Under the pieces are notes generated by a model. The model was not told where the DNA came from, made no database searches, and was given only the letters and a program-made list of their open reading frames with translations. Positions 1 through 64,000 of a stretch of DNA of 64,000 bases are shown here, one piece after another. The stretch comes from Marinicauda algicola. GTDB taxonomy: Bacteria; Pseudomonadota; Alphaproteobacteria; Caulobacterales; Maricaulaceae. The stretch's first letter is position 1; each line of letters starts with the position of its first letter. The stretch covers positions 1,612,001 to 1,676,000 of the forward strand of contig NZ_CP071057.1 in NCBI RefSeq assembly GCF_017161425.1. Reading direction: 5' to 3'. A program made the translations under genes and the position numbers.

Positions 1-240
1 AAGATGGGCGGCGACACGGTGAAGTTCGGCGCGACCGTCACGGTCGTCGACGAGGACACCGACAAGGAAGCCACCTACAAGATCGTCGGCGAGGACGAGG
101 CCGACGTGAAGTCGGGCAAGATCTCGCTGTCCTCCCCGATCGCGCGCGCGCTGATCAACAAGGAGGTCGGCGACGTGGTCGAGGTCAACGCCCCCGGCGG
201 GGTGAAGACCTACGAGATCCTGAAGGTGGAGTGGCTGTAG
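1..240 (+). CDS. greA: Transcription elongation factor GreA, C-terminal part (5' end outside window)
   Basis: GreA binds the RNA polymerase secondary channel and stimulates cleavage of backtracked transcripts. Only the last ~79 codons are present: the globular C-terminal FKBP-like domain, with the typical '[23 protein letters not shown]' region at about 120-200 and the end 'YEILKVEWL'. The N-terminal coiled coil lies upstream of the window. The gene is followed by a strong hairpin terminator, so it probably ends its transcription unit. The assignment rests on the well conserved C-terminal pattern of the GreA/GreB family. The lack of the usual GreB features favours GreA. Confidence 0.93.
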
Positions 241-262
241 CCCCCCTTTGACCGGACAAGGG

Positions 263-294
263 CGGCCGCCGGACCTCCGGCGGCCGTTTCTTTT
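263..294 (+). terminator. Rho-independent terminator of greA
   Basis: An 11-bp perfect GC stem (263-273 with 276-286, CGGCCGCCGGA paired to TCCGGCGGCCG) with a 2-base loop is followed by TTTCTTTT. The same stem recurs after the next gene at 985-1008. Confidence 0.8.
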
Positions 295-363
295 CCGGGA
301 AGGTCTGGCCTCGCGCGCGCTTTTGTCCGAACATTTGGTCCGGCAGAGGCGGGAGAGACTCAC

Positions 364-981
364 ATGACCATCGCGATCCTCGGCGCGGGCAGCGTCGGCC
401 AGGCGCTCGCCGGACGCTTCAAGGCGGCCGGGCGGAGCTATCTCTACGGCGCGCGCGACACCGCCGAGCGCGAGGAGCTCGCTCCCCACAGCGCGCTCGC
501 GAAGGAAGCCGTCGCCAGGGCCGACATGGTGCTGCTCGCGGTCCAGTATCCCAAGGCCGAAGCGGCGCTGAAGGGCGCGGGCGATCTCACGGGCAAGATC
601 GTCATCGACGCCACCAATCCGCTGCAGATGACCGATGACTGGCTCGCCCTCTCGGTCGGCCACACCAGCTCGGGCGCGGAGGACCTCGCGCGGCGCTTTC
701 CCGAGGCCCGCTTCGTGAAGTGCTTCAACCAGACCGGCGCGGAGACTCTCGCCGATCCGGGCCGGCTGGACGCCCGCCCTGCGATGTTCGTCGCCGGCGA
801 CGACGAGGATGCGCGGGCGCAGGTGCGCGATCTGGCCGAAGCCTGCGGCTTCGAGGCCATCGACGCCGGCCCCCTCAAGACCGCGCGCCTGCTCGAGCCC
901 CTGGCCATGCTCTGGATCGAGCAGGCCCTCAAACGCGGCCAGGGCCGCGACTTCGCGTTCGCGCTGACGCGGGCGAAATAG
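364..981 (+). CDS. NAD(P)-binding protein of the F420-dependent NADP reductase-like family
   Basis: The 205-residue protein opens with a Rossmann nucleotide-binding motif (MTIAILGAGSVGQALAGRF, residues 1-19). It continues with the 'IVIDATNPL' strand and the 'FVKCFNQTGAETL' segment typical of the NADP oxidoreductase, coenzyme F420-dependent domain (PF03807). Family members transfer hydride between NADPH and F420 or other acceptors. In proteobacteria that lack F420 the substrate is usually unknown, so only a general reductase role is inferred. A GGGAGAG ribosome site lies 8-9 bases before the ATG. The gene stands alone between two terminators with the same stem. Confidence 0.8.
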   Translation: MTIAILGAGSVGQALAGRFKAAGRSYLYGARDTAEREELAPHSALAKEAVARADMVLLAVQYPKAEAALKGAGDLTGKIVIDATNPLQMTDDWLALSVGHTSSGAEDLARRFPEARFVKCFNQTGAETLADPGRLDARPAMFVAGDDEDARAQVRDLAEACGFEAIDAGPLKTARLLEPLAMLWIEQALKRGQGRDFAFALTRAK

Positions 982-984
982 GAA

Positions 985-1018
985 CGGCCGCCGGAGATCC
1001 GGCGGCCGCCTTCGTTCT
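985..1018 (+). terminator. Terminator hairpin after the F420-reductase-like gene
   Basis: The stem CGGCCGCCGGA (985-995) pairs perfectly with 998-1008 and is followed by a weak T-rich run (CCTTCGTTCT). It also lies just past the end of the convergent BlaR1-like gene and may serve both strands. Confidence 0.6.
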
Positions 1019-1033
1019 GAAGCGATGACGAGT

Positions 1034-3043
1034 TCAGAGATCGAGGTCGGCGGTGCGCACGATCGTCATGTCGCTTGCGTTGATCGCCGAGTCCTGCCCG
1101 AGCGGCCCCAGATCGATGCCATCGCCGCGGCTGCGGCCCTGCGCGATGAGGTCGCCTTGGGCAACCGTCTCGCCGCGCGCCACCTGCACCGCATCGAGGT
1201 TGTAAAAAATCGTCGACCATCCGGTGGCGTGATCCAGAACCACATACTGTCCCGCGCTGTCGGGACCCGGCGCGTCGGTGCCAACCGCCCGAACGCGCCC
1301 CGCTGCCGGAGCATAGATCTCCGGATCGGAGTCGACGAACACGAACTCGCTGCGCGCGCGGCTGTCGACATCCTCGATGAGAACCGCCGCCGCTTCGCCG
1401 CTCTCGCGTACGCTCATGAAGACCGGACGCTCGCGCTGATCCAGGAAGCGCAGCTCGGTATCCGAGCCGGCGCTTATCACGTGAATCAGCGGATGGGCGG
1501 CGTTGACGACACCGATCGTAACCTCTTCACGGCCGTCCTCGGTCTCTCCCACGACGTCGATGGCCAGACGATCACCGGTCTCGTCGGTGAACTCGATGCG
1601 GGCATCGCCCCTGCCCTGCACATCGGCACGAATATCCACGGGATTGCCATTGGCATCCTGGATCGTGAGCGAGATCGGGTCGGTCGAACCGCTGGCCACG
1701 CCCATGATCGAGGCCCAGTTCGCCGGGTTCAAGAGCACCTGGCGCGGGTCGATATCATCAAGCGCCTCGAGGGCTTCAAGGCGTTCGAGTTGCTCGAGTG
1801 CCTTGAACGGCGAGGCCTCGATCGCGCGCCGGACGGGCGTGGCCGCCTGGCTTTGAACAACCGCGACCGTGGCACGAGCGGAGACCGCCGCCGGCTCCCC
1901 GGCAAGGGACGCCGAAACCAGGGCCTGGGCGGCCGCCACCGGAACGATGGCAATAGACAGCGCGGCCGCGGCCGCCACGGCGAAGAGGGCCTGACCATCC
2001 CGTTCGCCGCTGTTCGCAAGTATCGCTTTGATGCGCATTTTTCTTACCTTTCCAACCGAAAGCCCGAAGGCCGAAATGATGTCAGCGCCGGGCCTCTCGA
2101 CCCAGGGGACATCGATGAGGGCGCGGGCATAGGCCCGCGCATTGGCCCGCCTGCCCAGCACCGCGAGCGTTTCCGCATCGCAGGCCATTTCACGGGCAAG
2201 CGAGAGTCTCCGCTCGATCCGGGCGAAGACCGGATTGAACCAGAGAAACACGCCCAGGAACTCGCCGAGCAGACGATCGCGTTCGTCGCCACGCCTTGCG
2301 TGGACGAGTTCATGGACCAATGCATACTCGCCGGTGCGGCCATGGCCCTTCTCCGCGAGCGTGCGGGGAAAGACGATCGTGGGCTTGAGACCCGTCAGGA
2401 ATGGCGAACCCGCAGCCTCGCTCGTCCACAACCGCACTGCGCCGGCCGCAAGTCCGAGCCGGCCGGCCCAGTCGGCCAGGAGGTCGGTGATGGGTCCTTC
2501 CGCCGGACGGCTGCGAGCGAGAAGGCGGGCGATGCTGAGACGGTTCAGCAGGAAGCCCGTGAGCGCTCCGGCAAGCCCGACGCAGTACAGGACGAGGAAG
2601 AGCAGGCTCGTGGCATCGGCGAACACAGCGATCCATTCGGCGCGCGCCGCGTCGAGCAGGGACGGCAGGGATCCCTCGCCGCCCGGGACGGCGGGCGATG
2701 GCGCTGCAGGTTGGGAGGTGGCGGAGACTTCCGGACGCACATCCAACCGTGCCGAGCCCGGTGCGTCTTCTCCCGCTGCCGTGCCGGGTATGCGCGAATC
2801 GACCGAAAGGGCCGTGGAGTTGCTGGAGCGTGCGGTCAGCAGACCGCTGGCTGGCAGCGCGGGCGCAGCGATCGCCACCAGCAAAGGAAGGAGCGCGGCA
2901 AGGCGCGCAAGGCGCCAGACAGACACCGAGGTAAAGCGTTGGCCGGATAATGCCTCTGCCCTGTCGGCGACAGCATAGGCCAGCGCTGCCAGCGCGAGGC
3001 TGGACAGCATGGCAATCATGACCAAGGGTGCGATCGTGCTCAC
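1034..3043 (-). CDS. BlaR1/MecR1-like M56 membrane metallopeptidase with a degenerate C-terminal LytM (M23) domain
   Basis: The 669-residue protein has N-terminal membrane segments (about 5-25, 45-65 and 140-165) and a gluzincin motif HELVH at 244-248, followed by the family's 'REMACDAETLA' segment. It is therefore an M56 peptidase, the class of sensor proteases that cleave BlaI-type repressors. The long C-terminal part ends in a LytM-like fold ('APAAGRVRAVG', 'YVVLDHATGWSTIFYNL', 'VARGETVAQGDLIAQG'). The zinc ligands expected for M23 (HxxxD and the later HxH) are not visible, so this part may bind peptidoglycan or ligand rather than cut. The start overlaps the stop of the upstream repressor gene by 4 bases, so the two are translationally coupled. 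The inducing signal is unknown and no beta-lactamase gene is adjacent. Confidence 0.85.
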   Translation of the reverse strand: MSTIAPLVMIAMLSSLALAALAYAVADRAEALSGQRFTSVSVWRLARLAALLPLLVAIAAPALPASGLLTARSSNSTALSVDSRIPGTAAGEDAPGSARLDVRPEVSATSQPAAPSPAVPGGEGSLPSLLDAARAEWIAVFADATSLLFLVLYCVGLAGALTGFLLNRLSIARLLARSRPAEGPITDLLADWAGRLGLAAGAVRLWTSEAAGSPFLTGLKPTIVFPRTLAEKGHGRTGEYALVHELVHARRGDERDRLLGEFLGVFLWFNPVFARIERRLSLAREMACDAETLAVLGRRANARAYARALIDVPWVERPGADIISAFGLSVGKVRKMRIKAILANSGERDGQALFAVAAAAALSIAIVPVAAAQALVSASLAGEPAAVSARATVAVVQSQAATPVRRAIEASPFKALEQLERLEALEALDDIDPRQVLLNPANWASIMGVASGSTDPISLTIQDANGNPVDIRADVQGRGDARIEFTDETGDRLAIDVVGETEDGREEVTIGVVNAAHPLIHVISAGSDTELRFLDQRERPVFMSVRESGEAAAVLIEDVDSRARSEFVFVDSDPEIYAPAAGRVRAVGTDAPGPDSAGQYVVLDHATGWSTIFYNLDAVQVARGETVAQGDLIAQGRSRGDGIDLGPLGQDSAINASDMTIVRTADLDL

Positions 3044-3426
3044 CGGCTCTTCTCCTGCGCGTCGGTCTCCTCCAGAAGCGCGCGCAATTCCTCGCGTTCC
3101 GCCTCATCCAGCAGGGGACTGTCGGTAAAGGCGGAGGCAGGAATGTGACCTTCGACCTCCAGCACCCGGCGCGCGAAGTCGCGCACCATTCGACCGATCA
3201 TCTCCACCTTCTTCGGCTTCGCCTCGAACAGGGTGAGGCCGTGGAACTCGCCGCGCGTGACGAGCCCCTTTTCCACCATGCGCGAGAGCACCGTGCGCGT
3301 GGTGGAGTAGGACCAGCCGAGCGGCGCACCCGCGGCCTCGTGCACCTCGCGGGCGCTGGCGCGTCCGCCGCGCCAGAGCGCCTTGAGGAGTTCGAGCTCG
3401 TTCGGGCTGGGTTCGGGCGAAGTCAT
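3040..3426 (-). CDS. BlaI/MecI/CopY-family transcriptional repressor
   Basis: The 128-residue winged-helix repressor has the family's typical start ('SPNELELLKALWRGG') and recognition region ('YSTTRTVLSRMVEKGLVTR', residues ~40-58). The C-terminal acidic helices are a likely dimerisation domain. BlaI-type repressors bind TACA/TGTA dyads and are inactivated by proteolysis triggered by the M56 partner, which is encoded immediately downstream with a 4-base overlap. A strong AAGGAG site precedes the ATG. The pair probably represses itself through the TACA-TC-TGTA dyad 20 bases upstream. Confidence 0.9.
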   Translation of the reverse strand: MTSPEPSPNELELLKALWRGGRASAREVHEAAGAPLGWSYSTTRTVLSRMVEKGLVTRGEFHGLTLFEAKPKKVEMIGRMVRDFARRVLEVEGHIPASAFTDSPLLDEAEREELRALLEETDAQEKSR

Positions 3427-3456
3427 GACATGTCTCCTTCTATCGCTACATCTGTA
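3427..3456 (-). promoter_or_regulatory. Candidate BlaI operator region
   Basis: Upstream of the repressor start are the dyad TACA-TC-TGTA (3447-3456) and a second palindrome GACATGTC (3427-3434). BlaI/MecI repressors recognise TACA/TGTA half-sites, so this is a good candidate autoregulatory operator. The site lies in the 109-bp divergent region shared with the ELM1-like gene. Confidence 0.45.
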
Positions 3457-3535
3457 ACACGTTTGGTGCCTCTGTCAACGACACACGACGAGACCGTGAA
3501 TTGACGCCCCGCGCCGCGCCGCCGAGTGTGCGCGC

Positions 3536-5507
<1,972 letters not shown>

Positions 5508-5608
5508 CAACCTTACAGGGTTTTCACTTCGTCAGGCGCTGGCTATCGGCTAAGGCATCCCGAGCCAAGCCGGCCTAGAGCCGCCGGTCGCAGGGGGCCT
5601 GCCTGTCC

Positions 5609-6760
5609 ATGCCGAATCCAGTCCGTGTTCTCGTCTGTATCCTGGCCGTTCTCGCGCTGCCGCTCACCGCGGCCTCGGCCCGCGACGACCGCTTCGCGCG
5701 GTTTGCCGCCCACGATCCGCAGAGCGCACTCCACGTCAGCTACGACGCCTGGACCATCCTGCTCGAAGACATCGTGTACGATGTCGGCTTCTCCAACCGC
5801 GAGCCGGCCGATCCAGCGGGCACGCGCGTCACCGGAACCCGCATCCGGCTCGGCTCCAACAGCCGCTACCGCTACGAGGGCAACCGGCTCCTGCTGCATC
5901 TCATCGACGACGAGCGTGCTGCCGCGATCTCGCAGTACCGCGAGGAACTTGCGCGCCTTCCCGAGCAGGTTTCCCTCGCCCGGCTGAACCGCAACGAGCA
6001 GCTGGCCTACTGGCTGAATCTCCACAATGTCGTGGTGGTCGACGAACTCATCCGGAACTATCCCGTCACACGCCTGAACCGGGCCGGCAACGCATTCCAC
6101 AACGATCCGGTCGTCACCGTGGACGGCGTCGAACTCAGCCTGAACGACATCCGCTTCGAGATCGTCCAGGCCAACTGGTCCGATCCGCGCATCATCTACG
6201 GTTTCTTCTCCGGCGCGGTCGGCGGGCCGACGCTGCAGGACAGCGCATTCGATGGCCGCAGGGTCTGGACCCAGCTCGACCGAAGCGCGCGCGAGTACGT
6301 CAATGCGCTTCGCGGCGTGGAGAACGACACCGCCACCTTGAAGGTCTCGCAGCTCTATTTCGAGCATCGCGCGCTGTTCGAGCCCTGGCCCTCGGCCCTG
6401 CGCAACCACCTCTATGCCTTCGCCAATGGCGACGTCTACGCCGTGCTGGACGGCGCGGGCGGAGACCCCGAAGCGCTGACCTATGACTGGTATGTCGCCG
6501 ACCTGACGAACGGCAGCCGCTGCGGCGGCGCCGGGCGGGGTTCCCTCGTGATCAGCACGAGCGGGGAAGGCAATGTGCAGTTCAATGGCGGGTGCGAAGC
6601 CGTTCCCCCTCAGGCCCGCGAGCTTCTTCGCGCGGTGACGCTGCGGCGCCTCGAAATGCTGCGCGAGGGCCGGATCGGCCAGGTCTTCGTTCGCGATATC
6701 GAGACCCCCTCCGACGGCGGCGAGCCCGAAACGCAAGGCGGAGAAGACGGCTCGCGCTGA
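5609..6760 (+). CDS. Secreted DUF547 domain protein
   Basis: The 383-residue protein has an N-terminal signal peptide (hydrophobic core about 7-20, likely cleavage after ASA near residue 24). The DUF547 core contains the conserved 'LAYWLNLHNVVVVDELIRNYP' and 'LSLNDIRFEIVQ' segments, the 'IIYGFFSGAVGGPTLQDSAF' block and 'LYFEHRALF'. DUF547 proteins have a papain/transglutaminase-like fold, but their function is unknown. The ~100 C-terminal residues are not part of the usual domain. It is an exported protein in its own unit, 51 bases before an ABC transporter operon. Confidence 0.8.
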   Translation: MPNPVRVLVCILAVLALPLTAASARDDRFARFAAHDPQSALHVSYDAWTILLEDIVYDVGFSNREPADPAGTRVTGTRIRLGSNSRYRYEGNRLLLHLIDDERAAAISQYREELARLPEQVSLARLNRNEQLAYWLNLHNVVVVDELIRNYPVTRLNRAGNAFHNDPVVTVDGVELSLNDIRFEIVQANWSDPRIIYGFFSGAVGGPTLQDSAFDGRRVWTQLDRSAREYVNALRGVENDTATLKVSQLYFEHRALFEPWPSALRNHLYAFANGDVYAVLDGAGGDPEALTYDWYVADLTNGSRCGGAGRGSLVISTSGEGNVQFNGGCEAVPPQARELLRAVTLRRLEMLREGRIGQVFVRDIETPSDGGEPETQGGEDGSR

Positions 6761-6810
6761 ATTCCCGCAAGGCGCTGGAGATCGGCCCCTGCTTGGGTTA
6801 TCGAGGCGCC

Positions 6811-7533
6811 ATGACCGACACAGCCCCGCCCGCCGTACAGATCGAGGCCCTGCGCTTTCGCTACGCCGTGCGCGCGCCGCTGGTGCTCGACATCGAGCGC
6901 CTCGAGGTCGGCGCGGGCGAGCGCGTCTTCCTGCGTGGACCGTCGGGCTCGGGCAAGTCGACGCTGCTGGGGTTGATCGCGGGCATTCTCGAGCCCGGCG
7001 AGGGGCGGGTAGAGGCGCTGGGTACCGACATGGGCGCGGCCGATCCGGCGACGCGCGACGCGACACGGGCCGCCCGGCTCGGTGTCATCTTCCAGATGTT
7101 CAACCTCCTGCCCTACCTGCCGGTCGGCGAGAACGTCATGCTGCCCTGCCGCTTCTCCGCCGAACGGGCCGCGGCGACGAAGGCGGCGGGCGGGCCGGAG
7201 GCCGAGGCGCGCCGCCTCCTGGAGCGGCTCGGACTGGACGCCAGGAGCTATTGGAACGCGCCCTCGCGCGCGCTCTCGGTGGGCCAGCAGCAGCGCGTCG
7301 CCGCGGCGCGCGCCCTGATCGGCAAGCCCGCCCTCATCCTTGCCGACGAGCCCACGAGCGCGCTCGACACCCACCGGCGCGACCGGTTCATCGAGCTGCT
7401 GCTGGAGGAATGCCGGGAAAGCCGGGCGGCCCTGCTGTTCGTCAGCCACGATGCGGGCCTTTCGGCCCATTTCGACCGGGCGCTCGATCTCGAGACCATC
7501 AACCGCGCCAGCGTGGAGGGCGAGCCGGCATGA
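6811..7533 (+). CDS. ABC transporter ATP-binding protein (LolD/MacB-type)
   Basis: The 240-residue ATPase has Walker A GPSGSGKST (residues 43-51), a signature LSVGQQQ (155-161) in place of the canonical LSGGQ, Walker B 'LILADEPTSALD' and the switch His in 'LLFVSHDAGLS'. It belongs to the family that pairs with FtsX-type permeases and drives mechanotransmission rather than ordinary import. Its stop overlaps the permease start (ATGA), so the two form one transporter. I chose ATG 6811, because upstream codons in the same frame belong to the DUF547 gene region. Confidence 0.9.
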   Translation: MTDTAPPAVQIEALRFRYAVRAPLVLDIERLEVGAGERVFLRGPSGSGKSTLLGLIAGILEPGEGRVEALGTDMGAADPATRDATRAARLGVIFQMFNLLPYLPVGENVMLPCRFSAERAAATKAAGGPEAEARRLLERLGLDARSYWNAPSRALSVGQQQRVAAARALIGKPALILADEPTSALDTHRRDRFIELLLEECRESRAALLFVSHDAGLSAHFDRALDLETINRASVEGEPA

Positions 7534-8870
7534 GCCGCTTCCCCCTGCCCCGCCTCGCCCTGCGTTCGGTGCTGAACCGCCGCGCCACGGCGATCCTGAC
7601 CGCCCTGACCGTGGCGATCTCGGTGACCCTCTTCCTCGGCGTGGAGAAGGTCCGCCATGGCGCGCGCGCGAGCTTCGAGAACACCATCTCGGGCACCGAC
7701 CTCATCGTTGGCGCGCGGTCGAGCCCGATCAATCTCCTGCTCTATTCCATCTTCCATATCGGCGATCCCACGAACGCGATCAGCTGGGAGAGCTACCAGG
7801 CGGTCGCCGGCGCCCCGGGCGTGGACTGGACCGTGCCGATCTCGCTGGGCGACTCCCACCGCGGATACCGCGTCGTCGGCACCGACAACCGCTTCTTCGA
7901 ACATTACAAATACGCCGGCGGGCGCGATCTCGCCTTCGCGTCGGGCGGGGCGCTGGACGATCTGCACAGCGCCGTCGTCGGCGCGACGGTCGCGCGCGAG
8001 CTGGACTACCGGACCGGCACCGAGATCATCGTCGCCCATGGCGGGGGCGAGTTCAGCTTCGTGCAGCACGACGCTCACCCCTTCGCCATCACCGGCGTGC
8101 TCGCCCCGACCGGCACGCCGGTCGACCGCTCCGTCTTCGTCAGCCTGCGCGCGATCGAGGCGATCCATGGCGGCGGCGCGCACGGGCAGGAGGACGGGAC
8201 AGAGGCGAGCGAGGATCATTCAGAGGGACACGCCCACGAGGGCGAGGATGCGCACGATCACGAGCACGCGGGCGATGGCGAGGTCGAAGCGGACACCGGT
8301 TCCGACCCGCTGCAGCCCGACCAGGTCTCGGCCTTCCTCGTCGGGCTGGAGCACCCCTCGGCCGCCCTGCGCCTGCAGCGTCAGATCAATACCTATCCCG
8401 ACGAACCGCTGCAGGCGATCATCCCGGGCGTGACGCTGGTCCAGCTGTGGAGCGTCGTCGGCGCGGCCGAGCGCACGCTCGCGGCCATCGCCGCCTTCGT
8501 GGTGCTGACCGGGCTGGTCTCCATCCTCACCGCCATCCTGACGAGCCTCAACGAGCGCCGGCGCGAGATGGCGATCCTCAGGGCCCTCGGCGCGCGCCCG
8601 CACCACATCTTCGCGCTGCTGGTCAGCGAGGCCGCGCTCATCGCGCTCGCCGGCGCGATCCTCGGCACCGGGCTCACCTATGGCGTGCTCGCCGCCGCCC
8701 AGCCCATGCTGGAGGCGCGCTACGGCATCCTCATCGCGCAGATGACACCCGGGCTCTACGATCTGGCCATCGTCGCCGCGGTGACACTCGGCGCGGCGGT
8801 GCTCGCCGCCTTCCCGGCCTGGCGGGCCTACCGCAATTCGCTCGCCGACGGGATGACGATAAGGGTATGA
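7530..8870 (+). CDS. FtsX-like ABC permease with a His/Asp/Glu-rich periplasmic loop
   Basis: The 446-residue MacB/FtsX-family permease has an N-terminal membrane helix (about 20-40), a large periplasmic domain and three C-terminal helices with the typical 'LNERRREMAILRALGARP' coupling segment. Residues about 211-255 form a low-complexity stretch rich in His, Asp and Glu (HSEGHAHEGEDAHDHEHAG) inside the periplasmic domain, which suggests metal binding. FtsX-type exporters of this kind occur in zinc-regulated operons in some proteobacteria, for example the zrg genes of Vibrio. A metal-related role here is inference only. It is coupled by ATGA overlap to the ATPase gene. Confidence 0.87.
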   Translation: MSRFPLPRLALRSVLNRRATAILTALTVAISVTLFLGVEKVRHGARASFENTISGTDLIVGARSSPINLLLYSIFHIGDPTNAISWESYQAVAGAPGVDWTVPISLGDSHRGYRVVGTDNRFFEHYKYAGGRDLAFASGGALDDLHSAVVGATVARELDYRTGTEIIVAHGGGEFSFVQHDAHPFAITGVLAPTGTPVDRSVFVSLRAIEAIHGGGAHGQEDGTEASEDHSEGHAHEGEDAHDHEHAGDGEVEADTGSDPLQPDQVSAFLVGLEHPSAALRLQRQINTYPDEPLQAIIPGVTLVQLWSVVGAAERTLAAIAAFVVLTGLVSILTAILTSLNERRREMAILRALGARPHHIFALLVSEAALIALAGAILGTGLTYGVLAAAQPMLEARYGILIAQMTPGLYDLAIVAAVTLGAAVLAAFPAWRAYRNSLADGMTIRV

Positions 8871-8928
8871 GTAATTTGCATGCGCCCCGCCTGTCCCGGC
8901 GTATAAGCGCGGACGGGAGGAGACGGAC

Positions 8929-9822
8929 ATGGACTGGGACAAGCTGAAGACGTTTCACGCCGCGGCCGAGGCCGGCTCGCTGACGCGCGCCGCCGAGGCG
9001 CTTCACCTGTCGCAGTCGGCGGTGAGCCGCCAGATCAGCGCGCTGGAGACAGAGCTGGGCGTCAAGCTCTTCCACCGCCATGCGCGCGGCCTCATCACCA
9101 CCGAGCCGGGCCGGCTGCTGTTCGAGGCAACCCAGGAGATCGCCGCCAAGATCGCGTTTGCCGAGGCCCAGGTGCAGGACAGCCGCGACGAGCCGACCGG
9201 CGTTCTGCGCGTCACCGCACCGACCGCGCTCGGCGCGATCTGGCTGGCGCCGCGCCTCGCCCGCTTCCATGAGGCCTTCCCGCTGATCAGGGTGCGTCTC
9301 CTGCTCGCCGATCACGAGCTCGACATCGCGAATCTCGAGGCCGATGTCGCGATCCGGCCCTGGCCTGCGACGCAGAACGACCTCATCCAGCGCAAGCTGA
9401 TGGATGTCAGCCAGCACCTCTACGCCTCCCCGGTCTATCTGGCGCGCCGCGGCACGCCGGAAGGGCCCGGCGATCTCGACCGGCACGCCATGATCGCCTA
9501 CGGGCCGCGCCACCTCGCCCCGATCCCCAATCTCAACTGGCATCTGGTGCTGGGCCGGGAGAAGGGCGCCAAGCCGCGCGAGGCGGTGATAGAGGCGAAC
9601 ACGATCAACGGCATCATGAAGGCCACCGAGGCCGGGCTCGGCCTGTCGGGGCTGCCCGACTACGTGGCGCGCGAGAACGAGAAGCTCACCCGCGTCCTGC
9701 CGGAAATCGACGGGCCGAAATTCGAGGTCTATTTCGTCTATCCCGAGGAGCTGAAGGGCTCGCGGCGCGTCACCGCGTTCCGCGAATTCATGATCGAGGA
9801 AGTCAAGCGCTGGCTCGGGTGA
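8929..9822 (+). CDS. LysR-family transcriptional regulator
   Basis: The 297-residue LysR regulator has an N-terminal winged helix-turn-helix (residues 4-62; 'FHAAAEAGSLTRAAEALHLSQSAVSRQI') followed by a periplasmic-binding-protein-like effector domain beginning near residue 85. It is closest in pattern to the subfamily with 'GVLRVTAPTALG'. The effector cannot be read from sequence. LysR genes usually regulate a neighbour. The only candidate target on the same strand is the damaged SDR gene 200 bases downstream, since the ABC genes lie upstream in the same direction. Confidence 0.93.
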   Translation: MDWDKLKTFHAAAEAGSLTRAAEALHLSQSAVSRQISALETELGVKLFHRHARGLITTEPGRLLFEATQEIAAKIAFAEAQVQDSRDEPTGVLRVTAPTALGAIWLAPRLARFHEAFPLIRVRLLLADHELDIANLEADVAIRPWPATQNDLIQRKLMDVSQHLYASPVYLARRGTPEGPGDLDRHAMIAYGPRHLAPIPNLNWHLVLGREKGAKPREAVIEANTINGIMKATEAGLGLSGLPDYVARENEKLTRVLPEIDGPKFEVYFVYPEELKGSRRVTAFREFMIEEVKRWLG

Positions 9823-9862
9823 CGCGGCGCCGGCGGCGCGGCTCGCCGGAGCGTCCTGCGTC

Positions 9863-9891
9863 TTGACCCCATACGCCTGCGAGCGTATCCA
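9863..9891 (+). promoter_or_regulatory. Candidate promoter with operator ahead of the SDR gene
   Basis: TTGACC (9863-9868), a 17-base spacer and TATCCA (9886-9891) form a sigma70-like promoter. The inverted repeat ATACGC-CTGCGA-GCGTAT (9871-9888) sits across the spacer and -10, a typical position for repressor or LysR control. The same two hexamers at the same spacing occur upstream of the cell wall hydrolase gene (22431-22459, minus strand). Confidence 0.4.
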
Positions 9892-10021
9892 GCCGGCCTC
9901 ACGCCGACCGAGGCGAGGACCCTGACGATGAAGCGTTCCGACTGATCCCACCGCTGCCGCGCACGCCGTGCCGGCATCCGCGCGCCGCCGTGCGCGCATC
10001 GATCAGCGACAGGACTTCATC

Positions 10022-10836
10022 ATGCCAAGACTTCAGGACAGGATCGCGCTCGTCACGGGCGCGGGACGCGGTATCGGCCTTGCCATCGCCGAGGCCTTCG
10101 TGCGCGAAGGCGCGCGCGTCATTCTCACGGACATCGACAGCCGGGCCGTGCAGGCCGAGGCCGAGCGCCTCGGGCCGGCGGCCCTCGCCTTTGCCCTCGA
10201 CGTGCGCGAGGAGGACCAGTGGCGCGCCTGCGCGGCGTTCGCGGCCGGGCGCTTCGGCGGCTCGACATACTGGTGAACAATGCCGGGATCACCGGCTTTC
10301 CCGAAACGCCCGGGCCCCACGATCCCGAGCATCTCGACCTCGCGAGCTGGCGGGCGGTCCACGCGGTCAACAGCGACGGCGTGGCGCTCGGCTGCAAGTA
10401 CGCGATTGTCCTCATGAAGCACCGCGAGGCGGGATCGATCGTCAACATCTCCTCGCGCTCGGGGGTGGTCGGGATCGCGCGCGCGGCCGGCTATGCGGCG
10501 AGCAAGGCCGCGGTGCGCAATCACACCAAGACCGTCGCGCTCTACTGCGCCGAGGAGGGCTATCCCATCCGCTGCAACGCCCTGCTGCCGGCCGCCATCC
10601 TCACCCCGATGTGGGACGCGGTGCTCGGCACCGGGCCGGAGCGCGAGGCGGTGATGGAGCAGATGATCGCCGAAGTGCCGATGCGCTGCTGGGGCATGCC
10701 GTCCGACGTGGCGGAGGCGGCGGTCTATCTCGCCAGCGCGGAGTCCCGCTACGTCACGGGCGCGGAGATCCATATCGACGGCGGAATCCTCGCCGGCAGC
10801 ACGGCGCCGCCGAAACCGGTCAGCGCTTCGGACTGA
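10022..10836 (+). pseudogene. Short-chain dehydrogenase/reductase, frameshifted
   Basis: The N-terminal part ([19 protein letters not shown], the TGxxxGxG cofactor motif) reads in one frame to a stop at 10276. The rest, starting '[13 protein letters not shown]' with the catalytic 'Ser...YAASK' and a C-terminal 'HIDGGIL', reads in the next frame up to 10836. Restoring one base near 10258-10262 (TTC GGC GG_ CTC GAC) gives a normal ~271-residue SDR. So there is a single 1-base deletion, either a real mutation or a sequencing error. The rest of the gene shows no decay, which favours a recent event or an error. Substrate unknown. Confidence 0.82.
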
Positions 10837-11125
10837 CCGCGGCGGAGAAGGACGAGCCGACGATTGCGATGAGCAGGCGGGCGAGGACGGTGAAGAAGAG
10901 CAGGAGCAACGCCCCCTCCTCGATGAACAGGTCGAGCCAGACATTGTAGCGTGCCGGCAGGGCCGTCCCGGTGATCCAGGTCTCGACCGTCTTCGCCGAC
11001 TGGACCAGGTCGTCCAGGATCTCCGGCAGGAACAGTCCCAGCGAGATCAGCATCGCGTAGGACAGGATGAAGGACAGGAATATGGTGAAGGTCGCGTTCG
11101 TGACGCGTCCGAAGATGAACCCCAT
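10820..11125 (-). CDS. Small integral membrane protein, unknown function
   Basis: The 101-residue protein has two clear hydrophobic segments (about 12-34 and 64-88) separated by an amphipathic loop containing '[18 protein letters not shown]'. I do not recognise the family. It is convergent with, and overlaps by 17 bases, the 3' end of the damaged SDR gene. Amino acid use looks natural (hydrophobic helices, acidic loop) rather than Arg-rich as in noncoding frames. It is probably expressed alone from the region near 11150. Confidence 0.6.
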
Positions 11126-11235
11126 GGCGAGACGGTCTCCCTCGTAGAACCGAGCGCGGCAGTGCCCTTCATGACAATGCGCGCCCTCCCCTCGTGTTCC
11201 AGTCTAGCACGCGCGCGCCCGGGCGTCGCGCCCGC

Positions 11236-11559
11236 TCAGGCGATCCGGGTGACGCGCACCGGCTCGCGCGTGTTTGACCAGGCCCGGCTCATATAGGACT
11301 CGCCCACCGACAGGCCGCGCCAGGGCTCGCAGATCTCCTGTCCGCGCGTGCGCACGCACAGGGTCCGGCCGTCGAAGTGCCAGGTCTCGCCGCCCCCGCG
11401 GCTGTCCTGCACGCGCCCGTCCGGAGCGAAATCGACGGTGAAGTCCCCGTGCGCGCTCTCGATCGACCAGGTCTGACCGGCCGGACCGGCCTCCTGTGCG
11501 GCGGCGGCAGCCGTGGCGAGGGCGGCAAGCCCGGCCAGTACGAATTCTCTGCGAAGCAT
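11236..11559 (-). CDS. Small secreted protein, paralogue of the gene at 11648-11974
   Basis: The 107-residue protein has an N-terminal signal peptide (MLRREFVLAGLAALATAAAAA, cleavage near residue 21). The mature part shares a layout with its neighbour: 'GPAGQTW', 'G-E-T-W-x-F/Y', 'LCVRTRGQEIC', a W, 'VGESYMSRAWS' and a C-terminal 'VTRIA'. Two cysteines in the middle could form a disulfide. Family unknown, probably periplasmic. The shared pattern shows a tandem duplication that has diverged considerably. A good GGGGAGGGTCCTG ribosome site precedes the ATG. Confidence 0.72.
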   Translation of the reverse strand: MLRREFVLAGLAALATAAAAAQEAGPAGQTWSIESAHGDFTVDFAPDGRVQDSRGGGETWHFDGRTLCVRTRGQEICEPWRGLSVGESYMSRAWSNTREPVRVTRIA

Positions 11560-11647
11560 CAGGACCCTCCCCCGGCAATGGCGCGGCAGCTTATCGCGTG
11601 ATCGCTCACCGGCAAGAACCGCGCCAGAACCGGGAAGAGGCCGGTCG

Positions 11648-11974
11648 CTACGCGATCCGGGTGATCGTCAGCTCGGTCCCGTTCTGGGACCAGTCGGTCG
11701 TGGTCATGCTCTCGCCGACCGCCATCTCCTCCCAGGAGTTGCACATGGACTGGGTGCCCTCCTCGGCCTCGATGTGCAGGCACAGCTCGCCGCCCTCGTA
11801 GGTCCAGGAGCCTTCGCTGCCGGCCGAGTTGGAGTAGCCCCCGTCCTCGGAGAACGTGCTCTGCCAGGTGTTCTCCCCGTCGGTCACCTCGTAGACATGG
11901 CCGGCCGGGCCATCGGCCATTGCGAGCGAAGCCAGGCCGAAGGCAGCGGCCGCAGCGGTGAGAATGGTCTTCAT
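11648..11974 (-). CDS. Small secreted acidic protein, paralogue of the gene at 11236-11559
   Basis: The protein has 108 residues from the ATG at 11974, which has a GGAGGACATC ribosome site. An upstream in-frame start would add a non-signal N-terminus and is less likely. It has a signal peptide (MKTILTAAAAAFGLASLAMA) and an acidic mature domain with 'GENTWQSTFSEDGG', 'GSWTYEGGELCLHIEAEEG', 'SMCNSWEEMAVGESM' and 'LTITRIA'. Two cysteines match those of the paralogue. Function unknown. Both copies are on the minus strand, 88 bases apart, and may be cotranscribed. Confidence 0.75.
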   Translation of the reverse strand: MKTILTAAAAAFGLASLAMADGPAGHVYEVTDGENTWQSTFSEDGGYSNSAGSEGSWTYEGGELCLHIEAEEGTQSMCNSWEEMAVGESMTTTDWSQNGTELTITRIA

Positions 11975-12077
11975 GATGTCCTCCCAAAAATCGTCCCGGC
12001 CCATTTGCCGGGCGGCGATATGGTTAACGCCGCCGGGCGAGAGTCAATCGGGCGGTGCCATGAAATTTTTCGCACGG

Positions 12078-12104
12078 AAAAGCCCCGGACCGGAGGTCCG
12101 GGGC
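12078..12104 (-). terminator. Terminator of dps
   Basis: A 10-bp perfect stem GCCCCGGACC/GGTCCGGGGC (12082-12091 with 12095-12104) and a GGA loop are followed on the minus strand by TTTTCCG. It sits 29 bases past the dps stop. Confidence 0.75.
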
Positions 12105-12132
12105 CATTTGCGGCTTCGATGAATCCCAGCGT

Positions 12133-12669
12133 CTAGCCTACCGAGCGCGAGGCGGACTCGTCGGCGGCGATGGCGCGCAGCATCCAGGCATTCTGCTCGT
12201 GCCGGTGCATGCGCCCGATGAGCATGTCCTCGGTGACCTTGTCGCCGAGATCGGCGGCGATGTCGGAGGCCTGCATCATGCGCCGGGCGATCTGCTCGTT
12301 GTCGGCGGCGAGCGCCTCGACCATCTGCTTGGCCGTCTTCGGCTCGCCGTCATCGTCCTCGATCGCGGTCACCTCGGCGAACTCGCGATAGCTGCCGGGC
12401 GACTTGTGCCCGAGGGCGCGGATGCGTTCGGCGAGGTCGTCTGCGGCCCGGAAGATGTCCTCGTACTGGCTCTCGGTCAGCTCGTGGATCGAGACGAAGA
12501 GCGGGCCGGCCACGTTCCAGTGATAACCCTGCGTCTTGACCAGCAGCATGTAGGTGTCGGCCACGATCATGGCGAGCTGGTCGGACAGGCGCTTGCGCGC
12601 CACGTCGTCGGCGACGGAAATGTGCGGCTTCTGCTCGTTGCCCGCTTGTGTGTCGAGCGCACGCGTCAT
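12133..12669 (-). CDS. dps: Dps-family DNA-binding ferritin-like protein
   Basis: The 178-residue Dps oxidises and stores iron as a dodecamer and protects DNA during starvation or oxidative stress. The ferroxidase pattern is visible: 'TYMLLVKTQGYHWNVAGPLFVSIHELTESQYEDIF..ADDLAERIRALG' (residues ~40-90; only parts quoted), followed by helices 'MVEALAADNEQIARRM' and 'DMLIGRMHRHEQNAWML'. The N-terminal ~20 residues are polar and could contact DNA. The ATG has a GAGGAG site 9 bases upstream. The 44-residue membrane protein gene lies 52 bases upstream on the same strand and may share the transcript. Confidence 0.93.
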   Translation of the reverse strand: MTRALDTQAGNEQKPHISVADDVARKRLSDQLAMIVADTYMLLVKTQGYHWNVAGPLFVSIHELTESQYEDIFRAADDLAERIRALGHKSPGSYREFAEVTAIEDDDGEPKTAKQMVEALAADNEQIARRMMQASDIAADLGDKVTEDMLIGRMHRHEQNAWMLRAIAADESASRSVG

Positions 12670-12721
12670 GGGGCGGACTCCTCGGATCTGCTTGAAAAGA
12701 ACGTCGCTTCGCCGGGCCGGA

Positions 12722-12856
12722 TCAGGCCAGGAACATGAAGAAGAAGGCCAGGAAGAGAATCACGGCCGCCGCCGCGAGCGAGATGTAGAGCACGCGCTGC
12801 TGGAAGAAGCGCTTCTCGCCCTGGCGGGCTTCGGTCTTGTCGAGCTTCACTGTCAT
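12722..12856 (-). CDS. 44-residue single-pass membrane protein
   Basis: From the ATG at 12856 the product is a basic cytoplasmic head (MTVKLDKTEARQGEKRFF) followed by one strongly hydrophobic helix (about 24-43) that ends the protein. A longer in-frame start exists (12946), but its extra residues look like noncoding sequence, and the internal ATG has a GAGGACCGAG site. Family unknown. It lies 52 bases upstream of dps on the same strand, so a stress-related membrane microprotein is possible but unproven. Confidence 0.62.
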   Translation of the reverse strand: MTVKLDKTEARQGEKRFFQQRVLYISLAAAAVILFLAFFFMFLA

Positions 12857-13024
12857 CTCGGTCCTCGCTGTCAGCTTGTCGCGGGCGGCGGGACCTAGCC
12901 CGCATTCCGGCCCGATCAACCCCGCCCGCTCGCTTCGCCTTTCCAATTCGCCCCCGCCGGGCTTTGTTCCAACCCGGCATTCCGGGCAGCGCGGTGTGGC
13001 CCGACGGGCACGACCGGAAAAAAG

Positions 13025-13077
13025 TTAACGGCTCTCGTGACCTTCGCCCTATTTCGGGCGTATCGTTAACGCTTAAG
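13025..13077. promoter_or_regulatory. TTAAC half-sites upstream of the LprI-like gene
   Basis: TTAAC occurs at 13025-13029 and 13066-13070, the latter followed at once by TTAAG (13073-13077). These resemble CtrA half-sites, but the TTAA-N7-TTAAC spacing is not met. The remainder of 12857-13148 holds no gene that I can support. Confidence 0.25.
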
Positions 13078-13148
13078 GCGATTCAGGAACGCGCCGGCTT
13101 TTCCGGGGGGGAGGGCTGCTCGCGAAGGCAGGTGGAGGGAACAGACCC

Positions 13149-14105
13149 ATGTCGCTCAGTCAGACCGCACGCATTCTCGCGATCGCCGCGGTATTCACCG
13201 CCGCCCCGGCAATCGCGGCGAACCAGAGCTATTCGACGGGGCCGTATTACGGCTCGGCGCGCATGCCCTATCTCGGAGACCCGTTCCAGGAATGTCGCGG
13301 CCGCCAGAGCGAGCTCGAACTGCGCGCCTGCCTGTCGCGCCTGCACGACGAGGCGCGCTACGACCTGGACTATGTCAACGACCGCCTCGAGCGTCTCGCC
13401 TCCTCCTTCCAGGACGAGGGCGTGCGCGCCTATCACGAGGAAAAGCTGCGCGGTGCGCGCACCACCTGGTCGGCCTATCTCGACTATCACTGCGATTTCG
13501 AGGGCGCGATGCTCGGCGACGACAATACCGAGGTCGGCCTGCAGTCGCTCGCCTGCCAGATCATGATGATGCGAATCCAAGCCTACCGGCTGGACACGCT
13601 GGCGCAGAACATCGACATCGAGATCGTGGACACGCCGGGCACCGACGGCCCGATCGCGGACGTGCGCTGCGAGCAGGGCGATTTCCGAGAATGGCGCGTG
13701 CGCTGCGATGCGCGCGGCAACTATTTCGCCGAGACCGGCACGGGCGGCAACACGCTGCGCCTGGAGCGCAGCGTCAATGGCGGGTTCGACCTGGTGCTGG
13801 CCTCGAGCGTGCACGCCATCGACACCGGGCGCTCGATCAATGTGCGCGTGGATTCCAACCCGACGCTCGATTTCCGAACCACGCCCGGCTACGCCGGACC
13901 GTCCGAGCGCGGCGGCTTCGTGATCGACAACTCGCCCGCGGTGGACACGCTGATCGGCCAGATGCGCCAGGGCGGCCGCGTCGCGGTCGTGTTCTACGAC
14001 ACCGCCGGCCAGGCCCAGGTCGCCAATTTCTCGCTCTACGGCGTGACGAGCGCGCTCGAACACCTGGCCGACCGGGGCCGCGTCTACCGGCGCCCGGCGC
14101 GCTGA
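13149..14105 (+). CDS. Secreted LprI-like (DUF1311) protein with an IalB-like C-terminal part
   Basis: The 318-residue protein has a signal peptide (cleavage near residue 24, AIA-AN). Residues ~45-150 resemble the lysozyme-inhibitor LprI/DUF1311 family, with paired cysteines in 'ECRGRQSELELRACLSRLHDEA', 'DYHCDFEG' and 'LQSLACQIMMMRIQAY'. The C-terminal half ('GGRVAVVFYDTAGQAQVANFSLYG') looks like the IalB/invasion-associated fold. A GGAGGG site precedes the ATG. Its stop codon lies inside sequence homologous to the Rhs core (alignment with the second Rhs copy starts at 14104), so the last few residues may have been replaced when the Rhs fragment arrived. The LprI assignment is moderate and the IalB part is tentative. 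Confidence 0.7.
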   Translation: MSLSQTARILAIAAVFTAAPAIAANQSYSTGPYYGSARMPYLGDPFQECRGRQSELELRACLSRLHDEARYDLDYVNDRLERLASSFQDEGVRAYHEEKLRGARTTWSAYLDYHCDFEGAMLGDDNTEVGLQSLACQIMMMRIQAYRLDTLAQNIDIEIVDTPGTDGPIADVRCEQGDFREWRVRCDARGNYFAETGTGGNTLRLERSVNGGFDLVLASSVHAIDTGRSINVRVDSNPTLDFRTTPGYAGPSERGGFVIDNSPAVDTLIGQMRQGGRVAVVFYDTAGQAQVANFSLYGVTSALEHLADRGRVYRRPAR

Positions 14106-15477
14106 TCTGACGCTCGGCTTCGAATACAACCCGGCCGGCCAGATCACGTCGATGACGCGGTCCAACACGGCCTATTCCTGGGTCAACCACATCAATCTGG
14201 ACACGCTGTTCGGTCATAACGGCCTCAACCAGATCACCTCGATCACCGAGGACGGCGTGGCCCAGACCGCGCCCACCTGGGACGGGCGCGGCAATCTGAC
14301 TTCGTATGCGGGCACGAGCTACGGGTACGATCATTACAACCGGCTGACTTCGGTATCGGGCGGGATCACGCTCTCCTACGACCCGCTGGGCCGGTTGCAC
14401 AGCTATACGACCGGGGCGGGAACCTATGACTCACTCTATGACGGGGCGGCGTTGATCGGAATGTACAATGCCGGTTCGCTGGTGCAGCGTTTTGTGCACG
14501 GGCCGGGCATGGACGAACCTCTGGTGCAGTATTCAGGCGCGGGCACGAGCAACCGCACCTTCCTGCACGCCGACGAACGCGGCTCGATCATCGCCCACAC
14601 CGACAGCGCGGGCAACCGCACCGCCACGCTTGCCTACGACGAGTACGGCAATCCCGGAAGCGGCAATACGGGCCTGTTCCAGTACACCGGCCAGATATGG
14701 CTCGCCAATATCGGCGCGTACTACTACAAGAACCGGTTCTACCATCCCGGCCTCGGCCGGTTCATGCAGACCGACCCGATCGGCCAGACCGGCGGGATCA
14801 ATCTCTATGCGTATGTCGGCGGGGATCCGGTGAATTTTACCGATCCGTGGGGGTTGAGGCGGATATGCAAGACCGGCTCGGATGGTCAGATGGTCGAGGT
14901 GCCTTGCCCTCAATCCTGGACGGAGAAGCAGGCTACGTTAGATCAGCTGCGGCAATCGCTGATGGACAGTATACTGCTTGATTTAGGAATGGGCGCCAGT
15001 GGCAGCGGCGGGCCGGGCGGAAAGGGAAGTAGCGATACTGATGGGAAGCAGGAAGACCAGAAGCCGTGTAACCGCGCAGCTATGATGGCCGGAAATTTCT
15101 TGAGATCATATGGTCATAAGCAGCAGCAGGTTGGCGGCGTGGTGGCACTTGCTGGCGGCACAATTGCCGTGGGAGCCTTACTTTTTCCATTGGATGGACC
15201 GGTCGGTGAAATGGCTGGAGGAGCGGTTGCCGCATCAGGAGGAGTAATGCTCGCCGCGGGTACAATCGCAGATGTCGCGGGTCAGTTTCTACAGGGCTAC
15301 GCCATCGGCGACGCGAATTATGCAATGGGCGGCGTTCTAAAGGAAACGCTGACCCAAGGCGCGCATGACCTCGCCACGGGAGTTTCAGAGAATTTGCGGA
15401 ATTTCTCGAGGGCGCTTGGCCCGACCGGCGCAGCGGCTTCGCTCGTTGACGTCGAAAGTAGGATGCGGAGTTGTTGA
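14101..15477 (+). pseudogene. Orphan Rhs tip 1: 5'-truncated Rhs core plus unique C-terminal domain
   Basis: Reading frame from GCT 14101 ('ADLTLGFEYNPAG') through YD-repeat sequence ('LTSYAGTSYGYDHYNRL', 'LSYDPLGRL') to the Rhs-core hallmark 'YTGQIW...YYYKNRFYHPGLGRFMQTDPIG' and 'NLYAYVGGDPVNFTDPWGL' ending at 14856. After the core comes a ~207-residue unique tip with much lower GC, containing a Gly/Ser linker and Gly/Ala-rich hydrophobic stretches (about 15120-15310). The first ~1000 residues of a normal Rhs protein (signal/PAAR and shell) are absent and no start codon with a ribosome site is evident, so this is a displaced cassette. Rhs tips are toxins released from the core shell. The hydrophobic tip suggests a membrane-active toxin (inference). 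Confidence 0.85.
14104..14856 (+). repeat. Rhs core homology, copy 1
   Basis: This segment aligns with 16038-16827. Long stretches are identical (for example the DNA for 'SNTAYSWVNHINLDTLFG' and 'GNLTSYAGTSYGYDHYNRL'), and both copies stop matching right after 'DPWGL'. Differences are point changes, a few codon gaps and the palindrome inserted in copy 2. Confidence 0.9.
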
Positions 15478-15743
15478 TGATTAATAGTAACATAATTTTG
15501 GTTGCAATTGCTATATACGCAGCATCTGCAGTATCGTTCATTATGTTGCGCCTAAGCGTCAATCAGAATGCGGACCCATTCCTAATAGGCTTAGTCGCAA
15601 TTATGGTATCTATTTTTGCAGGCTTTATCTTTGAAAAGGCTAGGCGAAAAATCTATGAGGACCGTACTGGTGAAATTCTTTCACCATTTTTTTTCTTCTC
15701 GTTTTTTTCTCTATTTTCTGGAATGTTAATAATATTTTATTAA
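15477..15743 (+). CDS. Small three-helix membrane protein, candidate immunity protein for Rhs tip 1
   Basis: The 88-residue protein starts at ATG 15477, which overlaps the stop of the Rhs tip by one base (TGATG). It has three hydrophobic segments (about 3-22, 33-52 and 68-88) with a basic loop 'EKARRKIYEDRTGE' between helices 2 and 3. Base composition is strikingly AT-rich compared with the chromosome. Immunity genes lie directly downstream of Rhs/CDI toxin tips, and membrane immunity proteins usually protect against membrane-active toxins, so position and type fit. No family is recognised, and function is inferred from position only. Confidence 0.65.
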   Translation: MINSNIILVAIAIYAASAVSFIMLRLSVNQNADPFLIGLVAIMVSIFAGFIFEKARRKIYEDRTGEILSPFFFFSFFSLFSGMLIIFY

Positions 15744-15804
15744 TTTTTCGCCCACCGGCGCGCGCGCCTGACCTGGCCGGACGGGTTCTACGTGACCTAC
15801 AGCG

Positions 15805-15848
15805 CAGCCTGTCCTCGGGCTCGCCGTAGGCGAGACCCGGGGAACACC
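15805..15848. repeat. Palindromic insertion 1 in Rhs copy 2
   Basis: The element contains a near-perfect hairpin: CTCGCC-GTA-GGCGAG (15820-15834), extended by GGG/CCC and further pairs to 15813-15842 with one bulged A. It is absent from the expected Rhs protein pattern at this point and adds about 13 residues in frame. Confidence 0.55.
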
Positions 15849-16037
15849 GCCAGCCGTCTCACCCATATCCGCGAGAACGGGGCGACGTCCGGGGTGGGGG
15901 TTCTGGCGACGTTCGCGTACGACACCTACGGGCGGCGCACCAGCCTGACGCGCGGCAACGGCACGGTGACGAACTATGCCTTCGACGCGATGAGCCGGCT
16001 GGACTCCCTGACCCAGAACCTTGCCGGGACGGCCGAC

Positions 16038-16827
16038 GATCTCACGGTCAGCCTGGACTACAACCCGGCCGGCCAGATCACCTCGATGACGCGGTCCAAC
16101 ACGGCCTATTCCTGGGTCAACCACATCAATCTGGACACGCTGTTCGGCCATAACGGCCTCAACCAGATCACCAGCGTGACGAACCAGACCGCGCCGACGT
16201 ATGACGGGCGCGGCAATCTGACTTCGTATGCGGGCACGAGCTACGGCTACGACCATTACAACCGGCTGACCTCGGTCTCGGGCGGGATCACGCTGAGCTA
16301 CGATCCGATGGGCCGGCTGTGGGAATATGCCGGCTCGAGCCTGGGCACGACCCGCTTCCAGTATGACGGGGCGGCGCTCATCGCGGGCTATTCGAGCACG
16401 GGCGCGCTGCGCTTCCGCTTCGTGCACGGGCCCGGCATGGACGAACCGCTGGTCGGCTATGACGGCTCGGGCACGAGCAACCGGTCCTTTTTACACGCCG
16501 ACGAGCGCGGCTCGATCATCGCCCACACCGACAGCGCGGGCAACCGCATCGCCACGCTCTCCTACGACGAATACGGCAATCCCGGCAGCTCCAATACGGG
16601 CCTGTTCCAGTACACCGGCCAGATCGCCCTCTACGACACCGGCCTCTATCACTACAAGAACCGCACCTACCATCCGGGCCTCGGCGTTCGCCGGGCGATC
16701 GATCCCCCGGATCGATCGCCGATCCGGCTCACTCATGCAGACCGACCCGATCGGCGTCGCCGGCGGGATCAATCTCTACGCCTATGTGGGCGGGGATCCG
16801 GTGAATTTTACCGATCCGTGGGGGCTC
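16038..16827 (+). repeat. Rhs core homology, copy 2
   Basis: Direct repeat of 14104-14856. It is longer because of the ~47-base palindromic insertion near 16687-16733. The matching cores flank tip 1 and its downstream gene, so recombination between them could delete or swap tips. Confidence 0.88.
16687..16733. repeat. Palindromic insertion 2 in Rhs copy 2
   Basis: An 11-bp perfect stem GCGATCGATCC/GGATCGATCGC (16695-16705 with 16709-16719) with a CCC loop and outer GCCGG/CCGGC arms. It interrupts the otherwise conserved junction 'HPGLGRFMQTDP' and breaks the reading frame. Its sequence is unrelated to the other palindrome in this copy. Confidence 0.6.
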
Positions 16828-16845
16828 AAGACACGCACAGGATAG

Positions 16846-17505
16846 AGGATCAGGCGGTCAAGCGATTCTGACTGTATTGCGCACTACGGTTACGCTAATC
16901 ACTTCCCACAGGCCAAGGGTGCGGGCGGCGGTGGCTCTTCGTCGTTAGCTGGAGGGAGCGAGGGATTTACATGCAGTGGTCCCCTCAACAATGACAGGTG
17001 CTTGGTCAAGGCGAGTGGAGGTACATGGCCTTGGGGTGGTCGATACCCGGGGGATTTGCGAGGCACAGTGTTTGAATATTTTGTTCCCACTTACGCGGAG
17101 TACGCGGCGTTTAAAAGAAATCACCCGCTTGAATTTGCTCTGGCCGTGAGCTTGCTTGGGTCTGTAGATTTTGTTGACAGTGCCCATGCCCGGAGAGCCT
17201 TGCGGGAGTTTTATTCTACTGCGGAGATGGTTGGTCGAGAAGAGTTTCTTGAGAGGATGTCAGGTGTTGCTGCCAGTGGATGCTCATTGTGCGCTGCTTG
17301 GGCTGAAGCGCACCCCATCCTATCTGCTGCGAATTCCCTATATTCGGTGTACACGATAGCGTCTTCTGTAGACGCCACTATTGAGGCGGGGCGGATGATG
17401 CTATACGGGCCCCAGTTTCTGGGTTGGGAGCTAGCTTGCGACCGCTTTGGTTCGCCGATTACGGCAGAGAGTATTCTTTATGGAGCTGGGAGGCTTGAAT
17501 GCTAA
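16846..17505 (+). pseudogene. Orphan Rhs tip 2: unique C-terminal domain after an in-frame stop
   Basis: The frame that carries the Rhs core end ('NFTDPWGLKTRTG') hits TAG at 16843-16845 and then stays open without another stop to 17505. This gives a ~219-residue tip: a Gly/Ser-rich linker (about 16921-16962) and then a lower-GC domain with 'GGTWPWGGRYPGDLRG', 'EYAAFKRNHPLEFALAVSLLG' and several Cys ('SGCSLCAAW'). The only in-frame start I see is TTG 17002. So this was probably the toxin tip of copy 2, now cut from the core by a nonsense codon. Domain family not recognised. Confidence 0.65.
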
Positions 17506-17924
17506 AAATATTGTCAGTCTTTCTTCTCTCTGCAGTTGCAGTCAGTTGTAGCGCGGTGCCGAGGGAGCAGGGTTTAGCGGTTAATGCGACCGAACTTTTT
17601 CGGGCTCACATTGAAGGTGCTGCTGCTGTTGCGAGAGTTGCTTCTGTCGTCTGTGATAGTTGTTACAGTGATCTCGTAATTGACCCGGCTCGAGAGTTCG
17701 AGTACCTCTTGGGAAAGGCGGCGATTTATTATAGGGAGAATAGTGCCTCCATCGTTATGGATGCATTCCTCGAACGTGAAATTTGCTCACTGTCAATATT
17801 TTCCAGTAATTTTGAGTTTGTGGAGAGGGCGGCCCCGCTTCCGGGAGAGGTCGACGTGTCTTTTGAGGTCTTTATTCAAGAGCTTTTACGCAATGAGCGC
17901 ATCTCCTGCGCGGCCGAGCTATAG
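17499..17924 (+). CDS. Putative lipoprotein, candidate immunity protein for Rhs tip 2
   Basis: The 141-residue protein starts at ATG 17499, overlapping the end of tip 2 by 7 bases. It has a short signal sequence with a lipobox-like end (MLKILSVFLLSAVAVSC, Cys17), so the mature protein should be attached to the inner or outer membrane in the periplasm. The mature part has further cysteines ('VVCDSCYSDLV', 'REICSL', 'ISCAAEL'). Codon use and GC are unlike the chromosome. Periplasmic lipoprotein immunity proteins are known for toxins acting in the periplasm, so the location fits. The family is not recognised and the pairing is inferred from position. Confidence 0.62.
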   Translation: MLKILSVFLLSAVAVSCSAVPREQGLAVNATELFRAHIEGAAAVARVASVVCDSCYSDLVIDPAREFEYLLGKAAIYYRENSASIVMDAFLEREICSLSIFSSNFEFVERAAPLPGEVDVSFEVFIQELLRNERISCAAEL

Positions 17925-18021
17925 TAAAGTGGCTGCGGTTCTCTGATCGGAAGAGCGGAGACGGAGACCGGTTGTCGTTGTTCGGGCCCCCGGGGCTTTA
18001 TGATGACAAACTTGGTGGCGA

Positions 18022-18501
18022 TCACCAGTCGCGCGGCAGCGGCCGGCCCTCGACCAGTTCCGCGATGCGGCGGGCGGTGGCCGGCGTCGTCTCCCGCGGC
18101 AGGGCGTCCGGCGCGGCCCAGACGATGTCGGTGATCTCCCCGCCGGCGGCCGGATCGCAGGCCCGCCACGACTCCACGCGGAACAGCGCGATATGGTCGC
18201 CGGCGAACTTGCGGTTCCGGAACAGTCCCACCAGGGCCGGCGGTTCGACCGGGACGACGCCCGCCTCCTCGGCGAGTTCGCGCTCCAGCGCCAGGGTGAC
18301 GTCCTCGCCCGCCTCCACCCCGCCGCCCGGCAGGTGGAAGCCCTCGATGTAGGAATGGCGCACCAGGCAGACCCGGCCGTGTTCGTCGAACACCGCGCCG
18401 CGCACGCCCAGCGTCATCGCCCGGGTCCGCCGCCACCAGAAGCGGAAGAGCGGCGTCATCCAGCCGCCGACGCGCCGGCGCAGGGCGAGATCGCGGCTCA
18501 T
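18022..18501 (-). CDS. NUDIX hydrolase
   Basis: The 159-residue protein has a complete NUDIX box: G-x5-E-x7-REL-x-EE-x-G-V, seen as GGVEAGE followed by DVTLALERELAEEAGV (about residues 60-82). This box binds Mg and hydrolyses nucleoside diphosphates linked to another moiety. The N-terminal ~28 residues are basic and aromatic ('FRFWWRRTRAMTLGVRG') and resemble membrane-adjacent NUDIX proteins. The substrate cannot be told. It marks the return to high-GC chromosomal sequence after the Rhs block. Confidence 0.9.
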   Translation of the reverse strand: MSRDLALRRRVGGWMTPLFRFWWRRTRAMTLGVRGAVFDEHGRVCLVRHSYIEGFHLPGGGVEAGEDVTLALERELAEEAGVVPVEPPALVGLFRNRKFAGDHIALFRVESWRACDPAAGGEITDIVWAAPDALPRETTPATARRIAELVEGRPLPRDW

Positions 18502-18627
18502 CGCCGCGCCCCCGCCGGGGCCGGTGGCCTCACCGCTGGCACCGCGCCGCGGAGCACGCTATAGACCGGCGACGTTCGACCGGAGAGGCCGGCCGGGCCG
18601 GCCAGCAACAGGGAAAGGAAGAGCAAG

Positions 18628-18708
18628 ATGTGGGCTCTGATCGCGATCGGCATGTGCGTGGGACTGTTCGCTCTGTTCAACCTGCTCGAATTCAAGCGCC
18701 TCGACTAG
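18628..18708 (+). CDS. 26-residue membrane microprotein
   Basis: ATG 18628 to TAG 18706-18708 encodes MWALIAIGMCVGLFALFNLL followed by EFKRLD: one hydrophobic helix with a short charged C-terminus. A GGAAAGGAAG ribosome site lies 6-7 bases upstream, and TATAGA (18560-18565) could be a -10. Small proteins of this shape often modify membrane complexes or transporters. It lies 71 bases ahead of the Ca/Na antiporter gene on the same strand, but a link is only a guess. Confidence 0.55.
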   Translation: MWALIAIGMCVGLFALFNLLEFKRLD

Positions 18709-18779
18709 TGCGCGGCTGCGGGGCGAAGCCCGCTCCAGCCTAGCCGCGACCGCACGCCGGAGCCAGAAGAGGCCTGTCC

Positions 18780-19766
18780 ATGCCGCTCGCCATCGACATC
18801 GCATTCGTCGTCGCCGGAATCGCCGTCCTGCTCGTAGGCGGCGATTTTCTCGTGCGCGGCGCGGTGGCGCTGGCGAACAAGGCGGGCATTCCCCCGCTCC
18901 TCGTCGGCCTGACCATCGTCGCCTTCGGCACCAGCGCGCCGGAAATGGTGGTCAGCGCGGCGGCGGCGATCTCCAACGCGCCGGGCCTGGCGGTCGGCAA
19001 TATCGTCGGCTCCAACATCGCCAACATCTTCCTGGTGCTCGGCCTGCCGGCCATGCTGATGCCGATGGCCACGAGCGCGCCGGGCATCAGGCGCAACGCG
19101 GTGATCGCGCTCGGCGCGGCGCTGCTGCTGGTGGCGCTGACCTGGGACCGCTCGCTCTCGCTGTCCGACGGCCTGATCCTCGGCGCTGGCATCATCGCCT
19201 ACATCCTCTATCTCGCGATCAATGCCGGCCGGGCGCAGGGCGACCCGGTGATCGCGGAGCTGACCGAGGCGGCCACGGGCGAGCACCTGCCCCATTCCAA
19301 TGCGCGCATCCTGTTGCTTGTGCTCGCCGGCATCGTCTTCCTGCCCGTCGGCGCGAACCTGATCGTGGAGGGCGCCAGCGACATCGCGGCCCTGATGGGC
19401 GTGTCCGAGGCCGTCATCGGGCTCACCGTGATCGCCTTCGGCACCTCCCTGCCCGAGCTCGCCACCGCAGCGGTCGCGGCGCTGAAGCGCCACAGCGAGG
19501 TGGCGATCGGAAACGTGATCGGCTCCAACATCTTCAACGTCTTCGCCGTGGGCGGCATCACCGGCATCTCGGCCGGCCTCATCCGCGGCGGAGCGCCGAT
19601 CGAGCCGGAATTCTTCCAGCTCGACTACTGGGTGATGATCGCGGCGAGCGTGATCGCGCTGGCGCTGATCGTGCGCCGCAAGCCGATCTCGCGGCTGACC
19701 GGGGCGGTTCTCTTTGCGGGCTATATCGGCTACATCGCCGCGCTCGCCTATGTGAACCTCGCCTGA
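18780..19766 (+). CDS. Calcium/sodium antiporter (CaCA family)
   Basis: The 328-residue inner-membrane exchanger has about ten helices in two inverted repeats. Both alpha repeats are visible: 'AFGTSAPEMVVS...GNIVGSNIANIFLVLG' near residues 42-85 and 'AFGTSLPELATA...GNVIGSNIFNVFAVGG' near 219-262. The acidic residue in GTSxPE coordinates Ca. Family members (YrbG-type) extrude Ca against Na or H. It is followed 12 bases later by the PTPS-like gene, so the two are probably cotranscribed although functionally unrelated. Confidence 0.93.
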   Translation: MPLAIDIAFVVAGIAVLLVGGDFLVRGAVALANKAGIPPLLVGLTIVAFGTSAPEMVVSAAAAISNAPGLAVGNIVGSNIANIFLVLGLPAMLMPMATSAPGIRRNAVIALGAALLLVALTWDRSLSLSDGLILGAGIIAYILYLAINAGRAQGDPVIAELTEAATGEHLPHSNARILLLVLAGIVFLPVGANLIVEGASDIAALMGVSEAVIGLTVIAFGTSLPELATAAVAALKRHSEVAIGNVIGSNIFNVFAVGGITGISAGLIRGGAPIEPEFFQLDYWVMIAASVIALALIVRRKPISRLTGAVLFAGYIGYIAALAYVNLA

Positions 19767-19778
19767 CGGCCGGAACCC

Positions 19779-20153
19779 ATGTCCAAGCTCTCCCTCGAAA
19801 TCTCGAAGGACTTCGCCTTCGACGCCGCTCACTATTTCGAGCACAAGGAGAAGGACCATCCCTTCTCCCGCCTGCACGGCCATTCCTTCCAGGGCACCGT
19901 GACACTCGCCGGCACCCCGGCCCAGGACAGCGGCATGGTGAAGGATTTCTGGGAGATCGACGCGGAGCTGAAGAAGATCACCGCCCAGCTCGACCACCGG
20001 CTCCTGAACGAGGTGGAGGGCCTGGAACACCCCTCGCTGGAAGACATCGCGATGTGGGTCTTCGAGAAGCTCGACCCGGTCCTGCCCGGCCTGGTCAGCG
20101 TGGAGATCCGCCGTCCGAGCTGGGGCGAGAAGGCGGTCGTCAAGCGGGGATGA
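19779..20153 (+). CDS. 6-pyruvoyl-tetrahydropterin synthase/QueD-like protein lacking the catalytic Cys
   Basis: The 124-residue protein is in the PTPS/6-carboxytetrahydropterin synthase family. Zinc ligands His18, His33 and His35 (in 'FDAAH' and 'RLHGHSF'), the catalytic Asp-His pair at 72-73 ('LDHRLLNE') and the pterin-anchoring Glu109 are present. The catalytic Cys, which sits four residues before the first His of HGH in E. coli QueD, is Phe here (residue 29, in DHPFSRLHGH). The reaction may therefore differ from QueD, as in other non-canonical PTPS types. It sits next to a FolM-like reductase and folB, pointing to pterin metabolism rather than queuosine. Confidence 0.83.
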   Translation: MSKLSLEISKDFAFDAAHYFEHKEKDHPFSRLHGHSFQGTVTLAGTPAQDSGMVKDFWEIDAELKKITAQLDHRLLNEVEGLEHPSLEDIAMWVFEKLDPVLPGLVSVEIRRPSWGEKAVVKRG

Positions 20154-20207
20154 CCTGACGCCGCTGTCCTCCCCCGCGAGCGTGGGAGGTGGCCCGAGCG
20201 CCCCCCC

Positions 20208-20975
20208 TCACAGCGCCCCGAACACGTCCCGCGTCAGCCTCGGATCGAAATGCTGGCCGCCATCGACGGCCAGGATCTGTCCCGACACCGAGGGTGTCGC
20301 CAGGAAATAGCGCAGCGTGCGCACCATGTCCTCGAGGGTCGGACCCCGCTTGAGCGGGTTGTCGTCGTGCAGGCGCTCGAACTCCTCGCGCGAGTGATAC
20401 GGGCTCGGCAGGGTGAGGCCGGGCGCCACCGCGTTGACGCGCACCGTCGGGGCGAACTCGCGCGCATGCATCTGCGTCATGGCTTCGAGCGCAGCCTTGG
20501 ACAGCGTGTAGCTGAAGAAATCGGCGTTGATGTTGAAGAGCTTGTAGTCGAGCACGTTGAAGATCATGGACCCAGCCTCGGCCTGTTTCGCGAACTCCCG
20601 CGAAAGAAGCGCCGGGGCGAGCGTGTTGACGTCCATGTGCCGGCGGAAGCTGTCGGCGGTGAGCGTCTGCGAGCTGTCGTCCTCGAAGATCGAGGCCGAA
20701 TTGACCAGTACGCGGAGAGGGCCGGCTTTCTCGCGCGCCTGCCCGATCAGGCCTTGCGCGGCGCCCGGGTCGGCGAGGTCGGCGCCGATCGCGACCGCCT
20801 CGATGCCGTCCTTGCGGAACTCCGACACCAGCGCGTCGGCCTCCTGGCTGGAGGTGTTGTAGTGCACGATCGGCACATAGCCGTCCTCGGCGAGGGCGGT
20901 GATGAAGGCCCGCCCCATACGCCTGGCCGCCCCGGTCACCAGGGCCGCCCCCTTGCCGGAGGGTGTGTTCGACAT
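20208..20975 (-). CDS. FolM-like pteridine reductase (SDR family)
   Basis: The 255-residue SDR starts at the ATG at 20975, chosen for its GAGGAAG site; a longer start is possible but adds unusual sequence. The cofactor motif reads TGAARRMG, the TGx3Rx(G) variant typical of PTR1/FolM pteridine reductases rather than TGxxxGxG. The catalytic Tyr-Lys appears as 'YTLSK', and the C-terminus has 'ILAVDGGQHFDPRLTRDV'. FolM reduces dihydromonapterin or dihydrofolate with NADPH. The gene is divergent from folB (87 bases between starts) and convergent with the PTPS-like gene, so a pterin role is well supported by context. Confidence 0.82.
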   Translation of the reverse strand: MSNTPSGKGAALVTGAARRMGRAFITALAEDGYVPIVHYNTSSQEADALVSEFRKDGIEAVAIGADLADPGAAQGLIGQAREKAGPLRVLVNSASIFEDDSSQTLTADSFRRHMDVNTLAPALLSREFAKQAEAGSMIFNVLDYKLFNINADFFSYTLSKAALEAMTQMHAREFAPTVRVNAVAPGLTLPSPYHSREEFERLHDDNPLKRGPTLEDMVRTLRYFLATPSVSGQILAVDGGQHFDPRLTRDVFGAL

Positions 20976-21062
20976 GACATCTTCCTCAAAGCAGCTCGAC
21001 GCATACCCTTTGCGGGCCATCCGGCTTATACTGGCTCTTTCCGCTTCTCCAGAGGAACAGGC

Positions 21063-21482
21063 ATGAAACTCGACGCCCTGCGCTCACCGGCTTCCCCGGC
21101 CGAAGCCCCTGCCCCAGCCATGGCGGGCGAGCGCCTGTGCGTGCGCGTGGAGAAGTTGCGCCTCATGGCCGAGGTCGGGGTCTATGCCAGCGAGCACGGC
21201 CGCACCCAGCCGGTCACGGTCAGCCTGGAGGCGGAGGTCGACGAGACGGCGACGGCACCGGGGGCCGATCTCACCCATGCGGTGAACTATGCCGCGCTCG
21301 CCGAGACCGTGCGCCAGGTCGTCGGTTCGCAGCACCACGAGCTGCTCGAGGATCTCGTCCAGCACATCGCCGACGTTCTGTTCAAGGACCCGCGCGTGAA
21401 GCGCCTGAAGCTCGCCGTCGACAAGCTCACCGCGCTGGAGGATGCCGAGAGCGTGGGCGTGAGCTACGAGCGCTGGCGATAG
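21063..21482 (+). CDS. folB: Dihydroneopterin aldolase
   Basis: The 139-residue FolB cleaves 7,8-dihydroneopterin to 6-hydroxymethyl-dihydropterin in folate synthesis. The family core runs from 'LCVRVEKLRLMAEVGVYASEHGRTQPV' to 'AVNYAALAETVRQVV...HHELLEDLVQHIADVLF' (residues ~27-105), with the conserved substrate-binding Glu in 'LLEDL' and a Lys in 'LAVDKL'. About 25 N-terminal residues are an unconserved Pro/Ala-rich extension. An AGAGGAA site lies 6-7 bases before the ATG, and TATACT at 21027-21032 is a plausible -10. Confidence 0.9.
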   Translation: MKLDALRSPASPAEAPAPAMAGERLCVRVEKLRLMAEVGVYASEHGRTQPVTVSLEAEVDETATAPGADLTHAVNYAALAETVRQVVGSQHHELLEDLVQHIADVLFKDPRVKRLKLAVDKLTALEDAESVGVSYERWR

Positions 21483-21558
21483 GGCGCCGGCCGGAATCCC
21501 GGAGACGCGGAGCGGTGGTCCGCCCTACAGGTCCGGGCGATCCCGGAAAGACCGGAGA

Positions 21559-22308
21559 TCAGGCCTCGCGCTCCAGCAGCCCGCGCTCGGCGCGGTTCGG
21601 AAAGCGATAGAAGATGTGGGCGCCGACCGTCCGGGTGCGAACGAGGCCCCCGTTCCAGTAGGGATCGACCGCGACGGTGTGGTAGTGCGTGGCGCGGCGC
21701 GTGATCGGCTGGGCGAAGCCCATGGTCACGTGGGCGGCGACGCGCTGCGCGCGCTCCCAGCCGCGCCCGCGCGGGGCGATGGCCATCGACCCGTCGCATG
21801 TGAAGGTGAACTGGCATCCGGTGTCGAGTTCGCTGCCCTGGTAAACGACATCGCAGATCGTGTCCGGATAGGCGCGGTGACGCACGCGGTTCAGCACGAC
21901 CTCGGCAACCGCCAGCTGACCGTAAATGCCCTCTGAGCGCGCCTCGTAATAGATCGCCTCGGCCAGGCAGCGCTGCTCGCGCGCCGCCTGCTGCGCGGTC
22001 AGCAGGTGGTCTGCACCGAAGGTCTGCAGATCGGCGATGGTGCGCGTGGGAATCAGGACCGGCTCCGCGCCGGCCGCTTCCAGGCTCAGCGCGGCGGTCT
22101 GGATCAGCAGGGACTCCCCGTCCCAGACCTCGTGCGTCTCCGCCTCGATCGCCTTGGCGGCGAGGGCGCGCCACTGCGCGGTCTCTTCCTGGGCCTCCAG
22201 GCGCTCGCTCGCAAAGGGTAGGCCCACGGCGATCGCCGCGGCCGCCGACAGCGTGCCGAATACCTTCAGGGCGCCGAGGAGGCGCTGTCTGTTCAATCGG
22301 ACGGTCAT
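21559..22308 (-). CDS. Cell wall hydrolase (SleB/Hydrolase_2 family)
   Basis: The 249-residue protein starts at the ATG at 22308; upstream in-frame residues look noncoding. An N-terminal membrane or signal segment (residues ~12-30) precedes a Hydrolase_2 domain with 'CLAEAIYYEARSEGIYGQLAVAEVVLNRV' (from about residue 115), 'YPDTICDVVYQGS', 'CQFTFTCDG' and the C-terminal 'THYHTVAVDPYW'. These domains act as lytic transglycosylases or amidases on peptidoglycan, with a catalytic Glu in 'AIYYEARSE'. A TTGACC-N17-TATCCA promoter lies about 120 bases upstream. Confidence 0.9.
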   Translation of the reverse strand: MTVRLNRQRLLGALKVFGTLSAAAAIAVGLPFASERLEAQEETAQWRALAAKAIEAETHEVWDGESLLIQTAALSLEAAGAEPVLIPTRTIADLQTFGADHLLTAQQAAREQRCLAEAIYYEARSEGIYGQLAVAEVVLNRVRHRAYPDTICDVVYQGSELDTGCQFTFTCDGSMAIAPRGRGWERAQRVAAHVTMGFAQPITRRATHYHTVAVDPYWNGGLVRTRTVGAHIFYRFPNRAERGLLEREA

Positions 22309-22430
22309 GTTCACCCGTCTCCCTAACGCGCCGGGCCGGTCGCTTCGTTCCGGTCTTCTCTGGCGCGGTCCGGGTGGAGACAGGCTCCGTACCCGGATCG
22401 GTTCTTTCGCGTCTCGCAAAAAGGTGCGCG

Positions 22431-22459
22431 TGGATATCCGGGCTGGCAAGCCGGGTCAA
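22431..22459 (-). promoter_or_regulatory. Candidate promoter of the cell wall hydrolase gene
   Basis: On the minus strand TTGACC (22459-22454), a 17-base spacer and TATCCA (22436-22431). The hexamers and spacing equal those of the candidate promoter at 9863-9891. The 22309-22551 region holds no other feature that I can support. Confidence 0.45.
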
Positions 22460-22551
22460 CGCGCACCGTTCGAGATGCAAGATCGGGACCGATCGCGGCG
22501 GATTCAAGGCCGGCGTTGCGATCCTCGATATTTCAATGGTTTATCCGCTCG

Positions 22552-25218
<2,667 letters not shown>

Positions 25219-25269
25219 GGTGTGCCCTTCATTCCTGTTCCAGTCCGCGCCCGCGTGTTTCGGAACGCG

Positions 25270-27654
25270 TCAGCCCTCGAGACGATCGAAATCGGCCACC
25301 CGTCCGACCGCGGAGCGAATCCGGGAGAGCAATAGAAGCCTGTTGCGACGCAGCATAGCGTTCTCGGCATTGACGACAACGGCCTCGAAGAAGGCATCGA
25401 CAGGCGCGCGCAGCCCGGCGAGCGCCTTCATCGCGCCCTCGAAGTCTTCCCGGGCGAGCGCAACCCCGGCGACCTCTTCGGCGCCCTCGATGGCGGCGAC
25501 GAGCGCCTTCTCCTCGGGCGCCTGCGCCGTCTTCGCGACGGCGACGAGGATGGCTTTTTCGTCCTGGGATGCCGTCTCGGGGCCGTGCGAGGCGGCGCTC
25601 TTGCCGGCCCCGGCGGAGATTTCCGACAGGGCTTCCGCCCGCGCCGCGGTCAGGTCGAAACCCTTCTTCTCCTCGGCCTTGAGGATGTTCGCTGCGCGGC
25701 GATAGCCGGCCAGCAGCGCGGCGCCGTCCTCGGTGGACAGGAAGTCCTGCAGCGCGCGCGCCTTCTTCGTGACGCGCACCAGATCGTCATCGCCCAGCGC
25801 GAACACCGCGTCGATCACGTCGTGGCGCACGCCCTCGTCCTTCAGATGGACCTTCAGGCGGTCGGCGAAGAAGGAGAGGAGGGAGTCCTCTCGTCCAATC
25901 TGCTCTGTTTGACCAAACTCAATTTTTTCGACGCCGGGAACGCTCAGGAAGAATCGCTTAGAGAAAGTAAGAAACGGGAACGACCAAGGGCCGAAAACTG
26001 CAGCCTCAGGCTCCTGTTCTCCGCCTCGGCGTCGCGGCAGATAAGGAATTCCATTCCGCTCGGCATAGTCGATCTGATCGGGAGGCGATAAGGCGGCAAG
26101 GCCTTCGACATGTTTCACATCAGTTTGCGCCAGAATCCGGATGACCGCATCGATCTCATCGACGAGCCCGATGCGAGCATTAGTTTCTTCGACTGTCCGA
26201 ATTTTTCCCAAGGCAGCCCGCCGCAGCGCGAACGGGTCCTTAGAGCCTGTCGGCTTTTCGTTGATCGCCCAGAAGCCGACCAGCGTGTCGAGCTTGTCGG
26301 CGAGCGCGACCGCGGCGCTGACCGGGGCGGTGGGCACGGCGTCGGAGGGGCCTTGCGGCTTGTAGTGATCGGCGATGGCGTCGGCGATCTCGGGGGAGAG
26401 CCCCTCCTCCAGCGCATAATACCGCCCCATCACGCCCTGAAGCTCGGGAAACTCGTAGACCATCTGGCTGACGAGGTCGGCCTTGGACAGGCGCGCCGCC
26501 TTTTCGGCGAGCTCCGGATCGGCGTCCACTGCTTCAGCGAGTTCGCGCGCGAGCGCGGCGACGCGCTCGACCTTGTCGGCGACCGTGCCGAGCTTCTCGT
26601 GGAAGGTGACTTTCGACAGCTCCTTCGCCATCGCCTCGAGCCCGCGCTTGCGGTCGATGTCCCAGAAATGGCGGGCGTCCGAAAGGCGCGCTGAGAGCAC
26701 GCGGGCCGCCCCCTCGGCGATGGCCTTGCCGCCGTCGGGCGCCTCCTGGTTGGCGATCATGACGAATTTGGGCGCGAGCTTGCCCGTTTTCGGATCGCGC
26801 ACCGCGAAATATTTCTGGTGCACCTTCATGGTCAGGGTAATGACCTCGGGCGGAAGATCCAGGAATTCGGGATCCATCTCGCCCAGCACCGGGACGGGAT
26901 GCTCGACGAGGCCGGCCACTTCGGAGAGAAGGCCCGCGTCCTCCACCAGTTCCAGTCCCGCATCGGCGCAGACGGTCTTCGCGCCGTCGAGGATCCGGCT
27001 TTCCCGGTCCGCGCGCCTGAGCACCACGCCATTGTCCGCGAGCTTGGCCGCGTAGTCGGCATAGTTCGCAACCGTGAAGACGCGATCGCCCTTGCTGTGG
27101 ATGCGATGGCCCTCGGTCGTGTTGCCGCTCTCGATGCCGAACACGGTGAAGGGCACGACCTCACCGTCGAACAGGCACACGATGCGGTGCAGCGGACGCA
27201 CCCAGCGCTGGGCGGTCTCGCCTTCTCCGAACTTCATCGATTTCGGCCAGGGGAAGGCCTTCACGATCTCCGGGATCGCCTCGGCGATCAGCTCGGCGGT
27301 CCTGCGGCCCGGCTTCTCGATGCGCGCGAGGTAGAAGCTGCCCTTCTTGTCCTCGCGGGTCTCAAGCTGGTCGACGCCGGACAGCCCGACCGAGCGCAGG
27401 AAGCCCTCGATGGCCTTGGCCGGCGCGTCGGTGCGCGGGCCCTTGCGCTCCTCGCTGACGTCGGCGGTCTTCTCGGGCAGGCCGGTCGCGACGAGGCCGA
27501 GACGGCGCGGACCGGCGAAGGCCTCCAGCGTCCCCGCCTTCAGCCCGGCCTCCCCCAGCCGCTCCTCCAGCATGCGCGCCAGGTCGGCCTCGGCGCGCGC
27601 CTGCATGCGGGCGGGGATTTCCTCGGAGAAGAATTCGAGCAGGAGTTCGGACAT
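25270..27654 (-). CDS. glyS: Glycine--tRNA ligase, beta subunit
   Basis: The 794-residue beta subunit of the alpha2beta2 enzyme begins 'SELLLEFFSEEIPARMQ', the family hallmark, and ends with a DALR anticodon-binding region. It is about 100 residues longer than the E. coli subunit (~689). One insert is obvious: residues about 515-590 (25885-26110) contain 'GGEQEPEAAVFGPWSFPFLTFSKRFF' and related sequence, with GC clearly below that of the flanking DNA but an intact frame. Conserved sequence resumes at 'LLSFFADRLKVHL'. A second Ala/Glu-rich expansion lies near residue 690. Its partner glyQ is upstream, separated by a GST gene. Confidence 0.96.
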   Translation of the reverse strand: MSELLLEFFSEEIPARMQARAEADLARMLEERLGEAGLKAGTLEAFAGPRRLGLVATGLPEKTADVSEERKGPRTDAPAKAIEGFLRSVGLSGVDQLETREDKKGSFYLARIEKPGRRTAELIAEAIPEIVKAFPWPKSMKFGEGETAQRWVRPLHRIVCLFDGEVVPFTVFGIESGNTTEGHRIHSKGDRVFTVANYADYAAKLADNGVVLRRADRESRILDGAKTVCADAGLELVEDAGLLSEVAGLVEHPVPVLGEMDPEFLDLPPEVITLTMKVHQKYFAVRDPKTGKLAPKFVMIANQEAPDGGKAIAEGAARVLSARLSDARHFWDIDRKRGLEAMAKELSKVTFHEKLGTVADKVERVAALARELAEAVDADPELAEKAARLSKADLVSQMVYEFPELQGVMGRYYALEEGLSPEIADAIADHYKPQGPSDAVPTAPVSAAVALADKLDTLVGFWAINEKPTGSKDPFALRRAALGKIRTVEETNARIGLVDEIDAVIRILAQTDVKHVEGLAALSPPDQIDYAERNGIPYLPRRRGGEQEPEAAVFGPWSFPFLTFSKRFFLSVPGVEKIEFGQTEQIGREDSLLSFFADRLKVHLKDEGVRHDVIDAVFALGDDDLVRVTKKARALQDFLSTEDGAALLAGYRRAANILKAEEKKGFDLTAARAEALSEISAGAGKSAASHGPETASQDEKAILVAVAKTAQAPEEKALVAAIEGAEEVAGVALAREDFEGAMKALAGLRAPVDAFFEAVVVNAENAMLRRNRLLLLSRIRSAVGRVADFDRLEG

Positions 27655-27734
27655 GGAGAGGCGTTACTCGCTTGGAAGGGGCGGCGCGAGGCTTACCGCC
27701 CGAGCGCGCTTTCGTCCAGCGTGCCGTCCCTTGC

Positions 27735-27850
27735 CGTCATTCTCCGGCCGAGCGCAGCGAGGACAGGAAAACCCATGCCGCAACTCTACCGCCGCGCCCC
27801 TCCGCGCCGCAGAGGCCTGGGTGGCCCGGTCAAGCCGGGCCATGACAGGG
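27735..27850. repeat. Dispersed-repeat-like intergenic element between gst and glyS
   Basis: The element runs from CGTCATTCTCCGGCCGAGCG to GGCCATGACAGGGG, with a perfect hairpin TGGCCCGG-TCAAG-CCGGGCCA at 27822-27842. 'Cgtcatt...' and '...ggtcaagccgggccatgac' ends are characteristic of dispersed intergenic repeats in many alphaproteobacteria. It explains most of the 207-base gap. No transposase is present. Confidence 0.5.
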
Positions 27851-27861
27851 GGGTGGGTGGA

Positions 27862-28467
27862 TCAGGAGGACCCCGCCATCTTCGCGTCGATCTCCTGCAC
27901 GCGCCGGAAGGCGTCGCGGTCCTCGAGCCGGTCGATATAGGAGAAGATCGTGTCGTGCTGCTCGATCAGGCCGAAGCGGCGCACCCAGCCGAGCGCCCCG
28001 CCGACAAGGATGTCGCAGGCGCTGAACGCGTCGCCGAGCAGGTAGTCGCCGGTTTCCAGCACGCGCTCGATGCGGGAGATCATGTTCTCGAAATCGCCCC
28101 AGCCCAGCATGCCGCGCTCGGCGATCCAGCCCTGGCTCTTGGCGATCATCGCCGGTTCCAGCACGCCCGGCCGGAAGACATGCCAGAAATAGTGCGCCGC
28201 GCGCTGCGGCGAGCCGAATTCCGGCGCGAGGCCGGCATCGGGAAACTCGTCGCACAGATAGAGCGAGATGGCCGCGAGCTCGCCGAGCGACTGGCCCTTG
28301 TGGCGGATCGCCGGGACCTTGCCGGACGGGTTGATCTTGACGAAGTCCTCCGCCGGTCCCTTGCGCACGTCGACATGGACGAGCTCGTAGGGCGCGCCGA
28401 GCTCCTCCAGCAGCCAGAGCGCGCCGGAGGAGCGGGTTCCGGGGCAGTGATAGAGGGTGACGGTCAT
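27862..28467 (-). CDS. Glutathione S-transferase family protein
   Basis: The 201-residue protein starts at the ATG at 28467. The N-terminal thioredoxin-like domain reads 'MTVTLYHCPGTRSSGALWLLEEL' and contains the glutathione-binding 'GKVPAIRHKGQSLGELAAISLYL' (cis-Pro in KVPA, then E-L/S). An all-helical C-terminal domain follows with 'GDAFSACDILVGGALGW' (N-capping box). The catalytic residue is probably Ser or Cys in 'YHCPGTRSS'. Substrate unknown. It lies between glyQ and glyS on the same strand, 28 bases after glyQ, so it is expressed with the glycyl-tRNA synthetase genes. Confidence 0.9.
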   Translation of the reverse strand: MTVTLYHCPGTRSSGALWLLEELGAPYELVHVDVRKGPAEDFVKINPSGKVPAIRHKGQSLGELAAISLYLCDEFPDAGLAPEFGSPQRAAHYFWHVFRPGVLEPAMIAKSQGWIAERGMLGWGDFENMISRIERVLETGDYLLGDAFSACDILVGGALGWVRRFGLIEQHDTIFSYIDRLEDRDAFRRVQEIDAKMAGSS

Positions 28468-28495
28468 GGCGTGCTTCTCCCTTTTGAGGCCGAGC

Positions 28496-29374
28496 CTAGG
28501 CCGCCGCCTTCTCCATCGCCACCCAGGCGCTGGCGCAGCCCTTGGCGAGTTCGCGCACTCGGGCGATCCAGCTGGCGCGTTCGGCGACCGAGATCGCGCC
28601 CCTCGCATCGACGAGGTTGAACAGGTGGGATGCCTTCAGGCACCAGTCATAGGCCGGCAGCGGCAGCGGGTTTTCCAGCGCCAGCAGCGCCTTGCACTGG
28701 GCCTCCGCGTCGGCGAACCAGCGCATCAGCATGTCCACGTCGGCATGCTCGAAATTGAAGTGGGAGTGCTGGCGCTCGTTCTCCTTGAAGACGTCGCCAT
28801 AGCTCATGCCCTTCCCGTTGAAATCGAGGTCGTAGACATTCTCCACGCCCTGCACGTACATCGCCAGGCGTTCGAGGCCATAGGTCAGCTCGCCGGAGAC
28901 CAGCTCCACGTCGAGCCCGCCGACCTGCTGGAAATAGGTGAACTGGGAGACTTCCATCCCGTCGCACCAGACCTCCCAGCCGAGCCCCCAGGCGCCGACG
29001 GTGGGGTTTTCCCAGTCGTCCTCGACGAAACGCACGTCGTGGAGCCTGCGGTCGATGCCGATGGCGTCGAGCGAGCCGAGATAGAGGTCCTGCAGATTGT
29101 CCGGCGAGGGCTTCAGAAGCACCTGGAACTGGTAATAGTGCTGCAGCCGGTTGGGGTTCTCGCCATAGCGCCCGTCGCCGGGACGGCGCGAGGGCTGGAC
29201 ATAGGCCGCGCGCCAGGGCTTCGAGCCGAGGCTGCGCAGGGTCGTGGCCGGATGCAGCGTGCCCGCCCCGACCTCGGTGTCGTAGGGCTGCAGGATGGCG
29301 CAGCCCTGGTCGGCCCAGTAGCGCTGCAGGGTGAGGATGAGATCCTGGAAGGAGGGCGCGTCGGGGTTTCGCAT
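28496..29374 (-). CDS. glyQ: Glycine--tRNA ligase, alpha subunit
   Basis: The 292-residue catalytic subunit begins '[25 protein letters not shown]', the family hallmark, and continues with '[28 protein letters not shown]' and '[22 protein letters not shown]', the class II active-site segments. It activates glycine and works with GlyS. It is first in the minus-strand group glyQ-gst-glyS-ppdK. I see no T-box or riboswitch in the 85 bases upstream. Confidence 0.97.
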
Positions 29375-29459
29375 CGGGGCAGGAATCCGGCTCGTGAGAA
29401 GGCGGCGCGAACCTAGGCGCGCCGCGGCGGGGGATCAAGCGGACTGGCAGGGCGAGGCC

Positions 29460-30299
29460 CTAGCGCACCGCCTCCGGGTCGACCTGCAGCACCAGGGCCG
29501 GATCGATATAGCGGTCGTGCCACTTGATGCGCCAGTCGAGATGGGCCCCGGTGGCGCGCCCGCCCGCTCCGATCTCGCCGATCACGTCGCCCTGCTCGAC
29601 GATGTCGCCGGCCTCCACCGACACCCCGGACAGGTGCAGGAAACCGGAGGTGAAGCCCTGGCCGTGATCGATGAAGATCAGCCCGCCCTCGAAATACATG
29701 TCGGGTTCGGCGAGCGTGACCACGCCCGGCGCCGGGGCGATCACGTCGGTGCCGGTCTCGGCGGCGACGTCCAGGCCGTAATGGGGCCGGCGCGGCTCGC
29801 CGTTGTAGAAGCGCTGCGAACCATAGACCCCGGTGATGACGCCCTCGGCCGGCATGACGAAATCGGAGAGGAAGCCCTGCCCGCCCCAGCGCGAGGTATA
29901 GGCCTGCGCCTTCTGCGCGCCCTCGCGGCGGATGCGCTCCAGCGTCTCGGGCGGCGGGGTGACGTATTCCGGCGGCACGCCCTCGATGCGCTGGATCTCG
30001 TACTCGCGCTGGGTGACCGACACGGTCTCCTCGTAGCGCATCTGCGGATCGAGGCGGACCGACAGGGTGGTTTCGGGCGGCGCGTCGCGGTCATGGCCGA
30101 GCACGACATGGCCGGTTTCGCTCGCGGTCACGGTGATGTCGCCGAGGCTCACCTCGGCCCCCGGCACGGTCCGGCAGACCAGCATCGCGCCCTGTATGTG
30201 CTCGCCCGCGCACACGATCGGCGGCTCGGGCAGGTCGGCAGGAATGGCGGTGGCATCGGGCGCGCCCTGCAGCGCGAGCGCGGCGGCAAGCGCGATCAT
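29460..30299 (-). CDS. Secreted M23-family peptidase/LytM protein
   Basis: The protein has 279 residues from ATG 30299, which overlaps the DUF2093 stop by 4 bases. It has a short N-terminal signal sequence (MIALAAALALQG) and a beta-rich N-terminal domain. The C-terminal LytM domain has the zinc-binding 'HYGLDVAAETGTDVIAPAPGVV' (H and D) near residue 180, and then 'FLHLSGVSV' and 'GAHLDWRIKW' near 255-264. In the last motif the usual HxH is HxD, a variant I recall from alphaproteobacterial M23 proteins that may or may not keep hydrolysis. Probably a murein endopeptidase or an amidase activator in the periplasm. Confidence 0.87.
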   Translation of the reverse strand: MIALAAALALQGAPDATAIPADLPEPPIVCAGEHIQGAMLVCRTVPGAEVSLGDITVTASETGHVVLGHDRDAPPETTLSVRLDPQMRYEETVSVTQREYEIQRIEGVPPEYVTPPPETLERIRREGAQKAQAYTSRWGGQGFLSDFVMPAEGVITGVYGSQRFYNGEPRRPHYGLDVAAETGTDVIAPAPGVVTLAEPDMYFEGGLIFIDHGQGFTSGFLHLSGVSVEAGDIVEQGDVIGEIGAGGRATGAHLDWRIKWHDRYIDPALVLQVDPEAVR

Positions 30300-30538
30300 G
30301 CGGACTCTCCCGGCTTCACGCCCGGCCCGGTATGCACCTCGAGCCAGCGCTTGGTGGCGATCTCCGCGTCGCGATAGGCCTCCTGCAACTCCGCGCTCCA
30401 GTAGCGCAGGTCGTTGAGGGGGATCTTCGCCCCCGTCACCGCGCAGGTGACATAGGCGCCGGGCGAGAGGATGAGATAGTCGGCGTCGCCGTATTCCAGC
30501 TTCGCCTCGCCGGTGAACTCGCGGTCGAAATGATTCAT
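30296..30538 (-). CDS. DUF2093 domain protein
   Basis: The 80-residue protein matches the small alphaproteobacterial DUF2093 family: 'EAKLEYGDADYLILSPGAYVTCAVTGAKIPLNDLRYWS' with 'VTCAVTGAKIPL' as the core, followed by 'EAYRDAEIATKRWLE'. Function unknown. It lies between xseA and the M23 peptidase on one strand and overlaps the latter by 4 bases (ATGA), a linkage seen in other alphaproteobacteria. Confidence 0.85.
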   Translation of the reverse strand: MNHFDREFTGEAKLEYGDADYLILSPGAYVTCAVTGAKIPLNDLRYWSAELQEAYRDAEIATKRWLEVHTGPGVKPGESA

Positions 30539-30615
30539 GGATCACGCACTCTGTCTGGACTGCTAGAAACCTAGCATGGGGCAGGCCGGATTTGGAACGG
30601 CAAGCAGCCGCGCGC

Positions 30616-32070
30616 CTAGAACAGGTTGCCCTGCTCGGGCGGTTTCGATGGGGCGCTGGCGGGCTTCGCCTTCGGCTTCGATGTCCGGGCGGGCTTCGGC
30701 CCGGACGGCAACGTGCCCGGCGCCTCGGCCCCGTCGATCACAGCGCGGCGCTCGGTATCGGCGAAGGTGAGGCTCACCCCCTGCCCCGCCGACAGCGCGG
30801 CCCCCTCGCGCACGACCTTTCCCGCCTCGTCGCGCACCAGGGCGAAGCCGCGCGAGAGCACGTTGCGGTAAGAGAGCGATTCAAGGCGCGCGCCGAGGCT
30901 CGCGAGTTCGCGCGTATGGGTCCGCAGCTGGCGGCCATAGGCGGGCTGCAGGCGCCTGCCGATCTCCGCGAGCCGGCGCCGGCCGAGCTGGATCTCCCGG
31001 TGGAGGGCGGCGGGGCGCAGCCCGGCGGCGAGGGTCTCGAGCCGGCCCCTCTTGCGTTCCAGACCCACCTTCAGAGCGCTCTCGAAGCGCTGGCGGGCGA
31101 AGTCGAAGCGCTGCGCCTTGTCCGCGATGAGCGTTTCCGGGCGCGGCAGGGCGCGGGAGAGGCCTGAAAGGTCGGCCCGCTTGCGGTCGACCGCGCGCCT
31201 CAGCGCCCCGGCCAGGCGGCTGCCGGCGGTCTCCACCCGGTCGATCAGCTCGCGGCGGACCGGAACGGCGATCTCCGCCGCCCCGGTCGGCGTCGGGGCG
31301 CGCCGGTCGCTGGCATAGTCGATGAGCGTGGTGTCGGTCTCGTGGCCGACCGCGCTGATCAGGGGAATTGCGGACGCGGCCGCGGCGCGCACGACGATCT
31401 CCTCGTTGAAGCACCACAGGTCCTCGATCGAGCCGCCGCCGCGCGCGACGATAAGGACATCGGGACGCGGGACCTCCCCGCCTTCGGGCAGAGCATTGAA
31501 GCCTTCGATCGCCTGCGCGATCTGCTCGGCAGCCTTCTCGCCCTGCACCAGGACCGGCCAGAGGAGGACATGCACGCCGAAGCGGTCCTCCAGCCGGTGC
31601 AGGATGTCGCGGATCACCGCACCGGTCGGAGACGTGACCACCCCGATCGTCCTCGGCAGGAAGGGGATGGGCTGCTTGCGCTCGGCGGCGAAGAGGCCTT
31701 CGGCGGCGAGCTTCTTCTTGCGCTCTTCCAGCAGCGCCATCAGCGCGCCCGCGCCGGCCGGCTCCATGCGGTCGATGATGATCTGGTATTTCGATCGGCC
31801 CGGGAAGGTGGACAGGCGCCCTTCGGCGATGACCTCGAGCCCCTCCTCGGGCCGGAAGCCGAGCGCGGCGGCCATGCCCTTCCACATCACCCCGTCGATG
31901 ACGGCGCTCTCGTCCTTCAGGTCGAGATAGACATGGCCGGACTTCGCCACCGTCACCCGGCCGAGTTCGCCGCGCACGCGCACATGACCGTAGGCGTCCT
32001 CCACGGTCTTCTTCAGCGCGCGCGAAAGCTCGCTGACGGTGAATTCCGGCGTGTTGCTGACAAGCGCCAT
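30616..32070 (-). CDS. xseA: Exodeoxyribonuclease VII large subunit
   Basis: The 484-residue catalytic subunit of the single-strand exonuclease has an N-terminal OB fold ('VSELSRALKKTVEDAYGHVRVRGELG', residues ~10-100) and a catalytic domain with 'IGVVTSPTGAVIRDILHRLEDRF' and 'VLIVARGGGSIEDLWCFNEE', 'ISAVGHETDTTLIDYASDRRAPTPTGAAE'. A long coiled coil follows, then a Lys/Pro/Ala-rich C-terminal tail. All catalytic segments look intact. It is the first gene of the xseA-DUF2093-M23 group. The small subunit gene xseB is not in the window. Confidence 0.95.
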   Translation of the reverse strand: MALVSNTPEFTVSELSRALKKTVEDAYGHVRVRGELGRVTVAKSGHVYLDLKDESAVIDGVMWKGMAAALGFRPEEGLEVIAEGRLSTFPGRSKYQIIIDRMEPAGAGALMALLEERKKKLAAEGLFAAERKQPIPFLPRTIGVVTSPTGAVIRDILHRLEDRFGVHVLLWPVLVQGEKAAEQIAQAIEGFNALPEGGEVPRPDVLIVARGGGSIEDLWCFNEEIVVRAAAASAIPLISAVGHETDTTLIDYASDRRAPTPTGAAEIAVPVRRELIDRVETAGSRLAGALRRAVDRKRADLSGLSRALPRPETLIADKAQRFDFARQRFESALKVGLERKRGRLETLAAGLRPAALHREIQLGRRRLAEIGRRLQPAYGRQLRTHTRELASLGARLESLSYRNVLSRGFALVRDEAGKVVREGAALSAGQGVSLTFADTERRAVIDGAEAPGTLPSGPKPARTSKPKAKPASAPSKPPEQGNLF

Positions 32071-32168
32071 GGCGGGCTAAGGATTCGGTACAGACATTTC
32101 CATCCCCCATCGTTAGCCGGGCCGGGGCCGGGCTGGCAAACCCGATCGACGGCGGACGAGGACTTCCC

Positions 32169-33020
32169 ATGCGGCGCACGATTTCCCGGCTGGTCCACGC
32201 GACCCTGCCTCGTCCGCTCGTCAATCTCCTGTGGAACGCGGCGAGCGACCTCAAGGATCTGCCTGCCCGGCTCGATTCCGGCCGCCCGCCGCAGCCCTGG
32301 CGCCTGTTGCACAATGTCGGCGGCGGGGACTTCCATGCCGTGGGACGGCATTATTTCGCGCTGTTCCGGGAGGCGTCCGGCCTGAAACCCTGCGACCACG
32401 TGCTCGATATCGGCTGCGGGGCCGGCAGGCTCGCCCTCCCGCTCGCGGCCTATCTCGACGGGACAGGCCGCTATACCGGCTTCGACGTATCGCGGCGGGC
32501 GCTCGCCTGGGCTCGCAGGCATGTGCGCGGGGCAGCCCGCCTGGATTTCGTCCACGCTGCGGTACGCAGCCGCGAGTATGCGAGCCGGGGCGAGGCCGGC
32601 TCGGCCTATCGCTTCCCGGCAGAGGACGCGAGCATCGATCACGCCCTTGCGATCTCGCTCTTCAGTCACCTCCTGCCCGAGGACGCCGCGCATTATCTCG
32701 CGGAAGCCGGCCGCGTCCTGAAGCCGGGCGGACGGCTCTTCCTGACCGCCTTCATCGCCGACGAGGCAGCGCGCGAGCGGCTCGGCCGGCCGGACACGAT
32801 CCTGGCGATGAGGCCCATCTCGAAGACCGCCTTCGCGGCGGATCCCCGGGAGCCCGAGCGAGCCATCGCCTTCGAGCAAAGCGCATTCGAGGACTGGATT
32901 GCGGACGCCGGTTTGCGCTACGCCGCCCCCATCGTGCGTGGACACTGGTCGCAGGCACACCGGAGCGGCGAATTCCAGGACATGCTCGTGCTGGAAAAGC
33001 CTGAAGCGGAGCAGCCATGA
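32169..33020 (+). CDS. Class I SAM-dependent methyltransferase
   Basis: The 283-residue protein has motif I 'HVLDIGCGAGRLALPLAAYL' (residues ~79-98), a motif II-like acidic strand 'YTGFDVS', motif IV region 'HALAISLFSHLLPEDAAHYLAEAGRVLKPGGRLFLTAF' (~161-198), so it is a complete Rossmann methyltransferase. The substrate is unknown; the N-terminal ~60 residues are not conserved in simple methyltransferases. It overlaps purD by 4 bases (ATGA), suggesting coupled expression. Confidence 0.87.
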   Translation: MRRTISRLVHATLPRPLVNLLWNAASDLKDLPARLDSGRPPQPWRLLHNVGGGDFHAVGRHYFALFREASGLKPCDHVLDIGCGAGRLALPLAAYLDGTGRYTGFDVSRRALAWARRHVRGAARLDFVHAAVRSREYASRGEAGSAYRFPAEDASIDHALAISLFSHLLPEDAAHYLAEAGRVLKPGGRLFLTAFIADEAARERLGRPDTILAMRPISKTAFAADPREPERAIAFEQSAFEDWIADAGLRYAAPIVRGHWSQAHRSGEFQDMLVLEKPEAEQP

Positions 33021-34312
33021 ACATCCTCATCATCGGATCGGGCGGCCGCGAGCACGCGCTCGCCTGGAAGATCGCGCAGAGTCCGTTGGTGGACACGGTC
33101 TGGTCGGCCCCGGGCAGTGTGGCGATGGACCTTATCGGACCCTGCTTCGACGTGGCGGCCGACGATGTCGAGAACCTGGAAAAGCTCGCTCTGCAGCTCG
33201 AACCCGACCTCGTCGTGATCGGACCGGAAGCCCCCCTCGCCCTCGGCCTCGCCGATATCCTGCGCGCGCGCGGCTTCGACGTGTTCGGCCCCTCGAAGGA
33301 CGCCGCGCAGCTCGAAGCCTCCAAGGGCTTCGCCAAGGACATGATGGCGAAGTTCGGGGTGCCGACAGCGCGCTACGGGCGCTTCACCGACCTCGACCGT
33401 GCGAAGGCCTTCCTCGACACTCTGGAGGCCCCCTTCGTGCTGAAGGCCGACGGCCTCGCCGCCGGCAAGGGCGTGGTGATCGCGGCCACGCGCGAGGAGG
33501 CCGAAGCCGAGCTTGCCGACATGCTCTCGGGCCGCTTCGGCGAGGCCTCGGCGGCGGTCGTGATCGAGGAGTTCATGGAAGGCGAGGAAGCCAGCGTCTT
33601 CGTGCTGACCGACGGTGTGAACGCGCTCGCCCTGCCCCCTGTGCAGGACCACAAGCGCGCCGGCGAAGGCGATACCGGCCCGAACACCGGCGGCATGGGC
33701 GCCTACGGCCCGGCCCCGGTGATGACGTCGGCCCTCATGGCCGAGGTCGACAAGACCATCACCCGGCCCATGCTGGCCGGCATGCGCGACGAGGGCATGC
33801 CCTATTCCGGCGTGCTCTATATCGGGCTGATGATCACGGCCGACGGGCCGAAAGTGGTCGAGTTCAACGCCCGCTTCGGCGATCCGGAATGCCAGGTGCT
33901 GATGGTCCAGACGCAGGCCGACATCGTGCCGGCCCTGCTCGCCTGCGCCACCGGGGGCATGCCGGAGAAGGACTTCCTGCGCCTGCTGCCGCTTCCCGTG
34001 GAGGCCCGGCCCGCCGTGACCGTGGTGATGGCAAGCAAGGGCTATCCGGGCAGCTACAAGAAGAACACCGTCATCAGGGGCGTGAAGGCCGCCGGCGAGG
34101 TCGAAGGCGTGACCGTCTTCCATGCCGGCACGGCGGTCGATGCGAACGGCGAGTTCGTCAATATCGGCGGGCGCGTACTGAATGTCACGGCGACCGGCGA
34201 CACGCTGCAACAGGCCGTCGACCGGGCCTACGAGGCGGTCGACCGGATCGACTGGCCGCAGGGCTTCTGCCGGCGCGACATCGCCTGGCGGGCCCTGGAG
34301 AGCCGAAGCTAG
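33017..34312 (+). CDS. purD: Phosphoribosylamine--glycine ligase
   Basis: The 431-residue GAR synthetase catalyses the second step of purine synthesis. The N-terminal 'MNILIIGSGGREHALAWKIAQS' and the ATP-grasp region 'FVLKADGLAAGKGVVIA' (residues ~138-154), 'VIEEFMEGEEASVFVL', 'NTGGMGAYGPAP' and 'VEFNARFGDPECQ' are typical. Length is normal. It is preceded by a methyltransferase gene with 4-base overlap and ends in a TAG shared with the convergent M28 peptidase gene. Confidence 0.97.
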   Translation: MNILIIGSGGREHALAWKIAQSPLVDTVWSAPGSVAMDLIGPCFDVAADDVENLEKLALQLEPDLVVIGPEAPLALGLADILRARGFDVFGPSKDAAQLEASKGFAKDMMAKFGVPTARYGRFTDLDRAKAFLDTLEAPFVLKADGLAAGKGVVIAATREEAEAELADMLSGRFGEASAAVVIEEFMEGEEASVFVLTDGVNALALPPVQDHKRAGEGDTGPNTGGMGAYGPAPVMTSALMAEVDKTITRPMLAGMRDEGMPYSGVLYIGLMITADGPKVVEFNARFGDPECQVLMVQTQADIVPALLACATGGMPEKDFLRLLPLPVEARPAVTVVMASKGYPGSYKKNTVIRGVKAAGEVEGVTVFHAGTAVDANGEFVNIGGRVLNVTATGDTLQQAVDRAYEAVDRIDWPQGFCRRDIAWRALESRS

Positions 34313-35259
34313 TTTTCCGGCCCGCTCACCGCACCCGCGATCGCGTCCAGATCCGCGTCCACCTCCTCGGCCATGCGCACCGCGGTCTCCACCGCGCCGA
34401 GGAAGAAATCGCGCGTGATGATCTCGTACTCGTCGCTGACCTGGTGATAGTGCTCGTGGTCCTCCACGCCGAGATAGAGGAAGGGGATGCCGGCCATGTG
34501 GAAGGGGGCGTGGTCGGACAGGAGCGTCCAGTCGTCGCGCGGGTTGTCGGTCGGCCGGTCATAGCCCGTCAGCAGGCGCACCGGCGCGCCGTCCGCGACA
34601 TGCTCGACGAGCGGGACGAGGACGGGATAGTGCCAGGTCCCGACCGCGTAGAGATCGCCGTCCGGGCTGTAGCCGACCATGTCGAGATTGAGGTTGAAGG
34701 CGATCTCGCCGGGCAGCTCGGGCCGGTTCGCCACGAAATGGCGCGCCCCGTTGAGCCCGCCCTCCTCCGCGTCGAAGGCGGCGAACAGCACGTCGTGTTC
34801 GGGCGGGTGGGCCATGAAATGCTCGGCGATCGCCAGCAGCGCAGCGACCCCCGACGCATTGTCGTCCGCACCGTTGAAGATCTCGCCCTCGCCATAGCCG
34901 ACATGGTCGTAATGGGCGCTGACGACCATAACCCTGCTGCGGTCCTCGCCCTCCACGAGCCCGAGCACGTTGACGCCGGCGAGCGTGCGCCGCTCGCCCT
35001 GCGGGTCGCGAAAATCGACCGGGCGGCTAAAGTCGAAGGCGTGCTCGAAGCTGCCGTTGACCGGCGTCAGGCCGATCTCGGAAAAGCGCTCCACGATGTA
35101 GGCGCGGGCGCGGGCATTGCCCGGCGTGCCCACCTCGCGGCCCTCCATATCGTCGGCTGCGAGCGTGCGCAGGTCTTCCAGCGGCTGCGCAAGCTCGGGC
35201 TCGCGCGCGCAGGCGGCGGTGAGGACGAGCAGGACGGGCAGAGCGAATTTGCGAAGCAT
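34309..35259 (-). CDS. M28-family aminopeptidase, lipoprotein
   Basis: The 316-residue protein starts at ATG 35259. The lipoprotein signal is 'MLRKFALPVLLVLTAAC' with Cys17 as the lipidation site. The M28 zinc ligands are visible: 'VSAHYDHVG' (His), 'NGADDNASGVAALL' (Asp), 'FDAEEGGLNGARHF' (catalytic Glu plus ligand Glu), 'NLDMVG' (Asp) and a late 'EDHEHYHQVSDEYE' (His). It probably trims peptides in the periplasm or at the cell surface. It is convergent with purD and divergent from the bolA-like gene. Confidence 0.91.
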   Translation of the reverse strand: MLRKFALPVLLVLTAACAREPELAQPLEDLRTLAADDMEGREVGTPGNARARAYIVERFSEIGLTPVNGSFEHAFDFSRPVDFRDPQGERRTLAGVNVLGLVEGEDRSRVMVVSAHYDHVGYGEGEIFNGADDNASGVAALLAIAEHFMAHPPEHDVLFAAFDAEEGGLNGARHFVANRPELPGEIAFNLNLDMVGYSPDGDLYAVGTWHYPVLVPLVEHVADGAPVRLLTGYDRPTDNPRDDWTLLSDHAPFHMAGIPFLYLGVEDHEHYHQVSDEYEIITRDFFLGAVETAVRMAEEVDADLDAIAGAVSGPEN

Positions 35260-35369
35260 GGGGATGATTCCGGACGCGGGAGACTGAGAGCGCGGGTGTC
35301 GCAACACGATCCGGCTCCATATAATGACGCCTCAACATAGTACCGTGCGAACGCAATTTGGAGCCCGCC

Positions 35370-35606
35370 ATGCCGATGGCCGCCGACGACATCGCCAAGC
35401 TCATCAAGGACGCCATCCCCGACGCCGAGGTCGAGATCGTCGACCTGGCCGGAGACGGCGATCACTACAAGGCGGTGATCACCTCGGCGAGCTTTGCCGG
35501 CATGCCGCGGGTGAAGCAGCACCAGAAGGTCTATGCCGCGCTCGGCGGGCGCATGGGCGGCGAGCTGCACGCGCTGGCGCTCGAGACGCGAACCCCGGCG
35601 GGGTGA
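35370..35606 (+). CDS. BolA-family protein
   Basis: The 78-residue protein has a BolA helix-turn fold: 'DDIAKLIKDAIPDAEVEIVDLAGDGDHYKAVITSASFAG' and 'RVKQHQKVYAALGGRMGGELHALALET', with the conserved Fe-S ligand His in 'RVKQHQKVY' and another in 'GDHYK'. I took the ATG at 35370 because GGAG lies 6 bases upstream; an in-frame TTG at 35358 overlaps that site. The monothiol glutaredoxin gene lies 75 bases downstream, the classical partner that forms a [2Fe-2S] heterodimer with BolA proteins for iron sensing or trafficking. Confidence 0.92.
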   Translation: MPMAADDIAKLIKDAIPDAEVEIVDLAGDGDHYKAVITSASFAGMPRVKQHQKVYAALGGRMGGELHALALETRTPAG

Positions 35607-35681
35607 GGCCCGCTTGACCGCGGCGTCCGCAATCCCTAGCTCAAGGCTCAGCTATTCACTCCGGCGCGAGGGTTTCCTCCC

Positions 35682-36020
35682 ATGACCGACCAGACCGTCC
35701 TCGACGAGATCAAAGAGGTCGTCACCAGCAATGACGTCGTGCTCTTCATGAAGGGCACGCCGACCTTTCCCCAGTGCGGCTTCTCCTCGGTGACGAGCCG
35801 CGTGCTCGACCATCTCGGCGTCAACTACGTCGCCGTGAACGTGCTCGAGGACAACGCCGTGCGCGAAGGGATCAAGGTCTATTCAGACTGGCCGACCATT
35901 CCCCAGCTCTACGTCAAGGGCGAGTTCGTCGGCGGCTGCGACATCGTCAAGGAGATGTTCGAGACCGGCGAGCTGAAGAGCTATCTTTCGGAGAAGGGCG
36001 TGCTGGAAAGCGCGGCCTGA
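35682..36020 (+). CDS. grxD: Monothiol glutaredoxin Grx4/GrxD
   Basis: The 112-residue protein has the CGFS active site ('[18 protein letters not shown]', Cys near residue 31), the glutathione-binding '[24 protein letters not shown]' and normal length. CGFS glutaredoxins bind and transfer [2Fe-2S] clusters with glutathione and BolA partners. It follows the bolA-like gene on the same strand and ends in a strong hairpin. Confidence 0.96.
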
Positions 36021-36050
36021 GACGCGCGACATCCCGGACGAAAGGTCAGG

Positions 36051-36076
36051 AACCCCGGCCCGCGCGGCCGGGGTTT
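36051..36076 (+). terminator. Terminator of grxD
   Basis: The stem AACCCCGGCC (36051-36060) pairs perfectly with GGCCGGGGTT (36066-36075) around a CGCGC loop, followed by a short TT run. It may also serve the convergent lipoprotein gene, whose transcript reads AAACCCCGGCC on the other strand. Confidence 0.6.
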
Positions 36077-36099
36077 CGCGTTGGGACGGCGGCGATGCC

Positions 36100-36474
36100 C
36101 TACCCCGCCCTCGGCGCCCGTGCCCGCGTCGGGTTTTCCAGCTCGATCACAGCCGTTTCGGGGATGCCCAGCTGCTCGCGCGTCCAGCGCAGCAGCACGC
36201 CGTTCGGCATGAAGGCCTCGCACTCGTCGTCCTCGACGCGCTCCAGCTCGATCTCCGCGATCCAGTCCCGCGTGAGATAGACGTGCGGCTCGAAGCTCGA
36301 TTCGTTCGTACACCCGCCCGATTGCGCGCGCACGAAGAGTGCGTCGTCCTCGACATACCAGGTCAGGACCGGTTCCAGGGGTTCCGGAGCCTCCCGTGGC
36401 TCGGGCGGGGACCCGCAGGCCGCCAGTGCAAGCCCGCTCGTTGCCGCCGCCAAGACCAGGCGCATCCCTCTCAT
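36100..36474 (-). CDS. Small lipoprotein of unknown function
   Basis: The 124-residue protein has a lipoprotein signal '[20 protein letters not shown]' (Cys20), then a Pro/Glu-rich linker ('[14 protein letters not shown]') and a ~90-residue domain with two cysteines ('[16 protein letters not shown]', 'DDECEAFM') that could form a disulfide. An AAGGAG ribosome site is 7 bases before the ATG at 36474. Family not recognised. It stands between grxD and rpsD as a single gene. Confidence 0.75.
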
Positions 36475-36550
36475 TGCCGTCTCCTTCCCCCTCCCGAAGC
36501 GAGCGCAGACTAGCCCGACCCGTCCGCTCCGAACAGGGGGCGAAAACGAA

Positions 36551-36583
36551 AGAGCCCGCCACCGGGTCGCCGGGGCGGGCTCT
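36551..36583 (-). terminator. Terminator of rpsD
   Basis: The 10-bp perfect stem AGAGCCCGCC/GGCGGGCTCT (36551-36560 with 36574-36583) encloses a 13-base loop. On the minus strand it is followed by TTCGTTTTCG. It lies 25 bases past the rpsD stop. Confidence 0.7.
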
Positions 36584-36608
36584 CGTATGTTCGCGGATGT
36601 CCTCGTTC

Positions 36609-37226
36609 TTACGAGGAGTAGAATTCGACCACGAGGGCCGGTTCCATCTGCACCGGATAGGGAACGTCGGAGAATTCCGGGATGCGGGTGAAGGTGGCGG
36701 TCATCGCCTTCGCATCGACGTCGAGATAGTCGGGGAAGTCGCGCTCGCCGCTCTGCAGGGCCTCGAGCACGAGGGCCATGTTGCGGCTCTTCTCGCGCAC
36801 TTCCACGACATCGCCCGGCTTGACGCGGTAGGAGGCGATGTTGACGCGCTTGCCGTTCACCTTGACGTGGCCGTGATTGACGAACTGGCGCGCGGCGAAG
36901 ACGGTCGGCACGAACTTGGCGCGGTAGACCACGGCATCGAGGCGGCTTTCCAGCAGGCCGATGAGGTTCTCCGCGGTGTTGCCCTTGCGGCGGGAGGCCT
37001 CGTCATAGACGGCGCGGAACTGCTTCTCGGTGATGTTGCCGTAATAGCCCTTCAGCTTCTGCTTGGCGCGCAGCTGAAGCCCGAAGTCGGACATCTTGCC
37101 GGCGCGGCGCTGGCCGTGCTGGCCGGGGCCGTAGGGACGGGAATTGATCGGAGACTTGGCACGACCCCAGATGTTCTCGCCCATCCGGCGGTCGATCTTG
37201 TGCTTCTGCGAATGACGCTTCGACAT
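36609..37226 (-). CDS. rpsD: 30S ribosomal protein S4
   Basis: The 205-residue primary 16S rRNA-binding protein of the 30S body begins '[21 protein letters not shown]'. It carries the S4 domain ('[37 protein letters not shown]', residues ~92-130) and ends with '[16 protein letters not shown]'. Length is normal. It stands alone, as in many alphaproteobacteria, with a good promoter ~130 bases upstream and its own terminator. Confidence 0.98.
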
Positions 37227-37356
37227 GTTCTTCCTTCTTCGACGCGGCCCGGTGGAGCGCCCTCAACGCTGCCACGATCGATAACGGCGGTTCACGCGTC
37301 GCCCGTTGGTGTTGGACATATGGCGGCAGCATTCGAGCTGCCCGAGGGAAGCGCGG

Positions 37357-37385
37357 GTTATGTTTGAAGGGGAAGGCGAAGTCAA
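37357..37385 (-). promoter_or_regulatory. Sigma70-type promoter of rpsD
   Basis: On the minus strand TTGACT (37385-37380), a 17-base spacer and CATAAC (37362-37357). This is the best match to consensus in the divergent region and gives a leader of about 125 bases. Confidence 0.6.
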
Positions 37386-37511
37386 CTCCGGCGGGCGGTG
37401 GCGACATGCCGGCGATCACTCGTATCCCAACCGGCCCCGGTGGGGCACCCGCGGAGCTGCCGACTTCCTGATTCTTAATAGACTTTCATAGCACGCTACC
37501 GGCCATAACAA

Positions 37512-37538
37512 TATAACTTGCATTGCATGGTAACATGC
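37512..37538 (+). promoter_or_regulatory. -10 element and operator dyad of the PadR operon
   Basis: TATAAC (37512-37517) is followed by the perfect dyad GCATG-GTAA-CATGC (37525-37538), within an AT-rich stretch. PadR proteins usually repress themselves through such a dyad just past the -10. No good -35 is seen at the right distance. Confidence 0.45.
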
Positions 37539-37552
37539 GATACACCCTCCTC

Positions 37553-37891
37553 ATGGATATCGAAAGCTGGAAAGCGCAACTTCGAAAGGGCTCGGCCGAA
37601 CTCGCCGTGCTGGCGGTGCTCGCCGGCGGGGAGAAGTACGGGATCGAGATTCTCGACCGGATCAGCGGGGTCGAAGGCCTCGGGATCTCGGAGGGATCGA
37701 TCTACCCGCTTCTCAACCGTCTGCAGCGCGAGGGCCGGATCGAGGCGCGCTGGGTGGAAAATCCCGAAGGGGGCGTTCCGCGCAAGTATTACCGCCTGAC
37801 TGCCAACGGCGAGGCGGCCCGTGAAGCCATGGTGGAGACCTGGACGGCCTTCCGCGCCAGCCTCGACCGCATCGTGGAGACGAGATCGTGA
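37553..37891 (+). CDS. PadR-family transcriptional regulator
   Basis: The 112-residue regulator from ATG 37553 begins 'MDIESWKAQLRKGSAELAVLAVLA', the usual PadR start. The winged helix follows ('GISEGSIYPLLNRLQREGRIEARW', residues ~45-70; 'PRKYYRLTANG' wing) with a short C-terminal dimer helix. Another in-frame ATG at 37535 would lie inside the operator dyad, and neither has a good purine-rich ribosome site. The next gene starts at GTG 37888, overlapping by 4 bases. PadR plus a small HAAS-domain membrane protein is a common two-gene module in bacteria. Confidence 0.9.
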   Translation: MDIESWKAQLRKGSAELAVLAVLAGGEKYGIEILDRISGVEGLGISEGSIYPLLNRLQREGRIEARWVENPEGGVPRKYYRLTANGEAAREAMVETWTAFRASLDRIVETRS

Positions 37892-38472
37892 ACGCAACGC
37901 CCGCCATCGAGGCCTATCTCAGACGGCTCGCCCGCGCCCTCTCCTCGCTGCCCGAGGAGGAGCGCCGGGAAATCCTCGAAGAGACGCGCTCCCATCTCGT
38001 CGAGCGTGCCGCGGAGATCGGCGAGGACGCGGCGATTGCCGCGCTGAGCCCGGCCGAGCGCTATGCGCGCGGCTTCCTGGACGAGCGCATGCTCAGTGCC
38101 GCGCTCGCCGACGGCGGACCGGCGGCGACCTTCGGCGCGCTCCTGCGCGTGGGCTCGCGCCGCCTCGTCGGCGCGATCGGACTCGGCGTGACGGCCTTTC
38201 TCTTCCTCTTCGCGGCGGCGCTTGCGCCGATCGCGGTCAGCGAGCTCACCAATCCCGAGGATACCGGGCTGTTCGTGTCCAATGTCAGCGACGCCTTCTT
38301 CCTCGGCATCATCGGGGACGAGAGCCGCGAACGCTATGACGAGGTGCTCGGTGCCTGGCTCCTGCCCTCGCTGTTCCTGGCCGGGCTGGCGGCGATCCTG
38401 CTCGCCGCCTTTCTCGGCCGCATCTTCGTCCGCCTCCTCCTGACACGCAGCGAGACAAGCCGCGGCCGGTAA
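37888..38472 (+). CDS. HAAS (DUF1700-like) membrane protein
   Basis: The 194-residue protein starts at GTG 37888 (GTGA overlap with padR). The N-terminal ~75 residues form the HAAS-type helical domain ('YLRRLARALSSLPEEERREILEETRSHLVERAAEIG...AIAALSPAERYARGFLDER'), followed by two clear hydrophobic regions (about 100-122 and 158-182). Such proteins are encoded with PadR regulators and are thought to relay signals or modulate envelope systems. The exact role is unknown. It is cotranscribed with two exported hydrolases downstream. Confidence 0.82.
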   Translation: MNATPAIEAYLRRLARALSSLPEEERREILEETRSHLVERAAEIGEDAAIAALSPAERYARGFLDERMLSAALADGGPAATFGALLRVGSRRLVGAIGLGVTAFLFLFAAALAPIAVSELTNPEDTGLFVSNVSDAFFLGIIGDESRERYDEVLGAWLLPSLFLAGLAAILLAAFLGRIFVRLLLTRSETSRGR

Positions 38473-38534
38473 CGGACGGACTCCTCCCCGAAGGGGCGGG
38501 AAAGCCCCTTCGAAACAACGCTTGGAGACTTCAG

Positions 38535-39476
38535 ATGAAACGCCTTGTGACTGCGGTGCTCGCCACCGCGACGGCCGCGCTGTGCCCGGTCCATGCCCAG
38601 ACCGTCGAGGAATTCAGTGCCATCGCCCCCGGCGGCCACGTCATGGCCGGGGAAGTGGTGCTGCCGGACGGTGTCTCGGGCCCCTTGCCCGGCGTCCTCC
38701 TGATCAGCGGCTCAGGCAGGCAGTCGCGCGACTTCGCCGCATTCGACTCCCGCTACCGGCCGCATCACGACTGGACGCAGGCCTTCAACGCGGCAGGGAT
38801 CGCGGTGATCCGCTTCGACGAACGCAATACCGGCGGTTCGGGCGGCGATCATCGCACCGCGAGCCTTCAGGACCTGGTCGACGACGCGCGCACCGTGCTG
38901 CGGGCGGCCTCGTCCAACCCGGGCATCGATCGCGCACGCCTCTTCGTGCTCGGTCATTCCGAAGGTGCGGCCATCGCGATGATGCTGAACGGACAGGGCG
39001 AGACCCTCGCCGGGCTCCTCCTGGCCGGCGCACCGGCGCGCAGCGGGCGCCGGATCCTGCGCGACCAGGCCCGCATCGAGGCGCCGGTGACGGCGCAGAT
39101 GAGCGAGAGCGAGCGCGAGGCTGCCATCGAAGCCCATTATCGCGAGCAGGTCGCCTACGACGAGACCCGCCCGTCCCTGCGCGATTTCCTCGATCTCGAC
39201 GTGCCTGCCATCGCCGGAGCGGTGACGGCGCCGGTCTTCGTCATCGAGGGCGGCGAGGACTGGCAGATCACGCCGCCGCAGGGAAGCGAACTGGCCGCCC
39301 TGCTGCGCGCGGGCGGGAACGATGCGGTCGTTCACCGGCTGTATGACGGCGTCAATCACCTGCTCGTCCACGCGCCCGGCGAGCCCGACTACGCCCGCCT
39401 CTCCGATTTCAGGCTCGATCCGCGCCTGGTCGAGGACGCGGTCGCCTGGACCGCGCAGCGCGCGGACCTGGACTGA
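38535..39476 (+). CDS. Secreted alpha/beta hydrolase, copy 1
   Basis: The 313-residue protein has a signal peptide (MKRLVTAVLATATAALCPVHA, cleavage near 21). The alpha/beta hydrolase core has 'VLLISGSGRQSRDF' (oxyanion region), 'VIRFDERNTGGSGGDH', the nucleophile elbow GHSEGA (Ser near residue 139), a late Asp in 'VFVIEGGEDWQITPP' and His in 'YDGVNHLL', so the triad looks complete. Substrate unknown. Its closest relative is the next gene, so the pair arose by tandem duplication. A GC-rich hairpin without a T-run lies between it and the HAAS gene, so readthrough from the PadR promoter is likely. Confidence 0.87.
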   Translation: MKRLVTAVLATATAALCPVHAQTVEEFSAIAPGGHVMAGEVVLPDGVSGPLPGVLLISGSGRQSRDFAAFDSRYRPHHDWTQAFNAAGIAVIRFDERNTGGSGGDHRTASLQDLVDDARTVLRAASSNPGIDRARLFVLGHSEGAAIAMMLNGQGETLAGLLLAGAPARSGRRILRDQARIEAPVTAQMSESEREAAIEAHYREQVAYDETRPSLRDFLDLDVPAIAGAVTAPVFVIEGGEDWQITPPQGSELAALLRAGGNDAVVHRLYDGVNHLLVHAPGEPDYARLSDFRLDPRLVEDAVAWTAQRADLD

Positions 39477-39548
39477 CCTTGCGGCCCGGCGGTGCAGCAA
39501 GGATCGCCGCCGGACCTTCCTTTCCCCATCTTCCGTGGAGACGTAGCC

Positions 39549-40478
39549 ATGAAACGCGCCTTCTTTGCATTCCTGGTCGCCCTCTTCGCCGCGCTCGGGC
39601 GCGCCGAGGGCCAGGCCGTCACCGAATTCCAGGCGATCGCCCCCGACGGCCACATCATGGCCGGGGAGATCGTGACGCCGCAGCGCGGCTTTTCCGCCGC
39701 GGTGATGCTGATCTCCGGGTCCGGCCGGCAATCGCGCGAATTCGCCGATTTCGAGGGACGCTATGCGCCCCATCGCGACTGGCTCGACACCTTCCTCCAG
39801 GCCGGGCTCGCCGTGATCCGCTTCGACGAGCGCGGCACGGGAGGCTCCGGCGGCGACCACCGCGAAGCCACGCTGTCCGATCTCGTCGACGATGCCGAGA
39901 CGGTGCTCCGGGCCGCGCGCATGAGCCTTGGCGGAGCCGATCTCTTCGTGCTCGGCCATTCCGAGGGCGCGGTCATCGCGATGACGCTGTCGGCGCGCGG
40001 GGAAGATCTGACCGGCCTCATCCTGCTGGGTGCGCCCTCGAAGAGCCCGCGCGACTTCCTGCGCGACCAGGCCGCGGGCAATGTCGAGCGCACCGCGGAC
40101 ATGAGCGAGGCCGACAGGGCCGCGGCCAGGGATGCCTGGTACCAGGGCGTCATCGCCCGCTTCGAGCAGAGCCCGGTCCTGCGCGACCATCTCGATGTCG
40201 ACGTGCCCGCCCTCGCCGCCGCGGTCGATGCCCCGGTCTTCGTCATCGAGGGCGGGGCCGACGAACTCATCGCTCCGCCCCAGGGCGAGGAACTCGCGGC
40301 CCTGATCGCCGCGGACGGGAGCCCGGACGTCTGGCACCGGCGCTATACGAACGTGAACCACTTCATGACGCCCCAGCCGGAGGGCATGACGGGCTGGCAG
40401 GCCATCGAGGACTTCACGCTGGATGCCCGCATCCGCGCCGACGCGGCGGCCTGGATCCTGGAGCGAGCGGGCCAATAG
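39549..40478 (+). CDS. Secreted alpha/beta hydrolase, copy 2
   Basis: The 309-residue protein starts at ATG 39549; upstream in-frame sequence is not signal-like. The signal peptide is 'MKRAFFAFLVALFAALGRAEG'. Core motifs match copy 1: 'VMLISGSGRQSREF', 'VIRFDERGTGGSGGDH', elbow GHSEGA (Ser near residue 136), 'VFVIEGGADELIAPP' and 'YTNVNHFM'. The substrate-facing C-terminal regions differ more than the cores, so the two may act on different esters or peptides. Last gene of the PadR operon; the convergent trmJ ends 34 bases beyond. Confidence 0.87.
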   Translation: MKRAFFAFLVALFAALGRAEGQAVTEFQAIAPDGHIMAGEIVTPQRGFSAAVMLISGSGRQSREFADFEGRYAPHRDWLDTFLQAGLAVIRFDERGTGGSGGDHREATLSDLVDDAETVLRAARMSLGGADLFVLGHSEGAVIAMTLSARGEDLTGLILLGAPSKSPRDFLRDQAAGNVERTADMSEADRAAARDAWYQGVIARFEQSPVLRDHLDVDVPALAAAVDAPVFVIEGGADELIAPPQGEELAALIAADGSPDVWHRRYTNVNHFMTPQPEGMTGWQAIEDFTLDARIRADAAAWILERAGQ

Positions 40479-40512
40479 CCCCTTGCGCAGGCCGGGTGGC
40501 GGGCGTTCGCAG

Positions 40513-41262
40513 CTAGTCCTCGCGCACCACCCGGTGCCTGCCCCTGCCGATCGTGAGCGCCTTGATGGCGCCGCGGAAGGTTCGCACCTCCTGGCTCGTC
40601 AGCCCGCCGCGCGCGAAGATGTTCCTGAGATTCTGGATCATCAGCGGGGTCTTTTCCGGCGGGAAGAAGAATCCGGCGCGGTCGAGCTCGGTCTCGAAAT
40701 GCTCGTACATGAGGGTCAGCTCCTCCTGGCTCGCGCGGTCTTCGAGCGGGCGGAACTCGGCCGGGACCGGGTCGCCGGCGCGCCATTCGTGGGCGAGGAC
40801 GCCGACGGCCATGGCGAGGTTGAGGCTGGCGAAGCCGGGCTCCACGGGCAGGGTCAGGATGGCGTTCGAGCGCACGATCGCCTCGTTGGGAAGGCCCGCC
40901 CGCTCGCCGCCGAACAGGATACCGACCGAGGCGCCGGCCCCGAGATGGCCCCGCGCCTCTCGCATCGCCTCGCGCCCGGTGAGTACCGGCTTGACCATCC
41001 CGCGCGGACGCGCGGTGGTGGCGTAGGTGACCGAGAGGTCTGCGACGGCCTCGTCGAGCGTGTCGAAGATCTCGAGCGTGTCGAGGACCGGCGAGCCGAC
41101 CGCCATGGTGATCGCCGTCTCGTTCGGCCAGCCGTCGCGCGGGGCGACGAGGCGCAGACGTGTCAGGCCGAAATTGCCCATCACGCGCGCGGCTGCGCCG
41201 ATATTCTCGCCCATCTGCGGCCGGTCGAGGATGAAGACAGGGGCGTCGGAACCCTTGTTCAT
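40513..41262 (-). CDS. trmJ: tRNA/rRNA 2'-O-methyltransferase, TrmJ-like
   Basis: The 249-residue SPOUT methyltransferase has a knotted core 'PVFILDRPQMGENIGAAARVMGNFGLTRLRLVAPRDGW' at the N-terminus, 'GILFGGERAGLPNEAI' (residues ~113-128) and 'LTLPVEPGFASLNLAMAVGVLAHEW' (SAM-binding knot). The C-terminal ~80 residues fit TrmJ, which methylates nucleotide 32 of tRNAs. Assignment to TrmJ rather than another TrmH-like protein is by overall pattern. It is divergent from icd. Confidence 0.88.
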   Translation of the reverse strand: MNKGSDAPVFILDRPQMGENIGAAARVMGNFGLTRLRLVAPRDGWPNETAITMAVGSPVLDTLEIFDTLDEAVADLSVTYATTARPRGMVKPVLTGREAMREARGHLGAGASVGILFGGERAGLPNEAIVRSNAILTLPVEPGFASLNLAMAVGVLAHEWRAGDPVPAEFRPLEDRASQEELTLMYEHFETELDRAGFFFPPEKTPLMIQNLRNIFARGGLTSQEVRTFRGAIKALTIGRGRHRVVRED

Positions 41263-41368
41263 GGCTGCCCTTTCACTTGCAGGGTTCGGGTGGTAGAGAC
41301 CGGCCCGAACGCATCCTCCCTTTCGCGCGCACCGGCGCGCGCCTCAAGACCGAAAGCGCAGAAAACAC

Positions 41369-42592
41369 ATGGCCAAGATCAAAGTCGACAATCCGGTCGT
41401 CGAACTCGACGGCGACGAGATGACCCGCATCATCTGGGCGCTGATCAAGGAAAAACTGATCGAGCCCTATCTCGATATCGACCTGAAATATTACGACCTT
41501 TCGATCCAGAAGCGCGACGAGACCGAGGATCGGATCACGGTCGAGGCCGCCGAGGCGATCAAGCATTACGGCGTCGGGGTGAAGTGCGCCACCATCACGC
41601 CGGACGAGCAGCGCGTCGAGGAATTCGACCTGAAGAAGATGTGGCGCTCGCCCAACGGCACGATCCGCAACATCCTCGGCGGCGTCGTGTTCCGCGAGCC
41701 GATCGTCATCCAGAACATCCCGCGCCTGGTGCCGGGCTGGACCAAGCCGATCGTGATCGGCCGCCACGCCTTCGGCGACCAGTACCGCGCCACCGATTTC
41801 AAGGTGCCCGGGCCGGGCAAGCTGACCCTGACCTACACCCCGGCCGACGGCGGCGCGCCGCAGCACCACGAGGTGTACGAGTTCAAGGGCCCGGGCGTGG
41901 CCATGGGCATGTACAATATCGACGAGTCGATCCGCGATTTCGCGCGCGCCTCGTTCAATTACGGCCTCGACCGGGGCTGGCCGGTCTATCTGTCGACCAA
42001 GAACACGATCCTGAAGGCCTATGACGGCCGCTTCAAGGACCTGTTCGCCGAGATCTACGAGGAAGAGTTCAAGGACAGGTTCGAGGAAAAGGGCATAGAT
42101 TACGAGCACCGGCTGATCGACGACATGGTCGCCGCGGCGATGAAGTGGTCGGGCGGCTTCGTCTGGGCCTGCAAGAACTACGATGGCGACGTGCAGTCCG
42201 ACACGGTTGCGCAAGGCTTCGGCTCGCTGGGCCTGATGACCTCGGTGCTGATGACGCCGGACGGCAGGACGGTCGAGGCGGAGGCCGCCCACGGCACGGT
42301 GACGCGCCACTACCGCCAGCACCAGCGCGGGGAGAAGACATCGACCAACTCCATCGCCTCGATCTTCGCCTGGACGCGCGGCCTGAAATACCGCGGCAAG
42401 ATGGACGGCAACGAGAAGGTCGTCGAGTTCGCCGAGGCGCTCGAGACGACCGTCGTGAAGACGGTGGAGAACGGCTACATGACCAAGGACCTCGCGCTCC
42501 TGGTCGGCGACGAGCAGGGCTGGCTCACGACCGAGGGCTTCCTGGACAAGGTCGCCGAGCGCTTCGCCGAGCGCATGAAGGACATGGTGTAG
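41369..42592 (+). CDS. icd: Isocitrate dehydrogenase, NADP-dependent
   Basis: The 407-residue enzyme of the TCA cycle belongs to the eukaryote-like (IDH1/2) subfamily common in alphaproteobacteria. It begins '[29 protein letters not shown]' and contains '[23 protein letters not shown]' (substrate Ser/Arg), '[14 protein letters not shown]', the catalytic Tyr in '[16 protein letters not shown]', '[14 protein letters not shown]' and '[31 protein letters not shown]' (NADP site). It stands alone with an excellent bidirectional terminator. Confidence 0.97.
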
Positions 42593-42616
42593 GCGTCACG
42601 CCATCGAGGAAACGGG

Positions 42617-42646
42617 AAAGGCCGGGCAGCAATGCCCGGCCTTTTT
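42617..42646. terminator. Bidirectional terminator between icd and the Kef-type antiporter gene
   Basis: AAAGGCCGGGC (42617-42627) pairs with GCCCGGCC (42634-42641) running into TTTTT (42642-42646) around an AGCAAT loop. The A-run on the left gives a T-run on the minus strand, so it works both ways for the convergent genes. Confidence 0.9.
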
Positions 42647-44389
42647 CTATTCCGCCTCCTTCGCGCGGCGGTATTCCGCATCGCGCGCGCTGGCGATGCG
42701 GTCGCGCACGGTTTCGGGGGCGAAGCCGTATTCCTCCAGTGCGCGGCCGGCGAGCTGAAGGCCGGCCTCGATGGCGTCGGGGATGACGAAGTCCGCCCCG
42801 GCCGCGGTGAGACGGCGTGCGTGATCGGCATCCTGGGCGCGTGCGAGCACCAGAGCGTCGCGGCGCAGTGCCCGCACGGCGCGCACCATCGCCTCGGCGC
42901 TGTCGGCATCGTCGACGGTGACCACGAACATCGACGCGCCCTGCGCACCGGCGCGTTTGAGAATCTCCGGACGCGACGCGTCGCCGAGATAGACCTGCCA
43001 GCCCGCCTTGCGCCCGCGCTGAACGACGCCTGCGCGCCGGTCGAGCGCGACGATGTCGGCCTCCTCGGCCTTAAGGACGCGGGCAATGGCCTCGCCTACC
43101 CGACCGAAGCCGGCGATCACGACATGGCCCTCGAGTTCGAAGTGGTCGGCAACCCCCGGCGCACCGGCCTCCTCCTCCTTCAGCCTGCCCGCGACATGGC
43201 GCCCGATCCGGCCCGAAAGCGGCGTGATGAGCATCGAGAGCGCAGCGATGGCCGTGACGACGGTGGCGGCAGCCGGCGTCAGGATCGCGCCGGCGCTCGC
43301 CGCGGCGACGATGACGAAGGCGAACTCGCCGGCCGGGGCGAGCAGGAAGGCGGCCTCGGCCGCCACCCGCCGGCCGCCGGCAAAGAGGCGCACGGCGGTG
43401 TAGGCCAGCACGCCCTTGACCAGCAGCATCACGGCGAGGCTGCCGGCGATCAGGGGCAGATACTGCCACACGGCGGGCAGATCGAGGCTCATGCCGACCG
43501 TCATGAAGAACAGGCCGAGCAGGAGGCCCTTGAACGGTTCGAGATCGACTTCGGTCTGGTGCTTGAACTCGGTCTCGCCCAGCAGCAGGCCGGCGAGGAA
43601 GGCGCCGAGCGCGAGCGAGAGCCCCGCCCCGGCGGTCAGCACCGCCGCGCCCACGACGACCAGGAGGGTCAGCGCCATCAGGAAGTCCCGCCCGCCCTGC
43701 GCGGCAAGGCGGAAGATGCGACCCAGCCCGAACCGGCCGACGAGCACGATCACGCCGATCGCGACCGCGCCCTGGACGAGCGCCTCGATGAGGGCGGCGG
43801 CGAGACTGGTCTCCCCGCCCCGGCCCAGAAAGCCGACGAGAATCAGGATCGGCGCGACCAGGATGTCCTGGAACAGCAGCACGGCCAGCGCCACGCGCCC
43901 GACCGGCAGAGCCGCGCGGCGTTCCTCGGCGAGGACCTGCATGACGATGGCGGTCGATGACAGGGCGAGCGCGAACCCGAGCGTCAGCGCCGCCGGGCCC
44001 GTCATCCCCGCGAGCCACAGCACCAGCGCGGCCAGGAGCGCGCTCGAAAACGCCTGCAGCCCGCCTGCGCCGAACACCGCGCGGCGCAATTGCCAGAGCT
44101 TCTTGAAGGAGAGTTCGAGGCCGAGCAGGAAGAGCAGGAACAGCACGCCGAGTTCGGCGAACGGCGCAGCGGTCTCCGGCTCGGTGATCGTGAGGAATTC
44201 CAGCCAGGAGAGGTGAAAGCGCTCGGCGACGGCGCCCAGCCCGTAGGGCCCGAGCGCCACGCCCGCGAGCAGGAAGCCGAGCACCGCGCTCATCTTCCAC
44301 AGGCGCAGGAGCGGCACGATGATGCCGGCCGCGAACAGGAAGACGATCGCGTCCTTGAGCCAGACTTCCTGTCCTGCGGCGTGTTCCAT
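42647..44389 (-). CDS. CPA2-family cation:proton antiporter with RCK domain (KefB/KefC-like)
   Basis: The 580-residue protein has about twelve N-terminal helices (residues ~10-390) with the CPA2 features 'LGFLLAGVALGPYGLG' and 'FALALSSTAIVMQVLAE'. A cytosolic RCK-N domain follows with the nucleotide-binding motif 'HVVIAGFGRVGEAIARVLKAE' (~417-437) and 'YLGDASRPEILKRAGAQGA', 'ARAQDADHARRLTAAGADFVIPDAIEAG'. It is Kef-type, exchanging K or Na for H and gated by a ligand on the RCK domain. A glutathione link is possible but not shown by sequence. Confidence 0.92.
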   Translation of the reverse strand: MEHAAGQEVWLKDAIVFLFAAGIIVPLLRLWKMSAVLGFLLAGVALGPYGLGAVAERFHLSWLEFLTITEPETAAPFAELGVLFLLFLLGLELSFKKLWQLRRAVFGAGGLQAFSSALLAALVLWLAGMTGPAALTLGFALALSSTAIVMQVLAEERRAALPVGRVALAVLLFQDILVAPILILVGFLGRGGETSLAAALIEALVQGAVAIGVIVLVGRFGLGRIFRLAAQGGRDFLMALTLLVVVGAAVLTAGAGLSLALGAFLAGLLLGETEFKHQTEVDLEPFKGLLLGLFFMTVGMSLDLPAVWQYLPLIAGSLAVMLLVKGVLAYTAVRLFAGGRRVAAEAAFLLAPAGEFAFVIVAAASAGAILTPAAATVVTAIAALSMLITPLSGRIGRHVAGRLKEEEAGAPGVADHFELEGHVVIAGFGRVGEAIARVLKAEEADIVALDRRAGVVQRGRKAGWQVYLGDASRPEILKRAGAQGASMFVVTVDDADSAEAMVRAVRALRRDALVLARAQDADHARRLTAAGADFVIPDAIEAGLQLAGRALEEYGFAPETVRDRIASARDAEYRRAKEAE

Positions 44390-44475
44390 GCGTCAGCCCC
44401 CGGCGCCCGAGCGACATGCGCTCCCGCGCCGGAGTTTAGCCGGTTTCCCGCGGCCCGGTCAGGGCCTGCGTGCGG

Positions 44476-47151
<2,676 letters not shown>

Positions 47152-47230
47152 GACGGGCTCCAGAAGCCGGCTTGGGGTTCACATCTCGCGCGAGGTTTCA
47201 CGGTCGACGTGGCTTCGCCCACATATACGA

Positions 47231-47259
47231 ACGGGCGCCCGGCAAAGCCAAGCGCCCGT
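47231..47259 (-). terminator. Hairpin between the GNAT and alaS genes
   Basis: ACGGGCGC (47231-47238) pairs with GCGCCCGT (47252-47259), extended inside by CCGGC/GCC pairing around AAA. It lies 40 bases past the GNAT stop on the minus strand. The following T content is modest (TCGTATATG), so efficiency is uncertain. Confidence 0.45.
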
Positions 47260-47301
47260 CGCAATTCTTCGCAGGTTGGCGCTCCGCCTCTTCCGTCGCG
47301 G

Positions 47302-47823
47302 TCAGCCAGTCTGCGCGGCAAGGCCGGACAGGGCGAAGACGTCGCGCATCAGTCCGTCGGGGAAGGCCTCGCGGGCGAACACCCGTCCTCCAAGGCTCTC
47401 TGCCAGGCGCCGGGCGGCGATGTTGGCATCGTCCATGTGGGTTTCGACCTGCGTCCAGCCGAGGCTCGCGAGCGCATGGTCGATGGCGGCAAGCGAGGCC
47501 TCCCGGGCGATCCCCTGGCGGCGTGCCTCCGGCATGATCCACCAGGTCAGTTCCGAGCGTGGCCACCCCTCAGGCCAGACCAGCCCGCAGCTGCCGACCA
47601 TGCCGGGGCGGTCGCGCCGCTCGATCGACCACATGCCGTAGCCGCGCAGCCGCCAATGGCCGAGATCGCTGGCCAGCTTGGTCCAGGCGCGGTTCGCGGG
47701 AAGCGGTCCGCCATAGAAGCGGGACGCCTCGGCGTCGGCGTAGAAATCCCGGTAGACCGGGAAATCCGCCCCGCACGGCGCTCTCAGGCGCAGGCGGGGC
47801 GTGACGAGTTCCGGTATCTCCAT
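47302..47823 (-). CDS. GNAT-family N-acetyltransferase
   Basis: The 173-residue protein begins '[14 protein letters not shown]', typical of RimJ/RimL-like GNATs. It has the core '[28 protein letters not shown]' with the acetyl-CoA pyrophosphate-binding R/Q-x-x-G-x-A (RRQGIA, residues ~115-120) and '[22 protein letters not shown]'. The target amine is unknown. It starts 23 bases after recA ends on the same strand, so it could be cotranscribed with recA and respond to DNA damage. Confidence 0.9.
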
Positions 47824-47846
47824 TGGGGTGCGATCCGGCGGCGGCC

Positions 47847-48929
<1,083 letters not shown>

Positions 48930-48978
48930 GGCTTCATCCCCTTTTGTCATGCCGCTCCGAGTCGGGCAACTTGGGGAA

Positions 48979-49014
48979 GTTGTACACGTTCCGTTCCGCG
49001 AACGCAACAAGAAC
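48979..49014 (-). promoter_or_regulatory. recA promoter with LexA (SOS) box
   Basis: On the minus strand GTTC-TTGTTGC-GTTC (49014-49000) matches the alphaproteobacterial SOS box GTTC-N7-GTTC exactly. It overlaps a -35-like TTGCGT (49007-49002), and TACAAC (48984-48979) follows after 17 bases as the -10. LexA bound here would block polymerase, so recA is SOS-induced. Confidence 0.85.
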
Positions 49015-49094
49015 ATTCGAGGGCTTCAACCCGCGCGACGCGAGGCTTCGGCACTCGCTCCGCGCCTGGCCCGCAGCGTCGGGCAAGCCCGCGG

Positions 49095-51653
49095 CTAGGC
49101 GCCCAGCATCTCCTTCACCCGCTCGGCGAGCTGGGGGAGCGTGAAGGGCTTGGGCAGGAAGGAGACGTCGAGTTCCTTCGACAGGGTGTGGGAGAACTCC
49201 TCCTCGGCATAGCCGGAGATGAACACGATGCGCGCATCGCCGAGATACTGCCGGCCCTTCTCCAGGAGCCCCGGCCCGTCGAGGCCGGGCATCACCACGT
49301 CGGAGATGATGAGATCGAAGCTCTCCGGGTTCTCCTTCAGGATTTCGAGGGCCTCCTCGCCATCCTCGGCCTCGACGACCTCGTAGCCCCGCTTGACGAG
49401 CGTCTTCGCGGCGATGGTGCGCACCGGCGCCTCGTCCTCGACGAGCAGGATCCGGCCGCGCCCGGCAAGGTCGGCGGGCTTTCGCTCCACCGTCTTGGCG
49501 GCCTTCTCCTCGGCGATCTCCTTCTCTTCCGCCTCGCTCGGAACATGCTCGGGCAGGAAGATCGTGAAGGTCGTGCCCTCGCCCAGTTTCGACTTCGCGA
49601 ACAGGAAGCCGCCGGACTGCTTGACGATGCCGTAGACGGTGGCAAGGCCGAGCCCGGTGCCCTGGCCGGCTTCCTTGGTGGTGAAGAAGGGCTCGAAGAT
49701 CTTCGCCAGGGTCGCCTCGTCCATGCCCGTACCCTCGTCGCGCACCCGGATGGCCGCCCAGCGGCCCTCCTTCGGGTCGGGCGCGCCGGCGCGGCGCACG
49801 TCCTCGGCATCGACCGCCTCGGTGGTGATGGTCAGAGTGCCCCCGCCCTTGCCCTTCATGGCGTCGCGCGCATTGGTCGCGAGGTTCATGATGGCGTTTT
49901 CCAGCTGCGTCTTGTCGGCGCGGATCAGCGGCAGGCCGCGCCCGTGCCTGAACTCCAGGCGCACGGATTCCTCGAGAATCTGGCGCAGCAGCACGGAGAC
50001 GTCCGAGAGCGTGTCGGTGATGTCGAGCGTCGTCATCCGGAAGGTCTGCTTGCGCGAGAAGGCGAGCAGCTTCTTCACCAGCCCGGCCGCGCGCGCGACG
50101 GTTGAATTGATCTGCTGCAGCTCGGGGTAGGAGGGGTCGCCCACGGGGTGGCGGCCGAGCAGCTCGTCGGTGTTCAGCCTTATGGCGGTGAGCATGTTGT
50201 TGAAGTCGTGCGCCACACCGCCGGCGAGCTGGCCGACCGCCTGCATCTTGGCGGCGTGAGCGAACTGGCGCTCGAGATCCTTCAGGGCGGTGATGTCGAC
50301 CACATAGGCGGCGCGCTTGCCCCCCTTGGCTGCGGCGAAGAAGAGATGGACGTCGCGAGGCTTCTCGCCGTTCTTCAGGCGCGCTTCGGCGGGCTCGCCG
50401 CGCCCGGCGAGCGCGGTGGCGAACACGTCCTCGAGCGTCGCGTCCTCGTTCCAGTCGAAGAGGTCGGCGAAGCGTGTGCCCGGGATCGCCATGCCGCCCG
50501 AGAACTGCACCATGGCGGCATTGGCGTCCTCGATCAGGGCTGCTTCCGGATCGGGCTGGTCGAGGCGCACCACGCCGAAGGGGGCGCTCGCGAACATGTC
50601 GTCGAACGTGCGCCCGGCGCGCACCTCGCCTGCCGGCATCGCCTGGGCGAGCCCGGGAGGCGCGCCGGTGGTCGACAGGCCGTAGATGATGCCGCGCGCG
50701 CGCGGCGGACGGCTGTCGGTCCACTCCACGACCAGCACGACCGGGGTCTCGATGCCTTCCCGGCCCGCCAGGCGTGCATCGATGCGGACAGGCCCTTCCG
50801 CGCCACGCGACTTGGCATAGGACTTCGCCGTATCTCCGACGAAGAAGTCCTTGACCTTCAGCGCCCTGTCCGCTTCCACGCCCAGCCAGTCGCGCAAGGT
50901 CGCGTTGGCGGCCAGCACACGGCCCTCCCCGTCGGCGAGGAACAGGCCGACCGGAGCGCGGTCGGCCCAGTCGGGGGCGGCTTCTCCGGTCTCGACCGCG
51001 GCGCCGCGCGCCTCGGCAAAGCGCCAGACCGCGCCGCCGCGCTCGAGCGGGCTTATCTCCGCCTCGTACACGACCGCACGGCTCGCCGCCCTCAGCGCGG
51101 GCAGGGTCTCGCGCGCCCGGGCGGACTCGTGGGCGGCCTTGGTGAGGCGGTAGATCGCGCCGCCACCGCCGCCGGCCCAGACCCGGTCCGGTGTCGGCAC
51201 CGACAGTGCGGCGCCAAGCCCGGCCGCCTCACTTGCCAGCGCCCGATAGGCCCGGTTCGCCCAGACGCTGCGCCCGCGCGCATCGGTGACCAGGACCGGA
51301 TCGGCGAGCGCCTCGAACGCGGCGGCCGCGAAGCCGGACGAGCCCGGTGCCGGGCCGCGGTCGGCGAGCACGCGCGCCGCGCTTTCACCGGCGGCCAGCG
51401 CATAGAGAAACAGAAAGGCCACGAAGGCGATGCCGGACAGCAGGATGAAACCCTGCCAGCCGGCCGCACTGGCAGCGAAAACACCGACCGCCGCGGCGGC
51501 GAGCGCGGAGAGTCCGGCGATCCAGAAGATGATGCGGGTCGCCGGCACCATCCACCGCGGACGCTCCCCGGGCTCGCTCCTCACCCTTGCGGACTCGGCG
51601 CCGTCGTGTTCGGCCGTTTCGGGCGGGCGCTCGGCGGAGGGGGCATCTGTCAT
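49095..51653 (-). CDS. cckA: Cell-cycle hybrid histidine kinase CckA
   Basis: The 852-residue kinase has two N-terminal membrane segments (residues ~33-55 and 60-80) and PAS-like sensor regions (about 115-230, 245-330 and 350-440). The HisKA domain has the phosphorylated His482 in '[18 protein letters not shown]', and the ATPase domain has '[16 protein letters not shown]' (N box), 'DEGTGMD' and '[20 protein letters not shown]' (G boxes). A C-terminal receiver carries Asp785 in '[15 protein letters not shown]'. CckA feeds phosphate through ChpT to CtrA and CpdR. It lies between recA and the flagellar export genes on the same strand. Confidence 0.95.
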
Positions 51654-51736
51654 GGAAAGGCTCGATATCTGGCGTGGCGGGCCGCCCGCGGGCAGGCCCT
51701 CGATTCGGCTTCAAGCGTGACCCGACAAGGTTAACG

Positions 51737-52816
51737 CTATTTTCGTCCCCGCGCGCGGCCTTTCGCGACCGAGAGCACGTAGCCGATCACTTTCGCGACC
51801 GCCTTGTAATGGTCGACCGGGATCGGCACGTCGAGATCGGCCGTGGCGTGCAGCGCACGGGCGAGCGGGGGATCCTCCACGATCGGGATGCCGTGCTCCT
51901 CCGCGAGTTCGCGAATCCTCAAGGCGACGGCATCGACGCCCTTCGCGATGCAGATGGGGGCGGGCGTGCGCCCCTGCTCGTATTCCAGCGCCACGGCATA
52001 GTGGGTCGGGTTGGTGATCACGACCGCGGCCTCTGGCACCTTCGCCATCATCCGGCGCTGGGCGCGCTCCTGGCGGATCTGCCTGAGCTTGGCGCGCACC
52101 ATGGGATCGCCCTCGGTGTCCTTGAGCTCGTCGCGAATCTCCTTGCGGCTCATCTTGTTGCGCTCGATGAACTCGTGGCGCTGGAAGAAGAAGTCCGCCG
52201 CGGCGATCAGCGAATAGACGATCAGCGCGGCGAGCATCAGCAGCATCGCATCGACGCGCAAGAGGCCGAGGACGGCAGGCAATTCCATCATCGGCAGCAC
52301 GGCGAGTTCGTCGCGCTTGGGCCAGAGCACGACCCCGATCGCGATCGAGACCAGAGCCATCTTGCCGATACCCTTGAGGAAGTTCATCCAGCCCTGCGGA
52401 CCGAACAGGCGCTTCACCCCGTCCACCGGGTTGAGCTTGGAGAGCTTGGGCTCGAGCTTGGAGGGCGTGAACAGCAGGCCCTGCTGCACGACATTGCCGA
52501 GGATGGCCGCCACGATCAGCGCGAGGAAGGCGAGACCGACGACGAGCCCGATGCGCATGGCCGTCGCGGTGGCGAGGTCGATCGCCTCGCCCGGCTGAAG
52601 GCTCAGCTGGTGAGCGTTGGCGAAGAACAGGCTCAGGGATTCCGCCATGCCCCGCGACAGGCCAGGGGAGACGACCGCGATGATGCCCAGCCCGGCTGCC
52701 AGGATGAACCAGCCGGGAATCTCCTGGGACTTGGCGACATCGCCCTTCTCGCGCGCCTGGCGCAGCTTCCGCTCTGTCGGCTGCTCGGTCTTTTCCGACT
52801 TGTCCTCGTCAGCCAT
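51737..52816 (-). CDS. flhB: Flagellar export switch protein FlhB
   Basis: The 359-residue protein has a cytoplasmic N-terminus ('SEKTEQPTERKLRQAREKGDVAKSQEIPGW') typical of FlhB, four membrane helices, and a cytoplasmic domain with the self-cleavage NPTH motif ('VVITNPTHYAVALEYEQG', near residue 267-270). After rod-hook completion, cleavage at NPTH switches secretion from hook to filament substrates. It is downstream of fliR (8 bases) in the order fliQ-fliR-flhB on the minus strand. Confidence 0.97.
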   Translation of the reverse strand: MADEDKSEKTEQPTERKLRQAREKGDVAKSQEIPGWFILAAGLGIIAVVSPGLSRGMAESLSLFFANAHQLSLQPGEAIDLATATAMRIGLVVGLAFLALIVAAILGNVVQQGLLFTPSKLEPKLSKLNPVDGVKRLFGPQGWMNFLKGIGKMALVSIAIGVVLWPKRDELAVLPMMELPAVLGLLRVDAMLLMLAALIVYSLIAAADFFFQRHEFIERNKMSRKEIRDELKDTEGDPMVRAKLRQIRQERAQRRMMAKVPEAAVVITNPTHYAVALEYEQGRTPAPICIAKGVDAVALRIRELAEEHGIPIVEDPPLARALHATADLDVPIPVDHYKAVAKVIGYVLSVAKGRARGRK

Positions 52817-52824
52817 CGCTCACC

Positions 52825-53583
52825 TCACATGAAGGTCACGGCGAAGCGCTCGAAGCGCTCCAGCCAGACGAGCGCGATGGCACCCAGCGAGATCGCGAGG
52901 ATCGCGAAGCCGATCAGGATGTTGAGCGGCATCGCGATGAAGAATATCTGCGCCTGCGGCATGAGGCGCGAGAGCACGCCGAGCCCGAGATAGAAAATCA
53001 GGCCGAACACGATCAGCGGTGCGGCGATCTGCACGCCGATGACGAATGTGTCCACGAAGATGGTCAGCGCCCACTCGGCCGCGTCTTCCAGGATCGGCAC
53101 CTCGGCCGCCGGCATGACCTGGTAGGAGGCGGCCGCCGCCTGCAAGAGGAGATGGTGCAGGTTGGTCGCGAACAGCAGCACGATGAAGAGCAGGTTCAGA
53201 AATACGCCGGGCAGCGCGCCGGTCTGGCCGGCGGCCGGGTCGAAGGCCTGCGCCATGGCGAGCCCGGTCTGGTAGCCGATGATCTGTCCCGCGATCGCGG
53301 CGGCCGCCAGGAAAAGGCGCGCGGCCGCGCCGATCATCAGCCCGATCACCGCCTCGATCGCGATCATGCCGGCCATGGCAGCGGGCTCGGCCGGCATCTC
53401 GGGCAAGCGCGGCGCGATCACCGGCCCGATGGCGAGCGCGAAAGCGAGCGCAAAGGCGAGGCGAATGCGCGGCGGGATACCCGGCTCGCCGAAGCCCGGA
53501 AGCAGCATGAGGATCGCGCCCAGCCGCGCGAAGATCAGCGCGGCCGCGAAGACCGTGGTTTCGAGGTTCAGGGCGGCGAGCAT
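52825..53583 (-). CDS. fliR: Flagellar biosynthetic protein FliR
   Basis: The 252-residue export-gate protein has about six hydrophobic segments. Family pattern: 'FARLGAILMLLPGFGEPGIPPRIRLAFALAFALAIGP' at the N-terminus, 'GQIIGYQTGLAMAQAFDPAAG' in the middle, and 'LGVLSRLMPQAQIFFIAMPLNILIGFAIL' near the end. With FliP and FliQ it forms the helical export gate. It starts 8 bases after fliQ. Confidence 0.95.
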   Translation of the reverse strand: MLAALNLETTVFAAALIFARLGAILMLLPGFGEPGIPPRIRLAFALAFALAIGPVIAPRLPEMPAEPAAMAGMIAIEAVIGLMIGAAARLFLAAAAIAGQIIGYQTGLAMAQAFDPAAGQTGALPGVFLNLLFIVLLFATNLHHLLLQAAAASYQVMPAAEVPILEDAAEWALTIFVDTFVIGVQIAAPLIVFGLIFYLGLGVLSRLMPQAQIFFIAMPLNILIGFAILAISLGAIALVWLERFERFAVTFM

Positions 53584-53590
53584 AACGGGC

Positions 53591-53854
53591 CTAGCCTGCG
53601 ATGATTCGGTCCGCGACGGTGGTCATGAAGGTCGACATCACCGCCCCCATCAGCGGCAGGAAGATCAGGAGCGCGATGAAGATGGCGATGATCTTCGGCA
53701 CGAAGACCAGGGTCATCTCCTGAACCTGCGTCAATGCCTGGAGGAGCGCGATCATCACGCCGACGGCAAGGCCGACGATCATCACCGGCGCGGCCATGGC
53801 GAGCATGGTCCAGATCGCGTCGCGGGCAATGTCGAGCACTTCGGCGCCGTTCAT
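53591..53854 (-). CDS. fliQ: Flagellar biosynthetic protein FliQ
   Basis: The 87-residue protein has two membrane helices (residues ~14-40 and 50-75) with family patterns 'AMAAPVMIVGLAVGVMIALLQALTQVQEMTLVFVPKI'. The ATG at 53854 gives the normal N-terminus ('MNGAEVLDIARDAIW'); another start 6 codons upstream is possible. It is first in fliQ-fliR-flhB, with paired TTAAC sites 60-80 bases upstream. Confidence 0.96.
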   Translation of the reverse strand: MNGAEVLDIARDAIWTMLAMAAPVMIVGLAVGVMIALLQALTQVQEMTLVFVPKIIAIFIALLIFLPLMGAVMSTFMTTVADRIIAG

Positions 53855-53885
53855 TTGTTCTGGCCTTCTCAACCGCTCGGGAACC

Positions 53886-53932
53886 CGGCAAAATTTGCCG
53901 CCTCGGCCCGAAGGTTAACGATGCCGGTTAAC
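53886..53932 (-). promoter_or_regulatory. Regulatory sites upstream of fliQ
   Basis: Two TTAAC elements (53915-53919 and 53928-53932) resemble CtrA half-sites but are 2 bases further apart than TTAA-N7-TTAAC. Nearer the gene is a perfect 15-base palindrome CGGCAAA-A-TTTGCCG (53886-53900). CtrA control of fliQ is known from Caulobacter, so the TTAAC pair is likely functional. Confidence 0.45.
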
Positions 53933-54072
53933 GAAGCTTGAAACAGGATGAAGATCGCTGTCCCCGCAGGTGACTGCGATTTAATGCGAGCCTCACGCCG
54001 CCAGGCGCTATTGTCCGCGCCGCATCGGCCGAAGCAGCCGGAAAAAGACGTGATTCAATCGGGGAAAGAACC

Positions 54073-55962
54073 ATGCTGAAACATCTTCTTGGCGGAGCGG
54101 CGGCGATCGCCTTCCTGGCCGCCTGCGGCGAGCCCGCGACCGACCGGACCGCAGCGCCGGCACCGCAGACGCAGGCCGAGACGCCCGCGCCGGTGCCTGC
54201 CGCGCCGCCGCAATCTGCCGACGTGACCGAGACGCAGCGTCTCTATTCCTGGCTGGACGAAGTGTTCCAGGCCGAACTCCAGCACGCGCCGGAAGCCAAG
54301 ACGTCTCTCGGCATCATCGACGAGGATTACGACGACTGGTCGCTGCCGACCGACGCGGAAGCCGCCGCCGCCCACGCGCGCGAGCAGGCCTATCTCGCCT
54401 ACCTCACCGAGACGTTCGATTACGGTGCGCTCGATGACGCCGGCAGGCTTTCCTACGACTTTGCGCAATTCCAGTGGGAGATGAACGACCGGCTCTATCA
54501 GGTGCGCGAGAGTGGATACGTGTTCTCCCCGATGGGCGATGCGGTGTCCGACCTCACCACCTTCATGATCAACGCCCACCAGGTGCGCGAGCCGGCCCAT
54601 GCCGAGGCCTATGTCGCGCGCCTCAACGGCATGGGCGCGGTGATCGACGCCATGGTCGCAGAGGCCGAGGAGCGCGCCGCCAACGGCGTGCGCCTGCCGC
54701 TCTTCGCCTATCCGCGCCTGGTCGCCTCGGCCAACAGCCAGCTGACCGGCGCGCCCTTCGACGAGACGGGCGTGGACAGCGCGCTCTTCGCCGACTTCAA
54801 GACCAAGGTCGCCGAACTTGCCCTGCCCGAGGCGGAATCCGCCGCGCTCATCGAGGCCGCCGAGACCGCACTGCTCGAGGTCTATCGCCCGGCGCTGGAA
54901 CGCTACATCGCCTCGCTGGAGGCCATGGAGAGGGACGCCGACGACCGGCACGGGGTGTGGAAGCTCCCCAATGGCGAGGAGTACTACGCCACGCAGGTCC
55001 ACTTCTTCACCACGCGCGACGATCTCACCGCCGATGAGGTGCACGAGATTGGCCTGTCCGAAGTCGAGCGCATCCAGAACGAGATGCGCGAGATCATGGA
55101 GCAGGTCGAGTTCGAAGGCGATCTGCAGGCCTTCTTCGAATTCCTGCGCACAGATCCGCAATTCTACCTGCCCAACGACGAGGCGGGCCGGGCGGCCTAT
55201 CTCGCCCGTTCGACCGAATACATCGACCAGGTCATGCAGATCGCGCCGCAGTATTTCGACACCCTGCCCGAAGCCGCGCTGGAGGTGCGCGCAGTCGAGG
55301 CGTGGCGCGAGGAGACGGCCACCGGCGCCTTCTACAACCAGCCCGCCCTCGATGGCTCGCGGCCGGGCTATTACTACGTGAACCTCTCCAACATGGCCGA
55401 CAATCCGACCTATCTGATGGAGAGCCTCGCCTATCACGAGGGCGCGCCGGGCCATCACTTCCAGATCGCGCTGGCAATGGAACTCGAAGACGTGCCGATG
55501 CTGCAGAAGCTCGCCTGGTATTCGGCCTACGGCGAAGGCTGGGCGCTCTATGCCGAGCGTCTCGGCAAGGACATGGGCTTCTTCGAGGATCCGTACAACG
55601 ATTTCGGCCGGCTCTCCTACGAGCTGTTCCGCGCGGTGCGCCTGGTCGTCGACACCGGCATCCACTCCAAGCGGTGGACCCGCGAGGACGCCATCGAATA
55701 CATGATGGAGAACACGCCGATGACCGAGGGTGACATCACCCCGGAAGTCGAGCGCTACATCGTCTGGCCGGGCCAGGCGCTGTCCTACAAGATCGGCATG
55801 ATGACCATCATGGACCTGCGCCGGCAGGCGATGGACCGGCTCGGCGAGGATTTCGACTATGGCGGCTTCCACGATGCGGTACTGACCGCCGGCACCATCC
55901 CGCTGCCGCTGCTGCAGGCCCGGGTGGAGGACTGGATCGCCGAGGTCGAGGCGGCCGAATAG
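54073..55962 (+). CDS. DUF885 lipoprotein (putative zinc peptidase), copy 1
   Basis: The 629-residue lipoprotein has the signal 'MLKHLLGGAAAIAFLAAC' (Cys18), then a Pro/Ala/Gln-rich linker to about residue 45 and a DUF885 domain over the rest. The putative zinc site is HEGAPGHH (residues 455-462) with a later 'YGEGWALYAERLGKDMG' carrying the third Glu ligand, a layout similar to M3/M32-like metallopeptidases. DUF885 proteins are widespread exported putative peptidases of unproven substrate. The next gene is a paralogue. Confidence 0.88.
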   Translation: MLKHLLGGAAAIAFLAACGEPATDRTAAPAPQTQAETPAPVPAAPPQSADVTETQRLYSWLDEVFQAELQHAPEAKTSLGIIDEDYDDWSLPTDAEAAAAHAREQAYLAYLTETFDYGALDDAGRLSYDFAQFQWEMNDRLYQVRESGYVFSPMGDAVSDLTTFMINAHQVREPAHAEAYVARLNGMGAVIDAMVAEAEERAANGVRLPLFAYPRLVASANSQLTGAPFDETGVDSALFADFKTKVAELALPEAESAALIEAAETALLEVYRPALERYIASLEAMERDADDRHGVWKLPNGEEYYATQVHFFTTRDDLTADEVHEIGLSEVERIQNEMREIMEQVEFEGDLQAFFEFLRTDPQFYLPNDEAGRAAYLARSTEYIDQVMQIAPQYFDTLPEAALEVRAVEAWREETATGAFYNQPALDGSRPGYYYVNLSNMADNPTYLMESLAYHEGAPGHHFQIALAMELEDVPMLQKLAWYSAYGEGWALYAERLGKDMGFFEDPYNDFGRLSYELFRAVRLVVDTGIHSKRWTREDAIEYMMENTPMTEGDITPEVERYIVWPGQALSYKIGMMTIMDLRRQAMDRLGEDFDYGGFHDAVLTAGTIPLPLLQARVEDWIAEVEAAE

Positions 55963-55995
55963 GCCGTCCGCCCCGTCCATAGCAATGACCACAAA

Positions 55996-56017
55996 GGGGG
56001 CGCCGGCCGGCGCCCCC
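55996..56017. terminator. Perfect GC palindrome between the two DUF885 genes
   Basis: Bases 55996-56006 are the exact reverse complement of 56007-56017 (GGGGGCGCCGG and its partner). No T-run follows, so it is a weak or rho-assisted terminator or an mRNA-stability hairpin rather than a standard terminator. Confidence 0.4.
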
Positions 56018-56042
56018 TCTCCCGTAGAAAAGGGGAATCGAG

Positions 56043-57911
56043 ATGACCAGACTCCATCACCTGCTTGCCGGCGCGAGCCTGGCCGCCCTGCTGGCCGCCT
56101 GCGGCGCGCCCGAGCCCGGCGCCGGAGTCCAGCCCGGCGCAGCGTCCGCTCCGGTCACCGAAGTCGCCGCAGCCGAGCTGAGCGAGAGCGAACGCCTCAA
56201 TGCCTGGTTCGAGGAGCAGTTCGAGGCCGAGATCGCTCGCTCGCCGATGACCCAGACCTATCTCGGACGCAAGAGCGACTACGACCTGCTCGACGATGTG
56301 AGCCCGCAGGCTCGCGAAGAGGAGTACCGGCGCGGGCAGGCACGCATCGCCGAGATGCGCGAGCGCTTCGACTACGATGCGCTCGACGCGGATGCGCAGC
56401 TTTCCTGGCGCCTGGCCGAGTACGACGCGGCCCGCGAGGCTGCCGGCTGGCGGTTCCGCGACAACGCTTACGTCTTCACGCAGCGCTCGGGTGCGCACAT
56501 GAGCCTGCCCGCCTTCCTCATCAACCAGCACCGCGTCGACGCGGTCGAGGACGCGGAAGCCTATATCGCCCGCCTGACCAATGCGGCGGCCTATCTCGAC
56601 CAGCATCGCGAGAATGCCGAGACGCGCTTCGAGGCGGGCGTCTACCCGCCACTGTGGACCTACGCGCAGATGATCGAGACCTCGCGCAACGTGATCGACG
56701 GCGCCCCGTTCGTAGACGGCGCGGCCGACAGCCCGCTGCTCGCCGACTTCCGCGCCAAGGTCGAGGCCCTCGACATCACGGCGCCGGAGAAGGCCGCCCT
56801 GATCGAGCGCGCCGAAGCCGCGCTGACGGACTCCGTGCGCCCCGCCTATCAGCGCCTGATCGCCATGTTCGAGGCTCAGGCCGAGAGCGCGACGAACGAT
56901 GACGGCGTATGGAAGCTGCCCGATGGCGATGCGTTCTACGCCTATCTGCTCTCCAATTACACGACGACCGACATGACGGCGGAGGAGATCCATCAGCTCG
57001 GCCTGTCCGAGGTCGCCCGCATCCACCAGGAGATGCGTGCCATCATGGAGACGGTGGGCTTCGAGGGCAGCCTGCAGGAGTTCTTCGCGTTCATGCGCAC
57101 CGACGAGCGGTTCTACTACGAGAACTCGCCGGAGGGACGCCAGCGCTATCTCGACGAGGCGACCGCCCTCATCGAGACGATGGAGGCCCGCCTGCCGGAG
57201 GTGTTCAACACCTTCCCCGAGGCCGATCTGGTCGTGCGCCGGGTGGAGGAGTTCCGCGAGGCGAGCGCGGGCAAGGCCTTCTACCAGCGCCCCGCCCCGA
57301 ACGGCTCGCGCCCGGGCGTGTACTACGCCAATCTGCGCGACATGGCCGACATGCCGACCTACCAGATGGAAGCGCTCGCCTATCACGAGGGCATTCCCGG
57401 CCATCACATGCAGCTCGCCATCATGCAGGAGCTGGAGGATGTGCCCTCCTTCCGCCGCTTCGGCGGTTATACCGCCTACACCGAGGGCTGGGGCCTGTAC
57501 TCGGAGTACCTGCCCAAGGAGATGGGGTTCTACGAGGATCCCTATTCCGATTTCGGGCGTCTCGCGATGGAGCTGTGGCGCGCCGCGCGCCTTGTCGTGG
57601 ACACCGGCATCCACCACCACCGCTGGACGCGCGAACAGGCCATCTCCTACCTGATCGAGAACACCCCGAATCCGGAAGGCGACGCGACCAGCGCAATCGA
57701 GCGCTACATCGCCTATCCCGGCCAGGCGACGGCCTACAAGATCGGCATGATCGAGATCCTGCGCCTGCGCGAGGCCGCGCGTGCCGAACTCGGCGAGGAC
57801 TTCGACATCGCGGCCTATCACGATGTGGTGCTGCGCCAGGGTGCGGTCCCGCTTCAGGTGCTGGGCGAGCTGGTCGAGACCTGGGTCGCGGAGGTGCAGG
57901 CGGCCGAATAG
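56043..57911 (+). CDS. DUF885 lipoprotein (putative zinc peptidase), copy 2
   Basis: The 622-residue paralogue has a lipoprotein signal 'MTRLHHLLAGASLAALLAAC' (Cys20) and the zinc motif HEGIPGHH (residues 448-455), followed by 'YTEGWGLYSEYLPKEMG'. The C-terminal parts of the two copies are highly alike ('ARLVVDTGIH...RWTRE', 'GQA..YKIGM'), while the first third differs more, suggesting an old duplication with altered substrate pocket. An AAAGGGGAATCGAG site precedes the ATG. It ends before a hairpin and the convergent membrane protein gene. Confidence 0.88.
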   Translation: MTRLHHLLAGASLAALLAACGAPEPGAGVQPGAASAPVTEVAAAELSESERLNAWFEEQFEAEIARSPMTQTYLGRKSDYDLLDDVSPQAREEEYRRGQARIAEMRERFDYDALDADAQLSWRLAEYDAAREAAGWRFRDNAYVFTQRSGAHMSLPAFLINQHRVDAVEDAEAYIARLTNAAAYLDQHRENAETRFEAGVYPPLWTYAQMIETSRNVIDGAPFVDGAADSPLLADFRAKVEALDITAPEKAALIERAEAALTDSVRPAYQRLIAMFEAQAESATNDDGVWKLPDGDAFYAYLLSNYTTTDMTAEEIHQLGLSEVARIHQEMRAIMETVGFEGSLQEFFAFMRTDERFYYENSPEGRQRYLDEATALIETMEARLPEVFNTFPEADLVVRRVEEFREASAGKAFYQRPAPNGSRPGVYYANLRDMADMPTYQMEALAYHEGIPGHHMQLAIMQELEDVPSFRRFGGYTAYTEGWGLYSEYLPKEMGFYEDPYSDFGRLAMELWRAARLVVDTGIHHHRWTREQAISYLIENTPNPEGDATSAIERYIAYPGQATAYKIGMIEILRLREAARAELGEDFDIAAYHDVVLRQGAVPLQVLGELVETWVAEVQAAE

Positions 57912-57938
57912 GCCCCCAGCCTTCAGGCCTGCGGTGTT

Positions 57939-57961
57939 CGGGGCGCCCTCGAGGCGCCCCG
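57939..57961. terminator. Terminator-like hairpin between convergent genes
   Basis: CGGGGCGCC (57939-57947) pairs with GGCGCCCCG (57953-57961) around CTCGA. T-runs are poor on both sides, so termination strength is uncertain. Confidence 0.45.
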
Positions 57962-57978
57962 TCCATTTGCGGACCGGG

Positions 57979-58446
57979 CTATCGCGCCACCGCGAGTGGA
58001 GACGGCCCCCTCCGGTGCGCGCCATCGGCTTCGGACAGGCAGGTCCGGTCGCGCCCGGCCGCGATCAGCGCCGCGGAAATCACCAGAAACCGCGCCGGCG
58101 CGGAATTCTCCGCCAGCGTGAAGAAGCTCACGCCCGCGAGGCTCAACGCCCCGGCCGTCAGATAATAGGCCCTGGCGACCTCCAGGCGCGAGAACACGGC
58201 CATCCCCTGCAGGATCATGAACTGGCCGCCGACCAGCCCCGCCGTTCCCACGAGGACGGCGAGGAAGAACGGCAGCGCCTCATGCCCGGCGATCGCGACG
58301 ACCCCGAGAGCCTGGGCCATCATACCCCAGCCCCACCAGCGCAGCGCGATGCTGTTGCGATGGATCTGGCTGTTTGCGATATGGGCGACCAGCCCGGCCA
58401 GAAGTACCGGTATCAGCGCGACGAAAAGCGTCTGGGTATCCAGCAT
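57979..58446 (-). CDS. Membrane protein resembling the sensor part of GGDEF proteins
   Basis: The 155-residue protein starts at ATG 58446. It has about five hydrophobic helices ('LFVALIPVLLAGLVAHIA', 'ALRWWGWGMMAQALGVVAIAG', 'LPFFLAVLVGTAGLVGGQFMI', 'AYYLTAGALSLAGVSFF', 'FLVISAALIAAG'). The 'HRNSIALRWWGWGMMAQALG' pattern is typical of the membrane input domain of diguanylate cyclases, but the protein stops where a GGDEF domain would begin. So it may be a truncated sensor or an independent membrane protein. It is divergent from the receiver-GGDEF gene. Confidence 0.68.
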   Translation of the reverse strand: MLDTQTLFVALIPVLLAGLVAHIANSQIHRNSIALRWWGWGMMAQALGVVAIAGHEALPFFLAVLVGTAGLVGGQFMILQGMAVFSRLEVARAYYLTAGALSLAGVSFFTLAENSAPARFLVISAALIAAGRDRTCLSEADGAHRRGPSPLAVAR

Positions 58447-58665
58447 GCGTGGGGCCTCGATGAATTGGCCGGCAACCCTGGGCGCGCGGGCTTCAGAATT
58501 TCTTATTCGCGACCCGTCCCGATTGTCGCCGGCCCGGCCAGGCTCGGGGCCGACCCGCTCCGACACGCGTTCTTAACGCCTTTGGAATAGGCATATTCTC
58601 CGACGAGATGGGCAAGGCGGTGCGCATGCGGACGCGCTGCTCTTGAAGGGACGGAAAGCCTACCT

Positions 58666-59616
58666 GTGAGCCAGCACGTCGCCATACCGGCCGGCGAGAC
58701 GCTCGCCGTACAGGACGCGCCTGCGCCCCTGTCGGTCATGGTGTGCGAGACCAGCCGGGTCCAGCGCCGCATATTGCGGTCCATGCTGGAGGATGGCGGA
58801 TTCGAAGTCCGCGAGGCCGGCGATTCCGGCGAGGCGCTGGGTGCGCTCGAGCGCTGTCCCAGCGACATCTTCATCACCGGCATCGAGGTCGGCCAGATGA
58901 GCGGACTCGAGGCCTGCTGGCGCCTGAAGGCCGGGGCGGACACCTGCCACATCCACACCATCGTCATCACCGCCTCGGGCGAGTACGTGCGTCTCGCCGA
59001 GGCACTCGACGCGGGCGCGGACGACTTCATCAGGAAGCCCTTCGACGGGGTGGAGATGAAGGCGCGCATGCGCGCGGCGGCCCGCATCGCGCGCCTGCAG
59101 CGCGACCTGCGCGGCCAGGCGGAAACCGATGCGCTGACCGGGGCGGCAAACCGGCGCGCCTTCATCCGCGCGCTCGATCGGGAGATAGGCGAGGCGGGCC
59201 GGCTCTCCATTCCCATGGCCGTTGCGATGGTCGACCTCGATCATTTCAAGCAGATCAACGACACGCATGGTCATGCCAGCGGCGATCGCGTGCTTGTGCG
59301 CACCGTCGCGGCGCTGAAGAACGAACTCGGCGGCGGGGAGCTGCTCGGCCGGCTGGGCGGGGAGGAGTTCGCCGTGCTCCTGCCACGTGCGGGAACGCGC
59401 GAGGGCCTCGAGACCGCCGAACGCCTGCGCCGCGCGGTCGAGCACCTGCGCGTCGAGAACGACGATGCCTGCCCCATCCCGGTCACCGCGAGCTTTGGCC
59501 TCACCGTGCTGCAGCCGCATGAGAGCCTGGCCACCGGCTCCGACCTCCTCGCCCGCGCAGACAAGGCCCTCTACGCCGCCAAGGAAGCCGGCAGGAACCG
59601 TGTGGTGACCGGGTAG
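58666..59616 (+). CDS. Diguanylate cyclase with degenerate receiver domain
   Basis: The 316-residue protein has a GTG start at 58666 (a GAAGGGACGG site lies somewhat far upstream). Residues ~22-140 form a receiver-like domain in which the phosphoacceptor Asp is Gly72 ('SDIFITGIEVG') and the acidic pair is Cys27-Glu28 ('VMVCETS'), though Lys124 ('IRKPF') is kept. It should therefore not be phosphorylated. The GGDEF domain (about 145-310) has an intact GGEEF at 231-235, 'DALTGAANRRAF' and 'VDLDHFKQINDTHGHASGD'. No RxxD inhibitory site is visible at the usual place. It should make c-di-GMP, controlled by protein contact rather than phosphate. Confidence 0.9.
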   Translation: MSQHVAIPAGETLAVQDAPAPLSVMVCETSRVQRRILRSMLEDGGFEVREAGDSGEALGALERCPSDIFITGIEVGQMSGLEACWRLKAGADTCHIHTIVITASGEYVRLAEALDAGADDFIRKPFDGVEMKARMRAAARIARLQRDLRGQAETDALTGAANRRAFIRALDREIGEAGRLSIPMAVAMVDLDHFKQINDTHGHASGDRVLVRTVAALKNELGGGELLGRLGGEEFAVLLPRAGTREGLETAERLRRAVEHLRVENDDACPIPVTASFGLTVLQPHESLATGSDLLARADKALYAAKEAGRNRVVTG

Positions 59617-59634
59617 GCCGCGCCACGCGCCCCT

Positions 59635-62184
<2,550 letters not shown>

Positions 62185-62208
62185 GAGCGCAGCCTTCGCC
62201 GGATAGTG

Positions 62209-62243
62209 AACCGCGCCGGGACGCCGGCGCGGTTCTTCTTTTT
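62209..62243 (+). terminator. Terminator of katG
   Basis: An 11-bp perfect stem AACCGCGCCGG/CCGGCGCGGTT (62209-62219 with 62224-62234) and a GACG loop, followed by CTTCTTTTT. Confidence 0.88.
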
Positions 62244-62348
62244 CCGTTCAGCCAGACCCCGTCGGCTTGAGGCGAGGCCGACCGGTGATAGAGGATGCAG
62301 GGAGGCGGTCGCGCGCGAGGACCGACCTCGGCAATCACCGGAGGCCCG

Positions 62349-63707
62349 ATGACCGAACAGCCCGTCAAGCGGATCCATTATCGCTCCCTGGCCAACCGGG
62401 CCGAGGCCTGGCTGAAGGCGCGGCTGTGGGCACAGGTGCTGGCCGGGCTGATGCTGGGGGTGCTGACGGGGATCGCGCTCGGTCCCGATGTCGGGCTGGT
62501 CGGCGAGGACCTCGCGGAAACGCTGGGCGAGTGGCTCGCCCTGCCCGGCCAGATATTCCTCGCGCTCATCAAGATGGTGCTGATGCCGCTCGTGGCCTCC
62601 TCCATCGTGCTGGGCCTCGCAGCGGGCGCCGCCGACCCGGCGAAGCTGCGCGCGGTCGGCGCGAAGTTCGCGCTCTTCGTGATCGCCACCACCGTGGCCG
62701 CCGCGACGCTGGGGGCCGGGCTCGCCCTGCTGTTCCGCCCCGGTCAGCTCGTCGATCTGAGCCCGGTGCCGGTGCCGCGCCTCGCGCCCGGTCCGGCCGA
62801 TACGGCACTCGATGGCGATCCGTTCGAGGGGCTGGCCGGCGAAGTGCCCGGCCTGCTGGTCGGGCTCGTCCCGCAAAACCCGCTCGCCGCGGCGGTCGGG
62901 AACGAGATGCTGGCGGTGGTCATATTCTCCATATTCCTCGGTCTGGCCTATGTTGCCAGCCCCAACAAGCACAAGCTCGTCCCGCTCGTCGGCGTGCTCG
63001 AGGCACTGCTCGAGGTCTCGATGACGGTGGTCAAGTGGGCGATGTATCTCACCCCCTACGCGGTGTTCGGCCTCACGGCCCAGCTGCTCGCGAGGCTCGG
63101 CGTCCAGTCCCTGCTCGCCCTTGCCGCCTATGTCGGCACCGTGCTCGCCGGGCTGGCGATCCTGCTGGCGCTCTATCTCGTGCTCGCCGCGGTCTTCGGG
63201 CGCATCTCGCCGCTGCGCATGCAGCGTGCGATCGGCGAGGCACAGCTCCTGGCCTTCTCCACCTCCTCCTCTGCTGCGGTCATGCCGTTGTCCATCGAGA
63301 CGGCGGTGGAACGCCTTCGCGTGCCCTCCTCGGTGGCGAGCTTCCTCATTCCGCTGGCGGCAACGGTAAACATGGCCGGCACCGCGCTCTACCAGGCTGC
63401 CGCGGTGGTCTTCGTCGCCCAGGTCGCCGGCGTGGCGCTCGCCATCCCCGAGATCACCTTCATCGTGGTGACGCTGGTGGCCGCCTCGATCGGGGCGCCG
63501 GGCGCGCCGGGGGTCTCGATCGCCATCCTGTCGAGCCTCATCCTGTCCTTCGGGATTCCCGAATATGGGCTCGTCTTCGTGCTCGGGGTCGACCGCTTCC
63601 TCGACATGGCGCGCACGGCCGTCAACGTCACCGGCGACCTGACGGCTGCGCGCATCCTGTCGCGCGACGGCGAGGAACTCGATGTCGAGCAGGCTCGCCA
63701 CAGCTAG
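62349..63707 (+). CDS. Dicarboxylate/amino acid:cation symporter (DAACS family)
   Basis: The 452-residue transporter starts at ATG 62349, which has a GGAGG site. It has eight helices plus two re-entrant loops. The serine-rich loop 'LLAFSTSSSAAVMPLSIE' and the cation-binding 'VPSSVASFLIPLAATVNMAGTALYQ' (NMxGT) are typical of the GltP/DctA family, as is the helix 8 region 'DRFLDMARTAVNVTGDLTAARIL' with the substrate-binding Asp and Asn. It imports C4-dicarboxylates or Asp/Glu with Na or H. Confidence 0.93.
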   Translation: MTEQPVKRIHYRSLANRAEAWLKARLWAQVLAGLMLGVLTGIALGPDVGLVGEDLAETLGEWLALPGQIFLALIKMVLMPLVASSIVLGLAAGAADPAKLRAVGAKFALFVIATTVAAATLGAGLALLFRPGQLVDLSPVPVPRLAPGPADTALDGDPFEGLAGEVPGLLVGLVPQNPLAAAVGNEMLAVVIFSIFLGLAYVASPNKHKLVPLVGVLEALLEVSMTVVKWAMYLTPYAVFGLTAQLLARLGVQSLLALAAYVGTVLAGLAILLALYLVLAAVFGRISPLRMQRAIGEAQLLAFSTSSSAAVMPLSIETAVERLRVPSSVASFLIPLAATVNMAGTALYQAAAVVFVAQVAGVALAIPEITFIVVTLVAASIGAPGAPGVSIAILSSLILSFGIPEYGLVFVLGVDRFLDMARTAVNVTGDLTAARILSRDGEELDVEQARHS

Positions 63708-63710
63708 GCG

Positions 63711-63726
63711 TTAAGCCGGTCTTAAC
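63711..63726 (+). promoter_or_regulatory. Perfect CtrA binding box
   Basis: TTAA-GCCGGTC-TTAAC (63711-63726) matches the CtrA consensus TTAA-N7-TTAAC exactly. It lies 55 bases upstream of ATG 63781 and just after the symporter stop, so it most likely controls the gene that begins at the window edge. Confidence 0.75.
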
Positions 63727-63780
63727 CTCCACATCAAGATCGGCGTGCAAGCGCGTGAAACTGCGCGCATGCTCCTTCCC

Positions 63781-64000
63781 ATGAACGCGAGCTTCGCCTC
63801 CGGCCTCTCGGCCTATCAGGGCGCCGCCGCCCAGCTTTCCAGGGCGGCGGGCAAGATTGCGAGCCCGGTTCGCACGACGATCCTCCCGTCCGCGTCGGTC
63901 CCCCCCGGCGCAGGCACCCCTGGCGCGCCCGCCGCACCTTCCACCGCCCCCATCCCCCGCGGCGGGCGCGCGCCTTCCTTCGACATCGAGGCCCTGGTCG
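63781..64000 (+). CDS. Start of a CtrA-linked gene, possibly flagellar rod/hook-related (3' end outside window)
   Basis: The open frame from ATG 63781 (an ATG at 63769 is also in frame) has no stop to the window end, 73 codons. The N-terminus 'MNASFASGLSAYQGAAAQLSRAAGKIASP' has the 'SGLSAYxxAxxxLxxxAxxIA' pattern of flagellar rod/hook proteins such as FlgC or FlgE, though the usual 'NIAN' is altered. It is followed by a Pro/Ala/Gly-rich stretch. With a perfect CtrA box upstream, a flagellar or cell-cycle protein is likely, but identity cannot be settled from this fragment. Confidence 0.55.
   Translation, partial: MNASFASGLSAYQGAAAQLSRAAGKIASPVRTTILPSASVPPGAGTPGAPAAPSTAPIPRGGRAPSFDIEALV

Follow-up and report, generated by a model that had tools for sequence, protein, structure and literature searches.

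Several described toxins act on membranes and are countered by small membrane proteins. Tse5 is an Rhs pore-former that is delivered through PAAR, VgrG and the type VI secretion system (T6SS), and its immunity protein has two transmembrane (TM) segments (PMC9637101, PMC10684867); for the Tse5/Tsi5 pair, both membrane depolarisation and membrane immunity have been shown experimentally (PMC9637101). The CDI ionophores are polymorphic helical membrane toxins borne on CdiA, a carrier exported by two-partner secretion, and comprise an entry domain and a five-helix ionophore domain; downstream of every ionophoric cdiA gene lies a short, highly variable ORF for a hydrophobic peptide, the CdiI immunity protein, and here too the membrane action and its neutralisation have experimental backing (PMC11630599). 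The glycine-zipper toxins EsxX, TelE and TspA, which use the Type VII/LXG carriers of Firmicutes, possess a Gly/Ala-rich hydrophobic C-terminal block with a canonical zipper motif and are likewise matched by membrane immunity (PMC12744356). Finally, the Sec-dependent, T2SS-type RHS toxins, among them Tox-WTIP with its predicted two-helix pore tip, carry their RHS repeats behind a signal peptide (PMC3482391).

Here we describe a candidate toxin-immunity pair in a 64,000-nucleotide stretch (the window) of the complete 3.42-Mb genome of Marinicauda algicola, order Caulobacterales. An Rhs frame, open from 14047 to 15477 and with its first ATG at 14152, contains a core that matches TIGR03696 (Rhs_assc_core) in NCBIfam at E 1.9e-21, and also RHS_repeat in Pfam. 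This core closes with DPIG at 14773 and DPWG at 14842 followed by a Leu, i.e., with an intact self-cleavage motif. The X19 spacing of the motif, present in 77 of 100 cores in a panel drawn from the order, is that of Tse5, which cleaves itself after the equivalent Leu (PMC10684867). In our locus this Leu is the codon 14854-14856, where a preliminary description of the sequence had placed the start of the tip; a freed tip would thus begin at 14857 and comprise 206 aa (207 with the Leu). The locus has the layout of an Rhs polymorphic toxin cassette, namely an RHS-associated core ending in the DPxG pair, a variable tip beyond the core (tip 1) and then a small partner gene. It is nevertheless distinct from a full-length deployable Rhs gene, in which a complete YD-repeat barrel is joined to an N-terminal secretion domain: from the opening of the frame, only ~250 aa of core are encoded, with neither an N-terminus nor a signal peptide. 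The features of the locus are collected in Table 1.

Table 1. Features of the tip 1 cassette, of the adjoining module 2 and of the relatives of tip 1 (coordinates refer to the window).
Feature	Position	Strand	Basis or remark
Fragment of an Rhs core (last ~250 aa), ending in DPIG-X19-DPWG	14104..14853	+	TIGR03696, motif
DPxG-X19-DPxG-L aspartyl-protease self-cleavage motif	14773..14856	+	spacing as in Tse5
Tip 1 of the Rhs frame (206 aa), a candidate toxin acting on membranes	14857..15474	+	ORF reading, relatives
Domain conserved among the tips, from CN... to RSC at the C-terminus	15055..15474	+	alignment with L012/L132, L118/L080, L013/L120
Hydrophobic block rich in Gly/Ala; candidate membrane helices (two) with LDGPVGE between them	15118..15310	+	hydropathy
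TGATG overlap, toxin stop / partner start	15475..15479	+	GGAG at 15467-15470
Candidate immunity protein: 88-aa membrane protein with three helices, GC 34%	15477..15743	+	hydropathy, predicted structure
Second Rhs core copy, broken (module 2)	15750..16845	+	frame changes within core; DPWGLKTRTG immediately followed by an in-frame stop
Reading frame of tip 2 (a toxin other than tip 1), 3' of broken core	17002..17505	+	
Partner of tip 2, a putative 141-aa lipoprotein with lipobox AVSC	17499..17924	+	overlaps tip 2 stop
Tip relative L012/L116/L132 (Glycocaulis albus)			partner 61 aa, 4-nt overlap with tip
Tip relative L118/L080			partner 56 aa, 8 nt after tip
Tip relative L013/L120			partner 91 aa, close after tip stop

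Tip 1 opens with a polar, partly Gly-rich first third, continues into the hydrophobic block and ends with ~50 residues that terminate in ...RMRSC; it has four cysteines, the last of them at the C-terminus, and a GC content of 58%, against about 67% for the window. The preliminary description had singled out a hydrophobic Gly/Ala-rich stretch at about 15120-15310, and this is borne out: the block spans ~15118-15310, and the best 60-residue window of the tip is 47% Gly+Ala and 5% charged. Its 19-residue hydropathy peaks, 2.11 at tip residues 93-111 and 1.54 at 124-142, mark two candidate membrane-spanning helices. We considered and dropped the label "glycine zipper", because GxxxG is not in excess within the block (2 seen, 3.1 expected from shuffles); the three full zipper motifs of tip 1 sit in the Gly-rich linker, outside the block. 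Searches of Pfam, NCBIfam, PHROGs, PADLOC and PDB sequences returned no match to tip 1, and thus no recognised enzymatic family. An AlphaFold2 model built from two input sequences came out all-helical, an outcome that carries little weight given its pLDDT of 39; on the question of a nuclease or ADP-ribosyltransferase fold, we can state that tip 1 matches no such profile, the model being too poor to assign a fold.

The partner gene starts within the stop of tip 1, with a GGAG six bases 5' of its ATG. That it encodes 88 residues, is AT-rich and begins at the toxin's stop had been noted before and holds. The earlier wording, "almost all membrane helix", holds in part: three helices are predicted, at residues 4-28, 34-61 and 70-87 (pLDDT 72), and the hydrophobic peaks reach 2.59, 2.50 and 1.93, but a charged loop at residues 53-66 had been left out. 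Hydropathy and predicted structure thus agree on a polytopic membrane topology, as would suit an immunity protein for a membrane toxin, and the protein belongs to no database family. Both observations of the preliminary description, the hydrophobic tip and its membrane partner, are correct and non-random.

Searches of genomes from the same order revealed three relatives of tip 1, all of them Rhs tips and each in a different other genus. They are 18-26% identical to the window tip and align with it from the CN motif to the extreme C-terminus, so that a further catalytic domain would have no space in the tip. With a family this small (4 members) and this diverged, composition could inflate the alignment of hydrophobic stretches; the match over CN..GN and over the C-terminal ends argues against this. 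All three tips are Gly/Ala-rich, and all three are followed by small, AT-rich partners with 2-3 TM segments. The layout of a tip followed by a small AT-rich membrane protein hence recurs in four genera while the partners have diverged strongly, as a toxin/immunity pair predicts. Weaker tip matches (L014, L015, L016, L122, L123 and L127-L131) were rejected, since none of the frames they hit is an Rhs tip. Scans with tip 1 of general genome contigs, viral contigs and plasmids yielded nothing, and the L012 tip, used as a query, recovered just Glycocaulis albus itself (L132).

We consider it likely that tip 1 is a depolarising toxin that forms a pore or channel, that the 88-aa protein is its cognate membrane immunity protein, and that the two reside in an orphan cassette. 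By analogy, a mode of action like that of Tse5/Tsi5 or of the CDI ionophores appears to be the best reading. With Tse5/Tsi5, the locus shares the DPxG-X19-DPxG core, a tip of ~150-200 aa devoid of an enzyme signature, hydrophobic helices and an adjacent gene for a small polytopic membrane protein, here the candidate immunity protein. It differs in that PDB sequence searches (phmmer and profile) found no similarity to tip 1, in that it is an orphan C-terminal cassette, and in that its partner has three helices instead of two. It resembles the CDI ionophores in following a putative helical membrane toxin with a short hydrophobic ORF, but no carrier of the CdiA kind is present here. In the Gly/Ala-rich block and the putative membrane immunity it resembles EsxX, TelE and TspA, whose zipper motif, in contrast, is not enriched in tip 1; the RxxR and WxTIP motifs of Tox-WTIP are, by eye, absent from the tip. 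As for the steps involved, self-cleavage at the DPxG pair would free tip 1 from the Rhs core, upon which its Gly/Ala-rich helical hairpin would enter the cytoplasmic membrane of the target and make an ion-conducting pore or channel, collapsing the membrane potential. In the producer, the 88-aa protein would sit in the inner membrane and block insertion or assembly of the tip.

To relate tip hydrophobicity to partner type, we used the panel of 100 Rhs tips from the order (L017-L116), which, after clustering and exclusion of two members of the tip 1 family, left 80 representatives, 19 of them with polytopic-membrane partners. In rank tests, the tips with such partners stood below the rest in minimum polar content (P 0.012) and above them in hydropathy (P 0.026) and Gly+Ala content (P 0.007). 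A two-by-two cut gave an odds ratio of 6.6 (P 0.001) with thresholds picked after seeing the data, and we therefore prefer the rank tests. The association is real and not absolute: several membrane-partnered tips lack hydrophobic character, and partners of other kinds occur next to several hydrophobic tips. Together with the like pairing in the three relatives and the lack of an enzyme family, this co-occurrence lends independent support, drawn from sequence comparison, to the earlier proposal of a membrane toxin neutralised by a membrane immunity protein. We also observed a second group of tips (L044, L061, L068, L075, L100, L106, L113 and L114) that have partners with 2-5 TM segments and look beta-rich, with alternating Gly/Val-rich repeats; these are possibly beta-barrel-like membrane toxins.

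The exceptions in the panel bear on a different explanation, in which the hydrophobic block is a translocation segment for membrane entry and the poison is the short C-terminal part, acting in the cytoplasm. In the DNase effector Tde1, a glycine zipper has such a role (PMC10240207), many Rhs tips combine a hydrophobic segment with a soluble or lipoprotein partner (e.g., L060, L058 and L090), and about 50 residues do follow the block in tip 1. These C-terminal ~50 residues are, however, too few to make up a known enzyme, and the searches placed them in no family. Moreover, in 4/4 members of the family the tip is paired with a polytopic membrane protein, never with a soluble one. We thus deem this explanation rather unlikely.

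The surroundings of the cassette raise another alternative. The core fragment recurs 1.9 kb downstream, at 16038-16824, with 84-94% nucleotide identity, where it belongs to the broken module 2. The remaining Rhs remnants of the genome, at 1794-1798 kb and 2279 kb, are fragments, and our search of this genome found no full-length Rhs carrier, which makes the cassette an orphan, a point missing from the preliminary description. It could accordingly be argued that the cassette is a decayed remnant, a truncated Rhs frame and a small ORF with no working product, whose hydrophobicity is left over; the genome is without a full-length Rhs, the adjoining module 2 is broken and module 1 itself has no N-terminus. 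Yet the frames of tip 1 and its partner are intact, with a good ribosome site and overlapping start and stop, which would be unexpected after long decay, and orphan status is compatible with activity of the encoded pair, so we regard decay as an unlikely account. That the 88-aa ORF is an unrelated or chance frame, the tip having another immunity protein or none, is highly improbable: the partner lacks a database family and its counterparts in the relatives are not clearly alignable beyond hydrophobicity, but an open frame of 88 codons arises in only 0.19% of composition-matched shuffles, the frame is coupled to the tip by TGATG, and its position, size class, AT-richness and topology class are alike in 4/4 family loci.

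The pair most likely represents a toxin that forms a pore or channel, together with the membrane protein that counters it, now as a silent spare part. Cassettes of this kind have been described among polymorphic toxins (PMC3482391). Judging from the shared core, the spare tip could presumably be exchanged into a full-length gene, with recombination taking place in the core; we infer that the pair would be deployed only once homologous recombination had joined it to a full-length Rhs gene whose product is Sec-exported, and our search of this genome found no such gene. Other elements were also seen in this genome. Directly upstream of the cassette, an LprI-like (lysozyme inhibitor) gene at window positions 13149-14105 ends exactly at the start of the Rhs homology, and a search of the same-genus genome G082 gave no homologue of it. 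At the genome's second Rhs locus (L008), an insertion-sequence transposase of the integrase-core type lies between Rhs fragments (9047-10762), and an Rhs remnant on the minus strand (13264-14004) carries a Gly/Ser-rich tip that ends in SSCK and is similar, by eye, to that of L075, from a related genus.

With regard to delivery, the full-length Rhs proteins of the order differ from Tse5. All 13 of those inspected (L117 and L133-L144) carry Sec-type signal peptides, as judged by eye; in Pfam, three of their N-terminal regions showed RHS_repeat or DUF6531 and no PAAR; and the T6SS protein VipB (PF05943) was found neither in the M. algicola genome nor in 18 related genomes, which include the carriers of L117 and L133-L144. 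These proteins fit the Sec/T2SS-type RHS toxins (PMC3482391). The pairing of a greasy tip with a tiny putative membrane antidote is a recurrent one in this order, whose 19 tested genomes are without VipB, and the tip 1 family would add to the polymorphic Rhs toxins a new, database-invisible family of membrane-targeting tips. If this is true, pore formation by Rhs toxins, so far known from a T6SS-delivered effector, would extend to Sec-exported Rhs proteins. We tentatively propose, as a wider view that is possible though doubtful, a Sec-exported, T6SS-independent Rhs arsenal in which unrelated tips have adapted to an oxidising envelope route and in which tip 1 founds a pore-forming family, possibly clamped by disulfides during export.

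The cysteines of the tips bear on this route. A Cys occurs within the last four residues in 31 of 96 Rhs tips of the order, unrelated tips among them, where composition predicts 5.3; counted by clusters, the figures are 23/76 and 4.3 (P 2e-10), and cysteine counts are even in 45 of 63 tip clusters (P 4e-4). These features fit an oxidising route and suggest that the Rhs tips of this order are disulfide-stabilised, Sec-exported toxins. A literature search for the C-terminal Cys feature retrieved no relevant paper, which is not proof of novelty. The signature would offer a testable handle on how such proteins exit the cell and enter their targets, processes that are poorly understood. The partner proteins show neither feature (C-terminal Cys in 5, with 5.2 expected; even counts in 28/60); among the 74 partners in the panel, 19 are polytopic membrane proteins and another 19 have a signal-peptide-like or lipoprotein-like N-terminus.
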